From positions 3,590,524 through 3,654,523 of the forward strand of contig NZ_CM001484.1 of NCBI RefSeq assembly GCF_000243395.2: DNA of 64,000 nucleotides. Direction: 5' to 3'. Below are positions 1 to 64,000 of the stretch, piece by piece. Both the position numbers and the translations under genes were made by a program. Every line of letters starts with the position of its first letter. Positions within the stretch are counted from its first letter, which is position 1. Origin of the DNA: Saccharomonospora glauca K62 (GTDB lineage: Bacteria; Actinomycetota; Actinomycetes; Mycobacteriales; Pseudonocardiaceae). The notes under the pieces are model-generated. The model saw only the letters and a list, made by a program, of their open reading frames with translations, did no database searches and was not told the DNA's origin.

Positions 1-281
1 GTCTCCGCCCGAGTGTTGATCATGCGGTTGCCCACGGAGGGGTCCTTCACCCAGAACGGCACCAGTCCCCAGCGCATCACCCGGAGACTGCGGACGGCGG
101 GCTCATCCTCCAGCACCGTGCCGTCGGCGTCCCTCGGGTACCGCTCGACGACGGTGGGCACGTGCTTGGTCGGGGCGACGTTGTAGTCGGCGCGGCCCAC
201 CTTGCCCTCGGTGCCGTCCACCGCGTCGAACTCCCGCATCAGGGCGGTGGGGTCCTTGGTGGCGGCGTAACGGCCACACAT
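1..281 (-). CDS. SOS response-associated peptidase (SRAP/YedK family), 5' part only
   Basis: The reverse strand from ATG at 281 reads MCGRYAATKDPTALMREF and stays open to the window edge (93 codons). Cys2 directly after the start Met is the catalytic and DNA-crosslinking residue of SRAP proteins (YedK/HMCES), which shield abasic sites in single-stranded DNA by forming a thiazolidine link. The family motifs WGLVPFW (71-77) and INTRAE (88-93, with the Asn and Arg that contact DNA) are present. The C-terminal half, with the second active-site Glu and the His, lies outside the window. The gene is divergent from rsgA with a 98-bp gap. M. tuberculosis Rv3226c sits in a similar place, two genes from its RsgA homologue. 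Identification is firm; only the length is unknown. Confidence 0.93.
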   Translation of the reverse strand, partial: MCGRYAATKDPTALMREFDAVDGTEGKVGRADYNVAPTKHVPTVVERYPRDADGTVLEDEPAVRSLRVMRWGLVPFWVKDPSVGNRMINTRAE

Positions 282-379
282 CGGTATCGGCCTCCCTCAC
301 TGTTGCCGGTGCCCGAACGCCATCGTGGCACGGTTGCTCGGTCGTGGCGAACGCCGTGGGGGATCATGGTGAACGGTAA

Positions 380-1441
380 GTGGCGGTAACCGACGACCGG
401 ACGAGGCAGACGACACGGAAAGTGGGTGGCGACGGCTTGGCCCGACGCGATTGGCGCAGTCTCGACGAAAGCGATGTCCGAGTGCGGCCCGGAAAGGGCT
501 CGCGGCCACGCACCAAACGTCGCCCCGCGCACGCCGACGCCGTGCCAGCCATGGTCGTGGCCGTCGACCGGGGACGGTGGCGGTGCGCGATCGAGGACGA
601 CCCCGATCGGATCGTCACCGCCATGCGGGCCAGGGAGCTCGGCCGCACCCCCATCGTCGTCGGCGACCGGGTGCGTCTGGTCGGTGACGTCAGCGGCAAG
701 CCGGACACGCTCGCGAGGATCGTGCGGGTCGCGGACCGCGACAGCGTGTTGCGTCGCACGGCCGACGACACCGACCCCTACGAGCGGGTGGTGGTGGCCA
801 ACGCCGAACAACTGTTGATCGTCACGTCGCTGGCCGATCCGCCCCCGCGGACCGGGTTCATCGACCGCTGCCTCGTCGCCTGTTACACGGGCGGCCTGGA
901 GCCGGTGCTGTGTCTGACCAAGGCCGACCTCGCCGCCCCCGACGAGCTGCTCGCCTCCTACGCCGACCTGAAGGTCCCGTTCGTGGTGACCCGCCGCGAC
1001 CGGGACGTCTCCGAACTGGTCGAATTGCTGCACAACCGGGTCTCGGCGCTGGTGGGTCACTCGGGAGTCGGCAAGTCCACGCTCGTCAACCGGGTCGTGC
1101 CCGAGGCCCGGCTCGCCACGGGGGAGGTCAGCGCGATCGGCAAGGGCAGGCACACGTCCGTCAGCGCGGTCGCTCTCCCGCTACCCGGCGGGGGATGGGT
1201 CATCGACACCCCCGGCGTGCGGTCGTTCGGTCTCGCGCACGTGACGCCCGACGAGGTGGTGGAGGCGTTTCCCGAGTTCGCCGAGGCCGCGGAGGAGTGT
1301 CCGCCGAACTGCGGCCATCTCGGGGCGCCGGAGGACCCCGGCTGCGTGCTCGACGACGTCGTGGCCTCGGGCAACGCGCGCGCGTCACGGCTGTCGTCGC
1401 TGCGCAGGCTCCTGGCCTCCCGCACGGGAGTGGAACTCTGA
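380..1441 (+). CDS. rsgA: ribosome small subunit-dependent GTPase A
   Basis: 353-aa RsgA/YjeQ, the circularly permuted GTPase that checks late maturation of the 30S subunit. An N-terminal OB-like region (about 50-125) precedes the G domain, whose motifs come in permuted order: G4 LTKAD (179-183) before the P-loop GHSGVGKST (226-234) and G3 DTPG (276-279). The C-terminal zinc knuckle is Cys307, Cys311, His313 and Cys322. The basic N-terminal extension of about 50 residues (RPRTKRRPA) is usual in actinobacteria. The GTG start is the first in frame after the divergent promoter region; its Shine-Dalgarno is weak. In M. tuberculosis aroA lies directly upstream of this gene; here SRAP does. Confidence 0.95.
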   Translation: MAVTDDRTRQTTRKVGGDGLARRDWRSLDESDVRVRPGKGSRPRTKRRPAHADAVPAMVVAVDRGRWRCAIEDDPDRIVTAMRARELGRTPIVVGDRVRLVGDVSGKPDTLARIVRVADRDSVLRRTADDTDPYERVVVANAEQLLIVTSLADPPPRTGFIDRCLVACYTGGLEPVLCLTKADLAAPDELLASYADLKVPFVVTRRDRDVSELVELLHNRVSALVGHSGVGKSTLVNRVVPEARLATGEVSAIGKGRHTSVSAVALPLPGGGWVIDTPGVRSFGLAHVTPDEVVEAFPEFAEAAEECPPNCGHLGAPEDPGCVLDDVVASGNARASRLSSLRRLLASRTGVEL

Positions 1442-1485
1442 GACCCCCGTCACCCCCTCTGTGAGGGCCGACAAAAACACCAAGT

Positions 1486-1512
1486 GGAACCGATCCGAGG
1501 TTTGCGGCGTCT
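1486..1512 (+). promoter_or_regulatory. candidate ECF-sigma promoter for the lipoprotein gene
   Basis: GGAACC (1486-1491) and CGTCT (1508-1512) are separated by 16 nt. This is the -35/-10 arrangement typical of actinobacterial ECF sigma factors of the SigE type. A start site near 1519 would give a leader of about 30 nt ending at the AGGAGG ribosome binding site (1538-1543). Seen: the two motifs and their spacing. Inferred: use by an envelope-stress sigma factor, which suits an exported lipoprotein. Confidence 0.45.
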
Positions 1513-1549
1513 GAGGGGTTGACGAAGGGATTTCGGCAGGAGGGGTCTC

Positions 1550-2422
1550 CTGCGCAAGCTTGCTCTCGGCGCCAGCGGGATGGCGCTGGTCTTGGCGCTC
1601 ACAGCCTGTGGGAGCGACTCGAACGACGGTGACACCGGGGGTCAGACCAACGGCTTCCCGGTCGCAGGGGAACAGAACAGCGGGTCCTTCGGAAACCTGC
1701 AACAGCTCGTCGCGGCCACCGGTGACAAGGTCGAGTCGATTCAATCCGTCAAGACCCATGCCGAGACGACGATCCTCGGCATGACCACGACGTCGGACGG
1801 CCAGCTCAAGTTCGACGGCGAGCAGACGGCCATGAGCATGGTCATGCAGGTGGGCGGCCAGCAGCTGGAGATGCGCCTGGTCGACGGGGTCATGTATGTG
1901 AAGAACCCGATGACCGGCGAGCCCGGCAAGCCGTGGCAGAAGAGGGACGTGAGCGACCAGCTCGCCGAGGTGGGGCAGGCCGGGAACATGGCCGAGCAGT
2001 CCGACCCTCGTAAGGCGCTGGAGCGGCTCCAGGAGATGGGCGGCACCATCACCAGCCAGGAGCAGACGACCGTCGACGGGCAGAACGTCACCCGCTACAC
2101 CGTTGAGATCGACGCCGCCGCGATGATGAACTCGATGGGCGCCGAGGAAGGCGTCACCCCCGAGGCCATGGCCTCGGCCGAGGCGCTGGGCACGATCCCG
2201 GCGACGCTCGACCTCAATGCGGATGGCCTGCCCGTTCGCATCGAGATGACGATGGACATGAGCAAGGCGTTCGAGGAGGAGATAGGGGAAATGCCCCCCG
2301 GTTTCGACAAGAGCATGCTGGTCTTCTCCGTCGTCCAGACCTTCAGCGACTGGGGCGCCCCCGTCGACGTGCAGGCTCCTCCGGCCGACCAGGTGAGCAG
2401 TCAGCCGCTGAGCGACTTCTGA
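1550..2422 (+). CDS. exported lipoprotein, LppX/LprG-like fold candidate, probable CTG start
   Basis: 290-aa lipoprotein if read from CTG at 1550. No ATG, GTG or TTG exists between the in-frame stop at 1520 and ATG 1580. Starting at ATG 1580 leaves only nine residues before the lipobox Cys and no positive n-region. CTG 1550 lies 6 nt after a strong AGGAGG (1538-1543) and gives RKLALGASGMALVLALTAC, a textbook type II signal ending LTAC. The mature protein has repeated Met-rich beta-strand segments (TAMSMVMQVGG, MRLVDGVMYV), resembling the LppX/LprAFG superfamily that binds lipids outside the membrane. A specific ligand cannot be named. It is monocistronic, with an ECF-like promoter upstream and a terminator downstream. 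Confidence 0.8.
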   Translation: MRKLALGASGMALVLALTACGSDSNDGDTGGQTNGFPVAGEQNSGSFGNLQQLVAATGDKVESIQSVKTHAETTILGMTTTSDGQLKFDGEQTAMSMVMQVGGQQLEMRLVDGVMYVKNPMTGEPGKPWQKRDVSDQLAEVGQAGNMAEQSDPRKALERLQEMGGTITSQEQTTVDGQNVTRYTVEIDAAAMMNSMGAEEGVTPEAMASAEALGTIPATLDLNADGLPVRIEMTMDMSKAFEEEIGEMPPGFDKSMLVFSVVQTFSDWGAPVDVQAPPADQVSSQPLSDF

Positions 2423-2440
2423 TCCGATCGGGAGACGACG

Positions 2441-2474
2441 AACGCCCCCGAGCGCCTCGGCACTCGGGGGCGTT
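2441..2474. terminator. bidirectional rho-independent-type hairpin
   Basis: A perfect 12-bp stem AACGCCCCCGAG / CTCGGGGGCGTT encloses a 10-nt loop. It lies between the convergent lipoprotein gene (stop 2422) and pruA (stop 2489). There is only a short T run on the + side (GTTT), as is usual for high-GC actinobacteria. It can serve both genes. Confidence 0.8.
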
Positions 2475-2488
2475 TCGCTGTTCGAGGG

Positions 2489-4117
2489 TCAACCCATGTG
2501 CGGGTAGGTGATGTCGACCGGCGCGTCGAAGGTCTCCTTGATGGAACGCGGGCTCGTCCACCGCAGGAGGTTGAACATCGAGCCCGCCTTGTCGTTGGTG
2601 CCCGAGGCCCGCGAACCACCGAACGGCTGCTGGCCCACGATGGAGCCGGTCGGCTTGTCGTTGACGTAGAAGTTGCCCGCCGTCTGCCGCAGCGCGCGGT
2701 GGGCCTGCTGGATGGCCCGGCGGTCGTCGGCGAACACCGCGCCCGTCAGCGCGTACGGCGCCGTGGTGTCCACGAGTTCCAGCACGTTCTCGTACTCGCC
2801 GTCCTCGTACACGTACACCGCCAGGATCGGCCCGAAGTACTCGGTGGAGAACACCTCGTGCTTCGGGTCGTCGCACACCAGCACGGTCGGTTCCACGAAC
2901 CACCCGACGCTGTCGTCGCAGCCACCGCCCACGAGCGCCTCGAGGTGCGCGTCGCCCGCCACGCTCTCCAACAGGGCGCGGTGCTTGGCGAACGCCTTGG
3001 CGTTGATGACCGCTCCGCCGAAGTGGGAGAAGTCCGTGACATCACCGTAGGAGACGGTGCGAGTCAGGTCGGCCAGCTTCTCCCGCAGGCCACCGTTCCA
3101 CAGCGACTTCGGCACGTAGGCCCGCGACGCGGCCGAACACTTCTGGCCCTGGTACTCGAACGCACCCCGCACCAACGCCGCCACCAGCTTGTCGACGTTC
3201 GCCGACGGGTGGGCCACCACGAAGTCCTTGCCGCCGGTCTCCCCGACAATGCGCGGGTAGCAGCCGTAGGTGTCGAGGTTGTCCGCGATCGTGCGCCACA
3301 GCAGCTTGAACGTCGCCGTGGAGCCGGTGAAGTGCAGCCCCGCGAAACCGGGGTCGGTCAACGCGACCTCGCTGACGGCCCGGCCGTCACCGGTGACCAT
3401 GTTGATGACACCGGGCGGAAGCCCCGCCTCCTCGAAGACCTGCATCGTGTAGTGCGCGGCGAGCTGCTGCGACGGCGTGGGCTTCCACACCACCGTGTTG
3501 CCCATGAGCGCGGGCGAGGACGGCAGGTTGCCCGCGATGGCCGTGAAGTTGAACGGCGTGATGGCCACGACGAAGCCGTCGAGCGGCCGGTACTCCATGC
3601 GGTTCCACGCCCCCGGCACCGAGTTCGGTTGCTCGGCCAGGATGCGGCGCGCGTAGGAGACGTTGAACCGCAGGAAGTCGATGAGCTCGCACGCCGCGTC
3701 GATCTCGGCCTGCTGCACCGACTTCGACTGTCCCAGCATCGTGGCGGCGTTCAACGTGTCGCGGTACGGGCCCGAGATCAGATCGGCCGCTCGCAGGAAC
3801 ACCGCCGCGCGCTCGTCGAATGGCGTCTCGCTCCACTCGCGAGCCGCGGCCTTGGCCGCCGCCACCGCGTCCGCCACGTCGTCGTTCGTGGCCTGCGCAC
3901 TCACCCCCAGGACATGGCCGTGATCGTGTGGCTGCACGACGTCGAACCGTTCACCACCGGCCATGCGGCGGCGGCCCCCGATCGTCTGGGTCAGTTCGTG
4001 TTTCTCGTTCTCCAGCTCGGCCAGCTTCGCCCGGAGCGACTCCCGCTCCGCGGTCCCCGGAGCGTACGTGTGGACCGGCTCGTTGGCCGGCACGGGAACG
4101 GATGTCACAGCGTCCAT
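2489..4117 (-). CDS. pruA: L-glutamate gamma-semialdehyde (delta-1-pyrroline-5-carboxylate) dehydrogenase
   Basis: 542-aa class 4 aldehyde dehydrogenase. It oxidises glutamate semialdehyde, from proline or ornithine breakdown, to glutamate with NAD+. Motifs: TPFNFTAIAGNL (188-199) for cofactor and active-site shaping, VGETGGKD (291-298) with general base Glu293, and GQKCSAASR (324-332) with catalytic Cys327. I place the start at ATG 4117 (MDAVTSVPVPANEP), after GGAAAGCGAGA; the open frame continues upstream but encodes nothing typical. Length matches the usual 540-545 aa. No proline dehydrogenase gene is adjacent, although the two are neighbours in many actinobacteria. Confidence 0.95.
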   Translation of the reverse strand: MDAVTSVPVPANEPVHTYAPGTAERESLRAKLAELENEKHELTQTIGGRRRMAGGERFDVVQPHDHGHVLGVSAQATNDDVADAVAAAKAAAREWSETPFDERAAVFLRAADLISGPYRDTLNAATMLGQSKSVQQAEIDAACELIDFLRFNVSYARRILAEQPNSVPGAWNRMEYRPLDGFVVAITPFNFTAIAGNLPSSPALMGNTVVWKPTPSQQLAAHYTMQVFEEAGLPPGVINMVTGDGRAVSEVALTDPGFAGLHFTGSTATFKLLWRTIADNLDTYGCYPRIVGETGGKDFVVAHPSANVDKLVAALVRGAFEYQGQKCSAASRAYVPKSLWNGGLREKLADLTRTVSYGDVTDFSHFGGAVINAKAFAKHRALLESVAGDAHLEALVGGGCDDSVGWFVEPTVLVCDDPKHEVFSTEYFGPILAVYVYEDGEYENVLELVDTTAPYALTGAVFADDRRAIQQAHRALRQTAGNFYVNDKPTGSIVGQQPFGGSRASGTNDKAGSMFNLLRWTSPRSIKETFDAPVDITYPHMG

Positions 4118-4172
4118 GGTGTGTCTCGCTTTCCCTATCGGTCCGCCTTGTGAGCGGTGCGCAGTGACATGC

Positions 4173-4685
4173 TTACATGAGTTCCAGCAGGAACGGCAGT
4201 TCCTGCGGCGCGTACCAGGCGAGTTCGTGGTCCTCCACGTCTCCGAGCGCCAACTCGGCGTCCTCGTCACCGAGGTCGGCGTCGTCGATCACCGCCGCCG
4301 CGGCCCGCACGGCGCTCTCCGCCTCGGGGGCGTCCACGTGAATGGCGGCGACCGCGGCCATCGCGATCGGCCCGGACAGCTTCACCGCGGAGTCGTCCAG
4401 GTCGGGACGCAACGTCACGTCGTCCACGTCGGCCGACACCACCACCCGCCGAGGCGGTTCCTTGTCCTCGACGTTCTCCCCCTCGGTGTCGACCCCGAGC
4501 AACCGCAACGACGCCCGCGCGGCGTCGGTTAGGGCCGCGTATTCCAGTTCCTCCGTGGTGCCGCTGGTGTAGGACTCACGCAACGCCGGAGTCAACGCGA
4601 ACGCCGTCCCTCCCACGGGCGCCAGTTCCCCGGCATCGAGCAGTTGGCGCAGCATGCCGATGGTGGCAGGCACGTAGATCCTCAC
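4173..4685 (-). CDS. conserved actinobacterial protein, DUF6912-like
   Basis: 170 aa of unknown function beginning MRIYVPATIGMLRQLLDAGE, the hallmark of a short conserved actinobacterial family (DUF6912 as I recall it). The middle carries a run of acidic residues and the protein ends WYAPQELPFLLELM. There is no signal peptide or membrane segment, so it is probably cytosolic. The GTG start overlaps the stop of the upstream acyltransferase by 4 bp (GTGA), indicating translational coupling. No catalytic motif is visible and I do not assign a function. Confidence 0.75.
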   Translation of the reverse strand: MRIYVPATIGMLRQLLDAGELAPVGGTAFALTPALRESYTSGTTEELEYAALTDAARASLRLLGVDTEGENVEDKEPPRRVVVSADVDDVTLRPDLDDSAVKLSGPIAMAAVAAIHVDAPEAESAVRAAAAVIDDADLGDEDAELALGDVEDHELAWYAPQELPFLLELM

Positions 4686-6103
4686 CAGTTCGTCCCTTTC
4701 AGTTCCTCGATCGCTTCGGTCACCGCGCCCGCGAGCACCGTGACGTCGGACAGCGCCTTACGGTCCCCGTTGAGTCCGAAGTAGACGCCACCGTCGTACG
4801 ACGTGACGCCCACCGCCAGCGCTTGGTCACGTGACAGCGGCAACACGGGATAGATCCGCTCCAACGGAGCCTCTCCCGCGAACAACCGCCGTTGCGGTCC
4901 CGGCGAGTTGGCTACCACCACATTGAACAGCCGTCCCGACAACGAGCTGGCGGCTCTCGCGGCCAACGAGTACATGGTGGCGGGAGCGAATCCGCTCATC
5001 CGCACCATCGCCCGCGCCGCGACCGACCTGCGGACCCGCACGTGCTGCGCCATCGCGTGCGCGATGTGTTGGAACCGCAGCACGGGATGCGGCTCCCCCA
5101 CCGGGAGGTCGACCAGGCACGGATCGACGCGGTTGTCCAGCAGGCCGACCGTCGAGAACCCTACGTCGTCCGGCGCGCGCACGGCCAACGGCGCGAGCGC
5201 CCGCACCGTTTCCGTCTGCTCCAAGGACCGCCCCCGAGCCAGCAGCCAGTGGCGAAGAGCGCCCGTGACGACGGCGAAGACCACGTCGTTGATCGTGCCG
5301 CCGTACCGGTCGCGGATTCCCCGAAGCTCGGCGAGGTCGGCGGACACGCCCGCGAACACCCGGCCGCCGCTGACGCGTGCGTTCAACGGGTTGCGCGGGG
5401 CGGGGCGCGCCAGGGAACGCACCGTGGTCGCCATGTCGCCCGCGGTGTCGAGCATCCGTTCCGCGGTGCTGGTCAGGTCCCTGGCTGCACTGCGCACGTT
5501 GTCCACGAGCTCGGCGGGTCTGCGGAGGCTGTCGGTGACCGCGTCGAGCAGCAACCTCGCGCGGCCCGGACGTGACGACGGCGTCCATTCCGGCCACGGC
5601 GCCTCGTCGCCCACGTCGTCCCATCCGGTGGGTTCCGCGTCGAGGATGAGCTGCCCGAGGTCGACGGTCGCGGTGCCGTCCACCAACGACTGGTGTGTCT
5701 TGGTCACCAGTGCGACCCGGTCGCCCTCCAAGCCCTCCACGACGTACAGCTCCCACAGTGGGCGGTCCCGATCGAGTGGCCGCGCGAGCAGCCGAGCCAC
5801 CAGCTCGAAGAGCTGCGCGTCGCTGCCCGGCGCCGGCAGGGCGGAGCGGCGCACGTGGTAGCTCACGTCGAAGTCGGCGTCGTCGACCCACACCGGTCTG
5901 GCCAGATGGCCCGGCACGAACTCCACGTACTGTCGGTAGCGGGGCAGATACGAGAGCCGACGGGACACCAGCGCGAGCACTCGCGCGTAGTCGAACCCCG
6001 AACCGGGCCGCCGCAGGATCGCGACACTGCCCACGTGCATGGGCATGGACGGCTCCTCCACGTAGAGGAAGGACGCATCCAGCGCGGACAGACGGTCGGC
6101 CAT
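4682..6103 (-). CDS. WS/DGAT-family (wax ester synthase/diacylglycerol acyltransferase) protein with altered active site
   Basis: 473 aa from ATG 6103 (MADRLSALDASFLYVEEP, a typical family start). Family members esterify acyl-CoA to diacylglycerol or fatty alcohols. The catalytic motif HHxxxDG reads HQSLVDG (137-143): the second His, the general base, is Gln138, encoded by CAG. Other family blocks are intact: RPLWELYVVEGL (114-125), TINDVVFAVVTGAL and the C-terminal VVANSPGPQ. It is first of a two-gene unit with the DUF6912-like gene and divergent from the methyltransferase. Either this is a divergent acyltransferase using another base, or a non-catalytic paralogue. Confidence 0.88.
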   Translation of the reverse strand: MADRLSALDASFLYVEEPSMPMHVGSVAILRRPGSGFDYARVLALVSRRLSYLPRYRQYVEFVPGHLARPVWVDDADFDVSYHVRRSALPAPGSDAQLFELVARLLARPLDRDRPLWELYVVEGLEGDRVALVTKTHQSLVDGTATVDLGQLILDAEPTGWDDVGDEAPWPEWTPSSRPGRARLLLDAVTDSLRRPAELVDNVRSAARDLTSTAERMLDTAGDMATTVRSLARPAPRNPLNARVSGGRVFAGVSADLAELRGIRDRYGGTINDVVFAVVTGALRHWLLARGRSLEQTETVRALAPLAVRAPDDVGFSTVGLLDNRVDPCLVDLPVGEPHPVLRFQHIAHAMAQHVRVRRSVAARAMVRMSGFAPATMYSLAARAASSLSGRLFNVVVANSPGPQRRLFAGEAPLERIYPVLPLSRDQALAVGVTSYDGGVYFGLNGDRKALSDVTVLAGAVTEAIEELKGTNW

Positions 6104-6177
6104 GACGCGATCCTGACAGAATCCACGCCCGAACGCCTCCGCCCCGCGCTCTCGATCCGCAGTGGGAGACTGACCCG

Positions 6178-6948
6178 GTGGGTGACAAGCAGGCGACGTC
6201 GCCGAAGGACCGCTTCCTGACCGTCTACGGCCGCAAACCCGTGCTGGAGGTCCTGGGTGACGGGACACTCGACGTTGACAAGGTGATCGTGGCCGACACC
6301 GCCCGTGGCCCGGCCATCGCCGAGATCCGCCGCGCGGCGCGGGATCGAGGGGTGCCGGTACGGAGCGCGAGTGCGCACCGGGTGAAGGTTCTGGCGGGCA
6401 ACGGCAAACAGGACCAGGGGGTGCTGGCCGACGTCGTCGCGCCCCGCATGCTGCCGTTGTCGGCGGCCCTCGACCGCGGCGCGCCGCCGTCCCCGCTGCT
6501 CGTGCTGGACGGCATCACCACCCCGGCGAACGTGGGGATGATCCTGCGCACGGCCACCGCCGCGGGACTGCCCGGCGTGGTGGTCCCCCGGCGCGGTGTG
6601 GCGGCGCTCGACCCCCTCGTCGTCAAGGCGTCGGCGGGCGTGGCGTTCCGCGCGCCCGTGCTGCGGTGCGCCACCGCGGAGGAAGCCGCGGAACTGCTCG
6701 TCGAGGCCGGATACACCCTGTACGCGTTGGGCGCCCGACCCGACGTGGCCCCCACGTCACTGTTCGACGTGACCGTGCCGTCGCGGGTGGCGTTCGTGCT
6801 CGGTGGGGAGACGAACGGGGTCAGCCCGGCCGTGGCAAACCTCTCTGCGGGCTGGGTGTCGATCCCCATGCCCGGCGACGTGGAGTCGCTGAACGTGTCG
6901 GCCGCCGCGGCGGTGGTGTGCTTCGAGCTGGTCCGCCGCGGCGGGTGA
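6178..6948 (+). CDS. TrmH/SpoU-family RNA 2'-O-methyltransferase
   Basis: 256-aa SPOUT methyltransferase. An N-terminal substrate-binding domain (about 10-95, YGRKPVLEVL) precedes the knotted SAM-binding domain. Motif 1 is ANVGMILRTA (117-126, Asn118/Arg124), motif 2 GGETNGVS, and motif 3 IPMPGDVESLNVSAAAAV near the C-terminus. This layout fits 23S rRNA guanosine or tRNA ribose methyltransferases (RlmB/TrmH); the exact target base cannot be told. It starts at GTG 6178, 74 bp from the divergent acyltransferase. It ends 3 bp before the convergent EspG stop with no visible terminator. Confidence 0.9.
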   Translation: MGDKQATSPKDRFLTVYGRKPVLEVLGDGTLDVDKVIVADTARGPAIAEIRRAARDRGVPVRSASAHRVKVLAGNGKQDQGVLADVVAPRMLPLSAALDRGAPPSPLLVLDGITTPANVGMILRTATAAGLPGVVVPRRGVAALDPLVVKASAGVAFRAPVLRCATAEEAAELLVEAGYTLYALGARPDVAPTSLFDVTVPSRVAFVLGGETNGVSPAVANLSAGWVSIPMPGDVESLNVSAAAAVVCFELVRRGG

Positions 6949-6951
6949 CCG

Positions 6952-7710
6952 TCACTGGCGTGGCATGACCACGAGGTTGCCCCGCAACGACTCCAGGGCC
7001 GCCATCACCGTGGCGGGGGCGGCGGGCTGCACGCAGAACTCCTCCTCGTCGCCCACCCGCACGCGGTAGTTGAGGTAACGGCCCCAATCGGTGTCGACGA
7101 CGCGCAGTGGGCTCCGCAGCACGCGATAGGTGCCCGAGGGGTCGCGGTCCGCCAGGTACAGCTCACCACCGCCGAGGACCGGCCGTTCCATGACCTTGGT
7201 GATCTCCGCGATCACCCGCGCGATCGACCGGTCGCGGTGCGTCCGTTCGAGGCCCTCCCGCATGTCGGTCATGCGCACCACCCAGCGCGTGCCTCCACCG
7301 GGACCGATCTCGGGCAGCACCCCGACGAACGCCGAGGGCAACTCGTTGTGGTCGACGGTGGTGAGCGTGACCCGGTCACCGCGCCGGACGGCCAGGACGC
7401 CCAGCATGCCCCGTGACGCGGCCAGCGCGCTCCAGGTGACCTCGTCGTGGTGCAGCCACCCGAAGTACTCCAGGGAGGCGTTGGTGAGCACGGGCAGCAG
7501 GTCGAGGAAGTCCGGGTCGAGGCGACCACGCCGGTTGACGAGGCCCGCCTCGGCGAGCTCACCATCCAGCACCGACCGCTGCGAATCGCGTTCCTCCCGC
7601 GGGTACCACATCGGCTCGGGCTGCAGGGCCGGATGAAGCGTGCCGAGGCCCTCACGTTCGGCGGCGGCCGCGAGGGCCCCGACGGACAGTTCCAGCGCGG
7701 TTCCGTTCAC
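6952..7710 (-). CDS. EspG-family ESX (type VII) secretion chaperone
   Basis: 252 aa resembling actinobacterial EspG proteins, cytosolic chaperones that hold the helical tip of PPE-type substrates before ESX export. Visible family traits are the N-terminal LxxxLGxLHPAL-like segment, the WSALAASRGMLGVLAVRRGDRV core strands, and a C-terminal arm ending ALESLRGNL. The GTG start overlaps the PPE stop by 4 bp (GTGA), so the chaperone is translated right after its likely client. It is last in the four-gene unit. The family call rests on overall pattern and context rather than a single motif. Confidence 0.82.
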   Translation of the reverse strand: MNGTALELSVGALAAAAEREGLGTLHPALQPEPMWYPREERDSQRSVLDGELAEAGLVNRRGRLDPDFLDLLPVLTNASLEYFGWLHHDEVTWSALAASRGMLGVLAVRRGDRVTLTTVDHNELPSAFVGVLPEIGPGGGTRWVVRMTDMREGLERTHRDRSIARVIAEITKVMERPVLGGGELYLADRDPSGTYRVLRSPLRVVDTDWGRYLNYRVRVGDEEEFCVQPAAPATVMAALESLRGNLVVMPRQ

Positions 7711-8927
7711 TGACCGATCACCGGCGGAGCCGTCTTGCCGAGGTCACCGATGAACGCGTCATCGGGGTCGTTCTCCTGCAGGTAGGAGGCGCGCTGGTGT
7801 TCCTTGTCCTCGTCGCCCCGGCCGCGGCCACCTCCGGCACCCATCGGAGCCATGCCCGCACCACCGCGCGCACCCGCACCACCGGCTGCTCCGGCGGCCG
7901 CACCACCCGTGGGAGCCGCGCCCGGAACGGCGCCGGTACCCGTCGCGCGAGGAGCGCCCAGCGATCCGCCCTTGGCCGCCGAGGGAGCCTCACCGAGCCG
8001 TCCGGCGGCGCCTCCCGACGTCGGCGACGCGCCCCCACCGCCGGGGCGGGAGGCGTAGAGCCGGGCTCCGGCCCGCTCCCCGACACCACGACCGGTGCCG
8101 GTGGTCGAGCGCTGAGGCGTTCGCGGGGTCGTCGAGCGACCCGAGCCACGCCGCGTGTCGCCGGTGTGCGTCCCGAAGGCTCCGCCGGCCACGGGAGTCG
8201 GCGCCGGCGTCGTCGGTCCGACCGGCGTGCTGGGAGTGACACTCGCGCCACCGGCCCCCGACCGTCCCGAGTACGGCACGCTGCCCGTGACGGGGGCGGT
8301 TCCGGTCGCGACTCCGGGGCCGGACGTGCCCGGCGTGCCGCCCCTCGCCTCGGGCACGGAGGAGGATCCGACGCTGATCACCCCGCTCGCCGAGGAGCCC
8401 GTGTCGACGGTGACGATGCCACCGGCCGAGGACAGGGTCGTGTAGCTGCGGGGGAAGTTCTGGTTCGAGTTCGTCTGCGCCTCGTAGGAGCTCATGACTT
8501 CGACGTTGTGCTGGGCCGCGGCGAGGTGCTTCGCGGTCTGGAGCATGTAGTTGTCGGAAGCGCCGCCCAAGGTCTTGATGTCCTCCCAGAAGCTGGGCTT
8601 CTCCGGCAGGGGTGGGACGGGCTCCACGGAGTTCGCGGCCTTGTGCCAGGCCTGAGCCTGGTTGGTCACCGATTGGAAGGTCTGTTCCATATTGGTGGCC
8701 GAGTCGCTGAGCGCGGTGGCGAGCGGCCCGGCACCCGCGGTGGCGGCCGACCCCGCGTCCCCGGTCCACGCGGCCTCCATGCGCTCCTGGATCTTCTTGA
8801 TCGCCTGCGCGCGTTCGGTATAGCTCCGTCGAAGCTTGACCAAAGCATCGGCGAACGCTTCCAGACCTCCGGTACCAGCTCCCCCCTTGAAATTTTCATA
8901 TATCGCAGTTCCGGACATCCCACTCAT
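7707..8927 (-). CDS. PPE-like ESX substrate with long Gly/Ala/Pro-rich tail
   Basis: 406 aa. Residues 1-150 form a helical WXG100/PPE-like region with the turn AWTGDAG (53-59). Residues 180-370 are low-complexity Gly/Ala/Pro/Thr, likely disordered and surface exposed. The last 35 residues return to a conserved acidic tail (HQRASYLQENDPDDAFIGDL, then APPVIG), a feature of Pseudonocardiaceae PPE-like proteins and a possible export tag (Tyr followed by acidic residues). A GGGGGG ribosome site precedes ATG 8927. It sits between a DUF3558 lipoprotein and EspG in one operon. The role outside the cell is unknown. Confidence 0.85.
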   Translation of the reverse strand: MSGMSGTAIYENFKGGAGTGGLEAFADALVKLRRSYTERAQAIKKIQERMEAAWTGDAGSAATAGAGPLATALSDSATNMEQTFQSVTNQAQAWHKAANSVEPVPPLPEKPSFWEDIKTLGGASDNYMLQTAKHLAAAQHNVEVMSSYEAQTNSNQNFPRSYTTLSSAGGIVTVDTGSSASGVISVGSSSVPEARGGTPGTSGPGVATGTAPVTGSVPYSGRSGAGGASVTPSTPVGPTTPAPTPVAGGAFGTHTGDTRRGSGRSTTPRTPQRSTTGTGRGVGERAGARLYASRPGGGGASPTSGGAAGRLGEAPSAAKGGSLGAPRATGTGAVPGAAPTGGAAAGAAGGAGARGGAGMAPMGAGGGRGRGDEDKEHQRASYLQENDPDDAFIGDLGKTAPPVIGQ

Positions 8928-8929
8928 AG

Positions 8930-9568
8930 CTACAACCCCCCACGCAAAACTTGAAGGATGCTCTCGGTCACAGTTTCTACATCACTGCACGCTCGCTCGG
9001 GGGTATCGAAGTGCAGATCAGAGGATACCCCAATAAAAGAATCTTTCGAAATCCTGAAAAGAAGAGAGCAATTTCCTTGATCTCGCTTATCCGAAATACC
9101 CCAGTAGACCACCGGATATCCCAAAATTTGGGATTCTTCCCAAAGTTCGAACTGTCCTTGCGAATGCCACCGACGACCAACGTCCATTATGTCTTTACCT
9201 TGGGTGAAGTCTCGCCCCAAGAGCGTTACGGTCAACACCCGAGACTGGCTTTTATCTGCCGCACCCCACCCACACGCAGGGCCGGTAAGCCCCGCTATCT
9301 GACCGCCGAGATCGCCGTCACCAGGCTTGAACTCGTTCCCCTCCAACTCATACCCCATCGGATCAAGAACTTCCGAAGGGACGATTTCACACGGACGCTC
9401 CAGGTAAGAATCCAAACTCAACTCTACGGGAACCTCATTACTGAATCCCGTTGTCGCCGGCACAGACCCTTCCACTTCCGGTGTACCGGAAACAGAATTT
9501 GAACATCCCGCCACAACCCCGGACAGCACAAAAAGGTAAAACAGCCGAGCGTCGACAAATTTTTTCAT
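8930..9568 (-). CDS. DUF3558-family lipoprotein
   Basis: 212 aa from ATG 9568 (MKKFVDARLF; a TTG nine bases upstream also opens the frame). The signal is followed by lipobox VVAGC with Cys22. The mature part has the DUF3558 pattern: DPCE-like LERPCEIV, then GPACGWGA, and a late CSLLFR, with conserved Cys pairs. Such lipoproteins recur next to WXG/PPE genes in Pseudonocardiaceae, and the function is unknown. It lies between the WXG-like gene and the PPE gene with gaps of 2-9 bp. The DNA here is clearly richer in A/T than the flanks, with many AAA, TTC and AAT codons. Confidence 0.85.
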   Translation of the reverse strand: MKKFVDARLFYLFVLSGVVAGCSNSVSGTPEVEGSVPATTGFSNEVPVELSLDSYLERPCEIVPSEVLDPMGYELEGNEFKPGDGDLGGQIAGLTGPACGWGAADKSQSRVLTVTLLGRDFTQGKDIMDVGRRWHSQGQFELWEESQILGYPVVYWGISDKRDQGNCSLLFRISKDSFIGVSSDLHFDTPERACSDVETVTESILQVLRGGL

Positions 9569-9577
9569 GATCGCCAA

Positions 9578-10033
9578 TCAGGTTTCGGCCCGAAAAGCTT
9601 CGGACTCAGTTTCATCCCTTTGCCCGATCGAATTCTTTGCCCTCTCAAGCTTATCGATGAATTCATAAACATAGTTCCCCATGGAGAAATTGAACTCATC
9701 TAACCCCCTCACCGAATCGAACAGTGATTTGACAAACTGATTCGTTGGGGGATCCTCCGACGGATTCATGTGCATGAGCGCGAGATTATCGAAAAGCATT
9801 CGGTCTTTCTCGAGTTCCTCCGCCAGTGCCTTCCACTCCGCGAGGACGGCGTCGATCTCGTCCGGATCGAAGGACCACGAACCTCCCCCAGCTGCCGCCA
9901 CGGCCCGAGCGGCCGTGGAGACACCGAACGCCACCATGCCGGCGGGCCCTCCCAGCACCGCACCGACCGCCTCGGTCGCGCTCACACCGTTGACCGCCTC
10001 TTCCGCGAGGGCTTTGTACCAATCTTCTGCCAT
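9578..10033 (-). CDS. WXG100-like ESX-associated protein
   Basis: 151 aa (MAEDWYKALAEEAVNGVSAT), first gene of the ESX accessory operon. It is predicted mostly helical, with a Gly/Ala segment (GGPAGMVAFGVSTAARAVAAAGGG, discontinuous in the helix pattern) followed by SWSFDPDEIDAVLAEWKALAEEL, a helix resembling those of WXG100/PE-type partner proteins. It may pair with the downstream PPE-like protein, as PE and PPE proteins do. No signal peptide is present. ATG 10033 has GGGAG upstream; a GTG two codons earlier is the alternative start. The partner role is inferred from context. Confidence 0.7.
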   Translation of the reverse strand: MAEDWYKALAEEAVNGVSATEAVGAVLGGPAGMVAFGVSTAARAVAAAGGGSWSFDPDEIDAVLAEWKALAEELEKDRMLFDNLALMHMNPSEDPPTNQFVKSLFDSVRGLDEFNFSMGNYVYEFIDKLERAKNSIGQRDETESEAFRAET

Positions 10034-10093
10034 CGTCACTCCCGCGCAACGTCACCAAGACCCCACGAGAGTAACGAACACCCTCACACATGG

Positions 10094-10495
10094 TCAGGCA
10101 CTTCCCGAATCCAGAACGGGAAACAACGCAGCCAGCTCCATCAGCGTGTCCTCGACGCTCACATGCCGGATACCGACCATGCCCGCCGCCACCGCACCCG
10201 CCACGTTCCTTGACGAATCGTCGACGAACACACAATCCCCCACCTCGACACCGAGTCTGTCGGCCGTCAGGCGATACACGGCGGCATCCGGTTTCGCCAC
10301 CCCCACCTCGCCCGAGAACACCAGGGTGTCGAACCATGCGGTGAGGCCGCGCCGGGCCTCGGGACCACCTGCCGCGTTCGACAACAATGCCGTCCGGACC
10401 CCACTCACCCGCGCCGTCCGCACCGCGGCCAGCAATCGCTCCCCACCGACGTCGGTGAGCACACCCGCGTAGTCCAACACCAACCCTCGTAGCAT
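10094..10495 (-). CDS. small HAD-superfamily hydrolase
   Basis: 133 aa with the HAD motifs in order: I LVLDYAGVLTD (nucleophile Asp8), II LLSNAAG, III AKPDAAVY (Lys), IV FVDDS. The residue two after the nucleophile, usually the general acid Asp, is Ala, as in DxA-type phosphonatases and several actinobacterial DYGGV-type proteins. There is almost no cap domain, so the protein is shorter than the usual 200-220 aa. The substrate is unknown; a phosphatase or a non-phosphatase HAD are both possible. It is a single gene, divergent from the Rv3235-like gene. Confidence 0.8.
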   Translation of the reverse strand: MLRGLVLDYAGVLTDVGGERLLAAVRTARVSGVRTALLSNAAGGPEARRGLTAWFDTLVFSGEVGVAKPDAAVYRLTADRLGVEVGDCVFVDDSSRNVAGAVAAGMVGIRHVSVEDTLMELAALFPVLDSGSA

Positions 10496-10577
10496 CCCGC
10501 CACCCTACGCCCGCGCTTTAACACACCTTTGCCGAATTGGCGCGCCGAGACAGGGATCGATCACCTCATTAGGTCCT

Positions 10578-10591
10578 GTTTGGGACCAAAC
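10578..10591. promoter_or_regulatory. palindrome in the divergent HAD / Rv3235-like promoter region
   Basis: GTTTGG-GA-CCAAAC is a 14-bp inverted repeat. It overlaps a second pair, GGTCC (10572-10576) and GGACC (10583-10587). It lies 83 bp upstream of the HAD start and 70 bp upstream of the Rv3235-like start, where an operator for a dimeric regulator could act on either gene. No regulator gene is adjacent. Confidence 0.3.
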
Positions 10592-10660
10592 GCGCGCTTC
10601 CGCCCTCTGTCTTAATGGGCGGTCAGGGGGGCCGTCCTTTACACAACAGAAAGGACTGTG

Positions 10661-11136
10661 ATGCACGCGTTTCAGTCGGCAAGCGGGTTACTGCCACTCA
10701 ACCCGTACGAACCGACCGAATTCGAGGCGCATTCTCAGGGGGAGGTCGCCGAGGGACAACTGTCACTCGACGACCTGTTGGCCGAGCTCCACGCAGAAAA
10801 CGTCACACGTCACGAATACACGCTGCCCGCACCCGGCAGGCGAATGCTGCATCGAGTGCTCACCGCGCTCCTCGAGGTGCAGGCGGGAAGGAGAGCCGCC
10901 AGTCAGCTCGACGACTGGCTGTCACCCGTACTGCAACGACGTTTCCGAGCCACGCCACGGCGGGCCGACACACGTTACGTTCTGAGGAACATCCACGTGT
11001 GCCGCCCCGCCGATGACGCAGTGGAGGTGTGCGGCACCGCTCACCTGCCCCATCGTGCCTACGCGCTCGTGGCACGATTCGAGCACGACGGAAACCGGTG
11101 GCGCTGCACCCTGTTCACCGTGCTCGGGCGACGGCC

Positions 11137-11140
<4 letters not shown>
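10661..11140 (+). CDS. Rv3235-family protein
   Basis: 159 aa of unknown function, matching the small family named after M. tuberculosis Rv3235, which also sits just upstream of the secA1 region. After a variable N-terminus, the conserved half runs from [19 protein letters not shown] to the last strand [14 protein letters not shown] 10661 lies 5 nt after GAAAGGA; the adjacent GTG is less well spaced. The stop overlaps the convergent secA stop by 4 bp. There is no signal peptide or membrane segment. Confidence 0.8.
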
Positions 11141-14028
<2,888 letters not shown>

Positions 14029-14214
14029 CGGGTCGACCTCGCTAGCGGTGTCTGTGTGGACGTCGTAGCACCCCAGCAGGGCGCCGGGCAGCACCCCCAT
14101 CGTAGGGAAGGTGCAGGCCCACGTGCACGCGGCGGCCCGCGCGTCCACGTCGCGCGGGCCGCCGAAAACGGACTCGGCACGTGGTCGGTCCGCCTGGACG
14201 GGCCGACCACGGAG

Positions 14215-14889
14215 TCAGCCTAGTCGTATCAACCCGTAATCAAACCCCTTCCGGCGGTACACGACGCTCGGTTTTCCGGTCTCCGAGTCATTGAAGAGGT
14301 AGAAGTCGTGCCCGACGAGCTCCATCTGGTAAAGGGCATCGTCGACTGTCATCGGTTCGGCCGAGTGTTGCTTCTCCCGAACGATCCGGCCGGGCTGACT
14401 GGGAGCCACCCCGTCGTCCCATCGCGGACCCGGTACTTCCAGTTCGTCGGTCGCCGTGTCCTCGTCGACCGCGGTCTCGGCAGGCGCCTCGAGCACAGCG
14501 GTCGCCGAGCGGCCGCGGCTCGTTCCGGTGTCCACCGGCCCCGCCGCCGTGGCCTCGGCGAGGGACCGGGGCGCACGCCGTCCGTAATGGTCGCAACGCC
14601 GGTCGTGCAGGCGGCGAAGTCGGCTCTCGAGCTTGTTAATCGCAGAGTCGAGCGCCGCGTAGAAGTCGCCCGCCCGCGCCTCGGCGCGGACGATCGGGCC
14701 CTTGCCCTTACCGGTGATCTCGACACGCTGACAGTTCTTGGCCTGCCTGCGGTTGGGTTCGTGGAAGAGTTCGACGTCGTAACGGATGACCTTCCTGTCG
14801 TAGCGTTCCAGTCGTGCCATCTTGTTCGCGACGTGCTCCCGATAGTGCTCGGGAACCTCCACGTTAAGACCCTTGACGACGATGTCCAT
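14215..14889 (-). CDS. hpf: ribosome hibernation promoting factor, long form
   Basis: 224-aa long HPF (RaiA/RafH type). The N-terminal S30AE domain (MDIVVKGLNVEVPEHYREHV, to about 105) binds the decoding centre of 30S. A variable acidic linker follows. The C-terminal domain (about 165-224, MTVDDALYQMELVGHDFYLF, ending GFDYGLIRLG) dimerises ribosomes into 100S particles. A very strong AGGAGG precedes ATG 14889. This gene is next to secA and comF in many actinobacteria. It is expected to be induced in stationary phase or hypoxia; no specific promoter was identified. Confidence 0.95.
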   Translation of the reverse strand: MDIVVKGLNVEVPEHYREHVANKMARLERYDRKVIRYDVELFHEPNRRQAKNCQRVEITGKGKGPIVRAEARAGDFYAALDSAINKLESRLRRLHDRRCDHYGRRAPRSLAEATAAGPVDTGTSRGRSATAVLEAPAETAVDEDTATDELEVPGPRWDDGVAPSQPGRIVREKQHSAEPMTVDDALYQMELVGHDFYLFNDSETGKPSVVYRRKGFDYGLIRLG

Positions 14890-15308
14890 TCACGACCTCC
14901 TCGCTCACCTACATGCGAGTGTTTGAAATGGGCGACCACGGGCACCGAAGCGACGGCGAGAGACCGGATGCGACGGAAATTTCGGGCATCCGAGCCGAAA
15001 TCAGAGCTCCGGCACCGGGGACATCGACTCTTCACCTCCCCTACGGCCGGGACGTTCGTTAGCGCTGCACGTTAGCCCGCGAAGCACCGCTACAACACCC
15101 CCCGCGCCGGGGGACACCGAGGACAGTCGGGCGGTGACAGTACGCGGCGGAACGTTGGTTGTGACATCTGTGCCACCCCTCGTTCGGAGCAGCGCACCGG
15201 CTTTGAACTCATACCGGTGACGCAGTGGGCATACCCCGGCCTGGCTCTGCGTGACCGTGGGCTGCGTCATATCCGGTCAACGTCGGCCCCCCTCGTTCAG
15301 TTCCCCAA
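14890..15308. other. 419-bp intergenic region upstream of hpf
   Basis: No convincing gene. A minus-strand open frame of 89 codons (15001-15270) has no family resemblance and no ribosome site. A small hairpin CCCCC-GCGCC-GGGGG (15099-15113) could end comF transcription. GTGACA occurs at 15132 and 15167, but not at the spacing expected for a direct-repeat site. The hpf promoter must lie here; I could not pick its elements. Confidence 0.5.
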
Positions 15309-16076
15309 CTACCCATGTGGGTGACAAGGGGCGGGGTTTCCCGGCGCTGGGAACGGCGCAGCGGTCCGGGACGCCACCGTCAACGTCAGCGCCGCGGTCA
15401 CCACGACCCCGTGTGCGGCCAGGACCCGGCCGCAGGCGTCGATCGTGGCTCCCGTGGTGACCACGTCGTCGAGCAGGACGACGGGTGTTCCCGGCGCGGG
15501 GGCTCCGTCGGGGTCCAGGCTGATGCGACCGGCCAGGTTGGCCCTGCGGGCAGCGGGGTCGAGGCCCACGGCGTCACGAGCGCGCGCCGACAACCGCAAC
15601 GCCGGAGCCACGGCCGCGGCGCCGCCGCGTCCCGCGACATGAGCGGCACACGACCGGGCCAGCGCCAGGACGTGCGAGCCACCACGGGCCCTCGCGGCCG
15701 ACGGCCGGGACGGGACCGGCACGAACCACCAGGTTCCGTCCGCGTCGGGACTCGCTCGGGACAGTCTCGGCAGGGCGCGGGCGAGGGCCTGCCCGAGTGG
15801 AGCCGCGAGATCGCGTCGCCCCCTTTCCTTCTGCGCGAGCACGAGCTCCCGCGCGACTCCCTCGTGGCGGGCCAGCGCGGCCACGCCGGGCGCCACGGCA
15901 AGAGGTCCGGCGGCCAACTCGGCCAGGCAGCTCTCGCACGCGGCGGCTCCCAACCGCCCGCAACCCGCGCACACGGACGGCAACAGCAACTCGGCCACGG
16001 CGGCCACGGCGGCCCCGGCGGCCCGCGCCAGCGTGCCGGCGGACCGGAGGAGTGAACTCGGCGTTCGCGATGTCAT
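15309..16076 (-). CDS. ComF-family phosphoribosyltransferase-like protein
   Basis: 255 aa from ATG 16076. The N-terminal zinc ribbon has Cys36, Cys39, Cys47 and Cys50 (CAGCG and CESC), followed by a type I PRTase fold with the PRPP-binding loop VVLLDDVVTTGAT. ComF proteins support DNA uptake in competent bacteria. In actinobacteria the gene is a conserved neighbour of lpqB and hpf (Rv3242c position) and its function is unsettled. It has an Ala-rich N-terminal helix and tandem GGCC-rich DNA. It starts 75 bp after lpqB. Confidence 0.88.
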   Translation of the reverse strand: MTSRTPSSLLRSAGTLARAAGAAVAAVAELLLPSVCAGCGRLGAAACESCLAELAAGPLAVAPGVAALARHEGVARELVLAQKERGRRDLAAPLGQALARALPRLSRASPDADGTWWFVPVPSRPSAARARGGSHVLALARSCAAHVAGRGGAAAVAPALRLSARARDAVGLDPAARRANLAGRISLDPDGAPAPGTPVVLLDDVVTTGATIDACGRVLAAHGVVVTAALTLTVASRTAAPFPAPGNPAPCHPHG

Positions 16077-16151
16077 ACGCGCACCGTGGCGCACACCCCC
16101 GACGATCCCCGGTCCCGAAGGAACCGAATCCTCCGTTGGCGCGCGAACGGA

Positions 16152-17900
16152 TCAGCCGGGGTAGAACGGCTGGGCGTCGGCGGTGGAGTGACCGTGCGGC
16201 ACCCACACGGCTCCGATCTCGGCCGCCGTCCAGAGCCCGCTGTTGTCGGCCACCACGATGGGACGCCCCGGAGCCGCGGTGACGGCTCGCATCGGCGGCG
16301 TCAGGTTGGAGGTGTTGTACTGGTCGAACTGGAAGCCGTCCACCGAGACCCGCGCGACGGGCACCCATTCCGACGATGTGACCGCCACGAGCGTGTCGTG
16401 ATCGATCCAATCGACGTCGACGACCGAGTACAGCCGGTCCTCCTGCAGCACCCGCGGCGCGCGCAGCGTCGCGCCGGAGGCCGTGCGCACCACCGAGGCG
16501 ACCACCAGTTTGCCGCCGGCGACGAGGGCCGCCCTGGTGCCGTCGCGGGACAGCCGCAGCGCGGTGATCTCCCCGGCGTCGGCGAGTTCGGACGCGTTGA
16601 CCGGCACCGTCACCCACTGTCCGTCCGCGTCCTGCTGCACCCGTGTCACCTGTCTGCCGTCGACGACCGTCCACACCTCGGTGGACTTGTCGTCCTTGCT
16701 GACCGGCGGTTTCCACGTGGGCCGGGTCATTTGCGCCGCGGACAGCTCCACCACCTGGCCCGGAGTGCCATAGTCGCCGACCCGGAGACGCATCTGGCCG
16801 TCGACCGCCTCGACGACCGCCAACTGATGACCGTTGATCGCCTGCGCGGCGCTCACGACGTTGAGCGACCCCGACCCCGCGAGCCCGTCGATGGGGGCGC
16901 CGGACCCGAGCGAGCGCACCCGCCCGCCCACGGTCATCAGCCCCGGCAGTTCGGCGCTGGGAGACGACAGCGTGTCGTACGCGGGAAGGTCACTGGGTTG
17001 CCACTCGACCCGCCCCGGCACCAAGGGGGTGCCGTCGGACAGCAATTTCACGCGGTTCGTCGTCACGTGTTGCAACGAACGGACGATCTGCGCCGCCATC
17101 AGCTCGCGTTCCTGGACGGTCTCGTCACTGAGCCCGGTCAACGGCACGATGAGTGAGCCGTCGTCACCGTTGGTGACGTTGCTGTCGAGCGACGCGTCGC
17201 CGAGTGGATTGCGCACGGCACCGGCCAGACCCTCGGACGGCCCCGAGAGCAACAGGTCGACGACACGGGCCGGTAGGCCCGACTGCGGGCGCGCGACCGC
17301 ATACCGCAGGTCGGAGACGAGCGCCGTCGAGTCGGGGGCGAAGAAGTACACCGGGACCTGGAAGTAGGCCCTGTTGAAGTCGTTCTCCGTGATCACGATG
17401 CTGTCGGGCGGGTCGACGATGCGCCACTCCCCGTCGGCCTGCTTTCGCACCCGCACCGGCTTCCGGTAGTCGCTCACCCCCGGGATGAACGAGTGGTCGG
17501 GAGCCAGCCTTCCGATCTGCACCGCCCGCAACGCCACCACACGTTCGTTGGGGTCGTCGGGTTGCTCGCTCTCCGGCGCGTAGACGGTGTTGAACTCGTC
17601 CTTGATCACTCGAAGGCTCGAGTCCGGCTTCCACGCCTCACGCGTCTTGTCGCTGAGGTAGGCGCGGGAGGCGGCGTGGTCGTTGGCCGGTTGCACGCTG
17701 TAACGCACGAACTTCCTGACGACCGTGAGCGGGTCGAGACCGAGCTCGGGCTCGGGGATCTCCTGCGTCGGCTGACCCACGTGGCTCTGTGGAATGGCCT
17801 TGGGCTGCGACTCCATGGGAATCGCGGCACACCCCGTCACGGTGAGAACACAAAGGACCAAGGCGAGCGCCGCGCCCGACACGCGTCGATGCCTTCTCAC
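16152..17900 (-). CDS. lpqB: lipoprotein LpqB, MtrAB accessory protein
   Basis: 582-aa lipoprotein of the MtrA-MtrB-LpqB module. LpqB sits outside the membrane and modulates the MtrB sensor. The signal MRRHRRVSGAALALVLCVLT leads to lipobox VTGC (Cys24). A GerMN domain follows (about 60-250), then a C-terminal beta-propeller-like region. The GTG start at 17900 overlaps the mtrB stop by 4 bp (GTGA) and has AGGAGGTGC upstream. The open frame extends about 69 codons further into mtrB, but that part is Arg-rich out-of-frame translation. Confidence 0.95.
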   Translation of the reverse strand: MRRHRRVSGAALALVLCVLTVTGCAAIPMESQPKAIPQSHVGQPTQEIPEPELGLDPLTVVRKFVRYSVQPANDHAASRAYLSDKTREAWKPDSSLRVIKDEFNTVYAPESEQPDDPNERVVALRAVQIGRLAPDHSFIPGVSDYRKPVRVRKQADGEWRIVDPPDSIVITENDFNRAYFQVPVYFFAPDSTALVSDLRYAVARPQSGLPARVVDLLLSGPSEGLAGAVRNPLGDASLDSNVTNGDDGSLIVPLTGLSDETVQERELMAAQIVRSLQHVTTNRVKLLSDGTPLVPGRVEWQPSDLPAYDTLSSPSAELPGLMTVGGRVRSLGSGAPIDGLAGSGSLNVVSAAQAINGHQLAVVEAVDGQMRLRVGDYGTPGQVVELSAAQMTRPTWKPPVSKDDKSTEVWTVVDGRQVTRVQQDADGQWVTVPVNASELADAGEITALRLSRDGTRAALVAGGKLVVASVVRTASGATLRAPRVLQEDRLYSVVDVDWIDHDTLVAVTSSEWVPVARVSVDGFQFDQYNTSNLTPPMRAVTAAPGRPIVVADNSGLWTAAEIGAVWVPHGHSTADAQPFYPG

Positions 17901-19648
17901 CGCACCTCCTCCCGTCCGGCGACAGTGTCCTCGGCGGCCTCGGCGGCCTCGGCGGCCTTGGCGTCCCCGGCGTCGTGAGCTCGCGCCGATTCCCCGCTCT
18001 CGTCGCCGTGACGCCCCGGCTCTCCGGACGGCGGGTCGGGCGGCAGCGGGATGGGGCTGTGTTCCAGGGTGCTGCCCACGACGCGCGGCAGGGTGAGGCG
18101 GAAGCACGCCCCTTGCCCCGGCTCACCCCACGCTTCGAGCCAGCCCCCGTGCAGCCGGGCGTCCTCGTGGCTGATCGCGAGCCCGAGGCCGGTGCCCCCG
18201 GTGCGCCGGTTCCGCGAGGGATCGGCACGCCAGAAGCGGTTGAACACCAGTTCCGCCTCGCCGGGGCGCAGGCCGACACCGTAGTCGCGCACGCTGATCG
18301 CGACAGCGTGCTCGTCGGCCGCCACCCGCAGCCGCACGGGACGCCCCTCGCCGTGGTCGACGGCATTGGCGAGCAGGTTCCGCAGGATGCGTTCCACCCG
18401 CCTGGTGTCCAGTTCCGCGGTGATCTCCTCGTCGGGCAGCTCCAGGACGATCTCGCTTCCCGCGCTGCCCGCGATGACCTTGAGCTGCTGGACGACCCTG
18501 TGCACGATGGGGCGGACGACGGTGGTCTCCGCGGCCAGCTCCTCCACGCCCGCGTCGAGACGGCTGATCTCCAGCAGGTCGCGAAGCAGGCTTTCGAACC
18601 GGTCGAGTTCGTCGACGAGCAGTTCCGACGACCGCGCGAGCCCGGACGGGAACTGGTCGCGCGAGGCATACAGCACGTCCGCGGCCATCCGCACGGTGGT
18701 GAGCGGGGTGCGCAGCTCGTGCGAGACGTCCGAGGTGAACCGCCGCTGCAGCTGCCCGAACTCCTCCAGCCTGCGGATCTGCTCCTGGATGCTCGCGGCC
18801 ATCTCGTTGTACGACATCGCGAGCTTGGCGAGGTCGTCCTCCCCCGACACGTCGAGGCGGCGGTTGAGATCGCCTTCCGCGAACCCCTCCGCAGCGGCCG
18901 CCGCTCTCCGCACCGGCAGCACCACCTGTCGCGTCACCATGTTCGTGATCACCGCCAGGAGCACGAGCAGGAACGCGCTGCCCACCAGGAGCGTGTTCTG
19001 CACGGTGGCCACCGTGCGCTGCTCCGTGATCATGGGGAACAGCAGGTAGAGCTGGATCGGCCGGGTCGCCGTGGTCACCGGTGCGCCCGCGATGAGGTAG
19101 GTCGAGCCCGTCGCGCGATCGGTGTGGTACTGGAGCGCGACCCGGTTGTTCTCGGCGTAGTTGCGCAGCCCGGCGGGGACGACCTCGACGGGGCCGGCGT
19201 AGACCAGATCGCTGTCGGCCTCACCCGGATCGCCCGCCACGAGCACGGGCTCGAACGCGCCGGCCGCCGAGGAGTTGTCGATGTCCTGAGTGGCCGCGGA
19301 GCTGCTGGTCAACGCCTTGAGCGCGTTGGAGAGGCGATTGCGCAGAGCGTCGCCCTGCCCCGCGTCACCGACCAGTTCGTTCTCCGCGGTGCGCACGGCC
19401 ACCTGCAACTGCGTGATGGCGGCTCGCTCCTTGGTCTGGACGAGCCGATCGACGATCTGGTTCTGCAGCACGACGCCGAGAACGAACACCACGGCCGACG
19501 ACAGGGCGAGCGTGGAGGTCGTCACCCGGAATTGCAGGGAACGATTCCACAGCTCGCCGAAAGCGACCGTCTTGCGCCTGCCGAACGCGGCCACACGCCT
19601 GGCCACCGACAACGCCGACCGGCTCACCGAAGCCAGTCGTCCGCTCAT
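17897..19648 (-). CDS. mtrB: two-component sensor histidine kinase MtrB
   Basis: 583 aa. TM1 is about 42-62 and TM2 about 217-238, with an extracytoplasmic sensor domain of about 155 residues between them. HAMP follows (about 240-295), then the H-box DVSHELRTPLTT with phospho-His310, and HATPase motifs N, G1 (DYGVGL) and G2 (GTGLGLAI). MtrB controls MtrA in cell-wall growth, division and osmotic response. The last 25 residues are an AAE repeat encoded by three perfect 9-bp repeats (17931-17957). It is 21 bp downstream of mtrA and overlaps lpqB. Confidence 0.97.
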   Translation of the reverse strand: MSGRLASVSRSALSVARRVAAFGRRKTVAFGELWNRSLQFRVTTSTLALSSAVVFVLGVVLQNQIVDRLVQTKERAAITQLQVAVRTAENELVGDAGQGDALRNRLSNALKALTSSSAATQDIDNSSAAGAFEPVLVAGDPGEADSDLVYAGPVEVVPAGLRNYAENNRVALQYHTDRATGSTYLIAGAPVTTATRPIQLYLLFPMITEQRTVATVQNTLLVGSAFLLVLLAVITNMVTRQVVLPVRRAAAAAEGFAEGDLNRRLDVSGEDDLAKLAMSYNEMAASIQEQIRRLEEFGQLQRRFTSDVSHELRTPLTTVRMAADVLYASRDQFPSGLARSSELLVDELDRFESLLRDLLEISRLDAGVEELAAETTVVRPIVHRVVQQLKVIAGSAGSEIVLELPDEEITAELDTRRVERILRNLLANAVDHGEGRPVRLRVAADEHAVAISVRDYGVGLRPGEAELVFNRFWRADPSRNRRTGGTGLGLAISHEDARLHGGWLEAWGEPGQGACFRLTLPRVVGSTLEHSPIPLPPDPPSGEPGRHGDESGESARAHDAGDAKAAEAAEAAEDTVAGREEVR

Positions 19649-19669
19649 ACGTTCACCTTACGAACCCCA

Positions 19670-20347
19670 TTACGGGGGACCGGCCTTGTAGCCCACACCG
19701 CGAACGGTGAGCACGACCTCCGGGTGTTCGGGGTCCTTCTCGACCTTCGACCGCAGGCGTTGCACATGCACGTTCACCAACCGGGTGTCCGCGGCGTGGC
19801 GGTACCCCCAGACCTGCTCAAGCAGGACCTCGCGGGTGAACACCTGACGCGGCTTGCGGGCCAGCGCCACGAGCAGGTCGAATTCCAGCGGGGTCAACGC
19901 GATCGACTTGCCGTCCCTCGTCACCTCGTGCCCCGGCACGTCGATGTGGAGGTCGCCGATCGTCAGCGTCTCGGCGGGCTCGGACTCGGTGCGCCGCAAC
20001 CGCGCCCGCACCCGTGCCACCAGTTCCTTCGGCTTGAACGGCTTGACGACGTAGTCGTCGGCGCCCGACTCCAGCCCGAGCACGATGTCCACGGTGTCGC
20101 TCTTGGCCGTGAGCATCACGACCGGCACACCCGACTCGGCCCTGATCGCCTTGCAGACGTCGATGCCGTTCATGCCCGGCAACATGAGGTCGAGCAGGAC
20201 GAGGTCGGGCTTGAGTTCACGCAGCGCAGGCAGAGCACGGGAACCATCGGACACCACGGCGGTATCGAACCCCTCGCCGCGCAGCACGATGGTGAGCATT
20301 TCAGCCAGAGCGGGGTCGTCGTCGACGACCAGCACACGCGCCTTCAT
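19670..20347 (-). CDS. mtrA: two-component response regulator MtrA
   Basis: 225-aa OmpR/PhoB-type regulator, essential in many actinobacteria. The receiver domain (1-120) has acidic pocket Asp10/Asp11, phospho-acceptor Asp53 (LLDLMLPG) and Lys102 (VVKPFKPKE). The C-terminal winged helix (about 130-225) contains LTPLEFDLLVALARKP and the recognition helix DTRLVNVHVQRLRSKVE. ATG 20347 is preferred to the GTG two codons upstream. It heads the operon mtrA-mtrB-lpqB. The divergent IclR gene starts 153 bp away. Confidence 0.97.
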   Translation of the reverse strand: MKARVLVVDDDPALAEMLTIVLRGEGFDTAVVSDGSRALPALRELKPDLVLLDLMLPGMNGIDVCKAIRAESGVPVVMLTAKSDTVDIVLGLESGADDYVVKPFKPKELVARVRARLRRTESEPAETLTIGDLHIDVPGHEVTRDGKSIALTPLEFDLLVALARKPRQVFTREVLLEQVWGYRHAADTRLVNVHVQRLRSKVEKDPEHPEVVLTVRGVGYKAGPP

Positions 20348-20500
20348 GGCCACATATTCGCACTTACGCCTTGCGCAATGTGCACGACCCGGTGAAAAAG
20401 AGATAGAGAGCCCAACATTCGCACTACCGACGCGCTAGGAGTGCCCGTTCGCGACCCGTGTGTGACCCGGACTCTTGCCTCCACACGTTACCGTTGCGCT

Positions 20501-21286
20501 ATGCGGAACTCCGAGTCTGAGAAGGGCGCCGCCGGGACCATTCAGTCAATCGACCGCGCGATCAGCGTGCTCGAACTGCTCGCCAGGGAAGGCGAGGCCG
20601 GCATCACGGAGATCGCCGCCGAACTGGGGGTCCACAAGTCCACGGCCTCCCGGCTCGTGAGTTCGCTGGAGTCGCGTGACCTCGTGGAACAGCTGGGCCA
20701 GCGGGGCAAGTACGCCATCGGCTTCGGCATCGTCCGGCTCGCCGGTGCCGCGATGAACAGGCTGGACCTCGCCAGGCTCGGCAACGAGGCCTGCCGGTCG
20801 CTGGCCGAGTTGCTCGGGGAGACCGTCAACATCGCCGTCGCCGACGGCGGGGTGGCGATCAACATCAGCCAGGCGTTCGGGTCCGCGGCCGTCGCCACCC
20901 GGAACTGGACCGGTCGGCGCACCCCGCTCCATGCCACCTCCAGCGGCAAGGTGCTGCTGGCATACCTGCCGGAGCACTCGCGGGAACGCGTGTTGCGGGA
21001 ACGGTTGGAGCGCTACACCCCGTGCACCACCGTGGCGCCGGAGGACCTACGGGCGGAACTCGCCCGCGTGCGGCGCGACGGCTACGCCGCGTCGTTCGAG
21101 GAACTCGAACTCGGCATGCACGCCGTCGCGGTGCCCATCTTCGGCGCCGACGGCCGGGTGATCGCGGCGATGAGCGCCTCGGGGCCGTCGTACCGGCTCT
21201 CGCGCGAACGCGTGCCCCAGCTCGTCGGCCCGCTGACCGAGGCGGCCACGGAGCTGTCGGCTCAGCTCGGTCACTTCCCGAGGTAG
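20501..21286 (+). CDS. IclR-family transcriptional regulator
   Basis: 261 aa from ATG 20501 (the frame is open 60 bp further up). The N-terminal winged HTH is TIQSIDRAISVLELL, then ITEIAAELGVHKSTASRLVSSL (about 33-55). The C-terminal effector domain (about 90-255) has the usual GRRTPLHATSSGKVLLAYLP and RVIAAMSASGP segments. The ligand is unknown; IclR proteins often control aromatic or carbon catabolism, but nothing catabolic is adjacent. It lies between mtrA and tmk and its last 16 bp overlap tmk tail to tail. Confidence 0.93.
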   Translation: MRNSESEKGAAGTIQSIDRAISVLELLAREGEAGITEIAAELGVHKSTASRLVSSLESRDLVEQLGQRGKYAIGFGIVRLAGAAMNRLDLARLGNEACRSLAELLGETVNIAVADGGVAINISQAFGSAAVATRNWTGRRTPLHATSSGKVLLAYLPEHSRERVLRERLERYTPCTTVAPEDLRAELARVRRDGYAASFEELELGMHAVAVPIFGADGRVIAAMSASGPSYRLSRERVPQLVGPLTEAATELSAQLGHFPR

Positions 21287-21942
21287 ATCTTCTTCGCCAG
21301 CACGGCCACGGCCTCGGTCGCCTCCGGTCCACCCGTCAAGTCCTCGGTGCCGTCGACGACATGCCACTCCGACAGCCAGTTCGCGGCGGCGAGTTCGTCG
21401 TACACGCGCGCGCAGCGGGCCTGGAGTGCGTCGTCGGACTCGAAGGCGTCCATCGCCCGAGTGGCGTCCTGCCGGGCCCGGTTCGCCGCTCGGTCGGCGG
21501 CGACCTCCGGGGGCACCCGCAACAGCAAGTGCAGGTCGGGGACGGGCAGCCCGAACCGTTCGACCTCCGTTTCCCGCACCCACCGCACCACGGGACCGTC
21601 GATTCCCTGACGCAGCCTGGCGGCCTGGTAGGCGGCGTTCGAGGCGACGTATCGATCGAGCAGCACCACGTCGTGTTCCGCGAGCGCCGCTCGCAGCTCG
21701 TCGGCGGCGTCCCTGCGGTCCAGCGCGTACAACAACGCCATGCCGTACACGGACTCGGCGAGATCGCCGTGTTCGCCGTGCAGCGCCTCCCTGACGAGGT
21801 CGGCATGCACGTCCCTGCCGTACCTCGGGAAGGCCGCCGTGGTGACCGTCGCGCCGTGCTCACGCAGAGCCGCGGTGAGCGCGTCCGTCAACGTCCGCTT
21901 GCCGGCTCCGTCGAGCCCCTCGATGGCCACCAATCGCCCCAT
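21271..21942 (-). CDS. tmk: thymidylate kinase (dTMP kinase)
   Basis: 223 aa; phosphorylates dTMP to dTDP. The P-loop is GLDGAGKRT (about 9-17), with Arg replacing the usual Ser as in M. tuberculosis Tmk. The base/phosphate-binding motif is LLDRYVASNAAYQ. The lid region carries RQDATRAMDAFE. In M. tuberculosis tmk lies directly upstream of mtrA; here an IclR gene separates them and sahH is not next to it. The ATG start is the first sensible one in frame. Confidence 0.95.
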   Translation of the reverse strand: MGRLVAIEGLDGAGKRTLTDALTAALREHGATVTTAAFPRYGRDVHADLVREALHGEHGDLAESVYGMALLYALDRRDAADELRAALAEHDVVLLDRYVASNAAYQAARLRQGIDGPVVRWVRETEVERFGLPVPDLHLLLRVPPEVAADRAANRARQDATRAMDAFESDDALQARCARVYDELAAANWLSEWHVVDGTEDLTGGPEATEAVAVLAKKIYLGK

Positions 21943-22087
21943 GCGCCCATTCTGGCCCAGCCCAGGTTTCCCCCGACCGGGTACCGACTTGCCGACCGCG
22001 ACGACCAGCGAAGACGTGACGGATTAGTTACCGTGGGTACACGATCGACTTTGGCCGTGAGCAGGCAGGCCAGGAGTCTCGACCCCA

Positions 22088-24442
22088 GTGAGCGAGGTGT
22101 TTGCGCGCGTGCCACTTCCCGGCCCCGACACCCACGTCGTCGAGTTACGCGTTCCGGGACTCATCGGCACCAGCGGGGACAACTTGCTGGACTCGACGGG
22201 CACGGTCGACGTCGCGGGCGACGGGATCGGCCGGATCATCCGGCCGTGTGACCGGCTGCGTCGGCCCGCGCCCGGACCGGTGCTGCGGACCCCCGGTCGC
22301 TCCGTGCCGAGGACCCTGGAGGGCTACCTGTGGAGCCGCATGACCTCGGGGGGCACGACGAAGGCGGCCTGGGCCCTGCTGTTTCCGTTCTCCCTGGTCA
22401 ACGTCGCGCAGTGGATGTTGCCGCCGGCCTCGGGGTCCTGGGTCTCGAAACTGCTGTCGGTGCTCTGCCGGGCGTTGCTGCGGGTCGCCGGACTGCTGCT
22501 CACCATGCTGTTGGTGGGTCAGCTCGCGGTCGTGACCCTCGATCTCCTGGCGACGCAGTGCCTGAGCCCCACCGCGGCGTGTCTGGAGGACGCGCCGTCG
22601 TGGTTGCGCGACACGGCGAGCGTCCGCACCGCCCTGGGGCTCACACCGCTCCTGGCGTTGATCGGCGTCCTGTTCCTCGTGGCGTCCACGTCCTGGCAGG
22701 TGCGAGCACCCCGTCTCCGGAAGCCCCTCCCGGATCTTCCCGGCGGGACGATGCTGGACGATGAGCAGGAGACGACCACCTTGCGCTGCCTGCACACGGT
22801 GGCAGCGCTCGACGTCGTCGTACTCGTGTTGCTGGGCGGTCCCCTGACCACGCCCACCGGCACTGTGGCGACCGTCGTGTGGGTACTCGCGCTCGTGTCG
22901 CTCGGCTTCGGTGTCGGCGCGGCGGCGTTACGGGCGAATCGGCTGCTGGGGCGGGTACTGCGCGCCGGACTTCTCACGCTCGCGCTGGTGCTGGTCGGGA
23001 TGGCCGCGGTGGTGGTGACGCCGCTGTCGGCGCGGGTGTCCACGGGCGCGAACGCCACCGTGGAACTGGTGGCGGCGGCACTGTTCGCCGTCTGCGTGGT
23101 CTTCGCGTTGCTGCTCGTCCCGACAGCGATCATGGCCCGACGTGCGTGGTCGGCGCTTCCCAGAAGACTCCGGCCGTGGGCGGGTGGCTGGGCGGCCGCG
23201 CCCACGCTGGCCCTGGCGGCGCTGCTGGGCGGAGGCTTCGGCGCGGGCCTGGCGATCGCGGCTCGCTACGCGCTGGAACCCTCGCTCACCCTGCCCGAGG
23301 GCTACACACTGATCACCTTGTTATGGGGCGCGGGGCTCGTGTTCGCCGCGCTCGTGGCCGTGCCCGTGTTCGCCGTCGCCGTGCCGCTCCGCAGGGCCCG
23401 ACGCGGGGTGCCCGAGGTGCTACGTCTCATGGAGACCCGTGAGGAGGACGTCGACGCCGCCGCCGACGCCTGGGCCAGGGCCGCCTGGGAACGCAAGCAC
23501 CTGCACCGCATCGTGCTCGCGGTGGTCATGGCGATGGTCGTGGGCGCGGCTGCGCTCGTGGTCGTGCGCGTGAGCCCGCTCGAAGTCCCGGACTGGCTGA
23601 CACCACTGTCGGCGGTGGGGGTGGTGGCCCTCGGCGGGTTGGCCTTCGCGCTCCTGCGGGCGGTCTTCGTCACCGCGACCGGGGCGCTCCGGGTGCGCCA
23701 CCTCGCCGCGTTCGTCGACCTGGTGTGCTTCTGGCCCCGCGTCGCACACCCGGTGGTGCCGCCCTCGTACGCGCTGAAAGTCGTGCCCGAACTGGCCGAA
23801 CGCGCCAAGGAACACCTCCGTGTGCCCGACAACCGGGTCGTTCTCGCCGGGTATCACGTGGGCGGTCTGCTCGCCGTGATCACGGCGAGCAGACTGATCG
23901 AGGAACTGTCCGACGCCGAACTCGAACGGCTCGGACTGCTCACGGCGGGCACCCCGCTGCAGTGGGGCTACCAGCGCGTGTTCCCGAGCGTGTTCGGCCA
24001 CGAGGCGCTCGTCCGGGTCTTCGGTGACCTCGGCGGCCGCTGGCGGGGACTCTGCCGGGGCACCGACACCTTCGGAGGGGGTGCCACCACGTGGCGGCAC
24101 CAGGTCACGGACGGCAAGCTGATCGGGGTCGGTTATCTGCCCGAAGGCGGAGTGGGGCCGCTCGACGCCGCAGAGCCCGGCCCCCACGGGACGCTGGTGC
24201 TCGGCGGCGACCACTGGTTGCCCGACCCGGCGTCCAGTCCCGTCACCGGGCGCCGCTGGGCTCCGGGCGTGCGCAGGCACGCCGACTACGTCGTCGAACC
24301 CGAGTGGGACAGGGCCGTGGCGTACGCGGCGGGGCTGATCGGCCCGACACCCGAGTCACCGCAACCGTCGGGCCTCGTGCCGCGCGACGTCCTCGGAACT
24401 CCCCGTCCGGAGGGCGACCGGGTCGCGGAGAGACCGAACTGA
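22088..24442 (+). CDS. large polytopic membrane protein with C-terminal lipase-like domain lacking the Ser nucleophile
   Basis: 784 aa from GTG 22088. A cytosolic N-terminus of about 95 residues precedes about 10 hydrophobic segments (residues 100-540), then a soluble C-terminal domain (about 545-784). The latter has the outline of alpha/beta-hydrolases attached to membrane proteins: nucleophile elbow VVLAGYHVGGLLA and a following LLTAGTPLQWGYQRVFP, which corresponds to the CGSPL-type loop, and a late HADYVVEPEW with a possible catalytic His. The elbow reads Gly588-Tyr-His590-Val-Gly592, so the Ser of GxSxG is His. The function is unknown. It is monocistronic and ends 4 bp from the convergent LAXTG gene. 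Confidence 0.85.
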   Translation: MSEVFARVPLPGPDTHVVELRVPGLIGTSGDNLLDSTGTVDVAGDGIGRIIRPCDRLRRPAPGPVLRTPGRSVPRTLEGYLWSRMTSGGTTKAAWALLFPFSLVNVAQWMLPPASGSWVSKLLSVLCRALLRVAGLLLTMLLVGQLAVVTLDLLATQCLSPTAACLEDAPSWLRDTASVRTALGLTPLLALIGVLFLVASTSWQVRAPRLRKPLPDLPGGTMLDDEQETTTLRCLHTVAALDVVVLVLLGGPLTTPTGTVATVVWVLALVSLGFGVGAAALRANRLLGRVLRAGLLTLALVLVGMAAVVVTPLSARVSTGANATVELVAAALFAVCVVFALLLVPTAIMARRAWSALPRRLRPWAGGWAAAPTLALAALLGGGFGAGLAIAARYALEPSLTLPEGYTLITLLWGAGLVFAALVAVPVFAVAVPLRRARRGVPEVLRLMETREEDVDAAADAWARAAWERKHLHRIVLAVVMAMVVGAAALVVVRVSPLEVPDWLTPLSAVGVVALGGLAFALLRAVFVTATGALRVRHLAAFVDLVCFWPRVAHPVVPPSYALKVVPELAERAKEHLRVPDNRVVLAGYHVGGLLAVITASRLIEELSDAELERLGLLTAGTPLQWGYQRVFPSVFGHEALVRVFGDLGGRWRGLCRGTDTFGGGATTWRHQVTDGKLIGVGYLPEGGVGPLDAAEPGPHGTLVLGGDHWLPDPASSPVTGRRWAPGVRRHADYVVEPEWDRAVAYAAGLIGPTPESPQPSGLVPRDVLGTPRPEGDRVAERPN

Positions 24443-24446
24443 CCGT

Positions 24447-25223
24447 TCAGGACGTGGCCTTGTCCTTGGTCCTACGCATTCGCGCCACGACGAGCAACGC
24501 CCCACCGACGACGAGCAACGCGACACCGACACCGATCAACCAGCCGCCGCTGAACCCGGTGGAGGCCAGATCCTCCTCACCCGCCGCCACCGGGGCGGCT
24601 TCGTCCCCGGGGCTCGGCGGGGTGTCGGTGGCGTCCGCGAAGTTCGAAGTGGTGGGACCACTCGGCGAGGTCGGCGTGGGCGCGTCGACGGCCTCACGCA
24701 CCGGTGGCTGCTCGGCCGCGACCTCACTCGGCTCGGGCCGGGCCACGGTCAGCTCCGAGGGCACCGGCTCGGTGGTCGCGGTCGGGGACGGTGCCTCCTC
24801 CCCGCAGGCGAACCAGTGACTGATCTGCGGAAGGTTGCCGCCGGGGTTCAGCGGTGGCCGCAACGACTCCCAGGGGGCGCTCTTCGGAACCCCCGGCTCA
24901 CCCGGCACGTAGACGTGGTAGCCGGGCCCGCCCTTCACGACGATCGCGGTGACCGCGATGCCCTCGGGAACCTCCGTGATCGTCACGTACTGGTCCTGGC
25001 CGGGGACGCCCCCCTCGTACGTCAGCGCGACGTTCTCGACCTTCTCGTTGGGCTCGACGCTCACGAGGATGCCGCCGCCGAGTTCTTCGCAGTCCACGGC
25101 GTTTCCCTCGTACGTCTCCGCGCGTGGGTCCTCCGTCTCCGTCGCCGCTGCCGGTGGCACGGCGTTCACCGTGAGGCCCAGGCTCAGCAGGGCGACGGCG
25201 AGGTGTCGAAGACGTCGGGGCAT
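24447..25223 (-). CDS. secreted cell-wall-anchored protein with LAXTG sorting signal
   Basis: 258 aa. Signal peptide MPRRLRHLAVALLSLGLTVNAVPPAAA is cleaved after AAA. A compact extracellular domain (about 30-145) has two Cys (CEELGGG, FACGEE) and the segment NLPQISHWFACG common in actinobacterial LPXTG proteins. A Pro/Thr/Ser/Glu-rich stalk follows (145-215), then LASTG (219-223), a TM helix and the basic tail RMRRTKDK. LAXTG is the motif used by class E sortases. No sortase gene lies in the window. The 190-bp upstream region (25224-25413) is A/T-richer and holds its promoter. Confidence 0.88.
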   Translation of the reverse strand: MPRRLRHLAVALLSLGLTVNAVPPAAATETEDPRAETYEGNAVDCEELGGGILVSVEPNEKVENVALTYEGGVPGQDQYVTITEVPEGIAVTAIVVKGGPGYHVYVPGEPGVPKSAPWESLRPPLNPGGNLPQISHWFACGEEAPSPTATTEPVPSELTVARPEPSEVAAEQPPVREAVDAPTPTSPSGPTTSNFADATDTPPSPGDEAAPVAAGEEDLASTGFSGGWLIGVGVALLVVGGALLVVARMRRTKDKATS

Positions 25224-25413
25224 CGGGGACTCCGTCGGAGAACACGGGGGACACGGGAGACCTCGAAGTCGGGAGAGGCCAATCGCACTTTATATGCCCA
25301 GAGTGAAACCACCATGCCGGATTCGTGACGGTGATCCATTCGATTCCGATCGGTAACGACCGACGACTCAATCGCCATCAAGTCGCAACAAACCGCTTCG
25401 ACTCGCCAAATCC

Positions 25414-26328
25414 TCACACCGGGGTGCGGTACAGGTCCGGCTCAAGGTAGATCAGCCGAGCGGCGGGCACCCGCGCACGGACGCGTGCCTCGGCCGCGTC
25501 AATCGCGGTGGCGATGGCCGCCATGTCCAGGCTCGCGCGCAGTTCCAACTTGGCCGCCACCAGGAGCTCCTCCGGACCGAGGTACTGGGTGCGAATGTGG
25601 ATCACGCGCTTGACGTCCTCCGCCTCCAGCTCGCCCACGATCGCTTCCAGTTCCTGGTCGGTCGCGCCCTCGCCGATGAGAAGGCTCTTCATCTCGACGA
25701 TCAGCGTGATCGCGATGGCTCCGAGCAGCAGACCGATCAGGAGCGTGCCCACGCCGTCCCACATCGGATCACCAGTCGCCACGGAGAGGCCGACGCCGAG
25801 CAACGCGAAGACGAGCCCGAACAGGGCACCGGCGTCTTCGAGCAGCACCACGGGCAGCTCGGGGCTCTTCGACTGCCGGATGAAGGCCCACCAGGACTTG
25901 TTGCCCTTCAACTGCTTGGACTCGGTGACGGCGGTCCGGAAGCTGTAGCCCTCCAGAAGGATGGCCACCACCAGGATCGCCACGGCCACCAGCGGCGACG
26001 ACAGCTCCTCGGGGTGCCGAAGCTTGTGGATGCCCTCGTACACGGCGAAGACGGACCCGAGGGTGAACAGCATCAACGCGACGATGAACGAGTAGAAGTA
26101 GCGTTCCCGCCCGTATCCGAACGGGTGCGCCTTGGTCGCACGCCGCTTCGAGGTCTTCTGGCCCAGCAGGAGCAGCCCCTGGTTGGAGGTGTCGGCCACG
26201 GAGTGCACCGACTCGGCCAGCATCGACGACGAGCCCGTGATCAGAAAGCCCACGAACTTGGAAACGGCGATACCCGCGTTGGCGAGCAACGCCGCGAGGA
26301 TTGCCTTGGTTCCACCTTCGGCTGCCAC
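25414..26328 (-). CDS. cation diffusion facilitator family transporter
   Basis: 304 aa from GTG 26328, 6 nt after a GGGGG ribosome site; the frame extends further up but reads out-of-frame Arg-rich sequence. Six TM helices are expected. The metal-site residues of the CDF family are visible: His42/Asp46 in TM2 (VHSVADTSNQ) and the ED pair in TM5 (VLLEDAGALFGL). The C-terminal cytosolic domain (about 210-304) dimerises. The sequence resembles the SLC30A9-like subgroup. It likely exports Zn2+ or another divalent cation by proton exchange; specificity is not readable. It lies downstream of manA. Confidence 0.9.
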   Translation of the reverse strand: MAAEGGTKAILAALLANAGIAVSKFVGFLITGSSSMLAESVHSVADTSNQGLLLLGQKTSKRRATKAHPFGYGRERYFYSFIVALMLFTLGSVFAVYEGIHKLRHPEELSSPLVAVAILVVAILLEGYSFRTAVTESKQLKGNKSWWAFIRQSKSPELPVVLLEDAGALFGLVFALLGVGLSVATGDPMWDGVGTLLIGLLLGAIAITLIVEMKSLLIGEGATDQELEAIVGELEAEDVKRVIHIRTQYLGPEELLVAAKLELRASLDMAAIATAIDAAEARVRARVPAARLIYLEPDLYRTPV

Positions 26329-26542
26329 GATGTCCCCCTTCGTGTGTGGACCGAGCCACAATCGACCGGAGTGCAGCTTAGAACTCCGGAAGACCCGCCG
26401 GGAGGCGGCACCCGGTTCCACGCCGTCGGACAGTACGCGGCGACCCGCCCCGAGCCGCCGCGCGTCCTCCCCGCGAGGGGCCGGACCCCACAGCCACGCC
26501 TCGGGGCTCGACACTCACCCCGCGGGCCTCACACCGACGGCC

Positions 26543-27778
26543 TCAGGCACACGTGCCGGCGGTGGCCCGGAAGACCCTGGCCGGGCCGCTGAGAATGGGC
26601 CGGATGCGCACGTCGGGATCGCGCGCGGGCAACCACACCGACTCCCCGCGCCGCAGCTCGATCTTCGTGCCGTCCTCCGAGCAGAGCAGCAGCTCACCCT
26701 CGGTGCACAGCAGGATCTGCGGGCCGGACGCGCCGAGCCGGACCTCGCCGTTGTCGTCGTCGGCCCATTCGAGCCGCGCCAGCTCGAACTCCGGCGCGTC
26801 GGTGCGGTAGACGGCGACGCGGTCGTCGACGTCACCGCGTTCCCCGCGCAACACGGGCATGTCACCGCACGCGAAGTCGACCACCCGCAGGAGTTCGGGC
26901 ACGTCCACGTGCTTGGGCGTCAATCCGCCGCGCAGGATGTTGTCGGAGTTCGCGAGGATCTCCACGGCGGTGCCGTGCAGATACAGGTGCAGGTTGCCCG
27001 CGGGCAGGTAGAGGGCTTCACCCGCGTGGAGGGTGAGGCGGTTCAGCAACAACGCGGCCAGCACACCGGCGTCGTGCGGGTGCGCCTCCCCCAGTTCGAG
27101 CACGGTGCGGCACTCGGTGTCGAACTCGCCGTGCTCCTTGACGTGTCTCACGCACGCGTCGAGCACCTCGGGCAGGAGCTGGTCGAGGGTCGGCTGCGGC
27201 ATGGTGATCAGCGTGGTGAACAGCGCCCGGAGCCCGTTGGAGTCGGGCTGGGCCGCCAGCAGCTCGGTGTACCTGGTCAGCCCCGGTGTGTCGATGGCCC
27301 GCAACAGCCGCACGGTGCGGTGCGGATCGCGAAACCCGGCGAGCGCGTGGAACTCCGTCAGCGCGCACACCAACTCCGGCTTGGCCGTCGGGTCGGGGTA
27401 GTTGCGATTCGGTGCGTCCCTCGGGATTCCCGCCGCCTCCTCGCGGGCCCAACCCTCGGCCGCCTGTTCCGCCGACGGGTGAGCCTGCATCGATAGCGGC
27501 TCCTCCACCGCGAGGATCTTGAGCAGGAACGGCAGTCGACCGCCCCACCGGCTCGCGCAGTCCTCACCGAGCTGCCCCACCGGGTCGCTTTCCACCAGGT
27601 CGAGCAGGCTCCGCTCCGTTCCGTCCTCGCTCACCACGTGGGAAGGATCTCCCGGATGCGCCCCCATCCACAGCTCCGCCTCAGGATGTGGCGCGGGCAC
27701 CGGACGCCCCAGCAATTCGGGGATCGTGGTCCTGGAGCCCCATGCGTAGGGCCGGACTGCGTTGCGCAGCAGTTCCAC
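26543..27778 (-). CDS. manA: mannose-6-phosphate isomerase, class I
   Basis: 411-aa cupin-type isomerase that interconverts fructose-6-P and mannose-6-P, the entry to GDP-mannose for PIMs, lipomannan and glycoproteins. N-terminal NAVRPYAWGSRTTIPELLG is typical. Zinc ligands: Gln and His in SMQAHPSAEQA, Glu in KPELVCAL, and His in the GLTPKHVDVPELL region. GTG 27778 follows GAGGAG. It is the last of the manB...trm112-SIS-manA run, 53 bp after the SIS gene. Confidence 0.95.
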   Translation of the reverse strand: MELLRNAVRPYAWGSRTTIPELLGRPVPAPHPEAELWMGAHPGDPSHVVSEDGTERSLLDLVESDPVGQLGEDCASRWGGRLPFLLKILAVEEPLSMQAHPSAEQAAEGWAREEAAGIPRDAPNRNYPDPTAKPELVCALTEFHALAGFRDPHRTVRLLRAIDTPGLTRYTELLAAQPDSNGLRALFTTLITMPQPTLDQLLPEVLDACVRHVKEHGEFDTECRTVLELGEAHPHDAGVLAALLLNRLTLHAGEALYLPAGNLHLYLHGTAVEILANSDNILRGGLTPKHVDVPELLRVVDFACGDMPVLRGERGDVDDRVAVYRTDAPEFELARLEWADDDNGEVRLGASGPQILLCTEGELLLCSEDGTKIELRRGESVWLPARDPDVRIRPILSGPARVFRATAGTCA

Positions 27779-27831
27779 GGTCAACTCAACTCCTCGCCGG
27801 CCGTTCCCCCGGCCTTTTCTCGTGTGCTGGC

Positions 27832-28923
27832 CTACGCCGTTGCGGGCGCAACGCGGCCAGCTCCCCCAATCGTTCCCGCCGCGAGACCGAGGTAAAGCGC
27901 CGCGAACTCGCAACGCAGCGCGAGAACGGCCGCGCGGGCGGCGTCATCGGCCACGATCTCATCCGCCGGAGCCAGCACGTCCGCCGAGGGCAGTACTTCC
28001 TCGGCACGACGACGGCCGCTGTCCGCCGCCTGTCCCGTGAGCACCGCGAGCAGTACCACCCGGACCGGAACGCTCTCCCCCTCCCGGTCCTCGGGATCAG
28101 CGAAGATCGTGTTGCTCCCCGACACGTCCGTGGCCGCCCTTCGCAGCGCGGGACGGGACAGCGCCTGACGATAGTGGGCGACGTCCGCGACGACGGCCGC
28201 GTGGGCGGCCAGAGCATACGCGGCGTGGTGAGCGGCCCCCACCGCCACCGCGTCCAACCCCCACAGCAGCGGGGTGCGCTCCGCCAGCCGCAAGGCCAAC
28301 GACTTGGCGGGATTGACGAACGACTCGTGGCCGAGGTAGCACCGTTCGGCCTCGTGGTCCAGGCGGTCGGCGAGGGTGTCGACGTCGGCCACGGACAGGC
28401 CGAGGGTGTTGGTCGTGAGCAACCCCGCCGTGAAGGCTCGCGCCAGCCCGAACTCCGGTGGCACCGGAACACGGGGCGCGAGAATCACCCCACGGCCCGC
28501 CACGGCCGAGGCCACCGGCCCGTCCGGCGGTGCGGACAGCACCAGGCCCGCGCCGTAGCGCGCGGCCCGTTCCAGGGACAACGCCAGTTCGTGGTCGTAC
28601 GGGTCGTCAGTGTGCGCGAACACCACGTCGAGCGCCCCGACCCAGTTCGGCACCACGTCGCTCAGCACGACGGGAACGGGACTCGTCGGAGCGACGAGGG
28701 CCTCCAGCAACCTCGCCGCGGTGTGCCCCACTCCGGGACGGGACACGATCACCAACGAACGTGGTCTGCCGACGTCGAGGCGCTCACTCAGCTCCAGTTC
28801 CGCTGCGGTCCCCACGGTGGCCCGGACCTGGGCGCCCGCCATGGCGGCAGCCCTCAACAGTCCGGCACCGTCGGCGGCGGCCAACCGCGTCGGGTCGTCG
28901 AGCAGACTGTCGTCAAGCGCCAT
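27832..28923 (-). CDS. SIS-domain protein (Rv3256c-like, phosphosugar isomerase family)
   Basis: 363 aa from ATG 28923 (MALDDSLLDDPTRLAAADGAGLLRAAAMAG); an ATG six codons upstream is the alternative. The fold is that of bifunctional phosphoglucose/phosphomannose isomerases, with two sugar-isomerase halves: RSLVIVSRPGVGHTAARLLEA, then SNTIFADPEDREGE. The conserved catalytic set of true PGI/PMI enzymes is not obvious, and the actinobacterial branch is of uncertain activity. It overlaps trm112 by 11 bp, indicating coupled expression with manB and manA, and probably acts in mannose metabolism. Confidence 0.82.
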   Translation of the reverse strand: MALDDSLLDDPTRLAAADGAGLLRAAAMAGAQVRATVGTAAELELSERLDVGRPRSLVIVSRPGVGHTAARLLEALVAPTSPVPVVLSDVVPNWVGALDVVFAHTDDPYDHELALSLERAARYGAGLVLSAPPDGPVASAVAGRGVILAPRVPVPPEFGLARAFTAGLLTTNTLGLSVADVDTLADRLDHEAERCYLGHESFVNPAKSLALRLAERTPLLWGLDAVAVGAAHHAAYALAAHAAVVADVAHYRQALSRPALRRAATDVSGSNTIFADPEDREGESVPVRVVLLAVLTGQAADSGRRRAEEVLPSADVLAPADEIVADDAARAAVLALRCEFAALYLGLAAGTIGGAGRVAPATA

Positions 28924-29149
28924 CGGAACTGGTCTGGTCATCGGTGTCACGCCCGCCGTCGTCCGGAGGAGTCGCCTCGTCGAGCAGGAGCACGGGGATA
29001 CCGTCACGTACGGGATAGACCCGCCCGCACGACGTGCAGGTCAGCGCATCCGCGTCGGGATCACCCGGCGTCCCCGGCGTCAACGGAGCGTGGTCCGGCG
29101 CGGGGCACGCGAGGATCTCCAACAACTGCGCATCAAGCGTGACGGCCAT
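28913..29149 (-). CDS. Trm112-family zinc-ribbon protein
   Basis: 78 aa with Cys15 (EILACPAPDHAPL) and the pair Cys38/Cys41 (TCTSCGRVYPVRDGIPVLL), the Trm112/YcaR pattern. In eukaryotes Trm112 activates methyltransferases; the short bacterial forms have no proven partner here. It sits between manB and the SIS gene, as in other actinobacteria (Rv3256c-Rv3257c region). A hydrophilic C-terminal tail follows the domain. Confidence 0.9.
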   Translation of the reverse strand: MAVTLDAQLLEILACPAPDHAPLTPGTPGDPDADALTCTSCGRVYPVRDGIPVLLLDEATPPDDGGRDTDDQTSSDGA

Positions 29150-29217
29150 GCTTCCTCTTTACCACTAGCGAGTTCATACGGGAGGTCGGATCGACGTGAC
29201 GGATGGCGTTCCGTAAC

Positions 29218-30573
29218 TCAACCACGCACGATGGCGAGAACTTCGTCGGTCAACGCACGTACCGACGCCTCGTCCGGGGCCTCGACGTTCAAGCGAAGCA
29301 ACGGCTCCGTGTTGGATGCGCGAAGGTTGAACCAACCGCGGTCGCCGAGATCGACCGTGAGCCCGTCGAGCTCGTCGAGTTCGGCTCCGTCCCGGCCTCC
29401 GAACGCCTCCTTCACGGCGGCGAGCCGCCCGGCCTGGTCGTCCACCGTCGAGTTGATCTCGCCGGACGCGACGTAGCGGCTGTACTCGGAGGTCAGCGCC
29501 GACAGCGGACCGTCCTGCTCGCCCAGCGCCGCGAGCACGTGCAGCGCCGCGAGCATGCCCGTGTCGGCACGCCAGAAGTCGCGGAAGTAGTAGTGGGCCG
29601 AGTGCTCACCACCGAAGATGGCGCCCGTCTTGGCCATCTCCTCCTTGATGAACGAGTGCCCGACACGGGTGCGCACCGGCGTTCCCCCGTGCTCGGTGAC
29701 GATCTCGGGCACCGCCTTGGACGTGATGAGGTTGTGGATGATCGTGGCACCCGGCTCCTTGGCCAGCTCCCGCACCGCCACGAGGGCGGTGATGGCGCTG
29801 GGAGACACCGGGTCGCCGTTCTCGTCGACCACGAAGCAGCGGTCGGCGTCGCCGTCGAACGCGAGTCCGACGTCGGCGCCGACCTCCCGGACCTTCGCCT
29901 GGAGGTCGACGATGTTGGCGGGGTCCAGCGGATTGGCCTCGTGGTTCGGGAACGTGCCGTCGAGCTCGAAGTACATCGGCACGAGCTCGAAGGGCAGACT
30001 CTCGAACACCCGTGGCACGGTGAGACCGCCCATGCCGTTGCCGGCGTCGACGACCACCTTCAGCGGGCGGCTGCCGCTCAGGTCGACCAGGCTGTGCAGG
30101 TGGGCCACGTAGTCGCTCAACACGTCACGCTCGGTGATGGTGCCGTGCTGCCCCGCGAACTCGGGGACCCCCTGCTCGACGGTGTCCCTGATCTCGGCGA
30201 GCCCGGACTCCTGCCCCACCGGCGCGGCACCCGCCCGGCAGAGCTTGATGCCGTTGTAGCGAGCGGGGTTGTGGCTGGCCGTGAACATCGCGCCCGGCAT
30301 GTTCAACGAGCCGGAGGCGAAGTACAGCTCGTCGGTGCTGGCCAGACCGATCGACACCACGTCGAGCCCCTGCGACGTCACGCCCTTCGCGAACGCCTTG
30401 GCCAGGCTCGGCGACGACTCCCGCATGTCGTGTCCGATCACCACCGAGGGCGAGTCGGGCTTGATGAGCAAGGCGAAGGCCGCACCGAAGTCGGTGACCA
30501 GCTCCTCGGTCAGCTCCTCACCAACGACACCGCGGATGTCGTACGCCTTCACGATGGCCGACAGGTCTGACAC
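29218..30573 (-). CDS. manB: phosphomannomutase/phosphoglucomutase
   Basis: 451-aa alpha-D-phosphohexomutase. It converts mannose-6-P to mannose-1-P for GDP-mannose. The phosphoserine loop is TASHNPARYNGIK with Ser100. The metal-binding loop reads DGDADR, the sugar-binding loop GGEHSAHYYF, and the phosphate-binding loop near the end RASNTEPLLRLNVEA. It starts at GTG 30573 after GGGGAGAGG. It is syntenic with M. tuberculosis Rv3257c and lies between DUF3499 and Trm112. Confidence 0.96.
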   Translation of the reverse strand: MSDLSAIVKAYDIRGVVGEELTEELVTDFGAAFALLIKPDSPSVVIGHDMRESSPSLAKAFAKGVTSQGLDVVSIGLASTDELYFASGSLNMPGAMFTASHNPARYNGIKLCRAGAAPVGQESGLAEIRDTVEQGVPEFAGQHGTITERDVLSDYVAHLHSLVDLSGSRPLKVVVDAGNGMGGLTVPRVFESLPFELVPMYFELDGTFPNHEANPLDPANIVDLQAKVREVGADVGLAFDGDADRCFVVDENGDPVSPSAITALVAVRELAKEPGATIIHNLITSKAVPEIVTEHGGTPVRTRVGHSFIKEEMAKTGAIFGGEHSAHYYFRDFWRADTGMLAALHVLAALGEQDGPLSALTSEYSRYVASGEINSTVDDQAGRLAAVKEAFGGRDGAELDELDGLTVDLGDRGWFNLRASNTEPLLRLNVEAPDEASVRALTDEVLAIVRG

Positions 30574-30653
30574 GCCTCTCCCCGATCCGTACTCCGATAC
30601 AGGCTTCGCAAGCCTCGATACCCGCGAGGAAGCCTACCGACACGTCCGGACGT

Positions 30654-31022
30654 TCAGGCGCGGCCGGGCAGTACCCGCAGGTGTCCCCGCCTGCCCTGGC
30701 TCGTTCTCGGCTGTTCCCGCTGTTCCGAAGAGGGAGGCGGTGGACGGTCGGACCGCCCGGCCTCACGCACGGCCTCGGCCAGCGCGGTCAACTCGTCACT
30801 GGACGGTTCCGGCACAGCGAACTCACCCTCGTGGCGGACGACCTCCCAGCCCTTAGGCGCCGTGAGCCTCAGGGCGTGAGCCTCGCAGAGGTCGTACGAA
30901 TGGGGCTCCGACGCCGTGGCCAGCGGACCAACCACTGCCGTGGAGTCGCTGTAGGCGTAGGTCAGCGTCGCAACAGCGGGTTCGAGGCAACCCGTCCGCG
31001 AACACTTTCGCACGCTCCGCAC
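30654..31022 (-). CDS. DUF3499-family protein
   Basis: 122 aa of unknown function, homologous in pattern and position to Rv3258c. It begins MRSVRKCSRTGCLEPAVATL and has DLCEAHALRL, so Cys7, Cys12, Cys46 and His49 could bind zinc. The C-terminal third is Pro/Ser/Arg-rich. It is divergent from the zincin-like gene, with about 65 bp between the likely starts. The GTG start is not strongly supported; another GTG lies three codons in. Confidence 0.85.
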   Translation of the reverse strand: MRSVRKCSRTGCLEPAVATLTYAYSDSTAVVGPLATASEPHSYDLCEAHALRLTAPKGWEVVRHEGEFAVPEPSSDELTALAEAVREAGRSDRPPPPSSEQREQPRTSQGRRGHLRVLPGRA

Positions 31023-31087
31023 AGTTGCTCACCATATCCTGTAAGAAGTCCCGCGCGCTGCCGACACACCGAGAATGTCTTGATGAC

Positions 31088-31576
31088 ATGGCGCGTAGGC
31101 TTCCCCACGTGGCTATGGCGAAAGGCTCGCGACAGCGGCGGCGGTTCCGCCGCGACCGGCACGGTCGCGGTCTGCGAGGGCCGCTGTTCCCGTCCACGCT
31201 GCCTGCCGCGTCGAGCCGCGCCGAGAAGTTCGACGCCCTGGTGCTCGACGCCCTGGAGCCGATCGAGGCCCGCTGGCGGCACGACCTCACCGAGCTCGAC
31301 GTAGCCGTGGACGAAGTACCCGAAGTGCGTATGGAGATTCCCTCCACGCAGATCGACGGTGTGCTGCTGGACGGGCGAGTCCCGTTGTCCCGACTCGTCC
31401 CCGCCGGAGTCGATCGTGACGGCCTGCCCACACGGGCGAGGATCGTCCTCTACCGCCGGCCGCTGGAGGCGAGGGCGAAGGACCCGACGGAGCTGTCCGA
31501 ACTCGTCCACGACGTGCTCGTGGAGCAGGTCGCCAACTACCTCGGCGTGGAGCCCGACATCATCGACGGGGGCTGA
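31088..31576 (+). CDS. zincin-like metallopeptidase-family protein (Rv3259-like), catalytic motif degenerate
   Basis: 162 aa if ATG 31088 is used; ATG 31115 (MAKGSRQRRRFRRDRHG) is as likely. The highly basic N-terminus precedes the core FDALVLDALEPIEARW and RARIVLYRRPLEARAKD. At the place of the zincin HExxHxxG the sequence is LVHDVLVEQVANYLGV, so the first His stays, Glu becomes Asp and the second His is Val. A working zinc protease is therefore unlikely. Synteny with DUF3499 and WhiB2 is conserved, arguing for a retained non-proteolytic role. Confidence 0.8.
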   Translation: MARRLPHVAMAKGSRQRRRFRRDRHGRGLRGPLFPSTLPAASSRAEKFDALVLDALEPIEARWRHDLTELDVAVDEVPEVRMEIPSTQIDGVLLDGRVPLSRLVPAGVDRDGLPTRARIVLYRRPLEARAKDPTELSELVHDVLVEQVANYLGVEPDIIDGG

Positions 31577-31594
31577 CCGGTGCGGGCTCGCCGG

Positions 31595-33559
31595 TCAGCC
31601 GTCCCGACGAGCCGAACGCCGCAGCGACGGCAGGGCCGTCAGCACCGTGAACAACACCGCCGCGAGCTGCCCCAGCAGCAGCACGTCGTGCCGGTCGCCG
31701 TCGAAACCCACCCGGACCTCCGCGGCTTCCGGCGGCACGGCCACCGCCACCTGGTTTCCCCAGGCCCGGACGATGGGAGCGGGGTCGCCGTCCACCGTGG
31801 CGCGCCATCCCGGCTGATAGGCCGCCGCCAGCACCAGCAGCCGTCCCTCGGGCCCCTCCGAGACCCGGACCCCGACCTCGGGCGGGGCGGCGTCCACCGC
31901 CACCGCCGCGGGCGGGGTCAACAGCTCGGCGTCGGGCTGCAGGCCGCTGACCGACCTGCGAGCCTGCTCCGAGGCGATCAGCGTCACAGCCCCGACCTCG
32001 GGCGTCAGCCTCACCACCGTTCGCCCGTCACTGGTGGGCGGTGCCGGCGCGACGAGCTCACCCGCCGCGTTCCGCAACGCCCCACCGTCCTCTCCCGGCG
32101 GCAGCACCACGAACAGCACGCCCGAGGCCGCGGCCGAAGTCACCGCGGAGGTGACCGCCTCGGGCTCGTCGCTCGACAGCTGTCGTTGCCACTCCCACAC
32201 CCGTGACGTCATCGACTCCACGGGAGCCAGCGCGTCGTCCCCGAAGCGGGGCGGACGTCCGGCGGTGAGACGCGGAACGTCATAGGGGTCTTCCGGATCA
32301 CCGAGCACCAGGACTCCCCGACCGGTCGAGGCGAGTTCCTCGCTCAGGAGTGCCGTCGGCGCGTTCGACCGCGCCACCAGTGGGCCTTCCCGACCGGCGA
32401 CGACGTCGAAACCCGCCAGCACCGACACCCCACACACCGCGCCGATCACGATCGCGCGCGTTCGAGCTGTCCGCGCCCGCTCCGGCGCGGGAAGACAGGC
32501 GACCAGCACGACGACGAGCAACCCCGCGCCAACCATGAGCAGCGGGGCGCCCGCGAAGGCGGGGGACACCGGGCCACCACGGACCGGCCGCGCGGACACG
32601 AGCGCAAGGAGCCCCGCGCCGAGCACTCCTACCAGCACGAGCCCTCCGGCGGGCGCCATGCGGGAGGTGGGCCGCGTGACGACGGCCAGCAACGCCGCCA
32701 CCACCACGACGGCTCCCACCGGGGAACCACCCGGCCCTCCCGGATCGAGACCGAGCAACTCCAGCGGGGCGGCCGGCCGCACGGCGGGCCCGCTCACACC
32801 CTGCAGCACGAGCACGGGATGGGCGACGAGCACCGGCAGCCACGGCAGCAACAGCCCCGGAGGCAGCAGCGCGAGCACCGCGAAGGCCCCGGCTCGTGCC
32901 CTCGGTCGGTCCCGACCGGGCGCGGCGACGAAGGCGATCGACGCCACGAGCAGTAACAACGGATACGCCACGGGCAGGAAGGCCGCCGCGGTCGCCACAC
33001 CCAACGCACACAACGCGCTCGTGCCCAGCCATCGCCGGCGTATCGGCCCGTACGTCACCGCGAACACGCCCGCCAACAGCACCGGCAACAACACATGCCA
33101 CACGACGACGTCGAGTCGACCCTGTGCGGCGGCCGCGGTGGCCGGAGGCAACAGTCCGTAGGTGGCGGCAGCCAAGGCCCTGATCCACCGGTGGACGGGT
33201 ATCCGCCGGGTGGCGAGGTACGCGGACAGGCCCGCCAACGGCATGTCGGCCAGCAGCAAGACCGCCACGAGGGCCGCGGGCCCTCCCACCGGTGCGAGGG
33301 GAGCCCCGAGCACTCCGAGCACGGCCAAGGCCGGGGGAGCGGCGCCGACGGCTCCTCCGGCGCCGCCGTGCCATGCGGCGAGGTACTCGCTCCACAGCTC
33401 GCCGAGGGCGCCGACCGGAAGCAACGCCCCGCCTACGAGGGAGAGCCCGAGCCGCTCCGAATGCGTCCCCAAGGCGACGACGGCGAGGGCCCCAGCCAAA
33501 ACCGCGGGTGGAGCCCACCTCGAACGCCCCACCCGCGTCACCGGAGCCTCACCGACCAC
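31595..33559 (-). CDS. polytopic membrane protein near whiB2, function unknown
   Basis: 654 aa. About a dozen hydrophobic segments fill residues 15-380, then a soluble extracytoplasmic domain (about 395-620) including AAYQPGWRATVDGDPAPIVRAWGNQVAVAV, the strand pattern found at the end of GT-C/oligosaccharide-type membrane proteins (YfhO-like), and a final TM. In related genera a larger protein with an N-terminal GT2 glycosyltransferase is found in this spot; here the frame begins just before the first TM helix and no GT2 domain is seen. The GTG start at 33559 lacks a strong ribosome site. A role in cell-wall glycan transfer is inference. Confidence 0.7.
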   Translation of the reverse strand: MVGEAPVTRVGRSRWAPPAVLAGALAVVALGTHSERLGLSLVGGALLPVGALGELWSEYLAAWHGGAGGAVGAAPPALAVLGVLGAPLAPVGGPAALVAVLLLADMPLAGLSAYLATRRIPVHRWIRALAAATYGLLPPATAAAAQGRLDVVVWHVLLPVLLAGVFAVTYGPIRRRWLGTSALCALGVATAAAFLPVAYPLLLLVASIAFVAAPGRDRPRARAGAFAVLALLPPGLLLPWLPVLVAHPVLVLQGVSGPAVRPAAPLELLGLDPGGPGGSPVGAVVVVAALLAVVTRPTSRMAPAGGLVLVGVLGAGLLALVSARPVRGGPVSPAFAGAPLLMVGAGLLVVVLVACLPAPERARTARTRAIVIGAVCGVSVLAGFDVVAGREGPLVARSNAPTALLSEELASTGRGVLVLGDPEDPYDVPRLTAGRPPRFGDDALAPVESMTSRVWEWQRQLSSDEPEAVTSAVTSAAASGVLFVVLPPGEDGGALRNAAGELVAPAPPTSDGRTVVRLTPEVGAVTLIASEQARRSVSGLQPDAELLTPPAAVAVDAAPPEVGVRVSEGPEGRLLVLAAAYQPGWRATVDGDPAPIVRAWGNQVAVAVPPEAAEVRVGFDGDRHDVLLLGQLAAVLFTVLTALPSLRRSARRDG

Positions 33560-33819
33560 GCGCCCCGCTCACCGGGCCGCTCCGACGGCAACACGCCGCC
33601 GACCGAAGCATGCTCGACCTCGGCACGGGTATCGGCCAGAATGCTCGACGCACCCCGCCGGTAACCGACCGAGGGACGGAACAGCCCGTCAGAACGGGAA
33701 CACGCAGCCGATGCAAGCGCAGTACGAACCTGTGAAGGGACGATCGTGGACGGCAAGTGCCTCTCCGCGTACAGAGACGACCAAGGGCACTCACTCTAAC
33801 GAGCGATCGACGCCGTGAG
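33560..33819. other. 260-bp gap between the membrane protein and whiB2
   Basis: Only short overlapping open frames on both strands, none with family resemblance or ribosome site. No remnant of a GT2 (DxD) domain is readable. Most of it should be promoter region of the membrane-protein gene and the 3' end of whiB2 transcription. Confidence 0.45.
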
Positions 33820-34104
33820 TCACACGGCGCGTTTCTTCAGCTTCCTCCGCTCCCTTTCGGAGAGACCGCCCCAGATGCCGAACCGCTCGTCGTGTGCCAG
33901 GGCGTACTCCAGGCAGGCGTCCTTCACCTCGCACACCTGGCAAATGCGTTTCGCCTCCCGGGTCGAGCCCCCTTTCTCGGGAAAGAACGCCTCGGGGTCG
34001 GTCTGCGCACACAGAGCGCGCTCCTGCCAGTCCTGCTCCCCCGTCACGTCGAAGAGCTCGGTGAGCACACCCTGATCGTCCAGCGGGTGTCCACCCAACT
34101 CCAT
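33820..34104 (-). CDS. whiB2: WhiB2/WhmD-type iron-sulfur transcription factor
   Basis: 94 aa from ATG 34104, which follows GGGGGA at good spacing; the two upstream candidates (34122, 34143) lack one. Fe-S ligands are Cys32, Cys55, Cys58 and Cys64 (LCAQTDPE, CQVCEVKDAC). The GIWGG turn (76-80) and basic tail SERERRKLKKRAV follow. WhiB2/WhmD is needed for septation and division and acts with WhiA-type or sigma factors. Position next to the Rv3259-like gene matches M. tuberculosis. The 227-bp upstream region holds its promoter. Confidence 0.96.
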   Translation of the reverse strand: MELGGHPLDDQGVLTELFDVTGEQDWQERALCAQTDPEAFFPEKGGSTREAKRICQVCEVKDACLEYALAHDERFGIWGGLSERERRKLKKRAV

Positions 34105-34394
34105 GACGTTCCCCCATTCCATTCCAGTAGTGTCCAACCGCACGTCCGCCTCCTCGCTTCCACGCACTCCCAGGGCCGGCGGTACTGGATGCCCCCAGCT
34201 GCCCCCCTTTAAGACAGCGGAATGACATCAATGTGATTACACCTGTGTAGTGCGGCCGGGTCAAGCAGAGTAGCAAGGTTGGGGGATACTTGTGGCCGCG
34301 CGCGCAAGCGGACACGCCGAGGAACCCTTGACCGGTTTCGATCGTTTCCACCGGGGGTCCGCCCAGCCGACGAACGAGAGGACACACCGAACTC

Positions 34395-35165
34395 GTGCCA
34401 CGCTCAGTCGTTCGCCCAAGCCTGCTGTTCTACGCGATCCTCGCCGTCACCGTCGTCGGCGGTGTGCTCACCACCACGCTGGGGTTCGAGGACATCCTGA
34501 ACCGGCCGGTCACGGGCACATTGGGAATGTTCCTGCTGGTCATCGGCGGGTGGGCCCTGTCCTTGACGCTGCACGAGTTCGGCCACGCCTTCGTGGCCTA
34601 CAAAGGCGGCGACCACGAGGTGGCCGCCAAGGGCTACCTGTCGATGGACATCCGGCGCTACACCGACCCGGTCATGTCGCTGGTACTGCCGTTGCTCATC
34701 CTTGCCATCGGCGGGATCCCGCTCCCCGGCGGGGCGGTGTGGATCAACCGTTGGGCTCTGCGTTCCCGCGCGGTGTCGTCCTGGGTGTCACTGGCCGGCC
34801 CGTTGAGCAACCTCGCCATCGGCGTCGTGCTCACCGCCCTCGTGGCCACCGTCTCCATGCCACCGGGGCTGTTCGCCGGGCTGTCCTACCTCGCCTCGTT
34901 GCAGATCCTCGCGTTCGTCATCAACATCCTGCCGGTGCCGGGTCTCGACGGCTTCGGTGCCGTCGAGCCCTACCTGTCGCCGCAGCTCCGCGAGTTCGGC
35001 GCGAAGGCCCGGCCGTGGGCACCGCTCGTGTTGTTCGCGCTGATCATCAGCGTTCCCGCAGTCGGGGACGCGCTGTGGAGGCTCACCGACACGGTGTTCG
35101 CGGCGGTCGGCGGTGACGCGTTCGCGGCGGCCGTGGGACAGTACGTCTTCATGTTCTGGCGGTGA
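34395..35165 (+). CDS. site-2 protease family (M50) membrane zinc metalloprotease
   Basis: 256 aa. The zinc motif HEFGH (60-64: His60, Glu61, His64) lies in a TM helix (LSLTLHEFGHAFVAYKGGD). The second site NILPVPGLDGF supplies the third ligand Asp. About six TM segments and no PDZ domain, so it belongs to the small SpoIVFB/YwhC-like group rather than RseP. Substrates are unknown; such proteases cut membrane-spanning anti-sigma factors or other TM peptides. It starts at GTG 34395 and is divergent from whiB2. Confidence 0.9.
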   Translation: MPRSVVRPSLLFYAILAVTVVGGVLTTTLGFEDILNRPVTGTLGMFLLVIGGWALSLTLHEFGHAFVAYKGGDHEVAAKGYLSMDIRRYTDPVMSLVLPLLILAIGGIPLPGGAVWINRWALRSRAVSSWVSLAGPLSNLAIGVVLTALVATVSMPPGLFAGLSYLASLQILAFVINILPVPGLDGFGAVEPYLSPQLREFGAKARPWAPLVLFALIISVPAVGDALWRLTDTVFAAVGGDAFAAAVGQYVFMFWR

Positions 35166-35186
35166 CGGCGCCGGGGACGACCGGCG

Positions 35187-35954
35187 TCAGCGATGCTTGG
35201 CGAACCAGGTGCTCGCCCGCTTGGCCACCTTCTTGAGCGCCGAACGCTCACCGAAATAGTTGCCCACCAGGCCCACCACCGGCAGCGCGCCGAGAGCCTG
35301 GTGGTAGAACCTGCCGCTGGGCCGTTTCTCCAGCTCCTCGGTGACCGCGAACAGCGACCGGCCGAGCTTCCACAGGGTGCGCGCCCCCGCCTTGACCCCG
35401 AGGCGCTTGCCTCCGGGGAAGTCCCGCGAGAGCTCCTCCGCTCGCGCATCCTCCCCGGCGACGTCGTAGCCCTCGTACTTGCCCGCCGCCAAATCCGGGT
35501 CGATGTCGCGCTCGAACAACACCCACCCGATTAGCCGGACGCGCTCCGCCACGTCCGTGACACCGTGTTCACCGGCGATGGCGCACAACAGCAACCCCTG
35601 GGACGCCACACCCATCGTGTCCTGGACCGGGAACCGATCGGCGAGCGCACCGAGAAGACCGGGAGCGGCGGTGAGCAACGCGGTGAACCGTCCGACCCGA
35701 TTGACCCACCAGTCGACCCGGTCGTCAACGTCCATCGCGTTCCACGCGGCCGAGCCGGGGACCTTCACCGACTTCAACGCCTCGGCGAGCCTCGCCCGAA
35801 CCGTGGACGACTCGGTGTCCTCCCGCGAGTCCTGCGCGGTGCGCCCGAACGGATCGGACTCCCGCAACGCGTCGACCATCGGCCCCGCCGCCCTCACAAA
35901 CGGCCGCAGCACCTTGACGACGTGTTTGTCGCCGATCGGCTCACCCACGAGCAC
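35187..35954 (-). CDS. EcsC-like hypothetical protein
   Basis: 255 aa from GTG 35954, whose first base is the last base of the upstream stop (TAGTG), with GAGG just ahead. It is mostly helical. The segment MGVASQGLLLCAIAGEHGVTD and the C-terminal LGALPVVGLVGNYFGERSAL recall the EcsC family, amphipathic proteins linked to ABC exporters and membranes. The match is by eye only. It is translationally coupled to the Rv1171-like and mshB genes. No function assigned. Confidence 0.6.
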   Translation of the reverse strand: MLVGEPIGDKHVVKVLRPFVRAAGPMVDALRESDPFGRTAQDSREDTESSTVRARLAEALKSVKVPGSAAWNAMDVDDRVDWWVNRVGRFTALLTAAPGLLGALADRFPVQDTMGVASQGLLLCAIAGEHGVTDVAERVRLIGWVLFERDIDPDLAAGKYEGYDVAGEDARAEELSRDFPGGKRLGVKAGARTLWKLGRSLFAVTEELEKRPSGRFYHQALGALPVVGLVGNYFGERSALKKVAKRASTWFAKHR

Positions 35955-36373
35955 TACCTCGTTCTCGTCTCCGACAACGCCGTCCGCCCCAACGACCCTC
36001 CGAGCGCGATCGCGGCGGGCAGGGCCCCGCCCGCCAACAGCAGCAACGCCCTCCAGTCGATCACGAGCACGGTGTCGCCACCCGGCCCGCCGGCCCCCAG
36101 CACGAGTAGCGTCACGAACCACATCAGCAGCGGAATCATGGCCAGCCTGCGCGACACCAACCGTTCGGCCATCGTCACGAGTAGCGGCGTGGTGACGGCG
36201 GCCACGAGCACGCTGAGTGGGAACGGCACGTCACCGACCTTCGGCAACACCACACCGTCGAGGCGCAACGGCAGATAGAACAACTCCAACGTGGCGAGCA
36301 GCACGGCGTCCACGGAGAGCAGAACGATGATCGGCCATTTGCGGGCCGACGACTGCTCCGGGGGCTTCAGCAC
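35954..36373 (-). CDS. small integral membrane protein (Rv1171-like)
   Basis: 139 aa with four hydrophobic segments (about 14-30, 48-68, 78-97, 104-125). Its GTG start overlaps the mshB stop by 7 bp. In M. tuberculosis Rv1171 occupies the same place after mshB. There are no catalytic motifs. A link with mycothiol metabolism is suggested only by constant neighbourhood. Confidence 0.75.
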   Translation of the reverse strand: MLKPPEQSSARKWPIIVLLSVDAVLLATLELFYLPLRLDGVVLPKVGDVPFPLSVLVAAVTTPLLVTMAERLVSRRLAMIPLLMWFVTLLVLGAGGPGGDTVLVIDWRALLLLAGGALPAAIALGGSLGRTALSETRTR

Positions 36374-37206
36374 CGCGACAGCCCCCCGAAGAGATCGGTC
36401 TCCACGTCCTCCGAAGGCCCGTGGACGAGCACGAAAAACTCCGTGTCGGGCACCGGCTGCGCGATACCGTTGGACAGCGCGAAGCAGTCCGGTCCCACGG
36501 ACACCTGAGTGCGATGGGCCCGCAGCGCCGCGAACTTCGCCTCGCGGTAATCGGCGATGTCGATTCGCGTGGTGATGTCGGCGTCCGGAGTGGTGGGCAG
36601 CTCCTCATCAGCGGGGACCCGGAATGGCACTCGTTCGTCCCGCCTCAGCGCGGCGAGCCCCCGCGAGGTCGCCTCCGCCGACGACACCGTGTGGAACAAC
36701 CGGCGCACGCCCTCGGCCCGCCGCACCGCGGCCGTCGTGATCTCGTGGGCGCGGATGTGGTCCGGATGTCCATACCCGCCGTTCGAGTCGTACGTGACGA
36801 CGACCTCGGGACGTAGTTCCTCGAACACGGAAAGGAGTTGTTCGACCTGTTCGTCCAGGGAACCCCGGACGAACGCGCGCGGATGCTCGTTCGCCTTCGT
36901 CCCGACCATCCCCGAGTCACGCCACCGCCCGGGGCCACCGAGGAAACGATGCTCGGTCCAGCCCAAAGCCTCCCCGGCCCGGCTCAGCTCTCCCATCCGA
37001 TAACCGCCGAGCTGGTCACCTGCCCAGGCCCCCAACTGGTCGAGTTCATCGGGGATGATTTCGCCCTCCTCGCCAAGCGTGCACGTCACCACTGTGACGT
37101 GGGCCCCTTCGGCGGCGTAGCGGGCGATCGTTCCACCTGTCGTGAGGCTCTCGTCGTCGGGGTGTGCGTGAACGAACAGCACCCTGCGGCCATCTACCGA
37201 GGTCAC
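36367..37206 (-). CDS. mshB: GlcNAc-inositol deacetylase of mycothiol synthesis
   Basis: 279 aa. MshB removes the acetyl group from GlcNAc-Ins, the second step to mycothiol, the actinobacterial thiol buffer. Zinc motif AHPDDE (14-19; His15, Asp18 and a later His) and GGYGHPDHIRAHEIT (about 143-157) with the third ligand. The ELRPEVVVTYDSNGGYG strand-loop distinguishes it from Mca-type amidases, which are close relatives. It starts at GTG 37206 and is first of a three-gene unit with the small membrane protein and the EcsC-like gene. Confidence 0.95.
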   Translation of the reverse strand: MTSVDGRRVLFVHAHPDDESLTTGGTIARYAAEGAHVTVVTCTLGEEGEIIPDELDQLGAWAGDQLGGYRMGELSRAGEALGWTEHRFLGGPGRWRDSGMVGTKANEHPRAFVRGSLDEQVEQLLSVFEELRPEVVVTYDSNGGYGHPDHIRAHEITTAAVRRAEGVRRLFHTVSSAEATSRGLAALRRDERVPFRVPADEELPTTPDADITTRIDIADYREAKFAALRAHRTQVSVGPDCFALSNGIAQPVPDTEFFVLVHGPSEDVETDLFGGLSRC

Positions 37207-37322
37207 AACTTAAGATTAGTTCGTTCGTACCGTCCCCACACCGGCGCGTCTGCACTATCCTCGCGCCGAGTCACAACCACACATCGCCGTGACACCCTAA
37301 TCTCCCTCACGAAGGGCTTCTG

Positions 37323-39098
37323 GTGAGCGTAGAAGCAGTATCGCAGCAGTCGGCGGAATCGTCGAAATCCGTGCTGTCCATTTCGGATTTGAAGATCTCC
37401 TTCTCGACCGAGGACGGCGTCGTCGAAGCGGTCAAGGGAATCGGATTCGACGTCGCCCCCGGCGAGATTCTCGCGATCGTCGGTGAGTCGGGGTCGGGCA
37501 AGTCGGTGACGTCGATGTCGGTGCCCGGTCTCCTTCCGAAGACCGCGAAGATCACCGGCGCTCGACAGCTGAACGGGGTCGACCTCGGCGGGATGTCGCC
37601 CAAGCAGCTGCGGAAGTACCGCGGCAACGACGTGGCCATGATCTTCCAGGAGCCGATGACGGCCCTGAACCCCATGTACACGGTGGGTTGGCAGATCCGG
37701 GAGTCCCTGCGGGTCCACCAGGACATGTCCAAGCAGGAGGCCAACAAGCGGGCCATCGAACTGCTCGACATGGTGGGCATCCCGGAACCGGAGCGGCGCT
37801 TCAAGCAGTACCCGCACCAGCTCTCCGGCGGTCTGCGCCAGCGCGTGGTGATCGCGATGGCGATCTCCTGCGACCCGAAGGTCATCATCGCCGACGAGCC
37901 GACGACCGCCCTCGACGTCACGGTGCAGGCCGAGATTCTCGGACTGCTGCGCAAACTGCGGGACACCCTCAACACCGCCATCATCCTCATCACCCACGAC
38001 ATGGGCGTCGTCGCCGACCTGGCCGACCGGGTCGTGGTGATGTACAAGGGCGAAATCGTCGAGCAGGCCCCGGTACGGGAGCTGTTCGCCAACCCGCGGC
38101 AGGAGTACACCAAGCGCCTGCTGGCAGCCGTCCCCGTACTCGGTCAGCGTCCCGAGGGCCGCCGCCTGCTGGAGGACGCGCCCCGTGCCACCGTCGCGGA
38201 GAGCAGGACCGACGCGGCGCTGCGCAAGATCCACGAGGAGCTCGAAGCGCGACTCGACAGCACGGCGCCCCCGCTGGAGATCAAGAACCTTGTCCTCGAA
38301 TACCCCGGTAAGGGACGCCAGGGCAAGAACCGCGCCGTCGACGACGTGTCGCTGCACATCGAGCGCGGCGAGATCCTGGGGCTGGTGGGCGAGTCCGGCT
38401 CCGGTAAGTCCACGGTCGGCCGGTGCGCCATCCGGCTGCTCAAGCCCACCTCCGGCACGGTGTCCATCGCCGGTACCGACATCACCACGATGTCGCAGAA
38501 GGACCTGCGGCCGCTGCGCAAGTACTTCTCCATCGTCTTCCAGGACCCGGCGTCCACTCTGGACCCGAAGATGACGATCGGCGAGTCGATCGCCGAGCCG
38601 CTGGTGCTGCACAAGGTGCTCACGGGCAAGGATCTGGACAACCGGGTCACCGACCTGCTCGACAAGGTCCAGTTGTCCGGCCACTACCGCAACCGCTACC
38701 CGCACGAGCTCTCCGGCGGTCAGCGGCAGCGAGTCGCCATCGCCCGCGCACTGGCGCTCAACCCCAAGCTGCTCATCGCCGACGAGCCCACGTCGGCGCT
38801 GGACGTGTCGGTGCAAGCCAAGGTTTTGGACCTGTTCCTCGATCTCCAGCAGCACCTGCGGTTCGCGTGCTTGTTCATCAGCCACGACCTCGCCGTCGTG
38901 GACCTGCTGGCCGACCGGGTCGCCGTGATGCAGCGCGGCAAGCTGGTCGAGGTGGGTACGCGCGAGCAGGTGCTGCACAACCCGCAGCAGGAGTACACCA
39001 AGCGGCTGCTGTCCGCGGCGCCCGTGGCCGATCCCGAGCTGCAAGCCGAGCGCAGGCGAGCCTGGGAGGAAGGTCGCGTGGCTCCCGTCAAGGAGTGA
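37323..39098 (+). CDS. oligopeptide/dipeptide ABC transporter, fused double ATPase
   Basis: 591 aa containing two complete nucleotide-binding domains, OppD-like (about 16-280) and OppF-like (about 310-580). Walker A is GESGSGKSV (54-62) in the first and GESGSGKST in the second; signature motifs are LSGGLRQRV and LSGGQRQRV, each followed by Walker B with the DEPT tail. Each half ends in the oligopeptide-specific HNPQQEYTKRLL-type segment. M. tuberculosis OppD is likewise a fusion. Start GTG 37323 follows GAAGGG. It faces the permease genes, which run on the other strand. Confidence 0.95.
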   Translation: MSVEAVSQQSAESSKSVLSISDLKISFSTEDGVVEAVKGIGFDVAPGEILAIVGESGSGKSVTSMSVPGLLPKTAKITGARQLNGVDLGGMSPKQLRKYRGNDVAMIFQEPMTALNPMYTVGWQIRESLRVHQDMSKQEANKRAIELLDMVGIPEPERRFKQYPHQLSGGLRQRVVIAMAISCDPKVIIADEPTTALDVTVQAEILGLLRKLRDTLNTAIILITHDMGVVADLADRVVVMYKGEIVEQAPVRELFANPRQEYTKRLLAAVPVLGQRPEGRRLLEDAPRATVAESRTDAALRKIHEELEARLDSTAPPLEIKNLVLEYPGKGRQGKNRAVDDVSLHIERGEILGLVGESGSGKSTVGRCAIRLLKPTSGTVSIAGTDITTMSQKDLRPLRKYFSIVFQDPASTLDPKMTIGESIAEPLVLHKVLTGKDLDNRVTDLLDKVQLSGHYRNRYPHELSGGQRQRVAIARALALNPKLLIADEPTSALDVSVQAKVLDLFLDLQQHLRFACLFISHDLAVVDLLADRVAVMQRGKLVEVGTREQVLHNPQQEYTKRLLSAAPVADPELQAERRRAWEEGRVAPVKE

Positions 39099-39124
39099 GC
39101 GAAAGGCCCTCACGAAGCTGCTGA

Positions 39125-39152
39125 AGGGGCGGTACCGTTCGGTGCCGCCCCT
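39125..39152 (+). terminator. terminator hairpin after the ABC ATPase gene
   Basis: A 12-bp stem with a GTTC loop (AGGGGCGGTACC / GGTGCCGCCCCT, one T-G wobble), 27 bp after the ATPase stop. It is followed by CTTCG rather than a T run, as is common in high-GC actinobacteria. Confidence 0.8.
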
Positions 39153-39157
39153 TCGCC

Positions 39158-39309
39158 GTGTCCGCAGGCTACGTACGCGTGTCCGCAGTTCTCGTACGGG
39201 AGTTCGCAGTTTGTGTACGAGGGTCGGCGTCACGGGACGCCCACACCCGTACACAAACTGCGGACACGCGTATGCAGGCTGCGGACACGAGTGCGGGAAG
39301 TGCGGACAC
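39158..39309. repeat. cluster of 21-bp repeats arranged head to head
   Basis: Three tandem 21-bp units on the + strand (39158-39178, 39179-39199, 39200-39220) follow GTGTCCGCAG-N5-GTACG-N. Three more in reverse orientation (39247-39267, 39268-39288, 39289-39309) carry the complementary form, with CTGCGGACAC in the first two. A degenerate unit occupies the centre. The innermost pair share the spacer TTTGT. The whole can fold into a long cruciform or hairpin. It lies between two terminators and between convergent genes, so it is a non-coding extragenic element. Confidence 0.85.
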
Positions 39310-39315
39310 GGTGAA

Positions 39316-39366
39316 ACGGCACGGGGGAGCGCCGGCCCCGAGAGGGCGGCGGCTCCCCCGTGCCGT
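39316..39366 (-). terminator. terminator hairpin after oppC
   Basis: A perfect 15-bp stem (ACGGCACGGGGGAGC / GCTCCCCCGTGCCGT) with a 21-nt loop, 11 bp beyond the oppC stop. A short TTT lies at the 3' side of the minus-strand transcript. Confidence 0.8.
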
Positions 39367-39377
39367 GGAAAACCCTT

Positions 39378-40319
39378 CTAGGCCTTCACCCTCCGCTGAC
39401 GCGGGTCGAACGCGTCGCGCAGACCGTCACCGATGAAGTTGATCGACAACGAGATCAACACCAGGACGACGAACGGGCCGAAGAACAACCACGGACGTCC
39501 CGTCATCTGCGCGTAGTTCTCCGAGATGACGCGACCGAGCGAGGTGTCCGGCGGCTTCACACCGAGGCCGATGAACGACAGAGCCGCCTCGGCGAGCACC
39601 GCCTGCGCCACGGCGAGCGTGGCGTTGACGGTGATCGTGCCGACCATGTTCGGCACCAGGTGCTTGAACACGATCCGCCCGGTACCGGCGCCCGACGCTC
39701 TCGCGGCTTCGACGAACTCGCGCTGCGCCAACGACATCGCCTCGGCTCGCGTGATACGCACGATCGGCATCCACGCGAACCCGGCGAGCACCACCGCCAC
39801 GACCCACCAACTACCGCTGAAGATCTTCACCAGGATCGCGGCGGCCGCGATCGAGGGGATGATCAGGAACAGGTCGGTCAGCCGCGAGATGGCCGAGTCG
39901 ATGAAGCCACCCATGTACCCGGCGAACGCCCCCAGCACCACACCAATGAACGTCGCCACGAGCGAGACCGTGATCGCGATGAGCAGCGAGTACTGCGTGC
40001 CCCGCAGGATCTGCGACACCATGTCCTTGCCGACCTGCGTGGTGCCCAGCGGGTGATCGGCACTCGGTTCCGCGAACGACGGGAACGACGAGTCCCAATA
40101 GCTGTGCGGCCAGAAGATCGGCATGATCAACGCGATCAGGGTGATCAGCACCAGCATGCCGACACTGGCCATCGCGAGCTTGTGCCGCAGGAATTTGCGG
40201 AGAACGAGGGCCCCTTGGCTGCGCGGCTCCGGCAGCGCTTCCGAGCTCAGCTCGCCCTCGGGAATCGGAGGCTTGCCACCGGTTTCCGCACCGGTCACAA
40301 GCGAGTTCATGTCAGCCAA
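39378..40319 (-). CDS. oligopeptide ABC transporter permease, OppC/DppC type
   Basis: 313 aa. A hydrophilic N-terminus of about 35 residues is followed by six TM helices. The cytoplasmic coupling motif EAARASGAGTGRIVFKHLVPN matches the EAA loop of peptide permeases. The OppC_N region HPLGTTQVGKDMVSQILRG is present. A TTG start at 40319 with GAGGA 6 nt upstream overlaps oppB by 8 bp; ATG 40310 is the alternative but has no ribosome site. Confidence 0.95.
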   Translation of the reverse strand: MADMNSLVTGAETGGKPPIPEGELSSEALPEPRSQGALVLRKFLRHKLAMASVGMLVLITLIALIMPIFWPHSYWDSSFPSFAEPSADHPLGTTQVGKDMVSQILRGTQYSLLIAITVSLVATFIGVVLGAFAGYMGGFIDSAISRLTDLFLIIPSIAAAAILVKIFSGSWWVVAVVLAGFAWMPIVRITRAEAMSLAQREFVEAARASGAGTGRIVFKHLVPNMVGTITVNATLAVAQAVLAEAALSFIGLGVKPPDTSLGRVISENYAQMTGRPWLFFGPFVVLVLISLSINFIGDGLRDAFDPRQRRVKA

Positions 40320-41328
40320 CGCGAATCCTCGGGTCCAAAATGCCGTACAACAAGTCCGCGATCAGGTTCGCGATGATCACCGAGATGGAGATGACCACGA
40401 TCCAGCCCATCATCACGTTCGGGTCGTTCTTGTTCACGGCCTCGACGAGCACGGCGCCCATGCCGTTCCAGTTGAACACCCGCTCCGTGATGACGGCACC
40501 CGTCACGACGCTCACGAAGTTCACGGAGAACAGCGTGGTCGTCGGGATCAACGCGTTACGGAAGGCGTGCCGCAGGATGACCCGCCGTTCGGTCAGCCCC
40601 TTGGCGCGAGCCGTCCGCACGTAGTCCATGTTCAGCGTCTCCAGCATCGAGGAACGCTGGAACCGACTGTACGCGGCGAAGCTGATGAACATGATCGACA
40701 GCGTCGGCAGCAGGAACGCGCCCGTGTACTTGACGATGAAGTCCCAGACACCGTCCGCTTCCAACGAGTCCGGACTCGTCGTTCTCAGGAACGGGTTGCC
40801 GAAGATGTCGTTCAGACCGAGGTTGTTGATGACGACGTTGAGATCGATCGCGTAGATCTTCAGCACGATGGCGACGCAGAAGATCGGCATCGAGAAGAAC
40901 AGGAACGCCAACGTGGTCGCGACGTAGTCGATGACGCTGTACTGCTTCACCGCAGCGAGCAGACCCACGGCGACACCGAGGATGAGCGCCAGGATCTCAG
41001 CGCCGAGAATCAGTCGGATCGACACCCAGAAGGCGTCCATGATCTTCGGCAGGACCGGCTCCATGGCCGACCCCTGCGCGATCGAGATCCCCCAGTCACC
41101 GGTCAGGAATCCGCCGAGCCAGTCGAAGTACCTGGGGATCAGCGGTTTGTCCAGGCCGAGCTCGTGCGCGATCGCGTCGATGGATTCCTGATTGATGTTC
41201 GGCTGGGTGCGCAGCTCCGCGAGAGGGTCGCCCGCACCGGCCACCATCACGAAGACGAGAAACGTTCCGATCAGCAGGATCGGAATCGAGATCGCCAGAC
41301 GGCGAAGGATGTAGAAAACCAGGTTCAA
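40312..41328 (-). CDS. oligopeptide ABC transporter permease, OppB/DppB type
   Basis: 338 aa from TTG 41328 (MNLVFYILRRLAISIPILLI), chosen because AGGAG lies 7 nt upstream and because OppB proteins begin with exactly this helix. The open frame starts 19 codons earlier at a codon without such support. Six TM helices; the EAA loop reads DYVRTARAKGLTERRVILRHA. It pairs with OppC to form the channel. Confidence 0.94.
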   Translation of the reverse strand: MNLVFYILRRLAISIPILLIGTFLVFVMVAGAGDPLAELRTQPNINQESIDAIAHELGLDKPLIPRYFDWLGGFLTGDWGISIAQGSAMEPVLPKIMDAFWVSIRLILGAEILALILGVAVGLLAAVKQYSVIDYVATTLAFLFFSMPIFCVAIVLKIYAIDLNVVINNLGLNDIFGNPFLRTTSPDSLEADGVWDFIVKYTGAFLLPTLSIMFISFAAYSRFQRSSMLETLNMDYVRTARAKGLTERRVILRHAFRNALIPTTTLFSVNFVSVVTGAVITERVFNWNGMGAVLVEAVNKNDPNVMMGWIVVISISVIIANLIADLLYGILDPRIRVG

Positions 41329-41427
41329 CGACTTGCTCCTAGTCCCGGGATCGCCCGGAATTATTTCGTCACCGTCCCGTGCCACGGTAGTGGGGGTCGG
41401 GTTCGCGTGAACAGCTACTAACGTCGG

Positions 41428-41461
41428 CCGTCGGGGACCGGTGTGGTCCGGCCCCCGACGG
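41428..41461 (-). terminator. attenuating hairpin between oppA and oppB
   Basis: A 14-position stem with one A-C mismatch (CCGTCGGGG-A-CCGG / CCGG-C-CCCCGACGG) and loop TGTGGT, 38 bp after the oppA stop. It lacks a T run. In binding-protein operons such hairpins let the solute-binding protein be made in excess over the permease; that role is inferred. Confidence 0.6.
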
Positions 41462-41498
41462 CGTCAGACGTCAGCCGGTGACAGGTGAGCGGCCCCGA

Positions 41499-43262
41499 TT
41501 ACTCGGCGGCCTCCCACTCCCCGACGTTCCACAGAGCACCGTTGTACGACTGCATGTACACGCGGTCAATACCACGGAAGGCCCACATCGACGGCGTCTC
41601 GAACAGCGGAATGGTGGCGTAGTTCTCGGCGATCGCCTCGTCGGCCGCGATGTAGTGCTCCAAGGCCTCTTCCGGCTTGGTCGCCGAGGTCGCCTTGGCG
41701 AACGCCTCGTCGATCTTCGGGTCCTTCAGGCCCTGCCAGTTCTGGTTGCCGTCGCTGATGTAGATGGCCTTGGACTCGGCCTTGAACGGAGCGGACGACC
41801 AGCCGAACAGAGCGATGTCGTAGTCACCCTTGTCGACGCGACCCTTCAGGAAGTTCGGGTCGGTGTCGTCCTTGACCTCGATGCCCGCGGCCTTGGCCTG
41901 CGACTGGATGATCTCGACCGTCTGGCTACGACGCGCGTTCTCGTTGTGCGAGATCGACACCGAGAAACGGACGCCGTCCTTCTCGTAGATGCCGTCGGCG
42001 CCCTTCTTCCAGCCGGCCTCCTCAAGGGTCTTGGCGGCGGCCTCGGCGCCCTTGTTCATCTTGTCGCTGTAGCGGTCCTCGTAGCCTTCCTCACCGGTGA
42101 AGAAGACGATGCTGCCCAGCGGCTCGGCGTCGGCCTGGACCGGCTTCAGCAGCTTGTTGACGATCTCCTCACGGTTGACGACCTGGAAGAACGCCTTGCG
42201 CGCGGCCTCGTCCTGGAAGACCTTCCGGTTGAGGTTCAGGTCGAGGTGCTCGTAGGTGAGCTGCGGCGCGGAGACGTACGTCACACCCTGCGACGTCAGG
42301 CTCTTCAGGGTGTCGGCCGCGGTGGCGTCCGGCTGGGTCGACGCGGCGACGTCAATCTCACCGTTCTGCAGCGCGGTGGCCATGGCCTTGGTGTCCGGGA
42401 TCGCGCGGATCGTGACTTCCTTCGGCCCGCCCTTGGCGCCGATCCAGTTCGGGTTCTTCTCCAGGACGACCGTGTCGGAGTTCGAGTCGTACGACTTGAT
42501 CTTGTAGGGGCCGGAGCCGGGCATGATCTCGGGCTTGAAGCCCTTCCACTCGCCCGACCAGAACTTGGCGACCTCCTTGGCCTCCTTCGAGCCCGGCTCG
42601 ACGTCACGGATGTCGTCGATACCGATTTCCTTCTCGATGACGTGCGCGGGCATGAGACGCACGTCGGCGAACATGCCCTTGTAGTCGAGGTAGGGCTCGC
42701 TGAACTCGGCCTTGAAGGTGTAGTCGTCGGTGCACTCCGGTTCCATGAGCTCGTAGCCCGTGGTGGAGGCGGAGTTGAAGCCCTCCGTCGTGCCGGAGCT
42801 GGCGAGCCACGCGAGGTAGAACTCACGGCAGTCCCACGGGTCACCGTCCGACCACTTGACGCCCTCCTTCATCTTCCACTCGACGGTGAAGGGGTCTTCG
42901 GACGTGACCTCGATGGACTCCATCACGTCGCCGTTGAGCAGGACCTTGTTGTTGCCGTCCAGAACGGTCGGGCCCGTGATGACGCTCGTGAGGATGTAGG
43001 TGTTGTACGAGCTGTTGGCATCCGCGGTGTTGTTGTTGTACGCGGAATACCCCTCGTCGATGGCCACCGTGACGGGGTCCATCTCCGGGACGTCGGCAAG
43101 CTTGAAGGTGTCGCCTTCCTGCGCCTTGCCCTCCGCCAAGCTCGCAGCGTCGACTGTCGAGCCGTTCTCATCCGCCGCGTTGTCCCCGCCACCGCACGCG
43201 CTCAGAACGAGCGCTGACGCGGCGAGCATCGACCACGCGGAGATGACTTTTGATCTCCTCAT
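41499..43262 (-). CDS. oligopeptide ABC transporter substrate-binding lipoprotein (SBP family 5)
   Basis: 587 aa from ATG 43262, after GGAGG. Signal MRRSKVISAWSMLAASALVL ends at lipobox LSAC. The family 5 pattern is clear: FTVEWKMKEGVKWSDGDPW, then ATALQNGEIDVAASTQPD and KAFFQVVNREEIV. It captures peptides outside the membrane and delivers them to OppBC. The ligand is not readable. It heads oppA-oppB-oppC on the minus strand; the ATPase partner is encoded convergently. Confidence 0.94.
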   Translation of the reverse strand: MRRSKVISAWSMLAASALVLSACGGGDNAADENGSTVDAASLAEGKAQEGDTFKLADVPEMDPVTVAIDEGYSAYNNNTADANSSYNTYILTSVITGPTVLDGNNKVLLNGDVMESIEVTSEDPFTVEWKMKEGVKWSDGDPWDCREFYLAWLASSGTTEGFNSASTTGYELMEPECTDDYTFKAEFSEPYLDYKGMFADVRLMPAHVIEKEIGIDDIRDVEPGSKEAKEVAKFWSGEWKGFKPEIMPGSGPYKIKSYDSNSDTVVLEKNPNWIGAKGGPKEVTIRAIPDTKAMATALQNGEIDVAASTQPDATAADTLKSLTSQGVTYVSAPQLTYEHLDLNLNRKVFQDEAARKAFFQVVNREEIVNKLLKPVQADAEPLGSIVFFTGEEGYEDRYSDKMNKGAEAAAKTLEEAGWKKGADGIYEKDGVRFSVSISHNENARRSQTVEIIQSQAKAAGIEVKDDTDPNFLKGRVDKGDYDIALFGWSSAPFKAESKAIYISDGNQNWQGLKDPKIDEAFAKATSATKPEEALEHYIAADEAIAENYATIPLFETPSMWAFRGIDRVYMQSYNGALWNVGEWEAAE

Positions 43263-43563
43263 TACGTGTGCCCTCCTAGCACTGAGTCCCACACCTTCCG
43301 CAGCGGGACCCACCTCTCCGATTAGCGCCGGAGCTTATGACACGCCCATCACACTCGATTGGCGTACTGCGGGGGAACGCTAAGAAGGATGGCCACCATC
43401 GGTCAGCACTTCTCGGAGGATCGTGACCAAAGGGTGACATCTATCCAGCGAACGCAACATACAGCAGTGACGAATTGTGATCAGTCACTGTACCAACTGG
43501 TCGGTCGGTGACGCCACGGTCAGAAGGTGGGACGGCCGTGGTGGCAACGGGTTCGGACCGGCT
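43263..43563. other. 301-bp intergenic region upstream of oppA
   Basis: No gene seen. It holds the oppA leader and promoter. A possible operator is the inverted pair AGTGAC (43466-43471) / GTCACT (43484-43489) around a central TGATCA. Further GTGAC-type motifs lie nearby (43422-43440). No regulator gene is adjacent. Confidence 0.4.
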
Positions 43564-45423
43564 CTAACGAGGAGCTCGCGTCCAGTTGACGGCGGAGGCG
43601 AAAGGTCCGACCAAGGTCGGTCCCGGAGTCACGCCGGAGACCCCGGCTCCCACGGCCAAGGTGTCGGCGAGCTGGAACAACGGGATGGAGACGTTCTGCT
43701 TCCACAGCTTGGGCTCCACCTTGGCGAGGCTCTGCTTGAGCGGAACCTCTCCCGTCAACGCGGCGTCGAGCGTCGACTGCAACTCGGGGTCGCAGAACCC
43801 CGCGGGGTTAGCGGGCGTCACCAGACCGTCGTCCGCCTCGGAGTCCTCCGACGTGGTCGCGGGAGTCTTCGCCAAGGTGCTCGTCGTCTTCGTCGTCGAC
43901 GACGACGTGGACTCCGCTTCCTCGTCCTCCTCGGTCTCCTCGCCGCGCGCGTCGGGAGCGCACCCGAACCACGAGGCCGCGGTGGTCGCCGGGTCGGCGC
44001 TGATCGCCCGAGGAATCACAGCGATGTCGATGCCGACCTGCCCGTTGGTGGGGGTCGGCTCGCCCGCGGCCCCACCGTCGAGGTCGATGGGCGCGGCCAG
44101 CGTCGCGCCGAACAGCTCCCTCGCCGGAGGGTGGACCGTCGTGACGTTGATTCCCTCGGCGATGAGCTGGTCCGCCAGGGCCTGCGCGATGCGCTGGTAC
44201 GGCTGCTTCTGTCCGGGGGAGGCCACGACCAGGGACAACTCCCGGCCATTCTCGTCGACCCAGCTCCCCGCCTCACGCTTGTAGCCGGCTTCGGTGAGCA
44301 GCTTGTGGGCCCGCTTGGCGTTCCGCTCCAGAGGCGGCCCGGCGCCGGGAATGGTGTGGGCGTATTCCGGCGACGACGGCGGCAGCACCTGGGCGCTGGC
44401 ACGCAGCTCCGCCGAGTCACCTCCCCGCGTGCCCTCGGCGATGAGGGCGTTGCGGTCGAGCAGCGCCGCGACGGCCCGGCGGACCTTGTCGTCGGCCAGG
44501 GCAGGGCCGACGGGGCGCAACACCACGTCCACCACGTACGGCTGCGCCACGGCATGCAGCCCCACGTCGTCGCCGAGGTCGGCGAGCAGAGCCCTGGTGT
44601 CGCCGTTGACCCCGCCGAGGACGAACTGCGCGCTGCCGCTGCGCAACGCCGAGACCATCCCCGGACCGTCCGCTCGCTGGAGCACGATGCGGTCCACGGC
44701 GGCGGGCTTCTCCCAGTAGCGCTCGTTGCGTTCGAGCACGATCTCGCCCCTGGCCGTGTCGATCTTCTTGATCGCGAACGGACCGCCGTACGCGGGGAAG
44801 CTCTCCGCCAGCGCCTCCTGCCAGCCTCCCGGAGCGTCCTTGAGGACGTGGGCGGGGAGGAGGTTGGAGAACAGCGTCTTCCATCCCGGATACGGCTCGC
44901 TGAAGGTGACCCGGACGAGCTTGCCTCCCTCGCCGGGCTCGATCGAGGAGATCAGCTCGTACCCGGCGGAGTTGGCCACCCCCGGCTGGGACTTCATGGC
45001 CTCGGTGAGGTAGGAGAAGTCCTCGACGGCGATGGGCGCTCCGTCGGACCACGACGCCTCGGGCCGGATGCGGTACTCGACGGTGAACGGGTCCTCACTC
45101 GTCACTTCCGCGGACGTCATGAGGCGGTCGTCGAGCTCCGGCTCACCCTCGGCGTTGGTCCGGAAGACGGACGGCAGCAGCAACTGCGCCAACGCCGTGG
45201 TCACGGTGGAGGCGTCGGCGAGGGTGTGCGGGTTGTAGCCGCCCACGATGTCGTCCACCGCGGCCACGATCTGGGAGGGAGTCTCCGTGGCCGGAGGGGT
45301 CGACGGAACGGAGGAACTCACCACGGGCGGCGGCGGGGTGTTCGAGCACGCACTCAACGCACCGACGAGCATCAGCACCAGCACGGCCTTCCACGTCCTG
45401 GTCCCGCCCCCATTCGCTCGCAC
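43564..45423 (-). CDS. lpqW: LpqW-type lipoprotein, SBP family 5 fold
   Basis: 619 aa from GTG 45423, after GGAGGGG. Lipobox LSAC with Cys26. The body is a family 5 solute-binding fold (FTVEYRIRPEASWSDGAPI). Its place next to typA marks it as LpqW, which in mycobacteria steers phosphatidylinositol mannoside and lipoarabinomannan synthesis rather than transport. An acidic then Ser/Thr-rich insert (about residues 480-525, ETEEDEEAESTSSSTTK) interrupts the C-terminal lobe. It is next to a real peptide transporter, so a transport role cannot be excluded. Confidence 0.85.
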   Translation of the reverse strand: MRANGGGTRTWKAVLVLMLVGALSACSNTPPPPVVSSSVPSTPPATETPSQIVAAVDDIVGGYNPHTLADASTVTTALAQLLLPSVFRTNAEGEPELDDRLMTSAEVTSEDPFTVEYRIRPEASWSDGAPIAVEDFSYLTEAMKSQPGVANSAGYELISSIEPGEGGKLVRVTFSEPYPGWKTLFSNLLPAHVLKDAPGGWQEALAESFPAYGGPFAIKKIDTARGEIVLERNERYWEKPAAVDRIVLQRADGPGMVSALRSGSAQFVLGGVNGDTRALLADLGDDVGLHAVAQPYVVDVVLRPVGPALADDKVRRAVAALLDRNALIAEGTRGGDSAELRASAQVLPPSSPEYAHTIPGAGPPLERNAKRAHKLLTEAGYKREAGSWVDENGRELSLVVASPGQKQPYQRIAQALADQLIAEGINVTTVHPPARELFGATLAAPIDLDGGAAGEPTPTNGQVGIDIAVIPRAISADPATTAASWFGCAPDARGEETEEDEEAESTSSSTTKTTSTLAKTPATTSEDSEADDGLVTPANPAGFCDPELQSTLDAALTGEVPLKQSLAKVEPKLWKQNVSIPLFQLADTLAVGAGVSGVTPGPTLVGPFASAVNWTRAPR

Positions 45424-45636
45424 GCCGCAGCCCCTCCTGCTCGTTCGACACTGTCCGCCCCGGCATATCGATGGCGCCGTGACTTAAGCGGCTACCGGCG
45501 GAGCAACACAGTCGCCGACCGGTTCGCCTCTCCCCGCTCCCTGTGTGGCTGACGCACGGACCGCCCATGTGGTTCCACAAGTGTCTCAAGCGCGCGTAGA
45601 CCCCGTGTCAAGGGCGGGTGAGAACGAGGGAGCGCC

Positions 45637-47550
45637 TCAGGCGTTGCGGTCGCGGCTACGAGCCCTGGAGCGCTCTTTGGCCCGCTGTGTGGCGTCCAGG
45701 ACCACCTTGCGCACCCGTACCGCCTTCGGGGTCACCTCGACGCACTCGTCGGCCGCACAGAACTCCAGGGCCTCCTCCAGGTTGAGCGTGCGCGGACGGG
45801 CGAGACGTTCCAGCTCGTCGGCGGTCGACGAGCGCATGTTGGTGAGCTTCTTCTCCTTCGTCACGTTGATGTCGAGGTCCTCGGCCCTCGGGTTCTCGCC
45901 GACGACCATGCCCTCGTAGACCTCGGAACCCGGCTCGACGAAGAATGTGCCCCGGTCGGCGAGCTGCAACAACGCGTAGGTGGTGACGGGGCCCGAGCGG
46001 TCGGCCACCAACGAACCGCTGTGGCGCGTGCGGATCTCCCCGGCCCACGGGAAGTACCCCTCGAAGATGTGGTTCGCGATGCCCGTACCCCGCGTCTCGG
46101 TGAGGAAGTCGGTGCGGAACCCGATCAGCCCCCGCGACGGGATCACGTACTCCAGCTTGATCCTGCCCGTGCCGTGGCCGTCCATGTTCTCCATCCGGCC
46201 CTTGCGGCCCGCCAGCAGCTGGGTGATGGCCCCGAGGTGCTCCTCGGGCGCATCGATGTAGAGGCGTTCGAAGGGCTCGTGCAGCTTGCCGTCGATGGTC
46301 CGGGTGACCACTTGTGGCTTGCCGACGGTCAGCTCGAAGCCCTCCCGGCGCATGGTTTCCACGAGGACGGCGAGGGCCAGCTCACCACGCCCCTGCACCT
46401 CCCAGGTGTCGGGTCGGTCGGTGGGCAGCACCCGGATGCTGACGTTGCCGACCAGCTCGGCGTCGAGTCGCGCCTTGAGCAGCCGCGCGGTGAGCTTGTC
46501 CCCGCCGCCGCGGCCCGCGAGCGGCGAGGTGTTGACACCGAACGTCATCGAGATGGCGGGTTCGTCCACCGTGATGCGCGGCAGGGCCTCCGGGTGCTCC
46601 GGGTCGGCCAGCGTGTCGCCGATGGTGATGTCGGGGATACCGGCGATGGCCACCAGGTCGCCCGCGCTCGCCTCCTCCGCGGGCACGCGCGTCAGCGCCT
46701 CGGTGACCAGCAGTTCGGAGATGCGCACGTTCTGCGCCGAACCGTCCTCGCGCAACCAGGCCACCGTCTGGCCCTTGCGCAACCGACCGGCGTGGATGCG
46801 GATGAGAGCGATACGGCCGAGGAAGCTGGAGGCGTCGAGGTTCGTGACCAGCGCCCGCAGCGGGGCGTCCGGATCGGCCTTCGGAGCCGGGATGCGTTCC
46901 AGCAGCACATCGAACAGGGCGTCGAGGTTCTCGGCGTCGGGAAGCTGCCCGTCGGCCGGACGTTCGAGGCTGGCGATGCCCGCCCGCGCGGCGGCGTAGA
47001 CGACCGGCATCGACAGCACGGCGTCGAGCGCGTCGTCGTTCATGCCCTCGATCTCACCGGCGAGTTCCAGCAGCAGATCGTGGGTCTCCTCCACGACTTC
47101 CGCTATGCGGGCGTCGGCGCGGTCGACCTTGTTCACCACGAGGACCACGGGCAGCCGCGCGGCGAGCGCCTTGCGAAGCACGAAACGGGTCTGCGGCAGC
47201 GGGCCCTCGCTGGCGTCCACGAGCAGCACCACGCCGTCGACCATGGCCAGGCCGCGCTCGACCTCGCCCCCGAAGTCGGCGTGGCCGGGGGTGTCGATGA
47301 CGTTGATGGTGACGGGCCCGTTCGGGGTCTGGCGACGGATGGCGGTGTTCTTCGCGAGGATGGTGATCCCCTTCTCCCGCTCCAGCTCGCCGGAGTCCAT
47401 GACTCGATCGACCGGTTCGGAGCGTTCGGCGAAGGCACCGGACTGCCGCAGCATGGCGTCGACCAAGGTGGTCTTGCCGTGGTCGACGTGCGCGACGATG
47501 GCGATGTTGCGGAGATCGGTGCGGACTTTCTGAGCAGCGGCTGTGGGCAC
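45637..47550 (-). CDS. typA: translational GTPase TypA/BipA
   Basis: 637 aa from GTG 47550 ([20 protein letters not shown]), with AGGGAG upstream. The P-loop is AHVDHGKT (20-27), G3 DTPGHADF and G4 NKVD. EF-G-like domains III and V, and the BipA-specific C-terminal domain ([27 protein letters not shown] region) are complete. It binds 70S ribosomes and aids 50S assembly under stress or cold. A basic tail ([14 protein letters not shown]) extends the usual end. Confidence 0.96.
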
Positions 47551-47790
47551 GCGAAGGCTCCCTGGTGCAGAAGAATGATGGTCGACCAACGGACTCGGTG
47601 CTCCCGGCGTGGTCGGTGACCAGCATAGTCGCCGTTCCGCACGTGATCCGGAACACCGTCGCCCCCCCAAGAATCGGGTGGGCGGAAGAAATGGGGAGGA
47701 AAACGCGCCCGGCCGCGGAAAACGCCTGGTGAAAAGTGCGAGACGGCACGGCTCGCCCCGTGTCTCGGGCCGCGAGCCGACCGGAGGGTC

Positions 47791-48090
47791 TCAGTGGGCC
47801 AGGGCCTCGTTGACGGACCGCAGTTCGGGTGCCGTGCGCGTCGCCGAGAACTCGATCACCTCGTGGTGGGCGAGGTGCCGCAGCAGCAACGGATCGCTCG
47901 CCAGCGTGGCCTCCAGCTTGCCCGTCGACATCGATCTCGCCAGCAGCACTTCACCGCGGTGGTCGGCTCTGCGTCCCGACGCGACGAAAAGCCCGCGCTC
48001 GAACTGCCTCGTGAGCCATTCGGCGTGGTCGGGCAGGGCGTAGTCGATCTCGGGAGGCGGTGCCGTGTAGGTCAGTAGAACGACGTACAT
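47791..48090 (-). CDS. YciI-like family protein
   Basis: 99 aa from ATG 48090 (MYVVLLTYTAPPPEIDYALPDHAEWL). The ferredoxin-like YCII fold has a conserved His (DHAEWLTRQFERGLFVASGRR) and often Asp. Family members include a dehydrochlorinase, but most are unassigned. It lies 55 bp downstream of the Nudix gene on the same strand and may be co-transcribed. Confidence 0.85.
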   Translation of the reverse strand: MYVVLLTYTAPPPEIDYALPDHAEWLTRQFERGLFVASGRRADHRGEVLLARSMSTGKLEATLASDPLLLRHLAHHEVIEFSATRTAPELRSVNEALAH

Positions 48091-48145
48091 ACCCCCACGG
48101 TAGGCGCCCGAGGCGTAGGTCACAGTCCTCGGCGACTCCCGGCCG

Positions 48146-48559
48146 TCACAGCAGAGCCAGCAGGTCGGGCACCAGCACGCGATCGGCGGGAAGCCAGTCG
48201 ATCTCCCGCAGCTCAGCGGCGGGCAGCCAGCGCAGGGCCCGGTGCTCCACCGCCCGAGGCTCCGCCTCGGCGTCGCGCAGGGTCGCGGCGTAGACGCGGA
48301 GGACCATGCCGTTCGGCAACGGAACGTCGGCACCCACCCGGTCGCCCACGACGACGTCGACCCCGAGCTCCTCCACGCACTCACGACGCACGGCCTCGGC
48401 GTCCGACTCGCCGGGCTCGACCCGTCCACCGGGGAGTTCCCAGAGCCCCGCGGCCTCGGCGGGGAACGCTCGCTGCTGGGCGAGCAACCGTCCGTCACGC
48501 ACCACGGCCGCGCCCACGACCACGGTCGCCGCCCGGCCCGCCGCCTCGTCTGTCGTCAC
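48146..48559 (-). CDS. Nudix hydrolase, MutT2-like
   Basis: 137 aa. The Nudix box GGRVEPGESDAEAVRRECVEELGV (residues 44-67, given here only as landmark) fits Gx5Ex7REUxEExGU completely. Small MutT-like size and neighbourhood (typA, phhB) match M. tuberculosis mutT2 (Rv1160), which clears oxidised dCTP or dGTP. The substrate is inferred from synteny. ATG start. Confidence 0.9.
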   Translation of the reverse strand: MTTDEAAGRAATVVVGAAVVRDGRLLAQQRAFPAEAAGLWELPGGRVEPGESDAEAVRRECVEELGVDVVVGDRVGADVPLPNGMVLRVYAATLRDAEAEPRAVEHRALRWLPAAELREIDWLPADRVLVPDLLALL

Positions 48560-48722
48560 GGAACACGCAAACTACCCGTAACGACGACCCCGCCGCCCGG
48601 CGCCTCCCCACGGCGCCCCGGTTCGGCGACGCACCGGAACCGGTCGAACACCCGAATCCGATTCCGACCTCGTAATCCACTGTGGATGACAGAACCCGCG
48701 GCGAGGGACCGAGTCCCGCGCG

Positions 48723-49769
48723 TCACGACCCCACGGTGGCGACGCCGTCCGAGTCCAAGGTCAACACCACGCGGTCGCCGGGTACCGCCCTGCTGGTCAT
48801 CGCCGCGACCGCCGCCACCTGCGGGGCGTCGCCCTCCGGGCGCACCGACAACCGCACGTGGTCACGTCGGTGCACGCGGGAAAGCACTTCGGCGCGCAAC
48901 CCGACGGCCGGGGCGGCGATGTCCGCGTCCCGGTCGAGTTCCACGGCCCGCACCGCGTTGGGACGCAGCCCCACCAGCACGTCACCGGTGCCGACCCAGG
49001 GCAGGGTCACCTCGCCCAGAGCGCACCGGAGCCGCCCGTTCTCGGCCCGACCGCGCAGGAAGGTCGTCACCCCGAGGAACCGGGCGACTCGTTCGTCGAC
49101 GGGCCTGCGCCACACGTCGAGGACGTCGCCGACCTGACGGATCACGCCGTCGTCGAGCACCGCGATCCGATCGGCGAGCGTGAACGCCTCCTCCTGGTCG
49201 TGCGTGACGAGAAGCGTCGTCGTCTTCGTACGACGCAGCAGTTCGGTCACCTCGATCGCGAGCTGTTCCCGTAGCTCCGCGTCGAGACCGGACAGTGGTT
49301 CGTCGAGCAACAGCAAGCGGGGCTGGGGCGCCAACGCCCTCGCGAGCGCCACCCGCTGGGCCTCCCCACCGGAAAGCTCGGTGATCTTGCGTCGCTCGTA
49401 CCCGGCGAGACCGACGAGGTCGAGCAGAGCGCGCACCCGCTCCTCCCTCGTCGCCCGATCCACGCCCTGCATTCGCAGGCCGAATGCGATGTTGCCCGCC
49501 ACGTCACGGTGAGGGAAGAGCTGGCCGTCCTGGAACACCAGCCCAAAGTTGCGACGGTGGACGGCCACCCCGGACAGGTCGTCACCGTCCCAGCACACCT
49601 TTCCGGTGGCGGCGGGCTCCAGTCCCGCGATCGTCCGCAGCAGGGTCGACTTGCCCGAGCCCGACGGCCCGAGCAGCGCGAGCACCTCGCCGTCCGCGAT
49701 CTCGAGGTCGGCGTCCCGCACCGCCTCCACGTCGCCGTAACGAACCGAAACACCGGTGACCGTCAACAT
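48723..49769 (-). CDS. thiQ: thiamine ABC transporter ATPase
   Basis: 348 aa. Walker A GPSGSGKST (34-42), Q-loop FQDGQLFPH, signature LSGGEAQRV, Walker B LLLLDEPLSGLD and switch His (VTHDQEEAF). A C-terminal TOBE-like regulatory region (about 240-348) makes it longer than E. coli ThiQ. The ATG shares its A with the permease stop (TGATG). It powers the ThiBPQ importer, as judged from the TPP riboswitch at the head of the operon. Confidence 0.92.
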   Translation of the reverse strand: MLTVTGVSVRYGDVEAVRDADLEIADGEVLALLGPSGSGKSTLLRTIAGLEPAATGKVCWDGDDLSGVAVHRRNFGLVFQDGQLFPHRDVAGNIAFGLRMQGVDRATREERVRALLDLVGLAGYERRKITELSGGEAQRVALARALAPQPRLLLLDEPLSGLDAELREQLAIEVTELLRRTKTTTLLVTHDQEEAFTLADRIAVLDDGVIRQVGDVLDVWRRPVDERVARFLGVTTFLRGRAENGRLRCALGEVTLPWVGTGDVLVGLRPNAVRAVELDRDADIAAPAVGLRAEVLSRVHRRDHVRLSVRPEGDAPQVAAVAAMTSRAVPGDRVVLTLDSDGVATVGS

Positions 49770-51412
49770 CAGAACTCTCCCAGCCGCGCGTGCGGTGCAC
49801 GCACGCTCTCGATCAGCGCCGCGACGACCACTGTCACCACCATGAGCAGAGCACAGCCCGCGTACGCCATCAGATGGTTCAGCTCTCCGGGCCGGTTGAT
49901 CAGGTCCGCGACGGCGACCGGCAGGGTGGGCGCGTCGGGCCGCGCGAGGAAGCTCGTCGCCCCGAACTCCCCGAGCGCGACGACGTACCCGAACGCCGCC
50001 GCCGCGACCAACGACCGCGCCACGAGGGGAAGATCCACCTCGCGCCACACCCTCAGCGGACTCGCCCCGAGGGTCATCGCCGCCTGCCGCAGTCGCTCGT
50101 CCACCGACCGCAGCACCGGCAGGACCAGCCGCACCACCATGGGGATGATCACCAATGCCTGCGCGAACGGCACCAGCAGCGGCGACGTCCGCAGATCCCA
50201 CGGCAGGTCGCCCAATGTCACCAGGTAGCCGAACCCGACGGTCACCGCCGAGACCCCGAGGGGAAGCATGAGCGCGGCGTCGGTGACCTCCCCGACCGTC
50301 CGGGCGGCGCGGCTCGGCGAACGGCGCAGCACCACCACCGTGACGGCCGCCAGCACTCCCACTACGAGCGCGAGCATCGTGGCGTCGGACGCGGTGCGCA
50401 GCGAGTTCAACGCCGCGTCCCACCCGGTGACGTTCAAGGCCCCGTCCTGCCCGAACCCGGACAGCGCCCGATAACCGTCGAGGGTCCAGCCCTCCCGCCC
50501 CGACAGCGACCGCACGAGCAACGCGACGATGGGCGTCAGCAGGGCACCGAGCACCACCGCCGCGGCCGCCACCACCGCCCACTCCCCGCCCTCGGGCCTG
50601 CGAGCCGCGTACCGCGCCGAACGAAGCTGCACCGCCGTCTCGTTACGACGGCGGGCCACCGCGCCGACGGCCAACGCGGCCACGACGGCGGCGAGCTGCA
50701 CCAGCGAGAGCGCCGCCGCGCCGGAGAGGTCCAACAGATCCACCGTGCGCAGGTAGATCTCGGTCTCCAAGGTGCGGTACCGGTTGCCGCCCAGCATCAG
50801 CACCACCCCGAAGCTCGTGGCGCAGAAGAGGAACACCACGGCCGCGGACGCCGACACCGCGGGCAGCAACGCGGGCAACGTCACCGTGCGGAACGCCCGG
50901 AACCGCGAGGCACCGAGTGATCGCGCCGCGTCCTCGACCCGCCGGTCCAGGTGTGCCCACAGCCCACCGACGGTGCGAGCGACGACGGCGACGTTGAAGA
51001 AGGCGTTGGCGACGACGATGCTGAGCACGCCACCGTCGGGCCACAGCGCCCGAAACGCCAAGCCGACGACCACGGTCGGCAGCACGAACGGCACCAGCAC
51101 GAGCGTGCGCACCACGGCGATTCCGGGAAGCCGCACCCTGGCGAGCACGAAGGCCAAGGGGAACCCGGCGCCCACGGCGATCGCGGTGGCTCCCAGGGCC
51201 TGCGCCACGGTGAAGCCGGCGAGCTGCCACGTCGACGCCTCCACCAGCGCCTCGGCGACCCCGCCGTCGGTGAACCCGAGACGAATGATCGCGACGACGG
51301 GCCAGGCGAAGAACAACCCGAGGAACGCGACGGGCAACAGGCCCAGCACACCGGCCGCCGCGGCCCGGCGCATTCCGGGGAGGGACGTCAGCCCTCCAGC
51401 AACTCGCGCCAT
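49769..51412 (-). CDS. thiP: thiamine ABC transporter permease
   Basis: 547 aa from ATG 51412, overlapping thiB by 25 bp; ATG 51373 is an alternative and neither has ideal ribosome-site spacing. Two fused permease halves of six TM helices each, both with an EAA loop (EDAARSLGASRFRAFRTVTLP and RQAAMTLGASPLRVWREVDLP). This duplicated architecture is typical of ThiP and of ferric-ion permeases. Confidence 0.9.
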   Translation of the reverse strand: MARVAGGLTSLPGMRRAAAAGVLGLLPVAFLGLFFAWPVVAIIRLGFTDGGVAEALVEASTWQLAGFTVAQALGATAIAVGAGFPLAFVLARVRLPGIAVVRTLVLVPFVLPTVVVGLAFRALWPDGGVLSIVVANAFFNVAVVARTVGGLWAHLDRRVEDAARSLGASRFRAFRTVTLPALLPAVSASAAVVFLFCATSFGVVLMLGGNRYRTLETEIYLRTVDLLDLSGAAALSLVQLAAVVAALAVGAVARRRNETAVQLRSARYAARRPEGGEWAVVAAAAVVLGALLTPIVALLVRSLSGREGWTLDGYRALSGFGQDGALNVTGWDAALNSLRTASDATMLALVVGVLAAVTVVVLRRSPSRAARTVGEVTDAALMLPLGVSAVTVGFGYLVTLGDLPWDLRTSPLLVPFAQALVIIPMVVRLVLPVLRSVDERLRQAAMTLGASPLRVWREVDLPLVARSLVAAAAFGYVVALGEFGATSFLARPDAPTLPVAVADLINRPGELNHLMAYAGCALLMVVTVVVAALIESVRAPHARLGEF

Positions 51413-52458
51413 TCCTTGATCCACTGTTCTCGGTTGGCCTGCACCTGCTCGCCGGGCAATGAGAGGGACTCGCGAGGCAGCGGCGCGGCCTGTGCCCAGC
51501 CTTCGGGCAGGGCGACGCCCTCCCGCGTCGGGTAGACGTACATGTTGCTCGCGACGGTCGACTGGAACTCGTGCGACAGCAGGAAGTCGATCACCTTGCC
51601 CGCCTCGTTGGGATGAGGCGTGCCCTCCAGCACACCGGCGTACTCGACCTGCCGGTAGCAGGTGTCGAGCAGCGCCTTGGTGCGCGGCGTGCCGTCCTCG
51701 CCGATCTCGGCGGCGGGGGACGAGGCGTACGACAGCACGATCGGCCGGTCGCCTTCCCCGGAGGAACCCGAGAAGTCCTGGGTGTAGGCCTCGGTCCAAC
51801 CGCTGACGACCTTGACCCCGTTGTTCTTCAGCTCGCTCCAGTACTCACGCCAGCCGTCCTCCCCGTACGTCGACACGGTGGCGAACAGGAAGGCCAGCCC
51901 CGGCGACGAGGTGGCGGGGCTCGGCACCACGAACAGGTCCTTGTACTCCGGCTCGGTCAGGTCGTCGAGGCCGGTCGGCTCGGGAACGTCGTGGGAGGCG
52001 AACCATTCGGTGTCGATGTTGACGCACACGTCACCGACGTCCACGGCCGACAACCGCTGCTGGGGGTCGACGGCGTAACGCTGCGGACCCCGGTCGGCCT
52101 CGGGCGAGGTGTACGGCTGGAAGACGCCCTCGTCGAGCGCACGGGAGGCGAACGTCGAGTCGACGCCGTACGCGACGTCGGCGATGGGGTTGTCCTTGGT
52201 GAGCACGAGTTTGTTGGTGAGCTCCCCGGCGTCGCCTTCCTTGCGGATCTCGATGCGGATGCCGGCACGCTGCTCGAAGGCGTCCACCACGTTTTGCGGA
52301 ACGGCCCACGACTGGTGCGTCACCAGGGTGACCGTCACCGGTCCCGTCGGCTCGTCCTCGGCGCCGATGACCGTGCACCCGGTCGTCAGTGCGCCGACCG
52401 AGAGCAGCGCGATCGCCGCGCGCATCGACGTTGACCACTGGCCCGACCTCTGGCCCAT
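51388..52458 (-). CDS. thiB: thiamine-binding lipoprotein of an ABC transporter
   Basis: 356 aa from ATG 52458, after GAGGAGG. The signal leads to lipobox TTGC (SVGALTTGCTVIG). Mature part: VTLVTHQSWAVPQNVVDAFEQR and GVDSTFASRALDEGVFQPY, the pattern of ThiB/TbpA. It captures thiamine, its phosphate or a precursor outside the cell. First gene of thiB-thiP-thiQ, under a TPP riboswitch. Ligand identity rests mainly on the riboswitch. Confidence 0.93.
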   Translation of the reverse strand: MGQRSGQWSTSMRAAIALLSVGALTTGCTVIGAEDEPTGPVTVTLVTHQSWAVPQNVVDAFEQRAGIRIEIRKEGDAGELTNKLVLTKDNPIADVAYGVDSTFASRALDEGVFQPYTSPEADRGPQRYAVDPQQRLSAVDVGDVCVNIDTEWFASHDVPEPTGLDDLTEPEYKDLFVVPSPATSSPGLAFLFATVSTYGEDGWREYWSELKNNGVKVVSGWTEAYTQDFSGSSGEGDRPIVLSYASSPAAEIGEDGTPRTKALLDTCYRQVEYAGVLEGTPHPNEAGKVIDFLLSHEFQSTVASNMYVYPTREGVALPEGWAQAAPLPRESLSLPGEQVQANREQWIKEWRELLEG

Positions 52459-52492
52459 TCAGCCTCCTCGCCGTGGCCGGCGCAGGAAGCCG

Positions 52493-52587
52493 TGACACCT
52501 TCCTGCGTCGGCATGATCCGAATCAGGTGCGGACGGTCGTGGGCCGCGTGCCCACCTCTCAGCCCGGCGCGCCGGACTCCCGTGGCA
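52493..52587 (-). ncRNA. TPP (THI-box) riboswitch of the thiBPQ operon
   Basis: The minus strand carries the two invariant blocks of the TPP aptamer: GCTGAGAGG (core TCTCAG on + at 52557-52562) and, downstream, ACCTGATTCGGATCATGCC then GACGCAGGAA (52501-52528). P1 can form between TGCCAC and GTGTCA with one mismatch. The aptamer 3' strand CGCAGGAAG (52499-52507) is exactly complementary to CTTCCTGCG just downstream (52481-52489). That CTTCCT can also pair with the thiB ribosome site AGGAGG (52463-52468), giving a plausible translational switch. Confidence 0.93.
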
Positions 52588-52624
52588 GCGTGCAGCGTAC
52601 CCGGCGGCATACCACGATGAGCCC

Positions 52625-52915
52625 ATGACGGAGCTACTGAGTGAGCAAGACGTCGACGAGGCCCTGCGTAGCTTGCCGGAGTGGCGGCGCGTGGACGACG
52701 CGATCGAACGCCGTGTCGAGCTGACGAGCTTTCCCGAGGCGATCGAGACGGTGAACAGAGTCGCCGAGCTCGCCGAGGCGGCGAACCATCATCCGGACAT
52801 CGACATCCGTTGGAGGACGGTGACTTTCCGCCTCAGCACCCACTCCCACGGCGGCGTCACGAACAAGGACATCGCACTCGCGGGTGAGATCGACGGTGTG
52901 ATCCCGAGCGTGTGA
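52625..52915 (+). CDS. phhB: 4a-hydroxytetrahydrobiopterin dehydratase (pterin carbinolamine dehydratase)
   Basis: 96 aa. The catalytic segment EAANHHPDIDIRWRTV has His55, His56, Pro57 and Asp58, and a later THSHGGVTNKDIALA loop completes the active site. The enzyme recycles the pterin of aromatic hydroxylases; actinobacterial copies often lack such a partner and may have another role. The position near the Nudix gene matches Rv1159A. It is divergent from thiB across the riboswitch leader. Confidence 0.93.
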   Translation: MTELLSEQDVDEALRSLPEWRRVDDAIERRVELTSFPEAIETVNRVAELAEAANHHPDIDIRWRTVTFRLSTHSHGGVTNKDIALAGEIDGVIPSV

Positions 52916-53004
52916 TTCCGGCCGTTTCGGGCAACTCTGGTGCGAACGCCGAACGTTAGGCGTGGTGAGTACCGGATCGCCTGGAACACCGAGGGGAGTG
53001 CGTG

Positions 53005-53259
53005 ATGATCCGCATCGTCCGGCGTGCGCCGTTCGCGTCGGTGCTGGCTCTGCTGATGGTTCTGCTGGTGGGCGTGATGCACCCCGCGAACGCGGAGTCC
53101 GCGGATACGAAGCAGCCTCCCGAGAGTGCGCCGAACGCTCCTTCCGACGAAGTCGTCCAGGCCCTCGTCGTCGGAGGCACGGCGTTCGCCCTGATGATCG
53201 CCGCCGGCACGGCCGTGCTGTTCTACACGGCTCGCCGGCGTCAAGATGACTCGCTGTGA
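53005..53259 (+). CDS. small exported membrane protein, unknown
   Basis: 84 aa from ATG 53005, 7 nt after GAGGGGA. A signal peptide (RRAPFASVLALLMVLLVG, cleavage after ANA) precedes a short Ser/Pro-rich external part, one C-terminal TM helix (VVQALVVGGTAFALMIAAG) and the basic tail TARRRQDDSL. Predicted type I topology. Not recognised; possibly part of the small-envelope-protein group at 53-54.2 kb. Confidence 0.7.
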   Translation: MIRIVRRAPFASVLALLMVLLVGVMHPANAESADTKQPPESAPNAPSDEVVQALVVGGTAFALMIAAGTAVLFYTARRRQDDSL

Positions 53260-53290
53260 CATTGCGGTTACTCTCAGGGGCCGAACCGCG

Positions 53291-53322
53291 GTGTGGAAGG
53301 TCCCACCGTGGGCCTTCCACAC
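53291..53322 (+). promoter_or_regulatory. leader hairpin before the lipoprotein gene
   Basis: GTGTGGAAGG and CCTTCCACAC (10 bp) extended by CCCA/TGGG across a one-base bulge. It ends 1 nt before the GAGGAGG ribosome site region of the next gene. There is no T run. It could terminate the upstream small gene, stabilise the mRNA or gate translation. Confidence 0.5.
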
Positions 53323-53334
53323 CGAGGAGGCGCA

Positions 53335-54042
53335 ATGTTTTCGCAGCGTGGCATGGCGATGCTGGCAGGGCCGTTGACGGCGATCGTGCTGGGTCTGACG
53401 GGGTGCGCGGGCGGCGCCGACACCTCGCACGGTGAGACGGCCGGCCCGGACTCCTCCCACTCCCGCGCCGCCGACGAGCAGGCGGTGCGAGACACCTTCG
53501 AGCGATTTCAGGCCGCGTTCCGCGAGCAGGACGGCGACGCGGTGGTCGAGTTGGTCACGACGGGAACGATCGGCTACTACGACGAGCTCGCCGAGCTGAC
53601 CGCCACGGGAGGCCCCGAGGAGATCGGCGCCCGAAGCATGACGGACCGCATGAACATCGCCTTGTTGCGACACCGACTCGGCGCGGAGAGAGTCGCACAG
53701 ATGGACGGCCGGACCCTGCTGAGCTTCGCCGTGCGGGAAGGGTTCATCGACAAGTCGTCGGTGGAGGGCGTGGAACTCGGGGAGATCACGTTCTCCGGCT
53801 CCACCGCGGTCGGGACGGGCACGTCGCCCGATCAGCAGGCCGGCCTCGAACTCGCTCCCCGTAACTTCGCGAAGGAGGACGGGCAGTGGCGAGTCGATCT
53901 CCTTCCGGCCATCGAGGCCACCGACAAAGCACTCGTCGAGACGGCGAAGAAACACAACATGACCGAGGACGCCGTGATCCTCAAGCTCGTCTCGGTGGCC
54001 ACGGGAACCCGGATCGACGAGTCGATCTTCGCGCGCCCGTAA
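53335..54042 (+). CDS. exported lipoprotein with NTF2-like fold candidate
   Basis: 235 aa from ATG 53335, after GAGGAGG. Signal MFSQRGMAMLAGPLTAIVLG and lipobox LTGC. An external domain follows with RDTFERFQAAFREQDGDAVV, the opening helix pattern of NTF2/SnoaL-like or DUF4878-type proteins, then a beta-rich half ending KEDGQWRVDLLP. No catalytic residues can be named. The function is unknown. Confidence 0.75.
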   Translation: MFSQRGMAMLAGPLTAIVLGLTGCAGGADTSHGETAGPDSSHSRAADEQAVRDTFERFQAAFREQDGDAVVELVTTGTIGYYDELAELTATGGPEEIGARSMTDRMNIALLRHRLGAERVAQMDGRTLLSFAVREGFIDKSSVEGVELGEITFSGSTAVGTGTSPDQQAGLELAPRNFAKEDGQWRVDLLPAIEATDKALVETAKKHNMTEDAVILKLVSVATGTRIDESIFARP

Positions 54043-54098
54043 CGAATCCGGTGATCAACGCGGTGTCCGGGGTGCCGTGGTACAGCGAAGGGACCGCC

Positions 54099-54206
54099 AT
54101 GCACCGCAACGCACCCGCCCTCACCCCTAATCAACGCGCCTGGGTCTCGGTGCTCGCCACCGCGCTCACCCTGATGCTGGTCGTCGTGCTCGGAGCGCTC
54201 GGGTGA
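54099..54206 (+). CDS. 35-residue single-helix membrane peptide
   Basis: ATG 54099 is 5 nt after GAAGGGA. The product has a short N-terminus (MHRNAPALTPNQRAW) and one TM helix (VSVLATALTLMLVVVLGALG) to the end. It is preceded by the lipoprotein and followed 10 bp later by the first regulatory box of the kinase-fold gene. Unknown; confidence is limited by size. Confidence 0.5.
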   Translation: MHRNAPALTPNQRAWVSVLATALTLMLVVVLGALG

Positions 54207-54216
54207 TCACCGCTCG

Positions 54217-54232
54217 ATGAGAGAACTCTCAT
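54217..54232 (+). promoter_or_regulatory. regulator box 1 (kinase-fold gene)
   Basis: ATGAGA-GAAC-TCTCAT, a perfect 6-4-6 inverted repeat. It runs into direct repeats TCTCATC and CCTCATC spaced 11 bp. A -10-like CAGGCT (54265-54270) starts 33 nt after the box, and ATG 54277 follows 6 nt later, so the message may be leaderless. The same arrangement occurs at 55470 and 58502. Confidence 0.65.
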
Positions 54233-54276
54233 CGGGGCCTCATCGAACCCCCACGGACGTGGTCCAGGCTCGGTGA

Positions 54277-55473
54277 ATGACCGCTATCCCGACTCGTTCC
54301 CGTACCCGTGACCTGGACCTTCTGCTCGGTGAGGCCGCGAGGGACCTCGTCGGCACCGTTCTCGACGCCGTCTCGGACATCGGGGAGGTGAACTCGGTAC
54401 GCCCCACGGCGGTGACCGTGAGGCCGTCCGGTGACGCCCTCGTCCGCTACGCCGTCGAGTTCCGGCGTCGAGACGGGACGGTCGCGCGGGAGACCCTCGT
54501 CGCGGCCACCGGGTCGCTCGTCCCCTCGGGCGCCGCCGTGGTGGCGGGAGAAGTCGACGGTGGGCGCGTCGAGGTGGGGCTGTGGCGGTGGCCGCACGAC
54601 CCCCTTCTGCCCGCGTTGTCCCACGTCGTCGACGGCGAGCGGCTCCGGACCCTGCTGGCGAAGGCAGGCGTGTCACCGACGGCCGCTCCGACCGTTCGGG
54701 TGCGGTCGTACCGGCCTCGGCGAAGCGCGGTACTGACGATCACCTGCGGAGCCGACCAGCTGTTCGCCAAGGTCGTTCCTCCCTCGGAGCTTCCGGGACT
54801 GCGCAGACGGCACGCCCTGCTCGCGCCTCACCTTCCGGTGCCGCGCCCCCTCGTCACCACCGACGACGGGCTCGTGCTCGTGCCGTCCCTGCCGGGCACT
54901 CCCGGCCGCACCGCACTGCGACGGGAAGATCGGCTGCCCGGCCCCTCGGTGTTGGAAGACCTGCTCGACCGGCTTCCGCATGCCCTCACGACCCTGCCGA
55001 GCAGGTCGAATCACCGGCGACGCGCCCGTCACTACGCGGAAGTCCTCGCCCTCACCGTGCCCGAGGTGGGCGACGAGGCGACCGCCCTGGCCGACGTGAT
55101 CGCCGAGACCGACGCCGGGGAGTACCCCGTGGTGCCCGTCCACGGCGACTTCTACGAGCACCAGCTCCTCGTCCACGCGGGGACGGTGACGGGGTTGCTC
55201 GACATCGACACGGCCGGTCCGGGGGAACGGCTCGACGACTGGGCGAACTTCCTGGCCCATCTCGCGATCACCGGCACCCCACGGGCTCGCGACTGGGAAC
55301 GGGACATCCTCCGGCACGTCCGGGACCGTTTCGACCCGGGGCACCTGCGCCCCCGAGTCGCGTCGGCCGTGCTGGGCCTGGCCACGGGCCCGTTCCGGAC
55401 GCAGAGCCCCGAGTGGACGGTACGGACCCGAGAGCGCGTCGCCCTTGCCGGTCGGTGGCTCTCCCGTTCATGA
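54277..55473 (+). CDS. kinase-fold phosphotransferase (APH/maltokinase-like)
   Basis: 398 aa. The C-terminal lobe has the aminoglycoside-phosphotransferase-type catalytic loop VHGDFYEHQLL (His289-Gly-Asp291) and the metal-binding DIDTAGPGERLDDWANF (Asp309/Asp311). The N-terminal about 150 residues are atypical, followed by VLTITCGADQLFAKVVP, a strand with the ATP-binding Lys. The substrate is unknown: sugar, small metabolite or antibiotic. It is likely leaderless from ATG 54277 and controlled by box 1. Its last codons overlap box 2 of the next gene. Confidence 0.82.
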   Translation: MTAIPTRSRTRDLDLLLGEAARDLVGTVLDAVSDIGEVNSVRPTAVTVRPSGDALVRYAVEFRRRDGTVARETLVAATGSLVPSGAAVVAGEVDGGRVEVGLWRWPHDPLLPALSHVVDGERLRTLLAKAGVSPTAAPTVRVRSYRPRRSAVLTITCGADQLFAKVVPPSELPGLRRRHALLAPHLPVPRPLVTTDDGLVLVPSLPGTPGRTALRREDRLPGPSVLEDLLDRLPHALTTLPSRSNHRRRARHYAEVLALTVPEVGDEATALADVIAETDAGEYPVVPVHGDFYEHQLLVHAGTVTGLLDIDTAGPGERLDDWANFLAHLAITGTPRARDWERDILRHVRDRFDPGHLRPRVASAVLGLATGPFRTQSPEWTVRTRERVALAGRWLSRS

Positions 55474-55485
55474 GAACGCCCTCAT
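55470..55485 (+). promoter_or_regulatory. regulator box 2 (Asp/Thr/Pro-repeat gene)
   Basis: ATGAGA-ACGC-CCTCAT overlaps the stop codon of the kinase-fold gene. CTCATC, a weaker CTTCGA and CTCTCACC continue at 11-bp steps to about 55508. A -10-like AATTCT (55518-55523) starts 33 nt after the box, as at the other two copies. Confidence 0.6.
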
Positions 55486-55567
55486 CCACGTCTTCGAGTT
55501 CTCTCACCCACCCCCGGAATTCTTGATCACGTCGGAAACGAACACGTTCTTCGGAAAGGACACGACA

Positions 55568-55939
55568 ATGGCCGCACGCCCCAGCTGGAAGATCCTCACC
55601 GTCGGCGCCGCGCTCGCGGGCCTGGGCCTCGCGGGCACCGGAATCGCTCTGGCGGACGGCAACGGCGACGCCTCGCGCGTCCGGCCGATCGAGGTGACCG
55701 CCGCTCAGCCGGCTTCCTCCCCGACCTCGGCCGCCCCGAACACCGACGACGTCGACGACACGGCGGGCAAGGGGGCGACGAACGATCAGGACAGTCCCGA
55801 CACCACGCCGGACGGCACCCCCGACGACACCACGCCTGACAACGACACCCCGGACAACACGCCCGACAACACGCCCGACGACACGCCCGACGACACGCCC
55901 GACAACACGCCCGACGACAACACCCCGGACAACGACTGA
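55568..55939 (+). CDS. secreted acidic Asp/Thr/Pro-repeat protein
   Basis: 123 aa from ATG 55568, after GGAAAGGA. Signal peptide KILTVGAALAGLGLAGTGIALA, then a short linker and about 60 residues of imperfect TPDN/TPDD repeats to the end, extremely acidic. There is no TM or anchor after the signal. It could bind cations or act as a wall-spanning spacer. It is transcribed toward the response regulator gene and ends with a shared terminator. Confidence 0.8.
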   Translation: MAARPSWKILTVGAALAGLGLAGTGIALADGNGDASRVRPIEVTAAQPASSPTSAAPNTDDVDDTAGKGATNDQDSPDTTPDGTPDDTTPDNDTPDNTPDNTPDDTPDDTPDNTPDDNTPDND

Positions 55940-55951
55940 TCCGACCGCGAT

Positions 55952-55979
55952 CGGCCGGGCTCACCTCCGAGTCCGGCCG
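55952..55979. terminator. bidirectional terminator between acidic-protein gene and response regulator
   Basis: Stem CGGCCGG-G-CTC / GAG-T-CCGGCCG with a 6-nt loop, between the convergent stops at 55939 and 55990. There is one G-T pair. It suits both directions. Confidence 0.7.
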
Positions 55980-55989
55980 GTCTTCCGGT

Positions 55990-56655
55990 TCAGTCGCGTT
56001 CCTCCAACCGATAGCCCATTCCCCGCACCGTGATGATCCGGTCGGCTCCGAGCTTGCGCCGCAGGTACCGGACGTAGACGTCGACGACGTTGGATCCCGG
56101 ATCGAAGTCGTAACCCCACACCTGACTGAGCAACTGCTCCCGTGACAACACCTGGCCGGGATGCCGCAGGAACGTCTCGGCCAACGCGAACTCCCGAGCC
56201 GACAGATCCACCGTCTCGGTGCCCACATGGGCACGTCGCGTTCGGAGATCGAGCTGCAGCCCGCCGTAGGACAGCACGGTCGGTTCGGTGGCCCGGTCGG
56301 ACACCAGCCGAAGTCGCACGCGCGCCAACAGCTCCTCGAACCGGAACGGCTTGGGCATGTAATCGTCCGCGCCGCCCTCCAGCCCCGCGACCGTGTCCTG
56401 CACCGAGTCCCGCGCGGTCAGGATGATCACGGGAATCGGACAGCGCTCAGCGCGGAGTTTGCGCAGGACCGTGAACCCGTCCATGCCCGGCAACCCGATG
56501 TCGAGCACCATGAGGTCGAACGAGCCCGTGAGCGCGTACTCGTACGCGGAAGGCCCGTCCTCCACCACCGTGACCGTGAAGCCGTTGGCCGTGAGTCCCT
56601 TGTTGACGAACGCGGCGATACGAGACTCGTCCTCCGCGACCAGAATGCGGCTCAT
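55990..56655 (-). CDS. OmpR-family response regulator
   Basis: 221 aa. The receiver domain has Asp52 as phospho-acceptor (MVLDIGLPGMDG), an acidic pair at Glu8/Asp9 and the Lys in MPKPFRFEELL. The winged HTH (about 125-221) has LSAREFALAETFLRHP and the recognition helix NVVDVYVRYLRRKLG. ATG 56655 overlaps the kinase stop by 4 bp (ATGA). OmpR-class regulators bind direct repeats about 11 bp apart, the pattern in the three nearby boxes, so it is the natural candidate regulator. Its signal is unknown. Confidence 0.95.
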   Translation of the reverse strand: MSRILVAEDESRIAAFVNKGLTANGFTVTVVEDGPSAYEYALTGSFDLMVLDIGLPGMDGFTVLRKLRAERCPIPVIILTARDSVQDTVAGLEGGADDYMPKPFRFEELLARVRLRLVSDRATEPTVLSYGGLQLDLRTRRAHVGTETVDLSAREFALAETFLRHPGQVLSREQLLSQVWGYDFDPGSNVVDVYVRYLRRKLGADRIITVRGMGYRLEERD

Positions 56656-58151
56656 CGCCCTCCCTCGTTGTGCCTGCCCGGATGCGGTGGGGCCGCCACG
56701 ACGGGAACCTCCACCGTGAACACGGCTCCCCGCCCAGGTTCGCTGTCCACCGTCACTCGTCCGCCGTGGGCGACGGCGATGGCCCGCACGATCGACAGGC
56801 CCAGTCCCGCGCCCTCGGAACGCCGACCCGAGCTTCCCCTCGCGAATCGTTCGAAGATGCGCTCGCGATCCTCCTCGGCGATTCCGGGACCGGAGTCCGC
56901 CACCCGGAATCGGATGACGTCGTCGCCACCGTGGGAGGCGAACGTGATCCGCCCGCCCTCGGACGTGTAGCGGACCGCGTTGTCGGCGAGGGCGACGACG
57001 GCCTGCGTGATGCGCTGGGGATCGAGCACCGCCGGGGTGTCGGCGACGTGGTCGAGCACCCAGTCGCGCTCGCCGAGGCCGGTGATCTTGTCGAAGATCG
57101 CTTCGGTGAGCGCGGCGACGTCTACGGGTTCGGCGTGCAGGAACTCCGGCTGTTCCGACCTGGCGAGCAGCAGCAGGTCCGACACCATGCGGTTCATGCG
57201 CACCAGCTCGTCGTCCACAAGTGCCACGGTGTCCCGGACGTCCTCGGGGTCGGTGGGGTCGAGAACCTCCAGGTGCCCCCTGACGATGGTGATCGGGGTC
57301 CGAAGCTCGTGCCCCGCGTCGTCAACGAACCGGCGTTGCACAGCCACGCCGCTCTCCACACGGTCGAGCATCGCGTTCACCGTGTCGACGAGTTCCCCGA
57401 TCTCGTCGCCGGGACGGTGCGACGGACGCGGGATGCGGCGGGAAAGGTCGGTGTCGGTGATCGACCGCGCCGTCACGGTGATGTCCCGGAGGGGCCGCAG
57501 AATACGACCGGCCACGACCCACGCGCCCGCGGCGACGAGCAGGATCGTCCCCGCTCCCGCACCGAGCATGAGCCGCGCGATCTCGTTGACGTTCTGTCGT
57601 TCCTGATCGGCGAAGTACGCGGCGACGATCACTCCCCTGCGGGGATCGTCCGCCAGCCGCACGGGAACGGCGAGGTAGCGCACCTCTCCGGCCGCGCTCT
57701 CGTAGCTCCCCTCCTCGGGCGCCTCCACCGTCGACACCAACGCGGTGAACTTCGGGTCGTCGGCCAGCAGCACCGGCGCCTGCTGCCTGCTCTGGTAGAC
57801 GAACGTGCCGTCGACATAGCCGAGGAACTTCTCGTTCGGCCTGGCCAGGTTGTAGGTGATGGCGATTTCGAGGACCTCGTCCACGCCGGTGAACGGTTGA
57901 CCGGTGGCGGGGTTGAGGCCGCTTTCGGTGAGGGTGCTGAACTCCTCGATCTCACCGCGCAACGCGTCGTCCATGCGGTGGTTGACGTCCTCCACCGAAA
58001 GCCGCCACGTCACAAGGGTGAGGACGGCCAGCGCCACCAGCACCAGCAGCAGCATCCAGCCGATGATGCGGGTCCGGGCCGTGGACGGCCCACGGCGGCG
58101 GGGCGTGGGGACGGACTCGGACTGCGTTCGGGGCGAAACGGTGTCGGTCAT
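56652..58151 (-). CDS. sensor histidine kinase partner of the OmpR-family regulator
   Basis: 499 aa. TM1 about 30-49, an external sensor domain of about 140 residues (50-192), TM2 about 193-215, then HAMP and the H-box DDAGHELRTPITI with His281. HATPase boxes: N (VALADNAVRY), G1 (DSGPGI) and G2 (GAGLGLSIV). The external domain shows no recognisable fold and few Cys. The ATG shares its A with the stop of the poly-Asp gene (TGATG), so the acidic protein, the kinase and the regulator are translated as a unit. Confidence 0.95.
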   Translation of the reverse strand: MTDTVSPRTQSESVPTPRRRGPSTARTRIIGWMLLLVLVALAVLTLVTWRLSVEDVNHRMDDALRGEIEEFSTLTESGLNPATGQPFTGVDEVLEIAITYNLARPNEKFLGYVDGTFVYQSRQQAPVLLADDPKFTALVSTVEAPEEGSYESAAGEVRYLAVPVRLADDPRRGVIVAAYFADQERQNVNEIARLMLGAGAGTILLVAAGAWVVAGRILRPLRDITVTARSITDTDLSRRIPRPSHRPGDEIGELVDTVNAMLDRVESGVAVQRRFVDDAGHELRTPITIVRGHLEVLDPTDPEDVRDTVALVDDELVRMNRMVSDLLLLARSEQPEFLHAEPVDVAALTEAIFDKITGLGERDWVLDHVADTPAVLDPQRITQAVVALADNAVRYTSEGGRITFASHGGDDVIRFRVADSGPGIAEEDRERIFERFARGSSGRRSEGAGLGLSIVRAIAVAHGGRVTVDSEPGRGAVFTVEVPVVAAPPHPGRHNEGGR

Positions 58152-58456
58152 CAGTCGTCGTCCGCGTCGTCATCGTCGTCGAAGTCGTCGAAGTCGTCGC
58201 GATCGTCCACGTCGTCGAGCGCGGGCGGCGGCTGCACCATGCCGTCGTCATCGTCGTCATCGTCATCGTCGTCCCCGTCCGGCCGGGGAGTCGGGGTCGG
58301 CGAGGACACCCCGCTGCCGGGCGGCACAGAAGGCGTGCTGACGGTGATCGGTTCGGGCAGCGGTGGCGGGGTCTCGGACCGGGTGAGCAACAGCACCGCC
58401 GCCAGCATCCCACCGACCACGAGCAGCGCCGACACGATCGCGAGCGGACGTTTCAC
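58151..58456 (-). CDS. membrane-anchored poly-aspartate protein
   Basis: 101 aa from GTG 58456. One N-terminal TM or uncleaved signal (residues 5-24), a Pro/Ser/Thr linker, a run of ten Asp (62-71) and a terminal stretch made almost only of Asp with Phe spacers (81-101). It is predicted to hang outside the membrane. First gene of the operon with the kinase and regulator. An extracytoplasmic cation buffer or sensor accessory is a reasonable guess. TRX-like GTC/GAC triplet repeats make its length prone to change. Confidence 0.8.
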   Translation of the reverse strand: MKRPLAIVSALLVVGGMLAAVLLLTRSETPPPLPEPITVSTPSVPPGSGVSSPTPTPRPDGDDDDDDDDDDGMVQPPPALDDVDDRDDFDDFDDDDDADDD

Positions 58457-58463
58457 CGGGCCG

Positions 58464-58517
58464 AGTCTAGGTAGCGGAGGTGGCACGGCCGTGAGAATTG
58501 GATGAGAACACTCTCAT
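58464..58517 (-). promoter_or_regulatory. regulator box 3 and promoter of the two-component operon
   Basis: On the minus strand ATGAGA-GTGT-TCTCAT (58502-58517) is a perfect 6-4-6 inverted repeat, followed by TCTCAC 11 bp on. TAGACT (58464-58469), a good -10, begins 33 nt from the box. GTG 58456 lies 7 nt after it, so the mRNA is probably leaderless. This matches boxes 1 and 2 and implies autoregulation. Confidence 0.7.
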
Positions 58518-58564
58518 GTGAGCCGGAATTCGCTGGCCTCCGCTCATATCCGTGAGCACGATCC

Positions 58565-58774
58565 GTGGCCGTGCGCGCCCCACCGACCTTCGCCGGGAAA
58601 CCGACATTGGAAGGTCACCGGATCCGGCTCCGGCCCGTGACCGAGGCCGACGCGCCCGCCCTCCTCGCTTTGCTGGCGGCCCCGGAGGTACGGCGTCTCA
58701 CCGGTACCCACCGGTCCCCCTGGGGCAAGGAGCCGGAGCAGGCCGAGCGGTGGCATGCCACTCCTCGTCGGTGA
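58565..58774 (+). pseudogene. GNAT acetyltransferase, N-terminal fragment
   Basis: 69 codons reading TLEGHRIRLRPVTEADAPAL, the opening strand and helix of RimJ/RimL-type GNAT N-acetyltransferases, then LLAAPEVRRLTG and EQAERWHAT. Homology-like sequence ends at the palindrome 58750-58761; a few out-of-family codons lead to the stop. Full GNATs have about 170-190 aa and the acetyl-CoA site is missing. The gene has lost its 3' two thirds. Confidence 0.75.
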
Positions 58775-59108
58775 GGAACACCTGCGCCACGTTGGCGGTC
58801 ATCGTCGCGAGGTCGGCCGAGAACGCCGGGACCACCGTGGCATCCCCGTGCAGCCAGCGCACCCGGTCGGCGAACGGCTTGGCCCTCGCGACGTCCAACG
58901 ACGCGGCCGCTGGCTCGACACCGATCACCTCGAAGCCGCGTTCGGCCAGCAAGCAGGCGAACGTTCCCGTGCCGCACCCGACGTCCAGCACTCGGCGAGC
59001 ACCGAACTTCTCAGCCATGGCGAGGTAGGGGTCGAGATCACCGCGGTCGGGGTCCAGCGGGTCGTACAGTGGGGCGTGGCGGGAGTCGGCGTAGAGGGCG
59101 TCGGGCAC
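58698..59108 (-). pseudogene. class I SAM methyltransferase, C-terminally truncated
   Basis: 136 codons from GTG 59108 (MPDALYADSRHAPLYDPLD). The SAM-binding motif I VLDVGCGTGTFACLLAERG, motif post-I VIGVEP and LHGDATVVP are intact. The chain then reads TANVAQVFLTDEEWHAT and changes to ARPAPAPCPRG at the palindrome 58750-58761. Related proteins continue for another 100 or so residues. It runs into the GNAT fragment from the other side; both break at the same place. Confidence 0.75.
58750..58761. repeat. perfect 12-bp palindrome at the junction of two gene fragments
   Basis: GTGGCATGCCAC is its own complement. It marks where the GNAT fragment and the methyltransferase fragment both lose family resemblance, each reading Trp-His-Ala-Thr into it from its own strand. 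Confidence 0.8.
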
Positions 59109-59181
59109 GCAAAAGACGCTAACGCGCCCGTGCCACACCGCCGAGGAGTTTTCGACGGCGTTCGCCGGTGACCGCGAGCGA

Positions 59182-59896
59182 CTACGACAGCGGTGCCAGC
59201 ACGCGGAACTCGTTGCCCGACGGGTCGGTGTACATCGTCCAGGGAAGATCCGGCGCCTCGGGAACGCTCTTGGTCGCACCCCACTCGGCCAGCCGAGCGA
59301 GAACGGCCTCGTCCTCGTCACGGTCGGGACGGACGTCGAGGTGGAGGCGGTTCTTTCCGCGCTTCGGCTCCGCCTCCGGGCAGAACTCCAGCAGCGGCCC
59401 GAGGCCCGAGGGGTGGCGCAGGGTCGCGGGCGCGACCCCATCGAAGGGAACCCAACCGGTGATCTCGGCCCAGAACTCCGCATCCCGCTGCGGTGAGGCA
59501 CTGGCCAGGGGGAGAGCCGCGATCGGCTCCGCCCCGACGTAGGCGTCGCGGTGTTCCATGACGCAGAACGCGTTGCCTTCCGGGTCCGCCAGCACGACCC
59601 ACGGGACGTCGCCCTGACCGATGTCGACGTGCTCGGCGCCGAGGCGGCGGAGGCGAGCCACCACCTCTCCCTGCGCCTCCCCGCCCGCCAGGTCCGGGTG
59701 GAGCCGTGCGGGCGACGTCGACGGGTGCGCGACTCGCCGGAAACGGAGATCCAGGAAGAACTCACCGTCGAAGTCGAGGCGGGCAACGTAGTCGTCCGGC
59801 TGGTCCGTCAGGCACTCGGCGCCGAGGGCAGCGACCCAGAACGCGCCCAACCGTCGCGGCTCCCCGGCTTCCGGGGACGATGTTCTCCGGACGCAT
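59182..59896 (-). pseudogene. two-domain VOC (glyoxalase-like) protein with apparent 5' frameshift
   Basis: The main frame (59182 to about 59870) encodes two tandem VOC modules: EPRRLGAFWVAALGAE to VLADPEGNAFCVME, and QRDAEFWAEITGWVPF to MYTDPSGNEFRVLAP. It has no good start. ATG 59896, with GAGGAA 7 nt upstream, opens MRPENIVPGSR in another frame. Removing one base from the run of four C at 59862-59865 joins both into MRPENIVPGSREPRRLGAFW, a normal VOC N-terminus. Either a true frameshift or a sequencing slip in a homopolymer. Substrate unknown. Confidence 0.7.
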
Positions 59897-60104
59897 GAGG
59901 TTCTTCCTCTTCCCCGGCGGTGAATCGACGAAGCGGATCGGCCCCGTGGGCCGAGAACGACCTCTCGCGTCACGAGTGACACCCGCCGCCACATTACTCA
60001 GCGGAAGGGCCTTCGTACGGCCGTTCGTCCACTCGGTTCTTCTCGAACCGTGCCCGCGCCCTCCCCGAGGTCCACCACGGCGGCGCCCCCGCGATCTGTC
60101 GGAA

Positions 60105-61079
60105 TCACGCCGTCGCGTTCGGACTCGCTGCCGTCGAGGCGCGTCGGGACAGCGCCGTACCGAGGGCGAGGAGGGCCAGCCCCACCACGGCCCACAACCC
60201 CAGGACGAGCCAGTGGGCCGAGGTCGGAGCGTCGGGGAAGAAGTTGATCGAGCGCAACAACTCGGCGACCCTGCCGTTGGGCAGGTACGCGCCGATCGTG
60301 CCCATCGGTTCGGCGAGGAACTCCCGTGGTGCGAAAAGCCCACCCCACGGATTGCCGACCAGCACGACGAGAAGCACCCCGAGCGCCATACCGGGTCGTC
60401 CCAACAGGGTGCCGAGCCCGGCGATGACACTCCCGATGGCGAGAATTCCCATTCCCAGCGCCGCGGCAAGAAGCCAGTAGTTGCCTTGCGACACGTCGAA
60501 CCACGGGCCGAGAACCGCGGTCCCGATCAACCCACCCACGACAGCGACCGTGCCCAGGGTCGCGAAGCGGCGGACGGGGGTGCGGACGAGCACCAGTGAG
60601 ACGACGGCTCCGGCGATACCGCCGATGAGTCCGGGCAACATGGTCAGGGTCCCCGCGGCCCCGGCTCTCCCGCCCGGCACGACGTCGGTGACGGCGACCT
60701 CGGGAGCCCGCTGTCCCGGCTGGGGACGGCTCATCGCGTTGCCCATCCGGGTGAGAAGCTGTGCCACCTGAGGACTTCCCGCGCTGGTGGTGAGGATCTC
60801 GGTACGTTCACCGACGACGATCGCGCCTTGCACCTCGCGGAGTTCGATGGCCTCGACAGCGGCGTTTCTGTCCGTGACGTCGGTGAAGTCGAACAGCTCG
60901 CCGTTCCGAGCGCCGAGTTGCCTCTCCACGGCGACCGTCGCCTGTTCGGGGCCGGCGACGGCGAGCTTGACGTGTTGGGGATTCGCGGTCGTGACCGGCC
61001 ACAGGAACGCCGCGGCGACCAGACCGATCAACAGCGAGACACCCAAACCCGCACCGACCGCGACCCGCCACGGCGTCAC
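60105..61079 (-). CDS. YhgE/ABC-2-like membrane protein
   Basis: 324 aa from GTG 61079. TM1 (GLGVSLLIGLVAAAFLWPV) is followed by an external domain of about 120 residues (KLAVAGPEQATVAVERQLG) and five more TM helices with a last VLGLWAVVGLALLALG. This one-plus-five layout is that of YhgE/Pip and DUF3533-type ABC-2 membrane proteins, linked to efflux or secretion. An 11-codon open frame (61076-61111) with a better ribosome site overlaps its GTG (GTGA). No ATPase is adjacent. The gene is probably controlled by the tandem palindromes upstream. Confidence 0.7.
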   Translation of the reverse strand: MTPWRVAVGAGLGVSLLIGLVAAAFLWPVTTANPQHVKLAVAGPEQATVAVERQLGARNGELFDFTDVTDRNAAVEAIELREVQGAIVVGERTEILTTSAGSPQVAQLLTRMGNAMSRPQPGQRAPEVAVTDVVPGGRAGAAGTLTMLPGLIGGIAGAVVSLVLVRTPVRRFATLGTVAVVGGLIGTAVLGPWFDVSQGNYWLLAAALGMGILAIGSVIAGLGTLLGRPGMALGVLLVVLVGNPWGGLFAPREFLAEPMGTIGAYLPNGRVAELLRSINFFPDAPTSAHWLVLGLWAVVGLALLALGTALSRRASTAASPNATA

Positions 61080-61164
61080 CCCCGTGCCGGGACCGTATTC
61101 GCACCCAACATGCCGTCTCCGCTTCCCCTGCAAGAACTCGGTGGGCCCTTGCCGCAATCTATAC

Positions 61165-61193
61165 TCAACACGCGTTGAATTCAACAGGTGTTG
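61165..61193. promoter_or_regulatory. tandem palindromic operator upstream of the membrane protein
   Basis: Two adjacent inverted repeats: TCAAC-ACGC-GTTGA (61165-61178) and CAACA-GG-TGTTG (61182-61193), with a TTGAATTCAA palindrome bridging them. CAAC/GTTG arms of this type bind TetR-family repressors. No TetR gene lies next to it. It is 86 bp upstream of the GTG start. Confidence 0.55.
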
Positions 61194-61383
61194 TATTTCC
61201 GGGGTACACGAGGCGGATGTGTGGGAAACATCCCGGTCGCCAGCGGTCACGGCGTTCGTCCCCGCGAGGAACCGACGCCGCGATCAACCCCGGACGTCGA
61301 AGCGGAACTCCGCCGGTTTCCCGGGTCCCGCGATCGCATACCGGAGCAAGCAGATCTTCCGGGGTGAGGTACTCGATCCTCAC
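61165..61383 (-). pseudogene. Doc/Fic toxin, truncated remnant
   Basis: The frame starts at GTG 61383, overlapping the antitoxin stop by 4 bp (GTGA), and begins MRIEYLTPEDLLA, the conserved opening of Doc-type toxins. After about 14 residues the sequence stops resembling Doc and no HxFx(D/N)GNKR motif occurs. The frame ends after 72 codons inside the palindromic operator. The rest of the toxin gene (about 110 codons) has been lost. Confidence 0.65.
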
Positions 61384-61580
61384 CGGGCGAGACGATCAAG
61401 CAACCCCGCACACCGGGCACGGCCCTTGCGAGACAACGCTCGGACCCGCTCGTCCCGCACTCTCCGCGCTGCCGCCTCGGCGATCGCACGCACGACAACA
61501 GCCTCCTGCTTGCTGACACCCTCAGCCCGGGGCGGCAAGGAGAGCGCCCACTCTTGTTCAGCGGTCAAGCGCAGAGTCAT
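61380..61580 (-). CDS. small antitoxin of a Doc-type toxin-antitoxin pair
   Basis: 66 aa from ATG 61580. MTLRLTAEQEWALSLPPRAE followed by GVSKQEAVVVRAIAEAAARR is a ribbon-helix-helix-like DNA-binding domain; the tail RVRALSRKGRARCAGLLDRLAR would wrap the toxin. It looks intact although the toxin gene behind it is truncated, so it may be a solitary antitoxin. It lies 53 bp after ychF on the same strand. Confidence 0.75.
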   Translation of the reverse strand: MTLRLTAEQEWALSLPPRAEGVSKQEAVVVRAIAEAAARRVRDERVRALSRKGRARCAGLLDRLAR

Positions 61581-61632
61581 CGCCACGCCCACGGGGGCTC
61601 CGCGAGACTCCGCGTCCTGCGCGACCGTACCG

Positions 61633-62715
<1,083 letters not shown>

Positions 62716-62763
62716 GACTTGCCAGTGTACGGGTTCGGAGACGGACGCGACTCAGCCGTCGCC

Positions 62764-62979
62764 TCAGTCGTCGTCACCCTCGACGCCCTGGCCGTCCTCG
62801 TCGTCACCGACGTCGTTGCCGGGACCCTGGTCCTCCTGTTGCTGCTCCTGCTGATAACCACCTCCGTCCCGCGTGTCGTCACACGCCGCGGTGACGAACC
62901 CGGAGGCGGCCATGGCGGCGGCCAGCGCCGTACCGGCCAGTATCTTGCGGAGCGAACGTCGGCGCGTGCTTTCCGTCAT
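62764..62979 (-). CDS. small exported protein with Gln/Asp/Glu-rich tail
   Basis: 71 aa from ATG 62979 (MTESTRRRSLRKILAGTALA). A signal peptide ends near VTAAC, a lipobox-like site with an unusual -3 Thr; the mature part is 35 residues of Gln, Asp, Glu and Gly (YQQEQQQEDQGPGNDVGDDE). Probably a lipid-anchored or secreted acidic peptide. Unknown. It is the third Asp-rich exported protein in this end of the window. Confidence 0.65.
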   Translation of the reverse strand: MTESTRRRSLRKILAGTALAAAMAASGFVTAACDDTRDGGGYQQEQQQEDQGPGNDVGDDEDGQGVEGDDD

Positions 62980-63075
62980 GCCCCGACCGTAGGCGCCCGG
63001 CACCGCCTTCGCACTCCGTCCACCATGTCCGATTTCCGCCAGTGACGGCTTCGGCGCGGTGGCACGATCGGCGAC

Positions 63076-64000
63076 ATGGCACGCGTGACGACGGAGGTCC
63101 GAGGAGCGTACGCGGCGCTCTGGCGGGACACGGAACGCTGCTACCGCGCCGTCCGCTCCCGTGACGCGCGGTTCGACGGCCAGTTCGTGGTGGCCGTGCG
63201 CACCACCCGTATCTACTGCCGACCGTCGTGCCCCGCCATGACCCCCAAGCCGCAGAACGTCGAGTTCTTCCCCACCTCCGCCGCCGCGCAGTCACGCGGC
63301 TACCGAGCGTGCCGACGCTGCCTGCCCGACGCCGTGCCCGGTTCCCCGGAGTGGGACGTGCGGGCCGACCTCGCCGCCCGCGCCATGCGCCTCATCGCCG
63401 AGGGCACGGTGGAGCGGGAAGGCGTGTCGGGGCTGGCGCGCAGGCTCGGTTACTCGGAACGGCAGCTGGGCCGGGTGTTGAACTCCGAACTGGGCGCCGG
63501 TCCACTCGCCCTCGCCCGTGCTCACCGGGCCCACTCGGCGAGAGTGCTCATCGAGATGTCGGACCTCCCGATCACCGACGTCGCGTTCGCGTCCGGTTTC
63601 TCCAGCGTGCGACAGTTCAACGACACCATTCGCGAGGTGTTCGCCGCGACCCCGTCGCAGCTTCGCGCCGCGGCGGCCCGCCGGGGTCGCAGCGGGCACC
63701 CCGCGGGCCCCGCGGCTCCGTCCACCGGTGTCCGGCTGTGTCTGCGGCTGCCGTTCCGAGCGCCTTTCGACGCCGCGGGGGTGCTCGACTTCCTCTCTAC
63801 CCGCGCCGTCCCCGGTGTGGAAGCCGGGAACGACGACTACCGCCGCACCCTGCGATTGCCTCACGGGCCCGCTGTCGTCCGGATGACGCCCCGAACGACG
63901 CACGTCGAGTGCGTGGTGCTGCTCACCGACGTACGTGACCTGTCGGCCGCGGTGTCCCGCGTGCGCAGGCTGTGGGATCTCGACGCCGACCCCCTGGCCG
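63076..64000 (+). CDS. Ada/AlkA-type DNA repair protein, N-terminal part (cut by window edge)
   Basis: ATG 63076 opens a frame that runs off the right edge (308 codons seen). Residues 1-90 are an Ada zinc domain: FDGQFVVAVRTTRIYCRPSC with Cys48 and Cys52, and ACRRC with Cys79 and Cys82; Cys48 corresponds to the methyl-accepting Cys of Ada. An AraC-type HTH follows (about 100-190, LARRLGYSERQLGRVL and ITDVAFASGFSSVRQFN), then the N-terminal domain of AlkA 3-methyladenine glycosylase. A fused sensor, regulator and glycosylase for alkylated DNA, as in M. tuberculosis AlkA. Confidence 0.92.
   Translation, partial: MARVTTEVRGAYAALWRDTERCYRAVRSRDARFDGQFVVAVRTTRIYCRPSCPAMTPKPQNVEFFPTSAAAQSRGYRACRRCLPDAVPGSPEWDVRADLAARAMRLIAEGTVEREGVSGLARRLGYSERQLGRVLNSELGAGPLALARAHRAHSARVLIEMSDLPITDVAFASGFSSVRQFNDTIREVFAATPSQLRAAAARRGRSGHPAGPAAPSTGVRLCLRLPFRAPFDAAGVLDFLSTRAVPGVEAGNDDYRRTLRLPHGPAVVRMTPRTTHVECVVLLTDVRDLSAAVSRVRRLWDLDADPLA

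Follow-up and report, generated by a model that had tools for sequence, protein, structure and literature searches.

Three boxes of the pattern ATGAGA-N4-YCTCAT in the window, by which we mean the whole 64,000-nt stretch of Saccharomonospora glauca K62 DNA analysed here, probably mark the three promoters of a regulon under a CusS/CusR-like two-component system, with a polyanion output at the cell surface. The box, its spacing, its exclusivity to this locus and the conservation of its target genes are borne out by comparison with the remainder of the genome and with related genomes. The features concerned, with the promoters named P1 to P3, are the following.

54217..54232, + strand: P3 box ATGAGA-N4-YCTCAT, upstream of the APH-fold kinase gene
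54239-54243 and 54250-54255, + strand: further P3 half-sites, CTCAT and a weak CCCACG
54265..54270, + strand: P3 −10-like CAGGCT, 6 nt ahead of the start codon (leaderless type)
54277..55473, + strand: APH-fold kinase, 398 aa (Pfam APH, 3.3e-10)
55470..55485, + strand: P2 box, upstream of the Asp/Thr/Pro-repeat gene and overlapping the stop codon of the APH-fold kinase
55492-55496 and 55503-55508, + strand: further P2 half-sites, a degenerate CTTCG and a clear CTCACC
55518..55523, + strand: P2 −10-like AATTCT, with an untranslated leader containing GGAAAGGA downstream
55568..55939, + strand: exported repeat protein, 123 aa, with a signal-like N-end ending ALAD, then TPDDTPDN repeats
55990..56655, − strand: OmpR/PhoB-class response regulator (Response_reg and Trans_reg_C, both far above gathering scores)
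56652..58151, − strand: sensor histidine kinase (HAMP, HisKA, HATPase; extracytoplasmic PDC/PAS-like domain by weak fold matches)
58151..58456, − strand: acidic protein, 101 aa, first gene of the kinase operon, starting with GTG 7 nt past the −10
58464..58469, − strand: P1 −10-like TAGACT
58491-58495 and 58479-58484, − strand: further P1 half-sites, CTCAC and a weak GCCACC
58502..58517, − strand: P1 box, upstream of the acidic protein-kinase-regulator operon

All three boxes lie at the coordinates given by the sequence-only reading, and the −10-like hexamer starts 33 nt past the box end in three of three promoters, as it had noted. The 11-bp CTCATC/CTCAC-like repeats that it described hold in their spacing (positions 12, 23 and 34 from the box start, conserved over 70 rows, with the −10 at 49–54) but not in every copy, the middle one being degenerate at 55470 and the third weak at 54217 and 58502. 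Half-sites thus arranged at 11-bp steps, the first of them inverted, are followed by the −10 at a fixed distance; in the promoter alignment the −10-like element has conserved A and T columns, and conservation is at least 1.5 bits in columns 17, 23–25, 36, 37, 50 and 54, none of which was used for site choice. Judged by sequence positions only, the OmpR/PhoB-class trait of ~11-bp tandem half-sites with the last close to the −10 is present. OmpR-class dimers bind head-to-tail, and an inverted first half-site is unusual for them. A plain head-to-tail OmpR box without palindrome is insufficient here because ATGAG at positions 1–5 is as fixed as CTCAT, although both motifs served as row-selection criteria for the alignment; the palindrome, imperfect at P2 (55470), appears closer to a CusR-type box than to a direct repeat of the plain OmpR kind.

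The box is not common at random. The 4.56-Mb genome contains its exact pattern three times, always at this locus, and the reversed control nowhere; on the whole-genome counts and the reversed control, a chance origin is rejected. With at most one mismatch, the window holds six strand-matches versus a mean of 0.14 and a largest value of 2 in 100 shuffles, while a looser pattern (position 11 free, one mismatch) gives 21 strand-matches in the genome, six at these three places and 15 elsewhere, versus four for the control. A 58-nt promoter profile, built from 70 training rows with the window's three promoters among them, recovers the three sites at E 3.4e-9, 5.8e-8 and 6.4e-6; the next best genomic site is at 0.12, so that none further falls below E 0.1 in the whole genome.

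Nor is the box confined to this genus. The same cluster is present in eight of 12 genus members (eight of the nine good-quality genomes), seven of them with three boxes and G011 with two. Among 150 family members the box was found in 53 genomes and the reversed control in nine, and of 394 genomes from the class, 91 carry a promoter-profile site at E≤1e-4. Of 80 named loci found with the sensor kinase, 58 have the P1 box within 700 bp before the kinase match and the other 22 lack it at this stringency, so that conservation upstream in relatives, on which the sequence-only reading depended, is indeed seen. Behind 51 of the 59 P1 boxes, and behind 34 of the 56 remaining boxes, lies an acidic exported-type ORF; for random positions the figure was 40 of 4000 within these loci and 0 of 3840 within the first 4 kb of the loci. 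The regulator is 63–95% identical in 79 loci. It is OmpR-class, as had been stated, with receiver and winged-helix Trans_reg_C domains; the label 'orphan', by contrast, is wrong, because the sensor kinase and regulator genes overlap and are kept as a pair.

Comparison supports a predicted autoregulated OmpR-class system with these three promoters, and we infer that this regulator binds and activates them. What had been claimed, control by an autoregulated system of two acidic exported proteins and one phosphotransferase, stands insofar as box, spacing and target genes recur across many genera; it needs amending in that one 'exported' protein looks membrane-anchored and belongs to the kinase operon itself. 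It is very improbable that another regulator reads the box, with the two-component genes only one of its targets: some relatives do carry sites far from the two-component pair, and binding by the pair's regulator is deduced, but the box precedes the pair in the 58 loci mentioned above, and in Streptomyces-type loci, whose pair is a more distant one, a changed box stands at the same place (the variant ATGAA-N6-TTCAT, before the kinase-regulator genes in nine of ten).

Among the closest known systems is E. coli CusRS/PcoRS. The CusR box, AAAATGACAAnnTTGTCATTTT, which the accessible part of PMC11195947 gives as ATGAcA-N4-TgTCAT, has the same 16-bp palindrome geometry as the window's ATGAgA-N4-TcTCAT, with one base different per half-site. 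The window's regulator also comes nearest to the same broad subfamily by best NCBIfam match, cut-offs being missed, and both systems have a very small autoregulated regulon; the window differs in its added 11-bp direct repeats, in a kinase gene that precedes the regulator gene, and in having a kinase and acidic exported proteins as targets in place of copper efflux. This likeness favours an alternative that we nonetheless regard as unlikely, namely a CusRS-like system that responds to a metal or cation and whose acidic proteins simply bind cations, the role of the APH-fold kinase being unrelated. Besides the box geometry, the best NCBIfam matches of regulator and sensor kinase, both heavy-metal subfamilies, point that way, as does the zinc sensor CzcS, one of the weak matches in the fold search with the sensor model. 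Against it, both scores lie below the curated cut-offs (regulator, TIGR01387, 207.1 bits vs 279.2; sensor kinase, TIGR01386, 211.6 bits vs 292.55), no metal transporter or chaperone is among the window's three targets, no metal efflux or resistance gene lies behind exact box or profile sites below E 0.1 in the whole genome, and the link between kinase and Ser/Thr content described below is left without explanation.

In the favoured scheme, that of a three-promoter regulon with a polyanion output, the sensor kinase would phosphorylate the OmpR-class regulator, which would occupy half-sites at 11-bp steps ending 9–10 nt before the −10 and activate its own operon (acidic membrane protein, kinase and regulator) as well as the genes for the APH-fold kinase and the repeat protein; a polyanion at the cell surface would be the result. 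As to the signal, a metal, a cationic peptide or other envelope stress would be a guess. The acidic P1 protein has a hydrophobic N-end, a Pro-rich middle and an Asp tail and is probably membrane-anchored; its start at 58456 (GTG) was set by comparison with relatives, the frame being open from 58486 too. At E≤0.01 the exported repeat protein has no family match in Pfam, NCBIfam or PHROGs. Acidity alone was rejected as the common trait of the exported protein, because in the f34 genomes the repeat proteins are Ser/Thr-rich and hardly acidic.

The APH (PF01636) domain of the third target scores 40.6 bits against a cut-off of 23.2 and is its only Pfam match at E≤0.01, and the catalytic residues K165, H289-G290-D291 and D309-x-D311 are the same throughout the 25 aligned rows, one of them the window's. 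The aminoglycoside phosphotransferase APH(3') equivalog of NCBIfam is missed by a wide gap (20.1 bits vs 205), and a phmmer search matched no PDB chain at E≤0.1. In its predicted model (pLDDT 91) the nearest solved fold is mycobacterial maltokinase, with Mak (4u94) as best match at a TM-score of 0.46 and 15% identity, a likeness that includes an extra domain before the kinase lobe. By eye, the protein has no hydrophobic N-end and would therefore have to act before export.

A link that the sequence-only reading missed is that between the presence of a kinase and the Ser/Thr content of the repeat protein. The last 15 residues contain Ser/Thr in every one of the 71 rows with a kinase, versus six of 33 rows without (none in the other 27); with distinct sequences only, it is present in 70 of 70 and absent from 20 of 26 respectively. 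The six exceptions are L058, L106, L336, L352, L370 and L373; in one of the six the kinase gene is reduced to its ends, and G328 (L336) has kept a Ser-rich protein with no APH match. The counts were drawn from 108 rows, of which P1-protein-like rows (nine: L071, L074, L084, L092 +, L098 +, L266, L269, L323 + and L326), other or wrong-frame products (ten loci: L206-L209, L220, L117, L119, L122, L212 and L316) and second rows of one locus were dropped by hand. The 104-row count includes 15 mycobacterial rows and L068 added by hand, leaves out stretches repeating a counted genome, and still contains identical-protein pairs, seven kinase-less and one with a kinase (L105/L210). L213, L255, L260, L267 and L338 were scored as kinase-bearing because an APH-type gene lies elsewhere in the genome.

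From this we tentatively propose that the APH-fold kinase may phosphorylate the exported repeat protein on Ser/Thr; phosphate would then supply the charge in genomes that have a kinase, and additional Asp in those that have none. It is also quite possible that, within the same regulon, the APH-fold protein is a small-molecule kinase (for a sugar or a drug) and Ser/Thr content an unrelated habit of lineages. Maltokinase and antibiotic kinases are its nearest solved folds, and low-complexity repeats drift fast. Moreover, the paired test is not significant because the kinase state changes only five times on the tree (independent pairs: Ser/Thr the same way 2.0, the other way 0.0, no difference 2.0; sign test p 0.5). 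Against a small-molecule kinase stand the row counts above and three further observations. The contrast recurs inside mycobacteria, where repeats end WDDSWDD-like with the APH gene and WDDWHDD-like without. The P1 tails, an internal control, do not track the kinase (Ser/Thr 0.046 with APH, 0.044 with a Ser/Thr kinase and 0.064 where both are absent). Members of another lineage, 11 genomes in all, lack the APH gene but have an unrelated PF00069-kind kinase in its place and again a Ser/Thr-rich repeat protein; the label comes from a profile of two sequences, both PF00069 matches, and the other nine carry it by profile alone. The activity of these 11 kinases is uncertain because none matches the DFG motif pattern, L257 reading DLS there. 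That the exported repeats are glycosylated instead, the kinase merely co-occurring, seems to us improbable: the f34 Ser/Thr-Pro/Ala repeats resemble O-glycosylated linkers in sequence, but what is co-regulated with them, both in the window and in loci of relatives, is a kinase and not a glycosyltransferase.

The proposed phosphorylation recalls CotH and CotB/CotG of the Bacillus subtilis spore coat, where, according to the available part of PMC7821199, an atypical kinase is dedicated to surface proteins with Ser-rich repeats. The window kinase differs in matching the APH family and no CotH family. The coat module is a spore system, and to our knowledge it has no such two-component box. Among the matches listed in our literature search, which lay mostly outside subscription papers, nothing concerned the present system. 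M. smegmatis MSMEG_0244/0246 was put aside as a candidate, being closest to PrrAB in the part of PMC7516205 available. SCO2142/SCO2143 of Streptomyces coelicolor appears in the available part of PMC9739842 as an unnamed kinase/OmpR-type regulator pair. Loci L120-L133 have a variant box, ATGAAG-N4-CTTCAT, unlike the window's, and a second variant box in nine of ten, which in L130 precedes an SLC13/CitMHS transporter gene. Going by gene order, SCO2142/SCO2143 is probably this Streptomyces form.

If the main reading is right, a little-studied, widely conserved actinobacterial signalling system would have its DNA code defined, together with a regulon small enough to test and a concrete output; as the regulon here has three promoters, a single strain suffices for testing the claim. 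There would also be a protein substrate for an APH-fold kinase, and the dedicated phosphorylation of exported repeat proteins would have a bacterial parallel other than in spores. Finally, a polyphosphate-polymerase family would be tied to a sensor system. More speculatively, and with some doubt on our part, a surface-polyanion switch may extend over actinobacteria, in which one two-component system with an ancient and conserved promoter architecture turns on each lineage's polyanion maker: an Asp-rich exported protein, a Ser/Thr-repeat exported protein with its own APH-fold or Hanks-type kinase phosphorylating it before export, or a DUF4956-VTC polyphosphate polymerase. Loss of the kinase would then leave a repeat protein that loses Ser/Thr and gains Asp. 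Targets of the box do vary by lineage, with polyanions as their common theme, comprising Asp-rich exported proteins, APH-fold or Ser/Thr kinases and DUF4956-VTC (polyphosphate polymerase family). APH-type kinases are absent from G094, G026 and G250, the three DUF4956-VTC genomes searched. The DUF4956-VTC pairs, a branch that the earlier reading overlooked, share the box while lying outside the window's own regulon, and are found directly behind it in L215, L217, L218, L261 and L262.

The box ATGAGA-N4-YCTCAT that the sequence-only reading had placed at 54217, 55470 and 58502 is present in the window at these three positions, each marking a putative promoter:

P1, box at 58502, minus strand: acidic, probably membrane-anchored protein, sensor kinase (56652..58151) and regulator (55990..56655)
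P2, box at 55470: exported repeat protein
P3, box at 54217: APH-fold kinase

The box is not common at random, there being no further exact copies in the 4.56-Mb genome. A 58-position profile that runs from the box through the −10 and was trained on 70 promoters, the window's three among them, returned these sites at E values of 3.4e-9, 5.8e-8 and 6.4e-6, with the best score elsewhere in the genome at 0.12. Allowing one mismatch in a looser form of the pattern gave 15 more strand-matches elsewhere compared to 4 for the control (reversed) pattern, and the pattern alone therefore leaves room for weaker sites.

The box is also kept in related species, occurring ahead of sensor kinase genes (≤1 mismatch, ≤700 bp) in 58 of 80 named loci, a kept subset of the more than 80 sensor kinase search matches; the 58 include Saccharomonospora, Pseudonocardia, Geodermatophilaceae, Mycolicibacterium, Rhodococcus, Frankia and Nonomuraea. 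The 22 box-less loci comprise three on contigs that start too near the kinase (L063, L076, L099), ten of Streptomyces type and nine others in which no box was found with ≤1 mismatch in the 700 bp before the kinase match. Nine of the ten Streptomyces-type loci have ATGAA-N6-TTCAT (≤1 mismatch), with CTCAT 11 bp on, ahead of an acidic protein and the pair. Within the genus, 8/12 genomes (8/9 of good quality; control 0) carry the box, seven with three places in one cluster and one (G011) with two; within the family, 53/150 do (control in 9). Profile sites at E ≤ 1e-4 occurred in 91/394 genomes of the class (39/138 genera), and at E ≤ 0.001 in 37/301 genomes of one family and 32/396 of one genus. 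Sequence comparison shows a conserved, predicted three-promoter regulon linked to the two-component pair and with polyanion-type products.

Counted from the box start, half-sites lie at 1–5 (inverted), 12–16, 23–27 and 34–39, with the −10 at 49–54. Columns 1–6 and 11–16 served to select rows, and their conservation is no proof on its own; columns 17, 23, 24, 25, 36, 37, 50 and 54 have at least 1.5 bits, though not used for row choice. The −10 follows the last half-site at the distance seen in activated OmpR/PhoB-type promoters. We infer that the regulator binds and activates the promoters. At P1, the first usable start codon is 60–62 nt from the box start in 39/51 cases with an acidic exported-type ORF, where transcription should begin, which would make these transcripts leaderless, like that of the window's P3; in the remaining 12, the window's among them, an earlier in-frame start comes first. 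In the window, only P2 is separated from its gene by a leader. In geometry the palindrome is that of the E. coli CusR box, ATGAcA-N4-TgTCAT (PMC11195947), with one base per half-site different, and the best NCBIfam match of the regulator is a CusR-like subfamily, scoring below cut-off.

By eye, the acidic membrane protein represents a family with a hydrophobic N-end, LxPIxV, a Pro-rich middle and a PPPxxDDDD tail; neither it nor the exported repeat protein of the window had a match at E ≤ 0.01 in Pfam, NCBIfam or PHROGs. An acidic exported-type ORF lies downstream of 51/59 P1 boxes and 34/56 other boxes (P3 boxes included), compared with 40/4000 positions drawn at random across these loci with the module left in, and 0/3840 in their first 4 kb. 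The sensor domain model is PDC/PAS-like, all matches being weak (best WalK, E 1.5e-3; also KinD and CzcS). The signal may be cationic or envelope-related. Just past the P1 box, at about 58570–58775 (plus strand), a GNAT-acetyltransferase-like stretch seen by eye runs for ~60 codons to a stop, and at the matching place in the relative L055 lies a GNAT-like frame of 210 aa.

The APH-fold kinase (model pLDDT 91) resembles maltokinase and antibiotic kinases, and may phosphorylate the exported repeat protein. In an initial set of 38 loci whose P2 protein is acidic, Ser+Thr made up 0.13–0.31 of the last 45 residues in the 22 with an APH gene and averaged 0.03 in the 16 without. A further 80 stretches were then drawn on, and the final, hand-curated table has 104 rows. 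Over the last 15 residues, a length picked after the first data were seen, at least one Ser/Thr occurred in 71/71 rows with a kinase (60 APH, 11 Ser/Thr kinase) and none in 27/33 rows without; as distinct proteins, the figures were 70/70 and 20/26. Kinase-less rows lacking Ser/Thr numbered 24/33 for 20-residue tails and 21/33 for 30. Asp+Glu in the last 30 residues averaged 0.60 without kinase (28 rows) versus 0.24 with it (60 rows). P1 protein tails do not track the kinase (Ser/Thr 0.046 with APH, 0.044 with Ser/Thr kinase, 0.064 with neither). Genome-wide, no APH gene was found at E ≤ 1e-20 in 12/12 Rhodococcus-type genomes or in 11 genomes with the Ser/Thr kinase, nor at E ≤ 1e-15 in 12/12 named kinase-less genomes or that of L058. 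Among mycobacterial genomes, 14/30 have the APH gene, the exported repeat protein ending in WDDSWDDSWDD-like sequence with the kinase and WDDWHDDWQDD-like sequence without.

Several findings weigh against the proposed kinase link. On a tree from sensor kinase plus regulator (93 rows), kinase state changed five times and Ser/Thr state three times. Four independent pairs on starred branches gave 2.0 the same way, 0.0 opposite and 2.0 without difference (p 0.5), significance being out of reach with so few; an earlier set (79 rows, other threshold) gave three pairs, of which 1.2 were concordant and 0.0 discordant. Three kinase-less groups agree: Actinomycetospora, L068/L083/L097, and Rhodococcus and kin. 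Ser/Thr is retained without kinase in L058 (Pseudonocardia nigra), where P3 and P2 boxes lie 140 bp apart (8834–9031, minus strand) and the kinase gene between them has shrunk to its first and last codons, probably a recent loss. L336, L370 and L373, outside the tree, are likewise kinase-less with Ser/Thr kept, and kinase-less L106/L352, which keep it too, have lost the acidic tail as such.

The Ser/Thr kinase gene, from 11 loci of genome groups f41 and f27, encodes HLDxKPSN in 11/11, with DFG not found by pattern in any; 2/11 matched PF00069 in Pfam, and the other nine match a profile built from those two. In 10/11 it comes after the gene for the exported repeat protein and shares its strand; in L265 it has its own box. 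Elsewhere, in L215, L217, L218, L261 and L262, the box recurs past the regulator gene with a DUF4956 gene (Pfam, all five) directly behind it, which is followed by a VTC-domain gene (polyphosphate polymerase family) by Pfam in L217, L218 and L261 and by eye in L215. In Streptomyces-type loci, a second variant box (9/10) precedes a transporter of SLC13/CitMHS kind (Pfam on L130 only). Among the literature matches listed, there was no published work on the box or module, and the likely Streptomyces pair appears in unnamed entries only. From gene order, we take SCO2142/SCO2143 as likely being this pair, of the L120–L133 type. SCO2142/SCO2143 is an unnamed table entry (PMC9739842), a CssRS candidate (PMC3498368) and part of a mutation table (PMC11272600).

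In genomes of group f16, a lipoprotein gene outside the module has an extra site in front of it and an MFS transporter near or beside it. The lipoprotein ends in an acidic stretch; in L206, the locus run through Pfam, it is DUF7282, and L207–L209 and L220 have similar genes. L210 (same as L105) has a phytase-like lipoprotein. Genome G305 (L210–L214) has six to eight sites, depending on threshold; the genes behind them include those for a second repeat protein, an MFS transporter and the phytase-like lipoprotein, which points to an expanded regulon. In two families (L253, L329), sites also stand before a gene that by eye resembles those for glycosyltransferases, and L254 has a strong site ahead of a further gene.
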